This document shows positions 1-34,145 of a stretch of DNA of 34,145 nt, piece after piece; position 1 is the stretch's first letter, and the number at the start of each line of letters is the position of its first letter. The position numbers and the translations under genes are program-made. The stretch comes from an uncultured Clostridia bacterium (GTDB taxonomy: Bacteria; Bacillota; Clostridia; Christensenellales; CAG-917). The notes beneath the pieces are model-generated. The model searched no databases. It was not told the DNA's origin and saw only the letters and a list, made by a program, of their open reading frames with translations. The DNA lies in NCBI GenBank assembly GCA_947589635.1, contig CANQCC010000004.1, forward strand, positions 1 through 34,145, given 5' to 3'.

Positions 1-73
1 GAGCGTACTTAAGCGTACGTGACTTGCAGCCCTGCGGGTTTTTCGCGAAGTAATTGGCGTTTACACGCGGTTT

Positions 74-1189
74 TTAGATGACTTTGCCTTTGACAACGAC
101 CATAGGATAAGACTCATACCCGCTCAGCGTGCGGCCGGACTGGATGATGACGTCCTTATCGGTGATGGTGTAGTCCAAAGAGGCGCCGTCCATGATGATG
201 GAGTCCTCCATAATGATGGAGTTACGGATGACGGCTCCTTTGCCGACCTTGACGGAGCGGAAGAGGATGGAATTTTCCACGGTGCCGTCGATGACGCAGC
301 CGTCGGCGATAATGGAGTTTTTGACGTTAGCGCCCTCTTTATACTTGGCGGGGACGCTGTCTTTGACCTTGGTGAGGATGGTGGAGTGTCTGTAGAAGAG
401 CGCTTCGCGGACTTCGGGATCGAGCAGCTCCATACTGCGCTTGAAGTAGGTGGGGATGCGGTCGATGACGGCGACGTAGTCCTTGACCTCATAGTTCATG
501 ATGTACAGCTCGTCGAGTTTCTTTTGCAGGATATCCTTCTCAAAGTCGTATGCGCCGTGGGCGTACGCGTTGTCGACGAGGGAAATGAGCAGATCCTTCT
601 TGATGAAGTAAATGTTGAGGTTGCAAAGCTGCTTGCCCGTATCGCTCGCGACGGGATAGCGCATGTCCGTTATGCGGTTATTTTTGTCGTGGCTGATGAT
701 GATCTTGCGGGGATTGGTGTCGTCGGTGTTGTAGGTGAGCACGGTGATATCCGCGCCCTTCGCGATGTGAAATTCCTCAACCGCCTCAAAGTCTATGTTG
801 AAGGCGATATTTGTGTTTGCGATGACGACATATTCCTCGCTGGCGTCCATCATGAAGCCGCGCAGGGTGTAAAGCGCCTCGATCTTGCCCTTGTAGACGT
901 CGTGCGCGCTGTTGAACACAAAGGGCGGGAAGACCGTGATGCCGCTGTTTTTGCGGTTGAGGTCCCAGTCGCGGCCCATGCGGATGTGGTCCATAAGGGA
1001 GTTATAGTTGTTTCTTGTGACGATGCCTATCGTGGTGATGTTGGCGTGCACAAGGTTGGAAAGCGCAAAATCTATAAGGCGATATCTGCCTCCGAAAGGC
1101 AGGGACGCCGTGGTGCGATGAATTGTGAGGTCATTGAGGTGATTTTCCGCGTCGGATGTGAACAGAACGCTCATAGTATGGTTTTTCAT
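74..1189 (-). CDS. glgD: Glucose-1-phosphate adenylyltransferase regulatory subunit GlgD
   Basis: 371-aa ORF; nucleotidyltransferase N-terminus (LPFGGRYRLIDFALSNLVHANITTIGIVTRNNYNSLMDHI) and left-handed beta-helix C-terminus; follows glgC on the same strand. Confidence 0.93.
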   Translation of the reverse strand: MKNHTMSVLFTSDAENHLNDLTIHRTTASLPFGGRYRLIDFALSNLVHANITTIGIVTRNNYNSLMDHIRMGRDWDLNRKNSGITVFPPFVFNSAHDVYKGKIEALYTLRGFMMDASEEYVVIANTNIAFNIDFEAVEEFHIAKGADITVLTYNTDDTNPRKIIISHDKNNRITDMRYPVASDTGKQLCNLNIYFIKKDLLISLVDNAYAHGAYDFEKDILQKKLDELYIMNYEVKDYVAVIDRIPTYFKRSMELLDPEVREALFYRHSTILTKVKDSVPAKYKEGANVKNSIIADGCVIDGTVENSILFRSVKVGKGAVIRNSIIMEDSIIMDGASLDYTITDKDVIIQSGRTLSGYESYPMVVVKGKVI

Positions 1190-1202
1190 ATTTCTACCTC
1201 CC

Positions 1203-2399
1203 TTAGCCGAGCATTTCGTTTGCGCCCACTATGGCGCCTTCCGGCAGTTGATATCCGGGGCCGATGACGCTTATCTTCCACTCGCCGGGGCGGCACTTTT
1301 CAAGCGTCTCGCCCACGACGGCGTTTTTGCCGACTACCGCGTCCCAGCCGACGATGCTGTATCTGACGTCCGCTCCGTCCTCGATGACGGCGCCGGGCAT
1401 GATTATGGACGCCTCGACGTACGCGCCCTCGCCTATCGTGACGGAGTGCGAGACTATGCTGTCGCGCACGGTGCCCTTAATCACGGTGCCTTCGGAGATG
1501 AAGCAGTTTGAGACCTTGCCCGTAGGCGTGATGAACTGAGGCGGCTCCGCATTGTTGCGCGCGTAGATCTTCCACTTGTCGTCGTCAAGATTGAGCTCGC
1601 TGCCGTAAAGGATGTCCATGTTCGCCTCCCACAGAGAGGATATCGTGCCGACGTCCTTCCAATAGCCGTCAAACTGATACGCAAACAGGCGCTGATTGTC
1701 CGCGAGCATTTTGGGGATTATGTTCTTGCCGAAGTCGTTTTCGGAATTCTTGTCCGCCTCGTCGTCCACGAGGTACTGACGCAGTTTCGCCCAAGTGAAG
1801 ATGTATATGCCCATAGACGCCTTGTTGCTGCGCGGGTTTTTAGGCTTCTCCTCAAATTCTTCGATCTGTTTTGTGCCCTTCTTGAGGTTGAGTATGCCAA
1901 AGCGGCTTGCCTCCTCGATGGGAACGTCCCTGACGGCGATGGTGCAGTCCGCGTTGTTCTTCTTGTGTTCGGCAAGCATGTCGCTATAGTCCATCTTGTA
2001 GATGTGGTCGCCGCTTAAAATAACGACGTAGTCGGGATCGTAGTTGTCGATGAAGTCTATGTTCTGATAGATCGCATTGGCTGTGCCCTTGTACCACTCG
2101 CCCGATTTGGCGCCCATGTACGGCGGAAGCACGTAGATGCCGCCGCTCAATCTGTCAAGGTCCCACGGCTGTCCGTTGCCGATGTATTGGTGCAGCTCGA
2201 AGGGTCTGTACTGCGTGAGCACGCCTATCGTATCAATGCCGCTGTTTATGCTGTTTGAAAGCGGAAAGTCAATGATGCGATACTTCGCGCCGAAAGGCAC
2301 CGCCGGCTTGGCGACGTTTGACGTGAGCACTCCGAGTCTTGTGCCCTGACCGCCCGCAAGCAGCATGGCAATGCACTCTTTCTTGGTATTTTTGCCCAT
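1203..2399 (-). CDS. glgC: Glucose-1-phosphate adenylyltransferase (ADP-glucose pyrophosphorylase) GlgC
   Basis: 398-aa ORF with [45 protein letters not shown] upstream; start overlaps the glgB stop (TAATG). Confidence 0.97.
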
Positions 2400-4291
2400 T
2401 AATTATCCTCCTTATATTCGGGTTTCAAAAACATAACGCTGTTTTTGGGTATGTTTACTTTGATGGAATACGGCTGCCCGTGCGCGGGTTTTGCCGTAGC
2501 TCGGAAGGCGGGACGACGCTCCTCCTCTCCGCCGTATTTCTTAAGCGCGGAGAACAGATCCGCCTTGTAAGTTACGCATTCGGGCACGCCCATGACGTAT
2601 TTGAGCCTCTCCACGGGCGAGAAGTTGACCACGCATATCACGTACTCCCCGTCGGCGGCGCGGCGCACGAAGGACAGGATGTTTTGCGTGTTGTCGTCCA
2701 CGACTATCCACTTGAAGCCCTCATAGCTTGAATCCATTTGCCAGAGCGCCTTGTTTTCAAGATAGAACGCGTTGAGGTCCTTGACAAACTTCTGGAAAGT
2801 GCGGTGGCGCGGATAGTCAAGCAAAAACCAATCGAGTTGTTGCGCATAATTCCACTCTATAAATTGCGCGAACTCGTTGCCCATAAAGCTGAGCTTCTTG
2901 CCGGGATGCCCCATCATGTATCCGTAAAACGCCTTAAGCCCCTCAAACTTCTGATCGTAGTCGCCGGGGACTTTGTTTATCATGCTGCACTTGCCGTGCA
3001 CCACCTCGTCGTGACTGAGCGGCAAAATGTAATTCTCGCTGAACGCGTAGGTTATCGAGAATGTCAGTTTGTTGTGGTTGTCCTTCCTGAAGAAGGGGTC
3101 GAGAGAAAGATAACTGAGGCTGTCGTTCATCCAGCCCATATTCCACTTGAAGTTGAATCCGAGCCCTCCGTCGTAGGCGGGTTTTGTTATCATGGGATAG
3201 GCGGTGGACTCCTCCGCGATCGTGACCGCGCCGTGATACTTGCTGAGTATCGCGGTGTTCATCTGCTTGAGGAAATCCTTCGCCTCAAGATTGTAGTTGC
3301 CGCCGTATTGATTGGGCACCCACTCGCCCTCTTTCCTGCCGTAGTCGAGATAGAGCATGCTTGCCACCGCGTCGCAGCGTATGCCGTCGATGTGATAGAC
3401 GTCAAACCAGAACATCGTCGCGGATATCAGATAAGACTTGACCTCGTTTTTGCCGAAGTCGTACACGCAAGTGCCCCACTCCTTGTGCTCGCCCTTGCGC
3501 GGGTCGGCGTACTCGTAAAGAGGCGTGCCGTCAAATTGGCGCAGGCCTTGCTCGTCGCGCGGAAAGTGCGCGAGCACCCAGTCGAGGATGACGCCTATGC
3601 CCGCCCTGTGGCAGCGATCGATAAACTCCATAAGATCCTTCGGCGTGCCATAGCGCGACGTGGGCGCAAACATGCCCGTCACCTGATAGCCCCAACTTCC
3701 GTCGAAGGGATGCTCCGTGAGAGGCATAAGCTCGATGTGCGTATAGCCCATCTTCTTGACGTAGGGGATAAGGTCGTCAGCAAGGTCCTTATAATTGAAG
3801 ACGTTGCCGTCGGGATAGCGCCTCCAGCTGCCGAGGTGCAGCTCGTAAATGTTCATAGGACTGCCGTAGGGGTTGTAATTTTCCCTGTCGGTCAGCCATT
3901 TTCTGTCCTTCCAGCGATAGCCGCTTAGGTCATAAAGCTTGGACGCGTTTGCGGGCGCGGTCTCGAAGTGCAGGCCGTAGGGATCGCACTTCAGCGTGGT
4001 GTTGCCCTTCTGGTCGGTGATGGCGTACTTATATACGTCGTATTGCTTGAGCCCGGGGATGAAGGTCATGTGGATGCCGTCGTCCGTCTTTTCCATGACG
4101 TTTCTTGTGGCGTCCCACCCGTTGAAGTCGCCGACTACCGCGACGGAGGCGGCGTTGGGCGCCCAGACGTTGAAGTACCAGCCGTCGGCGCCGTCCTCCA
4201 CGCCCTTGCGGGGAGAAAACATCTTGTACGCCTGATAGTTGGTGCCCTCATGAAACAGATATGTAGCGTAACTGTCTTTAACAAGATTCAT
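2399..4291 (-). CDS. glgB: 1,4-alpha-glucan branching enzyme GlgB
   Basis: GH13 protein with CBM48-like N-terminus ([22 protein letters not shown]), [16 protein letters not shown] and [13 protein letters not shown] motifs. Start trimmed from the ORF-track 4330 to the ATG at 4291 (MNLVKDSY), which has SD GAGGA. Confidence 0.96.
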
Positions 4292-4302
4292 AAAATCCTC
4301 TC

Positions 4303-4336
4303 GCGCGCAAGCGACCCTTTGCGAGCGCACGCGCGC
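4303..4336 (-). promoter_or_regulatory. GC-rich leader hairpin directly upstream of the glgB SD
   Basis: Minus strand GCGCGCGTGCG-CTCGCAAAGGGT-CGCTTGCGCGC followed immediately by GAGAGGATTTTATG. Confidence 0.55.
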
Positions 4337-4346
4337 AAAATCATCA

Positions 4347-4383
4347 TTTGATATATTTTATCAAACTCTCGCAAAACTTACAA
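4347..4383 (-). promoter_or_regulatory. glgBCD promoter with an inverted repeat over the -10
   Basis: Minus strand TTGTAA-N17-TAAAAT; TTTGATA-AAATA-TATCAAA (4347-4365) overlaps the -10. Confidence 0.6.
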
Positions 4384-4471
4384 CAGTATGAGCAACATTT
4401 TTGCATTTTTGTTAAATTTGCACAAAACATTTTTGCAGAAAATGAAAATTTTTAAGAAAATGTCACAAATT

Positions 4472-4497
4472 TGCAAAAATTCGTTGAGTCGTCAACG
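4472..4497 (-). terminator. Putative terminator of the response regulator-kinase operon
   Basis: Minus strand CGTTGA-CGAC-TCAACG followed by AATTTTTG, downstream of the kinase stop at 4524. Confidence 0.55.
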
Positions 4498-4523
4498 GAT
4501 TTTCGTTCAATGCGCAAACATCG

Positions 4524-6242
4524 TCATTCTGCCGCGCGAGGCAGCAAAACCTCGAATATCGTATTGAACCCGTCCTGCGCGGGAAGCAGCGATATGCGCC
4601 CGCCGTGCGCCTCGATTATCTTCTTGCAAAGCGCAAGCCCAAGCCCCGTTCCCTGCTTGTTGCGGGATTTTTCCGCGACGACAAAGGGCTCGAAAATATC
4701 CGCGCGCGCCTCTTCGGGGATGCCGCCGCCGTTGTCTTCAAACAGCACGCGCACGCCGTTTTCGTCCTCGCGCGCCAATACCTTAAGCAGGCTCCCCTTC
4801 GGCGTATATTTGAAGAAATTGCCGACGATATTGTCCATGACTCTGATAAATTGCTCCTTGTCGAGCACGGCGTCTATGCGCTCCGGCACGTCGAGGTCGA
4901 GGTCATAGCCGTTTATCTCAAACTCGCCGTAGCGCGCGGCAAAATATGTGCGCAGGGTCTCGGCGACGTCCGTCTGCTGCGCGTTTAAGCGGAAGTCGGG
5001 ATGGTCAAGTTTGCTGTACTCATAAAACTCGTTGATAAGCTCGCCCATATGCTCCGCCTTGGATATTATCAGATTGAGGTATTTGGGTTTATCCTCCTCG
5101 CGGACAAGCCCGTCTCTCATCGCCTTTGAAAAGCCTTCTATCACGGTGATAGGGGTCTTCAGATCGTGCGAAAGTCCCGCTAGCATGCGTTGTCTGTCCT
5201 GTTCCAGCGCGTTTCGCTGCTCCTCGGTGGCGTTCAGCAGGGAGACCATCTCGTTAAAAGTGCCGATAAGCTGTTCGAAATCCTTGGAGCCCATGTACTC
5301 TATGCGCCCGCGGTAGCCGCTTTTGGCAAACTTGTCCATCGCGGAGTTGAGCGCCTGTATGGGGCGTTGAACGTGTTTGTTGATGTATCTGATGTAAAAA
5401 CCTATCGCGGTGATGAAAAGCGCGACTACGCCGACGATCATAATCGCCATAAACAGCCAGGGCGGAGTCGCCTCGCCGTCGTTGACGTCTAGGTATATCG
5501 CGTAGCACTTCCTGCCGTCCTTGCTTTCGAAATAGTATTTTTTCACGACCTCGCCGCGGTGGACGGGGTTGTAGACAAGCAGGTCGAATTCCCGCTGAGT
5601 AAATTCCGTCTTCCCCGCAAATTCCGGCATGGTGTTGCTAAGTACTTTCAGGTCGGAGCTTAAAAGCAGGTATTCGTCCGCGCTTTCGGAGCCGTTTTGA
5701 TAACTTTTTGAAATGAAGTAGTTGAAATCGCCTTCGGGGGTCTTGAAGTTGGTCGCGCGTATCTCCCCTCCGTTTGCGGGTTGGACGCAATTGATCTCGC
5801 CGAGGGTGTATTCGCGCGAGCCGCCCGAGCCGTATATCTTTTCCGCGGTCTCCGCGTCCACGACGTCAAGCCAGCCGCCGTTTCCGAGTATGACCTCCAG
5901 GGGGACGGAGGGCGAAGACGGATTGTTTTTAAGTTCCGTCTCGTAATCCGCTATGCTCTGCACGCTGACGTTGATGCGCTTGTTGGAGTTTGCCCAAAGC
6001 GCGGCGAGCACTATCAGCGCGGTCGCCGCCACCGTGATAAGCGTAAAAGTGGTAAAACTTCTGACCAGCAGCGCGAGGAAGCTGCGGTTGTCAAAATGGA
6101 CGATGTCCGAAAACTTCTTCTGCTGTCTTCTCGCCCTCCTCGAGGGACGGGATGGGGCTTCGTTTTGGGAATCGTCCTTGCCCGAGACTTCGCCCGCAGA
6201 GGCGGCCTCGTCATTCAACCGTGATTCTTCGTTTTCTGCCAT
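4524..6242 (-). CDS. Sensor histidine kinase (two TM segments, HAMP, HisKA, HATPase)
   Basis: H-box MLAGLSHDLKTPITVIEGFSKAM, N-box DNIVGNFFKYTP, G-boxes FEDNGGGIPEEA and GTGLGLALCKKIIEAHGG. Confidence 0.95.
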   Translation of the reverse strand: MAENEESRLNDEAASAGEVSGKDDSQNEAPSRPSRRARRQQKKFSDIVHFDNRSFLALLVRSFTTFTLITVAATALIVLAALWANSNKRINVSVQSIADYETELKNNPSSPSVPLEVILGNGGWLDVVDAETAEKIYGSGGSREYTLGEINCVQPANGGEIRATNFKTPEGDFNYFISKSYQNGSESADEYLLLSSDLKVLSNTMPEFAGKTEFTQREFDLLVYNPVHRGEVVKKYYFESKDGRKCYAIYLDVNDGEATPPWLFMAIMIVGVVALFITAIGFYIRYINKHVQRPIQALNSAMDKFAKSGYRGRIEYMGSKDFEQLIGTFNEMVSLLNATEEQRNALEQDRQRMLAGLSHDLKTPITVIEGFSKAMRDGLVREEDKPKYLNLIISKAEHMGELINEFYEYSKLDHPDFRLNAQQTDVAETLRTYFAARYGEFEINGYDLDLDVPERIDAVLDKEQFIRVMDNIVGNFFKYTPKGSLLKVLAREDENGVRVLFEDNGGGIPEEARADIFEPFVVAEKSRNKQGTGLGLALCKKIIEAHGGRISLLPAQDGFNTIFEVLLPRAAE

Positions 6243-6269
6243 CAGATACCGTAAAAAGTCGCGCCGCCG

Positions 6270-6956
6270 TCAGTCTATCCTGTAGCCTATCCCGCGCACC
6301 GTCTTTATGTATTTGGGATTTTTGGGATCGTCCTCAAGTTTGTCGCGCAGGTTGGAGATGTGCACCATGACCGTGTTGTCGTCGGAGGAATAATATTCGC
6401 CGTTGACCTCCTCGTACAGCTGCATGCGAGTGAACACTTTGCCGGGGGTCTCCAAAAGCAGCGCGAGCAGTTTGTATTCCGTCGCGGTGAGCGAAATGGG
6501 AACTCCGCGCTTTTCAACCGTCAGTTGGCGCGTGTCGAGAGTAAGCTCCCCGTGCACGATCTTGCCGTCGTCGGAAGTGCCCGCGCCAAGATGATAAAAC
6601 CTCCTGAGCAGCGCGCTTACCCTCGCCGTCATCTCGAGAGGGCTGAACGGCTTGACCATATAGTCGTCCGCGCCTATGTTGAGGCCGAGCACCTTGTCGC
6701 TGTCCATGTGCGCCGCGGACAAAATGAGTATGGGGATGTTGCTTGTCTCGCGTATGCGGGCGATAAGCTCGTATCCGTTCATGCGCGGCATCATTATGTC
6801 GACTATGGCAAGGTCGACCTTTTCGCGCGAAAAGACGTCGAGCGCCTCCACGCCGTCCCGAGCGCGCAGCGTGGTGTGCCCCGCGTTTTCAAGATACAGT
6901 TTCAGCAATCCGACTATATCTTCGTCGTCTTCGGCAATCAGTATGTTAAAACCCAT
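6270..6956 (-). CDS. OmpR/PhoB-family response regulator
   Basis: Receiver domain (ILIAEDDEDIVGLLKLYLENAG, DLAIVDIMMPRMNGYELI, KPFSPLEM) plus winged helix (LTATEYKLLALLLETPGKVFTR, YIKTVRGIGYRID); SD AAGGAG. Confidence 0.97.
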   Translation of the reverse strand: MGFNILIAEDDEDIVGLLKLYLENAGHTTLRARDGVEALDVFSREKVDLAIVDIMMPRMNGYELIARIRETSNIPILILSAAHMDSDKVLGLNIGADDYMVKPFSPLEMTARVSALLRRFYHLGAGTSDDGKIVHGELTLDTRQLTVEKRGVPISLTATEYKLLALLLETPGKVFTRMQLYEEVNGEYYSSDDNTVMVHISNLRDKLEDDPKNPKYIKTVRGIGYRID

Positions 6957-7043
6957 AAGATATTCTCCTTAGTCCCGATTATATCATATATATCGCCATC
7001 CTGCAAACGTCAACTTGAAACTTTGCCTATTTTTTGCGAGATG

Positions 7044-7072
7044 TTGAAAGTTTTCGCGTGAAATGTTAAAAT
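7044..7072 (+). promoter_or_regulatory. ispE promoter, predicted leaderless
   Basis: TTGAAA (7044-7049)-N17-TAAAAT (7067-7072); 6 nt to ATG at 7079; no SD. Confidence 0.6.
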
Positions 7073-7078
7073 ATCAGC

Positions 7079-7858
7079 ATGCAAAAGGATGACTTCGGCG
7101 CAAAATTCGCGGCAAGCGCGCCCGCAAAATTCAACCTCTCTCTCGCGATAGTCGGAAAGAGAGGGGATATGCACGACCTCGATATGATTACCTGCCCTCT
7201 TGAAAAGATGACGGACGAGGCGCTGTTTTGCCCTTGCCCCGAAAACACGATAGAGATAATCTCCGCCTTCGACGGCTTCGACGAGGCGAGATTTTTATCC
7301 TTCTTCGCGCCAAAATACGCCGCCATCCTCTCCCGCTTCGGCGAGACGGGCAAAATCAGCCTCAGCATGGGCGTCCCCCTCGGCGCAGGGCTTGGCGGAT
7401 CGAGCGCGGGAATGGTCGCAACAATCAAGGCGATACAAAAATTCAGGCGTTCTAAAGGCATAGATGACGATATTGACGACGGGTTTTTGCTCTCTCTCGG
7501 CAGCGACGTCCCCGCGATGTATATGGGCGGAATGTTGCGCGTGCAAGGCGTGGGCGACAAACTTACGAGGATAGACGGCGAGGTCCCCTCCGTCGAGGTC
7601 TTCATCGCGGAAGGCGGCTCTTCCTCCGCGGATTGTTACAGGCTGTACGATAAAATGCTTGCGGCAGGCGATATCCCCTCTCCCCCTCCGCCTCCCGAGA
7701 CTTTGAAAGAGGCCCTAAAGCAGCTGAGAAACGACCTCTCTCTGCCCGCCGAGGCCCTCAATCCCAATATCCGCGCCCTTCGCGAGCGCCTGATGTCCGA
7801 GGGCAAACGCCCCGTCATGAGCGGCAGCGGCAGCGCGCTTGTAGTGATACGCGACTGA
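7079..7858 (+). CDS. ispE: 4-(cytidine 5'-diphospho)-2-C-methyl-D-erythritol kinase (GHMP kinase)
   Basis: 259 aa; APAKFNLSLAIVGKR N-terminus, PLGAGLGGSSAGMVATIKAI glycine-rich motif, MSGSGSALVVI C-terminal motif. Confidence 0.8.
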   Translation: MQKDDFGAKFAASAPAKFNLSLAIVGKRGDMHDLDMITCPLEKMTDEALFCPCPENTIEIISAFDGFDEARFLSFFAPKYAAILSRFGETGKISLSMGVPLGAGLGGSSAGMVATIKAIQKFRRSKGIDDDIDDGFLLSLGSDVPAMYMGGMLRVQGVGDKLTRIDGEVPSVEVFIAEGGSSSADCYRLYDKMLAAGDIPSPPPPPETLKEALKQLRNDLSLPAEALNPNIRALRERLMSEGKRPVMSGSGSALVVIRD

Positions 7859-7982
7859 ATACGCAAAAAGCCGAAAATCATATAAAAAATCGCATATAAA
7901 ATAATGCGTCCCGGGCCTTTTATCGCGTATAGATATTCTGAAAGCCTTTGTTTATCTTTTGAAGCCGCAAAATAAGTCCATT

Positions 7983-8015
7983 AAAAAACGACCTGCAAAT
8001 CGCAAGCCGTTTTTG
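7983..8015. terminator. Bidirectional terminator between convergent ispE and mscS
   Basis: AAAAAACG...CGTTTTTG with a partly paired interior. Confidence 0.6.
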
Positions 8016-8035
8016 TTTATATTTTGCGCTATGCG

Positions 8036-9151
8036 TCACTTTCCCTCGAATCTTTCGGGCTGATTGAGGACGATCTGCGGGAAGGGGATGGAGATGTTGT
8101 TCTCGTCGAAGAGGATCTTGAACTCCCTGTTCATAGCGCGCTGGATGTCATACACATAATCCTCCTTGCAGGTCGCGACAAAGAACAGTTCCACGCCCGA
8201 CGCGCCCAGCGAGTTTATGCCCTTGTAGACTATGTCGCCCTTTATCTCGTAGGGGATGCGCGCCTTTATGGCGGCGAGGTTGTCGTTTATCACCTTTTCG
8301 ACGCGCGGGATGGATTCGCGATAATCTATGCTGATATAGCACTTCGCAAGAGAGTCCGCCTTTGTCTGATTGACGAGCGTGGTTATCTGCGAGTTGTTTA
8401 TGATGTTGACGTTGCCGCCCGCGTCTATTATCTTTGTGGTGCGGATGCCTATCTCCTGCACAGTGCCGCGCCAGTCGTTGACGATGACTATGTCGCCCAC
8501 TTCGAAGGAGCCCTCAAACACAAGGAATATGCCCGCGACGATATCGGCTACCAAACTCTGCGCGCCGAGGCCTATGACCAACGTGACAATCCCCGCGCTT
8601 GCGACGAGCGCCGCCGTATTGACCCCGAACGCCCCAAGCACTATCAGCACGGATGCGATCGCCACCACCCACTTGATGAAGCTTTCCATAAGTTTGGCGA
8701 TGGTTATGCCGCGCGGCGTGTGCGCAAACCCAAGCCTCATGATGAAGCGCAGTATCAGAGACACTATGGCGGCTATAGTGACGACGCGAATGCTCCTTAT
8801 GATGGCGGGGATCCAGCTTGAATAGACCGTGTTGATAAAGGAGTTGCCCGTCACGTCCTTGTCGAAGACGGAGCCCTCCGTGATCACGGTGCCGTCCTCA
8901 AGCACGGTCTCTTTGCCGAAGATCTGCGTCGCAAAGACCATGGACAGCACTGTCACCGCTATGCCGATGACAAGCAGGATAAGCCCCACTATCGTGGACT
9001 TTTTGATTTTCTTCTTTGCGGGAGCCGCCTCGTTTGAGACCTCGCCCGCCTCGATCTGATTTTCGCCCGTATTGGGAACGACTTCGCTCGTCTCGCTTAC
9101 GCTTTCGACGTCTTCGGGAGCGCCTGTCCCCTGTTTGATTTCCTCGCTCAT
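8036..9151 (-). CDS. MscS-family mechanosensitive ion channel
   Basis: 371 aa; LVASAGIVTLVIGLGAQSLVADIVAGIFLVFEGSFEVGDIVIVNDWRGTVQEIGIRTTKI matches the MscS TM3/beta domain; acidic N-terminal extension. Confidence 0.93.
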   Translation of the reverse strand: MSEEIKQGTGAPEDVESVSETSEVVPNTGENQIEAGEVSNEAAPAKKKIKKSTIVGLILLVIGIAVTVLSMVFATQIFGKETVLEDGTVITEGSVFDKDVTGNSFINTVYSSWIPAIIRSIRVVTIAAIVSLILRFIMRLGFAHTPRGITIAKLMESFIKWVVAIASVLIVLGAFGVNTAALVASAGIVTLVIGLGAQSLVADIVAGIFLVFEGSFEVGDIVIVNDWRGTVQEIGIRTTKIIDAGGNVNIINNSQITTLVNQTKADSLAKCYISIDYRESIPRVEKVINDNLAAIKARIPYEIKGDIVYKGINSLGASGVELFFVATCKEDYVYDIQRAMNREFKILFDENNISIPFPQIVLNQPERFEGK

Positions 9152-9182
9152 ATATGCTCCTCGGCTCGCCGTTGCGCGAGCT

Positions 9183-9320
9183 CATATTGATTTTGATTTG
9201 TTTTCCCGCCCGATGGCGGATTTTATTTGCTGTATCCCGCCTCAAGACGGAATTTTTTTGCTTTATCTCGCCCGAAAGCGGAGGTTCGCTTGCCCTGACC
9301 CGCTCGAGGACGAAAGCGCG
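9183..9320. repeat. Degenerate ~31-bp tandem repeat, about 4 units
   Basis: CCCGCC-type anchors at 9205, 9236, 9267 and 9299 (spacing 31, 31, 32); unit roughly TTTTATTTGCTNTATCCCGCCCGANNGCGGA. Confidence 0.7.
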
Positions 9321-9329
9321 GCAAAGCGC

Positions 9330-9860
9330 CTATTGATCGAGAGGCTTTGTGCGCAAAGTCTTCGAGGCGACTATCGTCTCGCCAAAACCCTGCTTCATAA
9401 ACACTTCAAGCGTGTACTTCTTCCCCGCGGAAAGCCCCGCGAACTTCCCCTCGTTTGTGCCCGGGACAAGTTTTTTCTCCTGTTTGGAGCTGCCGCCGAC
9501 CACTCTCACGCTCAGCGCCTCCTCCCCCGCGGGCACGCTTATGTTGTAGGCGATCTCGTTGAGGGCGACAATCGTGGAGACTATCTTCGCGCCGGGCACG
9601 TCCGTAGTCGTCGTCCCAAGCGCGCCGCCGCCAAACAGCAATATCGCGGCAAGCGAAGCGGCAAACACCGCGATGAGAGCCCTGCCCACCGAGTGCGTGT
9701 TGCCGTAGTTGTCGGGATCGGCATGATACTCCTTGGGCGTGGGATTGCCCGCGAAGTCGTTTTTGGTCGCCGCGCCGTTTTTTGTGACTCCGCCAAAGGA
9801 ATCATAATTTTTTAAGGGAGAATCGTTTCTCATTTGCCCTCTGCGCCCGTGCGCGCCCAT
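9330..9860 (-). CDS. Single-pass membrane protein with a fibronectin type III-like extracellular domain
   Basis: One TM (ALIAVFAASLAAILLFGGGAL) then a beta-rich domain (NEIAYNISVPAGEEALSVRVVGG...GLSAGKKYTLEVFMKQGFGETIVASKTLRTK). ORF-track start 9899 is a TTG; ATG at 9860 follows GGGGAG; ATG at 9833 is also possible. Confidence 0.65.
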   Translation of the reverse strand: MGAHGRRGQMRNDSPLKNYDSFGGVTKNGAATKNDFAGNPTPKEYHADPDNYGNTHSVGRALIAVFAASLAAILLFGGGALGTTTTDVPGAKIVSTIVALNEIAYNISVPAGEEALSVRVVGGSSKQEKKLVPGTNEGKFAGLSAGKKYTLEVFMKQGFGETIVASKTLRTKPLDQ

Positions 9861-10310
9861 CGGCTCCCCAAAAGATGACGGGCGTTTTATCTGTGCCAAC
9901 CTTTGATAGGCACATGATCTTGCGCCGAACTTTTACAAGCAATTTGCTTTTGCCGCTCGGCAAGCGTTTTGCCCGTGGCGCGCCTTGGCGCGTCCGCTTT
10001 TGGGATCCGTTTATAAAATTTTATTTTAATTTACGCTCAAAGTCAACCCTATCTGCCTTCAAAATCAATTTGTTTTGCGCGGGGCGAGCCGTTATTTGTC
10101 AAACGTAGGCGGTTTTATGGCGATTCCCGCCTTTGCGCCCCGCTTCCCCGCTACTCCATATATTTGTTGCCGCCTCTGTCTTTTAATGCCGAAAGCATAT
10201 TCTGTCGTCGCCCCGCCGCGTTATCCGCGTCCTGACGCCTTTCGTCCGTGCTTGTCCCCTTGCATAATCTCCGTCTGCCGCGCATATCTTTAAGCGATAT
10301 GGAGGATGCT

Positions 10311-11804
10311 ATGTTCGATTTTGAAAAACTGAGCGCAAGCAAGCTGTATGCCGCGCCTCACGTGGAGCGCGTGGTGGAATTTTCGCCTCCGGGCGTGGAT
10401 ATTGAAAACATCGCGAAGGTGCTGTCCCTCTCGGTCGAGGCGAAGTGCAACTGTGCGGAGGCGTTTGACGGATACGCCGAGGTGACGGGCAGGACAAACT
10501 TTCGTCTGACCTATCTCGACAAGAACGGCGACCCGAAGGGCGTGGACTACAACGCGGACTTTTCCGTCAAGGCGGAGGGCGAATTTTGCGCGGCGGACGC
10601 GGCGAGCGCGACGATAACCGTTGTGGAGTCGGACGTGTCGGCGGCGGGAGCGCTTACTCTGTCCGCCGTTCTCGAAGTGTGCGTGACCGCGGTACAGCGC
10701 GAGGAGTTGAACGTGCTTATGGGCGCGGACAAGTGCTACAAGACGTCAAAAACGATAGCTCTCCCCGCGTATATCGCCTCTAAGACCTCGGTCTGTCCCT
10801 TTGACGCGGAGCAGGACGTCGGCGGCGAGATAACCTCCGTCCTCAGCATGGGCGCGCACTGCCCCGTCATTCGCGCGGAGGCCGTGGACGGCGGGATAAA
10901 AGCGGCGGCAAAGCTGAGCCTCAACGCGGTCTACGTCGAGGGCGGCGAGATAAAACAGCGCGACTTCATAATAGACCTCGAGGAGGAGCTTAACCTTGAC
11001 GGCGTGCGCGAAGGGGACAAGGTGCTTATCGACGCGTGCGTAAAGTCCTCCAAAATAGTGCTTCAGGGCGTGACGGACGACAACGTGCTGCGCGTAGAGG
11101 GCGACGTCGCTTTCAAGGCGCAGGTCTTCCGCCTTGCGCAAGTCGAAGTTGTGGACGACCTCTTCACGCTTGAAAACGAAGTGGATATCACTAAAACGTC
11201 CGCAAAATACGCATATTTTGACGGCAGCGCCTACTTTGCGAAGAAGGTGAGCGGAACGGCGACGCTTGGCGACAACCGCGCGGCGGCGATAAAGATAGAC
11301 GCCATCCCAAGCTCCCGCTGCTATACGACAAAGGCCGCGACGGAAGAGGACGGTTCGCTGACCGTGGAGGGCATTGTCAACGCGGACATCGTGTATACGG
11401 ACGAAAACGGATTCAACTCCGTGCGCGCGGAAGTGCCGTTTTCCCTCAACATCCAGAACGCGTCGCCGTTTGCGGGCGAGGTCAAGGTGCGCGCGGACAT
11501 AGAAAAGATATCCGCGGACATCAGGCGAGAGCGCGAAATAGACATCGATATCGCTCTGAGACTTGCCACGGACGCCTTTGCGGAGACTGACGCGGAGTTT
11601 ATAAGCGGCGTGGAACTGGGCGAAGAAAGAGCGCAAAACACAAGCGGCATATCCTTGTATATCGCGCGCGAAGGGGACGAGATCCTGGACTTGTGCAAGG
11701 CGTTTTCGGCGATGCCCGAGGACATCCTCGCGCAAAATCCCGCCCTCACCTTCCCGCTTGCAGAGGGCGAACGCGCCGTATATTTCAGACAGATCGCAAT
11801 ATAG
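10311..11804 (+). CDS. SPOCS/DUF3794 domain protein with C-terminal LysM
   Basis: Repeated VEGIVNADIVYTDENGFNSVRAEVPFSLNI-type segments; LysM tail LYIAREGDEILDLCKAFSAMPEDILAQNPAL; SD GGAGG 5 nt before ATG at 10311. Confidence 0.85.
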   Translation: MFDFEKLSASKLYAAPHVERVVEFSPPGVDIENIAKVLSLSVEAKCNCAEAFDGYAEVTGRTNFRLTYLDKNGDPKGVDYNADFSVKAEGEFCAADAASATITVVESDVSAAGALTLSAVLEVCVTAVQREELNVLMGADKCYKTSKTIALPAYIASKTSVCPFDAEQDVGGEITSVLSMGAHCPVIRAEAVDGGIKAAAKLSLNAVYVEGGEIKQRDFIIDLEEELNLDGVREGDKVLIDACVKSSKIVLQGVTDDNVLRVEGDVAFKAQVFRLAQVEVVDDLFTLENEVDITKTSAKYAYFDGSAYFAKKVSGTATLGDNRAAAIKIDAIPSSRCYTTKAATEEDGSLTVEGIVNADIVYTDENGFNSVRAEVPFSLNIQNASPFAGEVKVRADIEKISADIRREREIDIDIALRLATDAFAETDAEFISGVELGEERAQNTSGISLYIAREGDEILDLCKAFSAMPEDILAQNPALTFPLAEGERAVYFRQIAI

Positions 11805-11811
11805 CCAAAAT

Positions 11812-11956
11812 GCAAGCTCGCATTGCGCGGCGCAAGTTTACAAAGCACAAGTTTGCACAACGCCGCAAATTTGCGAAATATACGTTTGCGAAGCGCACAT
11901 TTGCATAACGCGGCGTAAGTTTGCAAAAGTTTGCAAAATCGCACGATCTTGCAAAT
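11812..11956. repeat. Degenerate AAGTTTGCA-type short tandem repeat
   Basis: About nine copies of an (A)AGTTTGCA-like core spaced 10-20 bp apart directly after the DUF3794-protein stop codon. Confidence 0.7.
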
Positions 11957-11965
11957 CTCATTCAA

Positions 11966-11995
11966 TTGTATGCATCTCGGTTGTATGTATCTCGG
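11966..11995. repeat. 15-bp tandem duplication
   Basis: TTGTATGCATCTCGG / TTGTATGTATCTCGG, one mismatch. Confidence 0.8.
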
Positions 11996-12148
11996 TCGGG
12001 AGGGCAGGCAGGCGACTGTCCTTCCGGCTTTTATATTGATTTTCCCGTATGAATTTTTGGTATTGATCTTTTGAGGATAATAATTTATACAAAATTCGCA
12101 AAATCTTGTCTTAGTGTGCTATAATGTAGCGCAAGGATCTAAGAGGAT

Positions 12149-13567
12149 ATGAAAAGCATGACGGACGAACAAGAATATAAGCGCATGACGGAATCCCCGG
12201 TATTCGGGCTGGTCATGAAACTTTCCATTCCCACGACATTCAGCATGCTGATAACGTCCATATACAACCTTGCGGACACGTTTTTCGTATCCTCGCTGGG
12301 CAACGCGCAGACAAGCGCGGTGGGCGTAGTCTTCGCCATTCAATCCATAATTCAGGCGATAGGATACGGCTTTGGCATGGGCACGCAAAGCCTCATCTCC
12401 CGCAAGCTCGGCGAAAAGAAGAACGACGAGGCAAATCTGTATGCCACTTCGGGCTTTTTGGCGGCGTTTTTGGTTGGGCTTGTCATGCTGTTCGGGCTTA
12501 TAGACCTCAAAGGCCTCGTGCGGGTGTTCGGCGCGACGGACACGGCGCTTTTGTACGCGCGGGACTATTGCTTTTTCATATTGCTTGGGGCGCCGCTTTT
12601 CTGCTCCTCGTTTGTGCTTAACAACATCTTGCGCGGGGAGGGCAAGGCTACGCTGTCCATGATAGGGCTTTGCAGCGGCGGCATAATCAACATAGGGCTT
12701 GACGCGCTGTTCATTTATGCGCTGAAACTTGGCGTGGCGGGCGCGGCGATAGCTACGCTTATAAGCCAGGCGATATCCTTTGTCATATTGCTGTCCTGCT
12801 TCATCTTTCATAGAACCATCGTCAAGATAAATCCGCTTAAAACAAGCCGCCATATAAAGGACTATCTCAACATATTCCGCGTAGGGCTGCCCACGGTGTT
12901 CCGCCAGAGCCTCGGCAGCGTGGCGACCACTCTGCTTAACCGCGCCGTGCGTCCCTTCGGCGACGAAGCGATGTCCGCAATAAGCGTGGCAAACAAAATA
13001 TACATGCTTCTTCGCAGCATGCTGATAGGCGTGGGACAAGGCTTCCAGCCCGTGGCGGGATACAACTACGGCGCCAAAAAGTACGAGCGCGTAAAGAGCG
13101 CCTTCAACGCCGCCGTCATAATAGGCACGGCGTACGGAGTCGTCGCGGCGATAATTCTGTTTTCGCTGTCGGGTCAGATAATGGGACTGTTCCGTCCCGG
13201 CGACGCCGAGGTCATCGCGATTGGCGGCAGAACGCTTAAATATCTCAGCTTCGCCCTGCCCCTGCTTGGCTACTCCACGTTTGTAAACCAGCTGTATCAA
13301 TCCCTCGGCTTTGTCGTCCCCGCGACCATTCTCGCCTCGTGCAGGCAAGGCATCTTCTATATCCCCCTCATCCTGATCCTGCCCATATACATGGGGCTTC
13401 GCGGCATAGAGATGACCCAGATGATAGCCGACCTCGCCACGTTTGTCGTCTCCATCCCCTTCCACATCTACATGTTCAAAAAGTTGCTTGTCCACCTCGC
13501 GTCCAAGGACCCGCCCTCCGCGGACGAGCACTTTAACGCGTCCGACCCCGACGTCCCAACCATGTAA
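12149..13567 (+). CDS. MATE-family efflux transporter
   Basis: 472 aa, about 12 TM; PVFGLVMKLSIPTTFSMLITSIYNLADTFFVSSLG and GQGFQPVAGYNYGAKKYERV. The second ATG at 12158 is an alternative start. Confidence 0.96.
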   Translation: MKSMTDEQEYKRMTESPVFGLVMKLSIPTTFSMLITSIYNLADTFFVSSLGNAQTSAVGVVFAIQSIIQAIGYGFGMGTQSLISRKLGEKKNDEANLYATSGFLAAFLVGLVMLFGLIDLKGLVRVFGATDTALLYARDYCFFILLGAPLFCSSFVLNNILRGEGKATLSMIGLCSGGIINIGLDALFIYALKLGVAGAAIATLISQAISFVILLSCFIFHRTIVKINPLKTSRHIKDYLNIFRVGLPTVFRQSLGSVATTLLNRAVRPFGDEAMSAISVANKIYMLLRSMLIGVGQGFQPVAGYNYGAKKYERVKSAFNAAVIIGTAYGVVAAIILFSLSGQIMGLFRPGDAEVIAIGGRTLKYLSFALPLLGYSTFVNQLYQSLGFVVPATILASCRQGIFYIPLILILPIYMGLRGIEMTQMIADLATFVVSIPFHIYMFKKLLVHLASKDPPSADEHFNASDPDVPTM

Positions 13568-13594
13568 AAAGCGCCCGATTAACGAGCGCTTTTT
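13566..13594 (+). terminator. Rho-independent terminator after the MATE gene
   Basis: AAAAAGCGCCCGATTAACGAGCGCTTTTT. Confidence 0.8.
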
Positions 13595-13617
13595 CGTCCT
13601 TTTATCAATTGTCAAAA

Positions 13618-14265
13618 TCACCCCACAAGCGCAAAATATTGATGCACAAGGTCGGCAAGACTTTCGCACTCCTCGCCGCCGAGGGACAGCACGATGGCGC
13701 TAAGTCTTGCCCTGTCGTCCTCGTTTCCAATGCGGCGCGAGAGGGAGGCGGAAGGGGCAAAAGCGTATGCCGCCTCAAGCTCGCCCGCGACATATTTAAG
13801 CCGATCTCTTGCAAGCTCGCTGTCCTCGCAAATCACACAAACGGACGTTTTATCCGTCGATCCGTACTGATAAAGTTGCGATATTGAAACTATTTTCATT
13901 TTTGTCGCGCCCTCTTGCCCGCTTTCGTCCGCAAGCAAAACAATCCGTCCGTCGCCCGAAAACACAAGCCCGAAGTTTAAGGTCTCGCCCTCTTTTTGCA
14001 CCTCGATGGAGACGTAGCAATACGGCTTTGCCTTCTCGTGAGACGGCAACAAGATCATGGCGGTAAACGCGATCGCGGCGACGATCAAAAGCACGGTCGC
14101 CGTGACAAGCAATCTTACGGCAAGCTCCTTCCTGAAGGCCTGCGCGGGAGTTTCGCCGCTCAAAAGCCTGTTGAGGGGGGCGCGCTTTACGCGGGGCAGC
14201 ATGTCGGGGATGTCGTACCCCTCGTGCTCCTTTTTAAGTCTTTCTTTTATGTCCTTAATTTTCAT
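13618..14265 (-). CDS. Membrane-anchored anti-sigma factor, RsgI-like (divergent)
   Basis: 215 aa; one TM (LLVTATVLLIVAAIAFTAMILL) followed by PYCYVSIEVQKEGETLNFGLVFSGDGRIV resembling the RsgI mid-domain; overlaps the sigma gene by 11 bp. Confidence 0.6.
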   Translation of the reverse strand: MKIKDIKERLKKEHEGYDIPDMLPRVKRAPLNRLLSGETPAQAFRKELAVRLLVTATVLLIVAAIAFTAMILLPSHEKAKPYCYVSIEVQKEGETLNFGLVFSGDGRIVLLADESGQEGATKMKIVSISQLYQYGSTDKTSVCVICEDSELARDRLKYVAGELEAAYAFAPSASLSRRIGNEDDRARLSAIVLSLGGEECESLADLVHQYFALVG

Positions 14266-14794
14266 CCGCCGTCTCCTTTTCCAGCGCCTTTTTCAGCTTT
14301 GCAAGCGCGTTATTATACGTCCACAGCACGGTGCCGAGAGGCTTTGACAGCATGTCGGCGATCTCGCGATGTTTGAATCCCGCGACGACGTGCAAGGTGA
14401 CTATCTGCCTTTCGGTGTCGCCGAGGGTCTTGTTCATCAGCGCCATTATGGGCGAACACTCCTCGTCGATATGGTAGCTGCCAAATTTATCCTGCCCCTC
14501 GTCCATATCCGTAAGCGCCTCGCGTTTGGCGCGGGCGATCTCGTTGAGCGTGGCGTTTTTGGCGATAGTGTAAAGCCAGGCGTACGCGTTCGACCCCGCC
14601 CTGTACGACGCGACCGTAGTCCTCAGCCTTATGTAGGCGGTCTGCATCATGTCCTCGGCGGTGTGATAGTTTCGGCAAATGGAAAGTATGAACGCAAAAA
14701 GCCCGCGATGAGTCTCGTTGTAGATCTCCTCAAACGCTTGCTCGTCGCCCTGTTGAAGCCGAAGCATCTTTTGGTCGAATTCCTGCTTGGTCAT
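14255..14794 (-). CDS. ECF-type RNA polymerase sigma factor
   Basis: Sigma region 2 (YHTAEDMMQTAYIRLRTTVASYRAGSNAYAWLYTIAKNATLNEIARAKR) and region 4 (ERQIVTLHVVAGFKHREIADMLSKPLGTVLWTYNNALAKLKKAL). ATG at 14794 preferred over 14800. Confidence 0.92.
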   Translation of the reverse strand: MTKQEFDQKMLRLQQGDEQAFEEIYNETHRGLFAFILSICRNYHTAEDMMQTAYIRLRTTVASYRAGSNAYAWLYTIAKNATLNEIARAKREALTDMDEGQDKFGSYHIDEECSPIMALMNKTLGDTERQIVTLHVVAGFKHREIADMLSKPLGTVLWTYNNALAKLKKALEKETADEN

Positions 14795-14800
14795 AAGCAT

Positions 14801-14829
14801 ATTTTACCATACTTGCCCGCCGTAAACAA
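14801..14829 (-). promoter_or_regulatory. ECF sigma gene promoter, predicted leaderless
   Basis: Minus strand TTGTTT-N17 (ends TGG)-TAAAAT-N6-ATG; no SD. Confidence 0.6.
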
Positions 14830-15116
14830 GGCTAAATTTTTTGCGGACGCGTTTTGCGTCTCTCTGCCTTTCCCGTTTCGGGCTCCGTCTTGATTTTGCC
14901 CGTCGCAAAGTTTTGCCCGGTCGCCCTTGCGCCGCGTCTTGGCGCCTTTGTCCTCGCAAAAGTCCGGCGGCTTGCAAACGGCGCCGCGCCAAACAATTTA
15001 TGCTTATGTTTTGCGCTTTTCCTCTTCCCTCGCCGCGAAAGGTTTGCGCCGGGGGCGAAAATCGCATAAAAAATAAATTAAAAGTCGATGATTTTTGTCC
15101 CGGCGGCAATTTTTTG

Positions 15117-15145
15117 TTGATATTGCAAAGTTTTGATTGTATAAT
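15117..15145 (+). promoter_or_regulatory. SigA-like promoter of the GLUG lipoprotein gene
   Basis: TTGATA (15117-15122)-N17-TATAAT (15140-15145). Confidence 0.8.
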
Positions 15146-15203
15146 ATAAGTTGCTTTTTTATTTATAATAATCAAGTGCGCGCTGCGCACGCGGAGCAAC
15201 ATT

Positions 15204-18080
15204 ATGAAAAAACGTGTTATTTTGGTTATGACGATAGTGTTGGCGGCGCTTTTGGTCGCCTCGCTTGTCGCATGCAACAGGGATGGCGGCGGCGACTTAG
15301 ACCCCGAGCCGGGCACTACGGGCAAGTATACGGTCACTTTTGACCTGAACGGCGCGCAGATCGTGGGCGAATCGGTGCTTTCGCCGCTTACCGACGTGGC
15401 GTATGATTCCACCATTGAGGAGCCTCTCGGCGCGGACGGAAAGCCTTTGAAACTGCAAAAGACGGGCTATACCTTCATGGGTTGGACGAAGGACGGCGCG
15501 GAGTTCAAATTCGGCAAAGGCGGCACGCCTATAAGAAGCAATACCACGCTGAGGGCAAACTTTGTCGCGAACAAATATTATCATACTCCCAATATTTACG
15601 CCACTCTCTCCTACGACGAGGAGCATGACAAGTTCAGCATAAATCCTTCCGGACACGCCAAGGATCCCGAAAATCCTCAGGTCGTTGAGGGCAGCTATCT
15701 CAAAAACTCCGCGGGCGAGGAGGTGCTTGACGAAAAAGGCGAAAAGATCCCCGTCTACGATACAAACTACTCGCTTGGCGCGGCGGAGTTCAACAAAGAC
15801 CAGACCACGATATATTCCACCTACAACACGACCTCTCCGTCGTACATCGTAAAGCCGACCTACACGCCCCCGCAGGGCGAGGAAGACAAGAAAGACCCCT
15901 TCTGCTTCTGGTACTATCTTGACGACAACGGCCGCCCCGTGCAGTTCACGGAGTGGGCAAACGCCGACGACGACAGCTCGACGGTAAAGGTCAAGACGGT
16001 GTCCTATGTCTTCACAAAGCCCCTCACGCTGTACGCGATGTTTGAAAGCGACCTTCCCAAGGTCACGGTCAATTACTATGATGGCGAAGACCAGTCGCAT
16101 CTTGTTGTCGACACTCAGTCGTATCCCCTCGGCGCCTACATTTCAGATAAGGATATGCCCGCGGCGCCGACAAAGGACTATTATGAGTTTGACTATTGGT
16201 ATTTTGTCTACACCACCAAGGACAAGGACGACAACGACGTCCGCAATGAGGAAAAATTTATATTCCAGACGCGCGACGAGGACGGCAAGGTGACAAACAC
16301 CGACTCCACCTCCCCCATGGACGCGGCGCATCCCGACCCTGAGATCATCCCCGCGGCGGAGATCAATTTCCGTCCCGTGACCCTCAACCTGTACGCGAAG
16401 TGGATAAAGAAGATAATGTTATCAGACGCGCAAGAATTCATCAGGGTGCGCAATGAAATATCAGACTTGATTGGCCGTTTGGACGACGCCGAAACAGATG
16501 AGACTAAGGCGAGCGTCAAAGCGGAGCTCGACTCCTATCTGACGGCAAAGATCGTGGTATCCAACCTGGACTTCACTACAATCGGAGGAACGGATGATAT
16601 GGCTCCTCTGTTCGGCAACAAAGATTATCCCTTCCTCGGCACAATAGACGGCGGCGACTACGATGCTCATACGGGCGCGGTGAAAGACTCTCACACGATC
16701 AGAAGTAATAACAACCATCTCTTCCTCGGCTCCATATTCGGCTATGTGAACGGCGCCATCAAAAACCTAAACGTCCAAACTATCACGATCAAGGCGCCCG
16801 ATTCTGCCGACAATATCCTTTATCTCGGCGTGCTTGCAAGCTCGCTGGCGGGCTCGGCGGACAACTGCTCCTTGTCAAGCATTTCGTTTGATTTGACCGG
16901 CTTGGGGTCAAAGAAGGTCATAATAGGCGGCATCGCGGGCGAGTTCCGCGGCGGCTCCGAATCTGGCAAGATCACCTCCTGCTCCGTTACGATGGAAAAT
17001 ATATTGGTCTCGGCGCAAGGCGTAGTCATAGGCGGCGTCGCGGGCATAGCGGGCTCCGCCACATCCATATCCGATTGCACCGCCACTCTCACGATAACCT
17101 CGGCGACGGCGACGGGCGGCGACGGAGCTACGTCCGGCTTGCGCATAGGCGGACTTGCGGGCGACAGCGAAAGCGCCATAACCAACTCGACCGCCTCGCT
17201 TACGATAACCGCGCTTGAGGCGCACGGCTCCTGCTATGTCGGCGGGATCGCGGGACAAAACAGCGCGAGCATATATAAATCGCAGGCAACAATGACTCTT
17301 TGCACAAGCGAAGCTCCCGCCTCCGTGGGCAGCGAGGCGCTTATAGCAAAGACCGTCGCGATCGGCGGTCTTGCGGGCCTCAACAGCGGCTATTTAAGAG
17401 ACAGCTATGCGACCGCAAATCTTTACGTAAGCGTGGTCCGTTACAACAACTCGAGGGTCGCCGTGGGCGGACTTGTCGGCGACAACTACGCGGACCGCAA
17501 AGACTCAAGCTCCGGCAGCCACAGCGACGAACAGAGCATCGGCGCCATCAACTACTGCTACAGCGTGGGCGAAATAGAGCTGAGAGTAACCGGCGACGAT
17601 ACGTCCGAAGCGCTTGCCATCGCTCCTGCCCTGTATGCGGGCGGCCTTGCGGGATACAGCCATCACAGCAACAACTCCGCAAACTTCGCCGTAGTGGACA
17701 TCACGATAACCTATAACGCGGCAAAGACCAACAAGCGGCTGTTGCACGCGGGCTTCCTGTACGGCGATATGGCGGCGGACGCCACGCTGAAGTCCGGCTA
17801 CTATGCGAGCGAAAGCACGCTTGAAATAAACGGCGACTCCTTCCCGACCACTCTGCCCAAGACCGAAGAGGGCGAAGGCAGCGAGGAGGGACAGCCCGAA
17901 GAAGAGGCATACAACGTCTCCCGCCTCGGCACCGCAACCGAAAAAGCAAAGTTTATGGACGAGTCCTTCGTCATCGGCAGCGAATCCACTCTCAAGTGGG
18001 CGGCGGATATCTGGGAAATTGGCGAAGAGAAGTACCCCACCTTCAAGTCCGCGACCGCTCCCACGGAGCCCACAGAATAA
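15204..18080 (+). CDS. Surface lipoprotein with InlB B-repeat-like and GLUG repeats
   Basis: Lipobox LVAC; InlB-like YTVTFDLNGA...GYTFMGWTKDGAEF; about seven GG(I/L/V)AG GLUG-like units between ~16900 and ~17700. Confidence 0.88.
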   Translation: MKKRVILVMTIVLAALLVASLVACNRDGGGDLDPEPGTTGKYTVTFDLNGAQIVGESVLSPLTDVAYDSTIEEPLGADGKPLKLQKTGYTFMGWTKDGAEFKFGKGGTPIRSNTTLRANFVANKYYHTPNIYATLSYDEEHDKFSINPSGHAKDPENPQVVEGSYLKNSAGEEVLDEKGEKIPVYDTNYSLGAAEFNKDQTTIYSTYNTTSPSYIVKPTYTPPQGEEDKKDPFCFWYYLDDNGRPVQFTEWANADDDSSTVKVKTVSYVFTKPLTLYAMFESDLPKVTVNYYDGEDQSHLVVDTQSYPLGAYISDKDMPAAPTKDYYEFDYWYFVYTTKDKDDNDVRNEEKFIFQTRDEDGKVTNTDSTSPMDAAHPDPEIIPAAEINFRPVTLNLYAKWIKKIMLSDAQEFIRVRNEISDLIGRLDDAETDETKASVKAELDSYLTAKIVVSNLDFTTIGGTDDMAPLFGNKDYPFLGTIDGGDYDAHTGAVKDSHTIRSNNNHLFLGSIFGYVNGAIKNLNVQTITIKAPDSADNILYLGVLASSLAGSADNCSLSSISFDLTGLGSKKVIIGGIAGEFRGGSESGKITSCSVTMENILVSAQGVVIGGVAGIAGSATSISDCTATLTITSATATGGDGATSGLRIGGLAGDSESAITNSTASLTITALEAHGSCYVGGIAGQNSASIYKSQATMTLCTSEAPASVGSEALIAKTVAIGGLAGLNSGYLRDSYATANLYVSVVRYNNSRVAVGGLVGDNYADRKDSSSGSHSDEQSIGAINYCYSVGEIELRVTGDDTSEALAIAPALYAGGLAGYSHHSNNSANFAVVDITITYNAAKTNKRLLHAGFLYGDMAADATLKSGYYASESTLEINGDSFPTTLPKTEEGEGSEEGQPEEEAYNVSRLGTATEKAKFMDESFVIGSESTLKWAADIWEIGEEKYPTFKSATAPTEPTE

Positions 18081-18099
18081 AACCTATCGCTTATGCGAC

Positions 18100-18128
18100 G
18101 CGCGCTCCGCTTGGGGCGCGCTTTTTTT
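18100..18128 (+). terminator. Rho-independent terminator after the GLUG lipoprotein gene
   Basis: GCGCGCTCC-GCTT-GGGGCGCGC-TTTTTTT. Confidence 0.9.
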
Positions 18129-18209
18129 CGCGCTTTTTATGCATTTCTCGCGCTTTTTCGAGGTTATATCCGCTGCTCTTCCCGCCCGCGCGCCCATATA
18201 ATATAGGGT

Positions 18210-19526
18210 ATGCGTTATTTTGGAACAGACGGAATAAGAATGAGGGCGGACGCCCTGCTGAGGGCACGACTGCCTCTCTATTTGGGCGCGGCGCTTGGCA
18301 AAATAGGCGGCAAGGTGCTCGTCGCGCGCGACGTGCGCGTTCACTCGCCGCTTGTGGAGCGCATGCTGACCGCGGGTTTGCTGTCCGGGGATTGCCTGCC
18401 GATAGTCGCGGGGATATTGCCTACGCCCGCGCTTGCCTACCTCGCGCAAAGAGAGGGCGCGCGCTTTGCCGTCATGATAACCGCGTCGCACAATCCGCCC
18501 GAATTCAACGGCATAAAGGTGTTCGGCAAAAACGGAACTAAACTTTCTCCCCGCGAGGAGGAGGCCATAGACGGCGCCGTGTGCGCGCTTGCGAACGGGA
18601 CGGGCGAAGAGGTTGAGGCGCTTAAAGAACTCGCCGCGGACGAGGCGCACCCTCCTTGTGGGGCGCACCGCGTGCGAGCGCTTGAAAACGCCGAGGAAAT
18701 ATACCTGGATCACGTCGTAAATATGTTTGGGCGATTTGACGGAACTCGCGCGGTTCTGGACGTCGCGCACGGCTGTATGGCGGGGATCGCGGACAAGGCG
18801 TTCGACCGCCTCGGGATAGAGACGCGGGTCATAAACGGCGACCGCGACGGAAATAAGGTCAATATAAATTGCGGCTCCACCCACCTCGAGGCGCTTTTGG
18901 GCGAGGTTAAAGAGGGCGAGATAGGCTTTGCCTTCGACGGGGACGGGGACAGGGCGCTTGCCGCCTTTGACGGAATGCCGTACGACGGCGACGCCATTTT
19001 GCTTGCGCTCGCCACACTGTACCGCATAAAGGGCAAGCTAAGAAAAAAATTCGTGGTCGGAACGCAGCTTTCAAACAGCCGCCTTCAGCGGGAGCTCGCC
19101 TTTCAAAACACCGCGCTAATGCGCACGGAAGTGGGCGACAAGCACGTGCTGGACGCGCTTCAAAAAAACGACTGCCTGCTCGGCGGAGAGAAGAGCGGCC
19201 ACATCCTGATGCTGGACCGCGCAAGCACGGGGGACGGCCTTATCACCGCGCTCAGCCTGCTTGAGGTCAAAAAAACGATAGGCTCCCTTCCACGCTTCAC
19301 GCCCTACCCCATGCGGGAGTTCAATATCCCTTGCGACGACCCCGCGGGCGAGGTGGCTTCCCCGCGCTTTCAAAAGAAGTTGGCGCTTGCAAAAAAGCTG
19401 TACGGGGCAAGCGGCCGCCTCATAGTCCGCCCAAGCGGCACGGAGCCTTATATCCGCGTGGCGTACGAGATGTTTTCGGGCGACGCCGACCTCGCCGCCG
19501 AAGAACTGAAAAAGATACTTGAATGA
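18210..19526 (+). CDS. glmM: Phosphoglucosamine mutase
   Basis: MRYFGTDGIRM; active-site MITASHNPPEFNGIKVFG; FAFDGDGDRALA metal loop; RPSGTEPYIRV. Confidence 0.95.
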   Translation: MRYFGTDGIRMRADALLRARLPLYLGAALGKIGGKVLVARDVRVHSPLVERMLTAGLLSGDCLPIVAGILPTPALAYLAQREGARFAVMITASHNPPEFNGIKVFGKNGTKLSPREEEAIDGAVCALANGTGEEVEALKELAADEAHPPCGAHRVRALENAEEIYLDHVVNMFGRFDGTRAVLDVAHGCMAGIADKAFDRLGIETRVINGDRDGNKVNINCGSTHLEALLGEVKEGEIGFAFDGDGDRALAAFDGMPYDGDAILLALATLYRIKGKLRKKFVVGTQLSNSRLQRELAFQNTALMRTEVGDKHVLDALQKNDCLLGGEKSGHILMLDRASTGDGLITALSLLEVKKTIGSLPRFTPYPMREFNIPCDDPAGEVASPRFQKKLALAKKLYGASGRLIVRPSGTEPYIRVAYEMFSGDADLAAEELKKILE

Positions 19527-19529
19527 CAA

Positions 19530-19554
19530 AATCGCCTCTTTATATGGCGATTTA
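19530..19554 (+). terminator. Putative glmM terminator
   Basis: AAATCGCC-TCTTTATAT-GGCGATTT; weak T tract. Confidence 0.45.
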
Positions 19555-19572
19555 TGATATATAAACCCTTAA

Positions 19573-19777
19573 TTATGCGCATTTGCGCGCATCGCTTTTG
19601 TCAAATCTTATACATTTTGGCGTGGCGTCCCTTTTCACATCATGTGCGTTTAAGTTGGGCGCTTCTTGCCAAATTATCTGCGTTTAAGCAGAGTATTCCG
19701 CGCCTAATTATCTGCGTTTGCGCAGCGCGCTTTTCTTCATATTATGTACACTTAAGCGGAGCGTTCCTCTTCAAATC
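19573..19777. repeat. Six-unit, ~34-bp degenerate tandem array overlapping the dapB 3' end
   Basis: Units start at 19573, 19608, 19640, 19674, 19708 and 19742 (spacing 35, 32, 34, 34, 34); consensus roughly TTATNTGCGTTTAAGCGGAGCGCTTCTTTTCAAA. Confidence 0.8.
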
Positions 19778-20503
19778 CAGTATGTCGTTCACTTGGTACA
19801 GCCCCGCCTCTTTCCCCTCTATAAAGCGCAGCGCGTTTACTGTCCCGCGCGCAAAAAGTTCGGGGCCGAACGCCTCGTGTCTCAAGGCGACGCGCTGAAA
19901 TCCCGTGTCGAAGATGACCTCGTGCACGCCCGCGCCCTCGCCGAATCTCAGCGAGCTTATGCCTATGTCGCCCGCTCTTCGCCCGCCGCTTCTGTCTCCG
20001 CACACTATCCTACCGCCGCCCCGCACGTCGCGTATGGTGTTTGCAAGCATAAGCGCGGTGCCGCTTGGCGCGTCCTCTTTGCCGCCGCGGTGCGCCTCGA
20101 CGATCTCGACGTCGGCGTACGGAAAAGCCGCCGCCACCTGCCCCGCAAGGGAGGCGAACAGGGATACCCCAAAGGACATGTTGCTGCAAAAGAAGACGGG
20201 GATATGCGCGGAGGCCTCCTCTATAGTCCTCTTTTGCCCCTCGCTCTGCCCCGTAGTCGCGATTATAAGCGCGGCGCGGCGATCGAGCGCAAACCTGCAA
20301 AGCTCCTCGGTAAGCGAAGGACGTGAGAAGTCCACCACCGCGTCCGCCCCCTCTTTGACGTCGTTTAAGCGGCTATAGTGATTGCAGCCCAAGTTTGCGG
20401 GGAGGATGTCCACGCTTGCCGCAAGCCCTATGCCCGCTTCGTCAAACGCGCGCGCGACCGCCCTGCCCATGCGCCCCGCCGCGCCCACAAGAATAACCTT
20501 CAT
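19742..20503 (-). CDS. dapB: 4-hydroxy-tetrahydrodipicolinate reductase
   Basis: MKVILVGAAGRMGRAV; GVSLFASLAGQVAAAFPYADVEIVEAHRGGKEDAPSGTALMLA; FDTGFQRVALRHEAFGPELFARGTVNALRFIEGKEAGLY. Confidence 0.97.
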   Translation of the reverse strand: MKVILVGAAGRMGRAVARAFDEAGIGLAASVDILPANLGCNHYSRLNDVKEGADAVVDFSRPSLTEELCRFALDRRAALIIATTGQSEGQKRTIEEASAHIPVFFCSNMSFGVSLFASLAGQVAAAFPYADVEIVEAHRGGKEDAPSGTALMLANTIRDVRGGGRIVCGDRSGGRRAGDIGISSLRFGEGAGVHEVIFDTGFQRVALRHEAFGPELFARGTVNALRFIEGKEAGLYQVNDILDLKRNAPLKCT

Positions 20504-20621
20504 AAAAAGCCTCTTGCCAAAATATGCCGCCCTCCCGCAAATATTGACAAAATTTTACAATATAAACAGATTTTTATATTTGCGTTAAACCAATTGCCTT
20601 TTGGCGCATAATGTATTATGA

Positions 20622-20645
20622 TTATCTAAAGAATTCTTTAGATAA
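20622..20645. promoter_or_regulatory. Perfect 24-bp palindrome upstream of the VanZ-like gene
   Basis: TTATCTAAAGAATTCTTTAGATAA, 27 bp before ATG at 20673. Confidence 0.7.
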
Positions 20646-20672
20646 AGAGGGCGCTTGCTCTTTTGGGGTCTT

Positions 20673-22598
20673 ATGGCAGAAAGAAAGTATTTCAACATCG
20701 TAAGGTATATCGCTATCGCCGCTATCGCATGCACGCTTGCCGCGATAATTTTTATGATTGTCGAATCGGCGTTCCCGGGCGACATAAGCGCGGCGGCTTC
20801 CGCAAAGTTCACGGGAGATAAAGGCGATACCGTCGTCGTGGACCAAAAGCTGAAGGACGTCCCCACAAAGAGGATCGCGCCCGAAAGCCTGCAGGGCTAT
20901 ATCGGGCAGGACAAGGCCATAACCGTGTACTACTCGCCAAGCGAGGCCACGGACAGGGATATCGAATGGGAAATTGTTGGCAACGACGTCGCTGATCCCG
21001 TCTTCACGCTGTCCGATGACGGCGTCGTACACTTTTTGCGCATGGGAAACGCCAACGTGCGCGCCACGCTTAAAAGCGATCCCGAAATAACCGCGACTTG
21101 CAACGTCACCTGCTATGGCACGCATCCCGAGAAGATCACTTCGCTTACGCCGAAGGTCTCGACCTTCAAAAGCGGCACCAACTCGCAGTTTTATCTCACC
21201 GATCAAGACGGCGAAGACGTCTCCGTCATCCCCTACACCGCAACATATTCGGACGGAGGCGAGCACTTTGTGATCCAGCACAACCAATTGATCGCAAGAA
21301 AGCCGGGAACCGCCACGCTCACTCTGTCCCATAAGAGCATGCCTCAGGACATCTCCATGGAAATAACGATAACAGAAAATCCAAACTACGTCCCCATAGA
21401 AAAGCTCTCCATCAAGGAGGGGCTGCTTGACGAGGACGGATATTATAACCTTCCCATATACAGCTATTTGTCCGCGAATGAGATCTTTGACGTAACGCCC
21501 GCTAACGCCACCTCTACATATGTCAAGCTCAATTCGTCAAGCTCCAGCATACAGGTAATAGTCTTCCGCTTTCAGGCGGTCACGACGGGCGAGGCCACAC
21601 TGCGCATAACGCCGCTTGTGGACCCATCCAAGGCCATCGACGTGAAGATAAGGGTCTACGTGCCAAAGCCTCAGCAGATCCAGATCATGACCAACAGCGT
21701 CACTACCGTGGATTCGCTGACCGACATAAGCGTGTACGGCGACGACTCCTACATAGACCCAAAGGACATCGCCTATACCGTCGTCAAGGGCAAAGCCACC
21801 TTCGAAAACGGCAGGTTCAGAGGCAAGAGGCTTGGCAAACTTGTGATTAAAGCCACCTACCTGCCCGACCCCACGCTGACCGCCACCGCGGAGATCGACA
21901 TCAAGCTGTACACGACGTTCGGGCAATTCATCCGCAAGATCCTCGGCCACTTCACGCTGTTTTGCGTCATAGGCTTCGGGCTTACCTTCGTGTATCTGTT
22001 CGGGATAAAGCCGCGCTGGGTCTCCCTGCCGCTCACGCTGTCGTCGGGGCTGCTGCTCGGCATGCTCTCCGAGGGCATCCAGTCCCTCACCAAAGGGCGC
22101 TACGCAAGCTGGGTGGACGTGTTTGTGGACGCGACCGGAGCCGCGCTCGGCATGGTCATAGCCTTTGCCGTCTTCGGCCTCATACTGCTTGTAGCCCACC
22201 TGTTGGGCAACAAGGGCAAGCTGTGGAACGGCGTAAAAGCGGTCACCTTCCGCACCATGTTCAAGCGCTTCAGTCCCGCGACCGAGCCCGCCGCCGCAAC
22301 TCCCGACGGAGCAACACAGGAAGTCCCTGTCCCCGACGGCGCAACCATAGACGATCCAGCTCCTGCGGAGAATGTGGCAGCCAACGCCGCCATAAATGAC
22401 TCGGCTTCGGACGGCGCAACTAAAGGCAGCACATCTTCGGACGGCGCGACCATAAAAAGCGAAACTCCAAACGGCATAGCTCCCGCCGACGTCGCGCTCG
22501 CCGCGGATATCGACGGCGAAACAGCCGCGGACAGCTCGATTGCAGACGAAACGCCTGTCGTAGACGACGAAAATTCTTCGGACGGTCAAAACGGATAA
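20673..22598 (+). CDS. VanZ-like membrane protein with a large extracellular Ig-like insertion
   Basis: TM1 then IVESAFPGDISAAAS; ~400-aa beta-rich region; RKILGHFTLFCVIGFGLTFVYLF...MLSEGIQSLTKGRYASWVDVFVDATGAALGMVIAF resembles the VanZ core; low-complexity C-terminal tail. Confidence 0.75.
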   Translation: MAERKYFNIVRYIAIAAIACTLAAIIFMIVESAFPGDISAAASAKFTGDKGDTVVVDQKLKDVPTKRIAPESLQGYIGQDKAITVYYSPSEATDRDIEWEIVGNDVADPVFTLSDDGVVHFLRMGNANVRATLKSDPEITATCNVTCYGTHPEKITSLTPKVSTFKSGTNSQFYLTDQDGEDVSVIPYTATYSDGGEHFVIQHNQLIARKPGTATLTLSHKSMPQDISMEITITENPNYVPIEKLSIKEGLLDEDGYYNLPIYSYLSANEIFDVTPANATSTYVKLNSSSSSIQVIVFRFQAVTTGEATLRITPLVDPSKAIDVKIRVYVPKPQQIQIMTNSVTTVDSLTDISVYGDDSYIDPKDIAYTVVKGKATFENGRFRGKRLGKLVIKATYLPDPTLTATAEIDIKLYTTFGQFIRKILGHFTLFCVIGFGLTFVYLFGIKPRWVSLPLTLSSGLLLGMLSEGIQSLTKGRYASWVDVFVDATGAALGMVIAFAVFGLILLVAHLLGNKGKLWNGVKAVTFRTMFKRFSPATEPAAATPDGATQEVPVPDGATIDDPAPAENVAANAAINDSASDGATKGSTSSDGATIKSETPNGIAPADVALAADIDGETAADSSIADETPVVDDENSSDGQNG

Positions 22599-22641
22599 AG
22601 CCAACGAGCTTTCCTTCAAATTATCCTGAAAAATAAAAGTT

Positions 22642-22665
22642 AAGGCGCGGCAGATGCCGCGCCTT
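22642..22665. terminator. Bidirectional terminator between the VanZ-like and phosphoesterase genes
   Basis: AAGGCGCGGC-AGAT-GCCGCGCCTT. Confidence 0.8.
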
Positions 22666-22685
22666 TGCATATGTTGTTTTATTTA

Positions 22686-24305
22686 TCAGTCCTTTTCGTG
22701 CGTCACTTTGTCATAGCTATAGTAGTTCTTCTGCGAGCAATCGAAGGAGCCGTCGCTTTGGACGATTATCCTTGTGCAGCCGCGCTGGTTGTGCTCCTTG
22801 TAGATGCCGGGATAGGCAAGATAGTCAACGCTCATGCCATAGGTCAGGCGGATGCCCTTATAGTCTATGGAGAAGTTGTTGTAGTGGTCGTGCCCGCAGA
22901 AAGTGCCCTGCATGCCGTGCGTGAGGCCTTCTTCAAACAGCATGTCCGTCTTGTATCCGCAGAAGATGCCGTAGCTTGAAACGCCGTGGCGCTCGGAGGG
23001 TGTTTCTCCCATCACGCCAAACTTGTAGGTGACCACGCCGTCCTCTTTGCTTTCGGTGTAGTCCTTGCTTGCCGTAGCGGTAGCGCCCGCCTCCGGGGTC
23101 TCGCCGTTGTATTGCTCGCGGACGGCTCTCCACGCCTCGCGGTACTCGACAAGCGGGATGTGGAAGAACGCAAGGTTTTTGACGTATTGGTTGTCGCCGT
23201 TGGCTTCTCTAAGTTTGTCCATCTCCTGCTTGTACCAATCCACCTGAGATTGATGGATGTTGTCGTACTTCCACGCGATCCCAAAATAGTCGCCGTCCGT
23301 GTAGGAGTGGCTGTCAAGCATGACCAGGGATTGAATGTACTTGCCCTCCGAATTTTTGACGTTGATGATGTGGTTTCCAAAGCCCTTGTCTATCTTGCCG
23401 AACTTGTCGTCCTCGTCCGAGAGGCCGCGCTGATACAAGCAATATTTGAAGTTGCTTTTTTCATAATATTCCGTGATGTCCTTGCGGGAATACATGCTGT
23501 ACGCCTCGGTGTCGTGGTTGCCGAAAGCAAACGTCCAATACACCTGCAAGCTCTCCATCATGTTTGCAAACACCTTGGTCGCGTTAAGATTGTTGAAGGT
23601 GCCCGCCTGGAAGGGGACGGGGTATGCGATGTCGCCCGTAACTACCACAAGGTCGGGTTGCTCCTGCCTTATCATGGTCGCGACCGCGTTCATAGCCCAC
23701 TGGTCCTTGTTCCCCGAAAAACTGCCCGCGCCGATGTGCACGTCGGTAAGCTGCAATATCTTAAACTCTGTCCTGTCTGCGGGAAGCTCAAAGTACGTCC
23801 AATCCTCCTCGCCGCGCACGGGGACAAGCTGCTCGTGCTCGGTATATTTGACAGGCTCCATGCTCCTCGCCTGCTTTATCAGCGCCTTTGCGCCCACCGC
23901 GTTGCCGATGGCTATGCCCGAGAAGAATATCGCAAGCACAAGCACTATTGCGCCCGTGATGATAAGCGCCTTTATAGTGCGCTTTTTCTTCTGCTCCGGA
24001 GTGAGCTTTTTGCGCTCTTTCTTTTTCTTCTTTTTGCCTTCCGCGTAGGAGAGTATGCCCTCTTCCTTGCCCTCTTCTTCGGCTTCGTCTTCAGAGGCTT
24101 CTTCCGCCTGCTGCGCGTTTTCGCTCTCTTCTTCCGCCTGCTCGGCCTCGCTAGCCTCGTCCGCCTGCGCGTTTTCTGCCGCCGGAGCCTCCGCCTCTGT
24201 TGCGGGCTGCTCCGCCTCGTCGGTTTGGACGGCTGCCTCTTCCGCCGTTTCGGGCGCCAAAGCCTCCTCTTCGCGGATCTCGTCCTTCTTGATGTCTTCG
24301 CTCAT
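22686..24305 (-). CDS. Membrane-anchored calcineurin-like metallophosphoesterase
   Basis: Motifs LQLTDVHIGAG, VVTGDIAYP, FGNHDTE, FCGHDHYNN; acidic N-terminus, basic KKKKKERKK, then one TM; SD GGGAG. Confidence 0.92.
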   Translation of the reverse strand: MSEDIKKDEIREEEALAPETAEEAAVQTDEAEQPATEAEAPAAENAQADEASEAEQAEEESENAQQAEEASEDEAEEEGKEEGILSYAEGKKKKKKERKKLTPEQKKKRTIKALIITGAIVLVLAIFFSGIAIGNAVGAKALIKQARSMEPVKYTEHEQLVPVRGEEDWTYFELPADRTEFKILQLTDVHIGAGSFSGNKDQWAMNAVATMIRQEQPDLVVVTGDIAYPVPFQAGTFNNLNATKVFANMMESLQVYWTFAFGNHDTEAYSMYSRKDITEYYEKSNFKYCLYQRGLSDEDDKFGKIDKGFGNHIINVKNSEGKYIQSLVMLDSHSYTDGDYFGIAWKYDNIHQSQVDWYKQEMDKLREANGDNQYVKNLAFFHIPLVEYREAWRAVREQYNGETPEAGATATASKDYTESKEDGVVTYKFGVMGETPSERHGVSSYGIFCGYKTDMLFEEGLTHGMQGTFCGHDHYNNFSIDYKGIRLTYGMSVDYLAYPGIYKEHNQRGCTRIIVQSDGSFDCSQKNYYSYDKVTHEKD

Positions 24306-24334
24306 AATATACTCCCTTATAAGTGATTACTTTA

Positions 24335-24363
24335 ATTATATTATCATATCAAAAAAATATCAA
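24335..24363 (-). promoter_or_regulatory. Promoter of the metallophosphoesterase gene
   Basis: Minus strand TTGATA-N17-TATAAT. Confidence 0.75.
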
Positions 24364-24641
24364 GTGTCATTTTATATGGCCCCCAAGGCGCGCAAAAGTC
24401 CCCAAAATCCCTTAGACGCGCAAAAATTTTTATTTTGATAAACTTGTTAATTTAATAAATACCGCGTCGCCACTTTAGAGCGGCGACGTTTTATGAAACC
24501 CATGTGCGATTGATAAAAATTGACGTGCGATCTGTATTGAGGCTATGCGCAAAAGTAATTGCGCGCTTTATAAAAGCGGTGTTCTATTGGTATAAAACTT
24601 GGTATAAGACAATGCGAGACGCTGCTGCCTTAAGGCCGCCG

Positions 24642-24893
24642 TCACAAACTCTTGTCCTCTTCGGACGGCTTGAGAAACATTATGCCGCGCGTCTGAACGT
24701 CGGCATACGAAAAGGTTTTATGCTCCCCTCCGTCAAGTTTTACGGAAAATACCGCGGGAAAAGCGGCGATGACTTCGCCGTGGAAGAGCGAACTTTTTCC
24801 GCGCCCGCCGTTAATTTTTATCAGCACGGGCACGCCTATCAACCTTTTGACTCGCGCTTTTGCGGCGGACAGATCGCGACCAATTTCTCTCAT
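24642..24893 (-). CDS. veg: Veg family protein
   Basis: LSAAKARVKRLIGVPVLIKINGGRGKSSLFHGEVIAAFPAVFSVKLDGG...FSYADVQT resembles Bacillus Veg. ORF-track extension upstream of 24893 looks non-coding. Confidence 0.8.
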   Translation of the reverse strand: MREIGRDLSAAKARVKRLIGVPVLIKINGGRGKSSLFHGEVIAAFPAVFSVKLDGGEHKTFSYADVQTRGIMFLKPSEEDKSL

Positions 24894-25105
24894 ACGCAGA
24901 TTGTTGCCCGCGGCACGCAATTTTATACCTTCAAGCGCCCGCGCCTCCCGCGCTCGCCAAAAAAACCGCGATGTCTTAATAAAATAGCGCGGCGTTTGTC
25001 CTATCTCTCTCTTCAAAACCCGACGAAAATAAAAATGCGCCGTGTGGCTTTGCACATCGCGCGCGTTCGATAAGCCGTAGCTTTTGGAAAGTACCGACAA
25101 ATGTT

Positions 25106-26971
25106 TCAGTTTTGCTCCGCTTTTAAGTTTTTGCGTTTAAGCGCTATGATGACGACGGTCACGACGGCAAACAGAGCCAATGCGCATCCGACTATCAGCA
25201 TGCTTAGGTCGAGAGGGCGCAGGATGAAGGGCTTGACTTTGGCCTCAAACGCCACGCCTGGCAAAAGAGTGGGCGCGCTGACGCCGTATTGCATGCCTAT
25301 GACGTAGTTGCCCGCCTTTTCCGGCTTAAAGGCAAACGTCCTGCCCTCGGCGGCGAATTGGCCGTTGACGTACCACTTGATTTTAACGTGCGGGTCCATA
25401 TACGGCTCGCCGACAAATGAAAACACCGTGGTTTCGCCGGTATACAGCACTCCGCTTGTAGGCGCGTTTTTTAAGTCGCGCACGTCCCCCTCGTAGGTCA
25501 CTTTTGCGTTCCCCGCAAAAAAGGTCAGGTACTCTATGTGCATTTTTTGCTCGCCCCGCACCGCGGACGCATAGCTGAGTTTCGCGACTATCCTGGAGTC
25601 TCCGAAGACGGTAGGCGTGAAGGATATCGACCTGCCCTCGCCAAGCGGCGTTTCGTTGCCGTCGCTGTCGATAAGGCTCCATCTTATGGACGAATCGAGG
25701 TCGGGGTCAGTCTGCCCGAAAGGGGTCAGCCTTGCGATGAGGGATATCTTGGGCACGCTGCGCGGGTCCGAATAGTATATGCAGTCCGCATAGTCTCCGC
25801 TGCCAAGCGCCGCGTCGTGCGAGATGGCGATCCCGGTCGGATCATTGTAGTTCGGCTCCACATCGGCAAGGTCCTGTGTGACAAGAGTCTTCAGGTCAAG
25901 CAGGTTTATCTGCGTGCCGTCGTAGGTGACGTTGTCAAACGCAAAGCTCCTCATATATCTCGACAAAATGTGCGGGTCGCACTCCTCTCCTTCCAATCTC
26001 AGGCGCAGCTTGAGAAGCGCCGCCGCAAAGGACGCAAACGGAGCCGCCATACTTGTGCCGTCGTCGTTGCTGTAGCCGCTTGCCCCGTAAACTCCCGCCG
26101 CGGAATATATCGTATCCGAGGGCGCCGCAATGTCGTACAGCGTGCCGTAGTTCGATCCGTTCCACAGCCTGCCGTTCTTGTCGTAGCCCATCACACCAAA
26201 CACTCCGTCCAAAGCCGCGGGATAAAACGCGCCGTCTTCGCGCGGAAGGCTCGCCCTTTTGCCGTTGTTGCCCGCCGCCGCCACGATAAAGCTGCTTTCT
26301 ATCGCGCTGTTGACGGTATATTGCAGCTGCGTGTTGTCCGCCCACGCCGTCGTATCCGCGTACGACCTGCCAAGAGAGAGGTTGATTATGTCCGCGTTCA
26401 CTTTCGAGTTTGCGCGCCTTATCGCCTCGCTGACGCTCTCTATGGAAAACGCCTCCTGCTGAGTGCCGTCGACGTTCTTTTTTACGCTGGCCTTTATGGG
26501 ATATATCTTGATGTAGTTTTCAAGCTCGAACTCGTGTATGAGCATGGCGATGACGCCCGCGACATGGTTGCCGTGCTTACCCGAAGACTCGTCGCCGATA
26601 TCCACTTCTCCGCCCGAATCGGGAACGGTGCTGTTGTCGCCGAGCACCTGCCCGCTTGAGTTTTTAAGCAGCACATCCTTAAAGATCTCGTGATTTACGG
26701 TAAGCCCCGTGTCCACTACGGCGATGACGATGGGTTTTGTCGCGTCAAGCTCGCTCTTCCAGCCGTCCACGACTTCCTTCGCGCCGTAGACGTCAAGCGC
26801 GTCCCGTCCGTAGTACCAAAGGTCCGCCGCCTCCGTACCGCCATAGACGTCCGCAACATAGGCAAAGTCGTCGGTAACGGCCGCCGGCGCGCCGAAAAGC
26901 GCGACGCAAAGCGCAAGCGCCATCACCGCCGCCATAATTATTATCGTCGTCTTAAAAAACTTCTTTGCCAT
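25106..26971 (-). CDS. S8 (subtilisin-like) serine protease with C-terminal TM anchor
   Basis: Triad motifs IVIAVVDTGLTVNHE, KHGNHVAGVIAM, DDGTSMAAPFAS; C-terminal beta-rich region and TM (LIVGCALALFAVVTVVIIAL) followed by KRKN. Start trimmed to MAKKFF at 26971 with GGAG. Confidence 0.9.
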   Translation of the reverse strand: MAKKFFKTTIIIMAAVMALALCVALFGAPAAVTDDFAYVADVYGGTEAADLWYYGRDALDVYGAKEVVDGWKSELDATKPIVIAVVDTGLTVNHEIFKDVLLKNSSGQVLGDNSTVPDSGGEVDIGDESSGKHGNHVAGVIAMLIHEFELENYIKIYPIKASVKKNVDGTQQEAFSIESVSEAIRRANSKVNADIINLSLGRSYADTTAWADNTQLQYTVNSAIESSFIVAAAGNNGKRASLPREDGAFYPAALDGVFGVMGYDKNGRLWNGSNYGTLYDIAAPSDTIYSAAGVYGASGYSNDDGTSMAAPFASFAAALLKLRLRLEGEECDPHILSRYMRSFAFDNVTYDGTQINLLDLKTLVTQDLADVEPNYNDPTGIAISHDAALGSGDYADCIYYSDPRSVPKISLIARLTPFGQTDPDLDSSIRWSLIDSDGNETPLGEGRSISFTPTVFGDSRIVAKLSYASAVRGEQKMHIEYLTFFAGNAKVTYEGDVRDLKNAPTSGVLYTGETTVFSFVGEPYMDPHVKIKWYVNGQFAAEGRTFAFKPEKAGNYVIGMQYGVSAPTLLPGVAFEAKVKPFILRPLDLSMLIVGCALALFAVVTVVIIALKRKNLKAEQN

Positions 26972-27043
26972 TTGCTCCGTCCACATTCGGCATAAAGCCG
27001 ACATTCTATCGCGTTGTTTTGATCTTTGTCTCTTCCTTTTGCT

Positions 27044-28492
27044 TTATGCTTTCGCGCTTATAAGCTCAAGCGAGAAGGCAAGGCGTCTTAAACTTTCCTT
27101 CTTGCCCAGCGTCGTCGCCATTTCTATTGCGCCGCCCGGGGTCACAGGCGCGCCCGTAAGCGCCACGCGCATCGCAAACATGACTTGCCCCGCCTTCATC
27201 CCCGCCTCTTCGGCGGCAAGGCGTATGCGCTCCTTGACGGCGTCGTCCGTCCAATCGTCGAAGTCCTTCAGCGCGGATATCGCGACTTCCACCGCCCTCT
27301 TCGCGACGGAAAGGTCCACCTTCATCTTCTGATGGGTGTACATATTCAGGTCATATTCGCCAAATTCGCCAAGGAACGCGAGCTTTTGCGGGATCTCGGA
27401 GAGGATGTCCACGCGCGTCTGCATAAGGGAGGCTATCTCCCGCTTGTTGTAGGGCGCGTCGCCGATCGCCTCGTCTATGAAGGGCAGCGCTACGGTGTAA
27501 AATTCGTCCGCGCTCATCGCCTTAAGATACTCGCCGTTTAGCCAGCGCATCTTTTGCTCGTCAAAGATAGAGGCGCTTTTTGATATGCCGTCCGTGTCGA
27601 ACGCCTCCGTCATCTCCTGCATGGTCATCTTTTCGCGGTTGTCCTTGGGGCACCAGCCCAACAGCGCGATATAGTTGACCACCGCTTCGGGCAGATATCC
27701 CTTCTTGATGAAGTCCTCGAAGTTGGCGTCGCCATAGCGCTTGGACAGCTTTCTTGTCGCGTCCTTCATGATAGGCGGCAAGTGCATGTATTTGGGGCGC
27801 TGCCAGCCGAACGCGTCGTATATCAGGTTGTATTTGGGCGTGGAGCTTAAATATTCCGTGCCGCGGATGACGTGCGTTATGCCCATAAGGTGGTCGTCTA
27901 CGACGTTGGCGAAGTTGTAGGTGGGAAGTCCGTCGGATTTCAGCAGCACTCCGTCCTCTATGTCCGCGCTGTCAACGCTGATTTTGCCGAAGACCATATC
28001 TTCGTACTCGCTGACAACGCCCTCGGGCACTTTTTGCCTTATCACGTACGGTTCGCCCGCGGCAAGCCTTGTCGCGACCTCTTCCTCGGACAGATAGCGG
28101 CAGTGCTTGTCGTAGGTGTGCACGCCGTTTTCGTCCTTGAGGCTCTCAAGCCTCTCCTTGTCGCAAAAACAATAGTACGCTCCGCCGCGCCTCACAAGCT
28201 CCTCGGCATACTTTTTGTACAGCGACATGCGCTCCGTCTGCACGTAGGGGCCGTAGCCGCCGTCCTTGTCCGGGCCTTCGTCGTAGGTTATGCCCGCGGT
28301 CTCAAGCGTGCGGTAGACCATCTCCACGGCGCCGTCGACTTTGCGCTCCTGATCGGTGTCCTCTATGCGCAGGATAAACTTGCCGCCGTTCTTTTTGGCG
28401 AAAAGGTAGGCGTAAAGCCCAGTGCGCAGATTGCCTATGTGCATAAAGCCCGTTGGAGAGGGCGCAAATCTTGTTCTTACAGTTTCACTCAT
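27044..28492 (-). CDS. gltX: Glutamate-tRNA ligase
   Basis: RFAPSPTGFMHIGNLRTGLYAYLFAKKNGGKFILRIEDTDQ and KLSKRYGD. Confidence 0.97.
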   Translation of the reverse strand: MSETVRTRFAPSPTGFMHIGNLRTGLYAYLFAKKNGGKFILRIEDTDQERKVDGAVEMVYRTLETAGITYDEGPDKDGGYGPYVQTERMSLYKKYAEELVRRGGAYYCFCDKERLESLKDENGVHTYDKHCRYLSEEEVATRLAAGEPYVIRQKVPEGVVSEYEDMVFGKISVDSADIEDGVLLKSDGLPTYNFANVVDDHLMGITHVIRGTEYLSSTPKYNLIYDAFGWQRPKYMHLPPIMKDATRKLSKRYGDANFEDFIKKGYLPEAVVNYIALLGWCPKDNREKMTMQEMTEAFDTDGISKSASIFDEQKMRWLNGEYLKAMSADEFYTVALPFIDEAIGDAPYNKREIASLMQTRVDILSEIPQKLAFLGEFGEYDLNMYTHQKMKVDLSVAKRAVEVAISALKDFDDWTDDAVKERIRLAAEEAGMKAGQVMFAMRVALTGAPVTPGGAIEMATTLGKKESLRRLAFSLELISAKA

Positions 28493-29219
28493 AGTAGAAT
28501 ATTCCGTCCTTGAGAGTAGATTTTGTCTTGATGATGCGGTTCATCCTGCCGTCCTCCTCGAAGGAATAGTAGTCCGAGCCGCAAAATATGAAGTGGTCCA
28601 GCAGAGCCACGCCTACGTTGGCGAGGGTGTCGAACAGCGTGTATGTAAGTTCCACGTCCGCCTGCGACGGACTTACCCTGCCGCTTGGATGGTTGTGCGC
28701 GAGAAGCACTCCGCTCGCCCTGTTTTTAAGCGCGAAGTCCACTATCGCGCGCACCGTGACCTGCACGGAGTCCCCGCTACCGCTTGAGATTATGTCGCTG
28801 GATATTATCTTTTCGTGCGCGTCAAGCGCCGCCACTACAACTTGCTCGTCGGGTATGCCAAACAACTTGTTGCCCATAAAAAGACGCGCCGCCGCCCTGC
28901 CCTTAAGCTCCGTCCTTTCGGAAGTCCTGTCGTCGAGATATTGCCTGAATACGCCGGGCAAAGAGCTTAAAAACAACGCCGCATTGTGCGTCATGCCGGG
29001 CACCTCCTCAAGGTGCTCCGCGTCGGCGGAGAGCACTCCGGAAAGAGAGCCGAACTCGGCGATCAACCTGTGCGCGATCTCGTTTGTGTCCCTGCGGGGA
29101 ATAAAACTGTACAGCAGATATTCAAGCACTTCGTGGTTTTGAAGAGATTCCACTCCCTGCTTTTTTATTCTGTCGCGCATTCTCTCGCGATGCCCCTCAT
29201 GTATTCCCTTGTCTGCCAT
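28485..29219 (-). CDS. radC: RadC/JAB-domain protein
   Basis: GVLLAHNHPSGRVSPSQADVELT...LLDHFIFCGSDYYSF; overlaps gltX by 8 bp. Start at MADKG (29219). Confidence 0.93.
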   Translation of the reverse strand: MADKGIHEGHRERMRDRIKKQGVESLQNHEVLEYLLYSFIPRRDTNEIAHRLIAEFGSLSGVLSADAEHLEEVPGMTHNAALFLSSLPGVFRQYLDDRTSERTELKGRAAARLFMGNKLFGIPDEQVVVAALDAHEKIISSDIISSGSGDSVQVTVRAIVDFALKNRASGVLLAHNHPSGRVSPSQADVELTYTLFDTLANVGVALLDHFIFCGSDYYSFEEDGRMNRIIKTKSTLKDGIFYYE

Positions 29220-29220
29220 A

Positions 29221-29643
29221 TCAATTGAAAATCGCGGGATAATCCTTAAACACGCTGTCGTCAAGTTTCACCAGCCTGACCAGCACTTCGAGGGCCTCGT
29301 CCGCGTCGCGAAATCCGCACTGCTTGCCGATTATCTTGTACGCGCCGTACGCGTTGAGAAAATCGTACCAAAAATAACATTCGTCCTGAAGCTGAAAAAT
29401 CTCCAGATAGCTGAAAGATTGATACTTGCTCCAGTTTTTGAGGATGTCTATAAGCGCGGTGACCTCCTCATTGTTGTCATACCTGTCATGAATAAACTTG
29501 AGCATGTACTTTTTGACCTCTTTTGAAAAGGTCATCACGCCCTGTTTTGCGTTTTCTATGTCCTTTACGATAAGCGCTATCTCTTTGTCCGCCCCGTACT
29601 TTTTAAACAGCTTTTGGCATGTGTAAGCGAATGTGTTGGTCAT
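29221..29643 (-). CDS. Conserved-looking hypothetical protein coupled to radC
   Basis: 140 aa from ATG 29643; stop TGA 1 nt before the radC ATG (TGATATG); good promoter upstream; no family recognised. Confidence 0.75.
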   Translation of the reverse strand: MTNTFAYTCQKLFKKYGADKEIALIVKDIENAKQGVMTFSKEVKKYMLKFIHDRYDNNEEVTALIDILKNWSKYQSFSYLEIFQLQDECYFWYDFLNAYGAYKIIGKQCGFRDADEALEVLVRLVKLDDSVFKDYPAIFN

Positions 29644-29649
29644 GCCTAA

Positions 29650-29678
29650 AGTATATCCCAAAATCTCCCATAAATCAA
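29650..29678 (-). promoter_or_regulatory. Promoter of the radC-partner gene, predicted leaderless
   Basis: Minus strand TTGATT-N17-TATACT-N6-ATG; no SD. Confidence 0.6.
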
Positions 29679-29815
29679 GCCGTAGACAATAAATAAGTAT
29701 ATTATTAACCCCATTATCCCCAAAATTGCGCCCAACCTATGCCCTTTACAACCTCGAACTCCCCGAAAAGCCCCTGTAACTCAAGCCCGGACAGTGTTAC
29801 CGTAAATCCGGCGCG

Positions 29816-30541
29816 TCAAGCGCTATGTTCTTGCGAGGTCAAAAAGATGACGACGGCTTGGAAGAGTGTGTAGGCGAGGCGGGCTTGAAAGGCGGGGTCT
29901 ACAAGTTTGGCCTCGTCGAGGGGATTGCTTAAAAAGCCGCACTCGGCGATGATGGCGGGATAGTGGCTGCAGCTGAGGATATATTTTTCGGCGCCGAGGG
30001 CGGAATATTCGCGCCCGCCGAGCTCGACGTTGATGTCGCGGTTGAGTATTTCCTGGGTCAAGTCGGCAAAATCATGGCTGTTGGGATCTGTGGGGTCGAA
30101 GAAGACTTGCGCGCCTCGGCGTGCCGCGGAGGAATAAAAATTCATATGCACGCTTATGACGGCGGCGGGGCGGGCGGAGTTTATGACGTCGCCGCGGTAG
30201 AACATATCGGCGCGTTTTTTGTTGTCCTTTATGCCCGGATAGGAGTGCATGGAGTCGTTTGTGCGCGTAAACACGGCCTTAAATCCGCCGCTTTGAAGGT
30301 ATTCGCCAAGCAGGCGCGCGACTTTCAGGTTGAGGTCGCTCTCTTTTGCCCCGGTGCGCACGCCGATGACTCCGCTGTCCGCGCCGCCGTGTCCCGGGTC
30401 TATGACGACGACGGGCGAGCGAGCGCCGTCTTTTATGGCGGAAGCGATGAGGGGCGCGCCCATTGCAAACGCCGCTATGACGACGGCAAGCGCCGCGCAC
30501 ACCGCCCTGAAAGATAAAACTTTGTTGAATTTTTTGTGCAT
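29816..30541 (-). CDS. N-acetylmuramoyl-L-alanine amidase (Amidase_3, CwlD-like)
   Basis: VVVIDPGHGGADSG, LNLKVARLLGEYLQSGGFKAVFTRTND, ISVHMNFYSS, PAIIAECGFLSNP; N-terminal signal/TM. Confidence 0.93.
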   Translation of the reverse strand: MHKKFNKVLSFRAVCAALAVVIAAFAMGAPLIASAIKDGARSPVVVIDPGHGGADSGVIGVRTGAKESDLNLKVARLLGEYLQSGGFKAVFTRTNDSMHSYPGIKDNKKRADMFYRGDVINSARPAAVISVHMNFYSSAARRGAQVFFDPTDPNSHDFADLTQEILNRDINVELGGREYSALGAEKYILSCSHYPAIIAECGFLSNPLDEAKLVDPAFQARLAYTLFQAVVIFLTSQEHSA

Positions 30542-30587
30542 ATTGTTAAGCGTTACAATTTATTCATCGCGGTATAAAAATACGGTT

Positions 30588-30644
30588 TTATCCACCGAGT
30601 TATCCACAAAATCGCCTCAAAATGTGGATAAGTCGGTGGAAAAC
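30588..30644. promoter_or_regulatory. Palindromic cluster of DnaA-box-like 9-mers
   Basis: TTATCCACC (30588-30596), TTATCCACA (30600-30608), inverted TTATCCACA (30623-30631), inverted TTTTCCACC (30636-30644). Confidence 0.75.
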
Positions 30645-30823
30645 CCCCTCCCGAAGCCGCATGCTTAAGTTGATGAGAGGGGCGTTTGTTTTATGACTGC
30701 GCCGCCTGATTTTCTTAAAATCTTGCGCTTTGCGACAATTTTCGTCTATCTAAACGAACGTTATTTTTTTGCGCCTTTCATAACCGCGCCGGGCTCCGCA
30801 TAAAATTTCGCGAGAGGTGAATT

Positions 30824-31780
30824 ATGACAAGCGTTTCCTTGTGCTCGGGAGTCCCGGTGATAACCGCCGCGGACGGCAAAGAGGTCGGTCGCATAAAAAA
30901 TGTATATTTTGACAAAATATCCAAAAGTTTTGTATATTTCGGCGTTTCGACGGGCGATGATATGGCGCTGCTCCCCGTAAAGAGCCGCGCCGTAAAAGAC
31001 GCGGCGATACTTGCATCGGCGGACGAGCTGCTTCCGTTTGACGAGGGTGCGGTCGCGGATTGCGCGGAGGGACTGCTCGGCATGAGGGTATATACTCTTG
31101 CGGGAGTTTTTAAGGGCGGTATAGCGGACGCGGCGTTTTCAAGCGACGGCAGGCTTGTCAAGCTTGTCCTTCCCGCCTGCGAGGTCTCCCCGAGCGCCAT
31201 AGCGACGATTGGCGACGTCGTCCTGATAAAGACAAGCAAGCCAAAGCGCACAAAACTTCCCCGCCCAAAAGAGGACTACCCTGTGACCATTGAGGAGACT
31301 GCAATCAACGCTTATCCAAACATAGCGCCTGACGGAGTGGGCGCTTCTTCGGCGGTAGACGGCGGCAGAGCGGGTTCTGCTCCTGCCGTGGCGGTTGACG
31401 GAGCGGATGCTACTCCTGCCGTGGCGCTTGGTAGTGTGGGTGTTGTTTCCTCCGCGGTCATTGGCGAGGCGGGCGCCCCTCCCGCCGTGGCGCTTGGCGG
31501 AGACGGGCCGCTGTTTTCGCAAGGCGCACTCAACAGGGTGCTCGGCGAAGAGGCGACCTATGCGCCCTACGACCCGCATATGCCTACGCGAGTCATTTGT
31601 GATTATGACTTTTTGCTTGGGCGCACTCTCGGCGCGGATCTTTATGCCTATTCGGGCGCACTTCTCGCGAAAAAGGGCGGCCTGATAGACGTAGCTACCG
31701 TGGAAAAAGCGCGCGCTCACGGCAAGCTTGTAGACCTCACGCTCAACAGCGTCAAAAAGTCAAACGCGTCTGTTTTATGA
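30824..31780 (+). CDS. PRC-barrel domain protein with an Ala/Val/Gly repeat linker
   Basis: N-terminal PVITAADGKEVGRIKNVYFDKISKSFVYFGVS PRC-barrel pattern; linker with APAVAVDGA / TPAVALGSV / PPAVALGGD repeats; SD GAGAGGTG. Confidence 0.75.
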   Translation: MTSVSLCSGVPVITAADGKEVGRIKNVYFDKISKSFVYFGVSTGDDMALLPVKSRAVKDAAILASADELLPFDEGAVADCAEGLLGMRVYTLAGVFKGGIADAAFSSDGRLVKLVLPACEVSPSAIATIGDVVLIKTSKPKRTKLPRPKEDYPVTIEETAINAYPNIAPDGVGASSAVDGGRAGSAPAVAVDGADATPAVALGSVGVVSSAVIGEAGAPPAVALGGDGPLFSQGALNRVLGEEATYAPYDPHMPTRVICDYDFLLGRTLGADLYAYSGALLAKKGGLIDVATVEKARAHGKLVDLTLNSVKKSNASVL

Positions 31781-33204
31781 TATCGCCGCCGCCCCTGAAA
31801 AAGCAAATTTTTATGACGTTTTTTCGCGGAAAAATTTTGAGGGTCTGTCTTCTCGCCCTGCTTTTTGTATGCCTTATATGCGCGCTTTGCGCGTGCAATA
31901 AAAGCTCGCCTCGCCCCGCCTTTTCCCGCCCGATTTACGACATCAACATGACCTACGACGCCAAAGCGCACACAATAGACGCAAAACAGGAAACGCTTAT
32001 CCCACTGCCCGAAAAGATGACGGAAGACTACGTTTTGTTCAATCTGTACGCCAACGCGGTGGCGGGAGTTGGCGACGCAATAAGCGTTTCGGAGGTAAAA
32101 ATCAACAGAAAAAGCGTCGATTTTGAGATTTGCGGCAAAAACAATTGCTTTCTTAAGGCTCCGCTTTTGGGCGCGGATACGCTGTATGATATATGTTTCG
32201 AATATTCCGTAAACGTACCCGAAGAGAAGTTGCGCCTCGGCGTGAGCGACGGCGTCGCCTTGCTCTCGTTTTTCTATCCGTCGGCGGCGAGATACGACGG
32301 CGGTTGGAGAGAGAATGAATATCTTGAGATAGGCGATCCCTTCATGTCCGATTGCGCGGATTTTTATGTGACCCTGAAAACCTCGCCGTCCCTTGTCGCC
32401 GCGGCTTCGGGCGAGGTATCCCCCATGGATGACGAAGACGGCGTCTATGAGATCTGCGCGGAGGGCGTGCGCGATTTTGCGCTTGCGATAGGCGATTTTG
32501 AAGTCGCAAAGAAAGATATCCAAGTGGGCGGAAGAGATGTGGCTATAAAATACTTTTACTCGCAGGACGAGGCTTCGGACGCCACGCTTTCAAGAGCGGC
32601 GAACGCGGTCGAGATGTTTTCGCAGGCGTTTGGGGATTATCCCTACCCCGCCTTTTCGCTTGTGCAGGCGGATATAGACGGCGGAGGCGGCATGGAATAC
32701 GGCGCTTTTGCCACGGTCTCGCCGTCCGAAAGAGAAAATTATCTTGACGCGGTCGCCCATGAGGTAGCCCATCAATGGTGGTACGGCGCCGTCGGCAGCG
32801 ATCAGATAAACAGCGCGTGGCTTGACGAGGGGCTGAGCGAGTTTTGCACATACTATCTGGACTTCCTTGTGGGAGACAGGAAAAAATATGGCGACGCGAT
32901 AAAGGATATTTCAAGGTCATACTCGGCATTTGCGCAGGATCTGCGCCCCGCGGGCTTCTCGGAAAAGATGGAGCGCCCTCTGTCCTCCTTTCTCACGACG
33001 GGAGAGTATGTCGCCGTGGTCTATAAGCAAGGCGCGCTGTTGTTTGATATGATAAGAGGCCTTGTCGGAGACAAAAAGTTTGTCGCGGCAATGCGCGTCT
33101 ATTTTGAGGATAATAAGTTTGGCTTTGCGGACAAAAACTCGCTTATATCCGCCTTCAAAACACAAGGTTATGATATCTCGCCGATCCTGGCAGCGCGATT
33201 ATAA
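31777..33204 (+). CDS. M1-family metallopeptidase lipoprotein
   Basis: Lipobox LCAC; GGGMEYGAFATV; HEVAHQWWYGAVGSDQINSAWLDEGLSEF; ATGA overlap with the upstream gene. Confidence 0.92.
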   Translation: MISPPPLKKQIFMTFFRGKILRVCLLALLFVCLICALCACNKSSPRPAFSRPIYDINMTYDAKAHTIDAKQETLIPLPEKMTEDYVLFNLYANAVAGVGDAISVSEVKINRKSVDFEICGKNNCFLKAPLLGADTLYDICFEYSVNVPEEKLRLGVSDGVALLSFFYPSAARYDGGWRENEYLEIGDPFMSDCADFYVTLKTSPSLVAAASGEVSPMDDEDGVYEICAEGVRDFALAIGDFEVAKKDIQVGGRDVAIKYFYSQDEASDATLSRAANAVEMFSQAFGDYPYPAFSLVQADIDGGGGMEYGAFATVSPSERENYLDAVAHEVAHQWWYGAVGSDQINSAWLDEGLSEFCTYYLDFLVGDRKKYGDAIKDISRSYSAFAQDLRPAGFSEKMERPLSSFLTTGEYVAVVYKQGALLFDMIRGLVGDKKFVAAMRVYFEDNKFGFADKNSLISAFKTQGYDISPILAARL

Positions 33205-33479
33205 CGCTTTATCTGCTTCAAACGCCTCGGAAAATATAACCTGCTCAAATATACTCTCTTGAAGTAAAAGGTCGTGTTTTGCCGCATTTTTTGCCCTTAT
33301 GCCGCTTGCGTTAAGGTCAGACCGCGATGTTCAGATGTGAGGTTATGATGATTTGCAAATTCCGGCAATAAGATTATACCTCTTTGCAAAGTCATGACGA
33401 TAGGTTGCTTAATTTTGCCGCTCTCAATCGAGGTTTTAAGCCAAATCATTTATTGAAAAAGCAAAAATATAAAAATCTC

Positions 33480-33509
33480 TTGACAAACGCCGCAAATAGA
33501 TATTATTAT
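33480..33509 (+). promoter_or_regulatory. tRNA-Asn promoter
   Basis: TTGACA (33480-33485)-N18-TATTAT (33504-33509). Confidence 0.75.
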
Positions 33510-33526
33510 AATCAAGCATTAAATAT

Positions 33527-33602
33527 GCCTGTTTAGCTCAGTCGGTAGAGCATTCGGCTGTTAACCGAAGTGTCGGGGGTCCGAGTCCCTCAACAGGCGC
33601 CA
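33527..33602 (+). tRNA. tRNA-Asn (GTT), encoded CCA
   Basis: 76-nt cloverleaf: acceptor GCCTGTT/AACAGGC, anticodon stem TTCGG/CCGAA with loop CTGTTAA, T-arm GGGGG-TCCGAGT-CCCTC, GCCA end. Confidence 0.97.
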
Positions 33603-33609
33603 AAAACAC

Positions 33610-33646
33610 AACTATCGTCACTTTATGGGACGATAGTTTGTTTTTT
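33610..33646 (+). terminator. tRNA-Asn terminator
   Basis: AACTATCGTC-ACTTTATGG-GACGATAGTT then TGTTTTTT. Confidence 0.85.
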
Positions 33647-33658
33647 ATATACGTTTAA

Positions 33659-33821
33659 GAGGGACTCGAACGGGCGGATCAGCAAACAATCCGGTGAATT
33701 GTTTGCCCGCCCCGGCGTGATAGCGCAGTGAACGCAACGTCGTGCGGGACGTGTGTCATCCTCTCGTTCGGGCGGGTCGTAAAGCGCCACACAAGCGGAG
33801 CGAGTCCCTCAACAGGCGCCA
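33659..33821. repeat. tRNA 3'-end-derived segment: inverted T-arm fragment at left, direct copy of the tRNA 3' end at right
   Basis: GAGGGACTCG (33659-33668) vs CGAGTCCCTC (33801-33810); CGAGTCCCTCAACAGGCGCCA at 33582-33602 and again at 33801-33821. Confidence 0.85.
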
Positions 33822-33823
33822 CG

Positions 33824-33855
33824 AAAAACACGTCGTCTTGCGGCGTGTTTTTTTT
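33824..33855 (+). terminator. Rho-independent terminator after the duplicated tRNA 3' end
   Basis: AAAAACACG...CGTGTTTTTTTT. Confidence 0.85.
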
Positions 33856-33950
33856 GCATAAAGTTATATGTGATCTTTTTGAGATAATTTTCTGTTTTGT
33901 AAGTTTGTATTGTGGGCATACCCCTTCGATAACGTTGGATAGAAGGCTAT

Positions 33951-34134
33951 CGGGGTCCCCGCAAAATTGCGTAGCGAGTTTGTGGGGTAATGGATCGGGG
34001 TCCCCGCAAAATTGCGTAGCGAGTTTGTGGGGTAATGAATCGGGGTCCCCGCAAAATTGCGTAGCGAGTTTGTGGGGTAATGGATCGGGGTCCCCATAGA
34101 AAGGAGCGTAGCGAGTTTTATGGGGCACAGATCC
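33951..34134. repeat. 45-bp tandem hairpin repeats (3 near-identical units plus 1 variant)
   Basis: CGGGGTCCCCGCAAAATTGCGTAGCGAGTTTGTGGGGTAATGGAT starts at 33951, 33996 and 34041; variant CGGGGTCCCCATAGAAAGGAGCGTAGCGAGTTTTATGGGG at 34086. Confidence 0.93.
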
Positions 34135-34145
34135 GCCCTCACTGC

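Follow-up and report, generated by a model that had tools for sequence, protein, structure and literature searches.

A GGGGT-tagged, REP-like hairpin repeat in gut Clostridia, found in head-to-tail arrays and inside split CGTC-type REPs

REPs have been described in two tag classes, GTAG and CGTC, one of which has no known enzyme, and the survey that describes them lists no Firmicutes, for the CGTC class or otherwise (PMC3733652). GTAG REPs with TnpA-REP/RAYT (BIMEs, REPINs) are imperfect palindromes of 20-40 bp with a one-sided unpaired tag, which are intergenic and clustered and whose species-specific stems contain covarying residues and G-T pairs (PMC3733652). TnpA-REP contacts the GTAG tetranucleotide, which lies on the 5' side of the palindrome and has been compared with a guide sequence (PMC8266576). 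CGTC REPs (dRS3, RPE) are tagged palindromes without a dedicated transposase (PMC3733652). Researchers have also found that IS elements such as ISPsy8 and ISRm22 use the symmetry axis of a REP as their insertion site (PMC1525189), and that pneumococcal BOX elements carry a variable number of tandem internal stem-loop modules (boxB) between different end modules (PMC3049150).

The window, by which we mean the whole 34,145-nt stretch analysed here, comes from a fragmented gut Clostridia MAG (1.41 Mb, 141 contigs) and carries four head-to-tail hairpin units (33951-34128) at its contig end (Table 1). In our reading, the array is a set of clustered copies of a palindromic DNA element, REP-like and non-autonomous, that carries a GGGGT tag; we put the probability of this reading, in which mobility and the single-strand route are inferred, at about 0.6. 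The 45-bp tandem hairpins that an earlier note had picked out from the sequence alone were borne out: the sequence is as quoted there, TRF reports a period of 45 with 3.7 copies and 93% matches (33949-34118), and the + strand of the array folds as RNA to -85.2 kcal/mol (z -6.1), better than 200 of 200 dinucleotide shuffles, with a z of -5.2 when it is folded as DNA and a weaker fold of the - strand (-55.5, z -3.3). Units 1-3 share an identical 31-mer hairpin, CCCCGCAAAATTGCGTAGCGAGTTTGTGGGG, in which the inner bases pair too (TTGC-GTA-GCGA); this leaves GTA (33971-33973 in unit 1), rather than a 10-mer, as the apical loop. The hairpin of unit 4 is a 34-mer, CCCCATAGAAAGGAGCGTAGCGAGTTTTATGGGG; it had been read as a compensatory change, and both of its arms do differ and still pair, but it belongs to a second subtype, found elsewhere in this genome and in the genus, and is not a mutated form of units 1-3.

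Table 1. Positions of the array units, their flanking modules and neighbouring tRNA sequences in the window
Feature	Position	Strand	Composition or context	Support
Unit 1	33951..33990	+	C, GGGGT tag 33952-33956, 31-nt hairpin 33957-33987, TAA	R1 score 55.4 bits
Unit 2	33996..34035	+	tag 33997-34001, hairpin 34002-34032	pattern and R1 model
Unit 3	34041..34080	+	tag 34042-34046, hairpin 34047-34077	pattern and R1 model
Unit 4	34086..34128	+	tag 34087-34091, 34-nt hairpin 34092-34125 (CCCCATAGAAAGGAGC-GTA-GCGAGTTTTATGGGG)	40.9 bits
Left module ACCCCTTCGATAACGTTGGATAGAAGGCTATC	33920..33951	+		recurs upstream of units on several other contigs
Right module start CACAGATCCGCCCTCACTGC	34126..34145	+	cut by contig end	complete on contigs C5, C13, C102, C125
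tRNA-Asn (GTT)	33527..33602	+	closest gene upstream of array; context only	
Second copy of tRNA-Asn 3' end, CGAGTCCCTCAACAGGCGCCA	33801..33821	+	context only	seen in sequence

Folding of the array allows adjacent units to swap whole arms. The exchange of pairing once proposed between CGGGG and the following CCCC fails, because the 5' GGGG would have to fold onto its own CCCC across a 1-nt loop; as the GGGG is also present on solitary copies, it is better seen as a tag than as a swap partner. The array had been suspected to continue past the edge; elsewhere in the genome the right module runs on as CAGATCCGCCCTCACTGCGTAC..., but the window itself shows only 20 nt of it before the contig stops. 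Contigs C3, C4, C5, C13, C32, C94 and C101 of this genome likewise stop in or beside such arrays, which indicates that short-read assembly breaks there and that copy numbers are underestimates; the presence of such arrays between genes also goes some way to account for the fragmentation of these MAGs.

The family extends well beyond the window. A strict pattern search of the whole genome, as the earlier note had proposed, returned 22 copies against 0 for the reversed-pattern control, so the hairpin is not confined to one locus, and single-locus slippage as the origin of the array is ruled out by the dispersed copies here and in congeners. The covariance model R1, built from 54 distinct copies, found 28 matches in the same genome at E<=0.01, giving about 25-30 copies overall, and matched 18 of 20 congeners, with counts from 1 to ~165 (roughly 165 in G005, 159 in G004, 140 in G016 and 103 in G003, these high values being approximate because at most 150 candidates were scored, and 1-56 in the other matching congeners); there were no R1 matches in G009 and G019. 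The strict CCCC..GCGTAGCGA..GGGG pattern reached only four species of the genus, whereas the covariance model reached genus-wide. Outside the genus matches are sparse: 8 of 147 other genomes of the same order matched, with 1-5 copies apiece, and a cross-species model, R2, gave hits in 14 genomes among 391 elsewhere in the class and in 5 among 398 elsewhere in the phylum, with a shared layout of GGGG(T/C)CCCC-R...T-GGGG. The named matching records are rabbit-gut Clostridia MAGs, and a single copy in a same-sample 'Acetatifactor' bin may reflect misbinning. The units have no covariance-model match in Rfam, in agreement with the earlier note, which recognised no named family, and no match was found that would place the window array on a phage or plasmid.

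The consensus unit consists of an unpaired GGGGT tag, a hairpin of 9-14 bp (CCCC-R-...-T-GGGG), often with a GNA apical triloop, and then TA. Its constant parts are the 5' tag, which nearly all copies carry across genomes (partly by search construction), the base of the stem (CCCC/GGGG) and a nearly constant T facing A or G. The loop, by contrast, is the most variable part across the family, and the supposedly fixed core GCGTAGCGAG is constant in one subtype only. The stem covariation that had been suspected proved strong: in a set of 53 copies drawn from 25 genomes, pairing holds in 97.4% of cells against 41-62% in slid controls, double-sided changes at five pairs number 67 against 16.6+-3.8 after shuffling, and the covariation score is 0.344 against 0.126, most of the cross-genome loci having been retrieved with models that reward pairing. 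An earlier copy set, mostly paralogues from four species, gave the same picture. Among copies picked by the tag and CCCC...GGGG, with pairing not required, all four variable pairs form in 111 of 132 distinct copies, and the fifth pair is A-T in 61, G.T in 60 and rarely G-C (5). Because this covariation is real in many copies and species, the alignments indicate that the stem structure is maintained. GNA triloops tip 73 of 150 distinct hairpins, mostly closed by C-G and with a few species dominating, against 0.9% after shuffling of the inner bases; such loops on G-C pairs form exceptionally stable DNA mini-hairpins (PMC4686876). An intrastrand triplex, which is defined by three tracts of >=6 nt in class I-IV order (PMC4666352), does not apply to these units, in which each tract has 4 nt and the order is G-C-G.

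The units are intergenic, and the 31 calls that place them inside genes look like short spurious ORFs. They occur in head-to-tail pairs more often than in inverted ones (107 vs 15, with loci partly redundant), spaced mostly at 45 bp, and the arrays are embedded in mosaics of other modules; besides arrays with recurrent left and right modules, units are also solitary or nested in other repeats. Replication-strand bias was absent overall (one of four genomes at p 0.046), a point against the reading preferred here. Further modules seen in the intergenic mosaics are GGGGGAGGCTCCGCGG..GGTGGTGGGGGTCCC palindromes and CTCGGACA..GTTACGTTA units (L016 on contig C13 of the window's genome, L018 and L009).

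Could the units act as RNA, as hairpins transcribed at gene 3' ends that protect, process or terminate mRNA? We regard this as unlikely, though it survives better than the other alternatives. Wobble pairs are tolerated on one strand only, with G.T outnumbering A.C 76 to 9 among the distinct tagged copies, from which the tag strand appears to be the folding strand; the asymmetry falls mostly at one position, and RNA would fit it equally. The + strand also folds far better as RNA than its complement, and divergent, promoter-bearing regions are avoided, with gene-context counts of ++35, +-33, --29 and -+11. However, these same counts show no fixed direction with respect to the gene upstream of the unit (++35 vs --29), no U tract follows the stem in the window, Rfam is silent, and units are found within other palindromes. 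Because of the missing gene orientation, the GNA triloops and the position inside other palindromes, we lean towards DNA as the acting form.

Another palindrome among these modules, TGTCAT[xyz]..[z'y'x']ATCCCC, matches the description of CGTC/TGTC-tagged REPs (PMC3733652). Repeats of this type are abundant in these Clostridia (L067, L070, L086, L089, L101, L157 and others); their triplets covary (TTC/GAA, TCC/GGA, GTT/AAC and GCT/AGC among others), and their CGCTn loop units slip. Eleven units of the window type split such REPs, with the complementary triplets kept in both halves; all 11 have the same orientation, part of which could stem from copying of ancestral composites, and several different junctions are seen. 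At the filled site L157 in G007 the order is CGTCATTGCGAACG-[CGGGGT...GGGGTAAAA]-TAGTGAAGCAATCC, and its counterpart L162 in G003 is a near-precise empty site with uninterrupted CGTCATTGCGAACGTAGTGAAGCAATCC, a comparison between species rather than strains; target duplication, which together with terminal inverted repeats would characterise a MITE, is not evident in this pair, and other junctions vary. A general test for palindromic flanks around units gave no excess, so targeting of loops is limited to a subset: general targeting of palindrome tips is unsupported, and only the CGTC-loop subset fits.

Another proposal is that the hairpins are a mutational by-product, that is, palindromes duplicated by slippage and kept perfect by template-switch (quasi-palindrome) correction, with neither mobility nor selection. 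Such correction could indeed restore pairing without selection, and the three identical hairpins of the window, the head-to-tail excess and the fast turnover of units at orthologous sites would all suit it. Nevertheless, we consider it improbable, as 18 of the 20 species hold dispersed copies at unrelated sites, the unpaired tag is conserved, GNA loops are enriched and the filled and empty sites correspond almost precisely. We likewise give little credence to binding sites for a DNA-architecture protein or recombinase serving chromosome organisation and spread by gene conversion: the dyad is near-perfect with conserved base and flanking tag, and REPs are known protein-binding sites (PMC2817692), but loop length and stem sequence vary, and a ~100-fold spread of copy number among congeners would be odd for a conserved function.

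Dispersal, tag, strand asymmetry and nesting together suit a REP-like element that works in single-stranded DNA form. One of the two strands, once single, would fold into the hairpin; an enzyme acting in trans (on the model of TnpA-REP, an HUH/Y1-like single-strand nuclease, or else some other transposase) would recognise tag plus hairpin, with GGGGT in the role that GTAG has in REPs, and would paste units into new sites, preferring the loops of CGTC-type REPs; tandem copies might then arise by local duplication or recombination. The earlier note had suspected TnpA-REP, a suspicion that the genomes did not confirm. Neither the window's genome nor copy-rich G005 yielded a Y1 gene (both are ~81-83% complete, so that absence is unproven), the unit flanks none of the 32 Y1 loci inspected, and copy number does not follow the presence of any REP-type Y1 transposase; thus, no candidate for the mobilising enzyme emerged. 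The Y1 genes of G004 and G016 encode plain IS200 TnpA, and G019 also has a Y1 gene. A RAYT-like gene of 253 aa in G010 (L055, 160-921) has inverted-repeat flanks, GGGGACGG..GCAAAAATGTTA, in a TIRtron-like arrangement; these repeats are unrelated to the unit, and RAYT was therefore set aside as the mover.

Compared with the described systems, the units share the general features of REPs, being short palindromes in many copies that are intergenic, mainly downstream of genes or in convergent regions, and that carry an unpaired conserved end tag. They differ from GTAG REPs in the tag, GTAG being present only in the loops of some subtypes, in their mostly head-to-tail arrays (rare in REPs), in having no unit-flanked RAYT, and in their occurrence in Bacillota, which are absent from the list in PMC3733652. 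They resemble CGTC-type REPs in being tagged palindromes with no dedicated transposase found, and they occupy the same loci, but the tag, the base of the stem and the loop are all different: the window element has neither the CGTC/TGTC tag nor a stem starting with AT, and it is the repeat split by such units that reads TGTCAT.../CGTCAT.... Since both tags were tried and neither fits, we place the GGGGT hairpin outside the two classes, as a separate REP-like variant, and no description of this tag was found in the open-access papers searched. The resemblance to BOX concerns modular layout, and units here also stand singly or inside other repeats, with varying end modules; ISPsy8 and ISRm22 are full transposons with direct repeats, in contrast to a non-coding unit of ~40 nt. 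More speculatively, GGGGT may mark a third tag class of REP-like ssDNA hairpins in Clostridia and other Bacillota; they would be mobilised in trans by an enzyme not yet recognised, and CGTC-REP loops would be their preferred, orientation-specific landing sites. If so, strains of gut Clostridia, in whose compact genomes the element is abundant and filled REP loops recur, could be compared to test how REPs without a RAYT are mobilised.

Two further associations were seen among the hairpin loci. tRNA genes or duplicated tRNA 3' ends lie near hairpins in the window and at L165, L168, L172, L182, L184 and L187, and a tRNA gene is present in 9 of 28 extra-genus loci, which looks above expectation. 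A lone tagged hairpin with a GCA triloop sits between genes for a Clp-type prohead protease and a major capsid protein-like product (L186, L188, L196-L198), in an apparent prophage common to five genomes.
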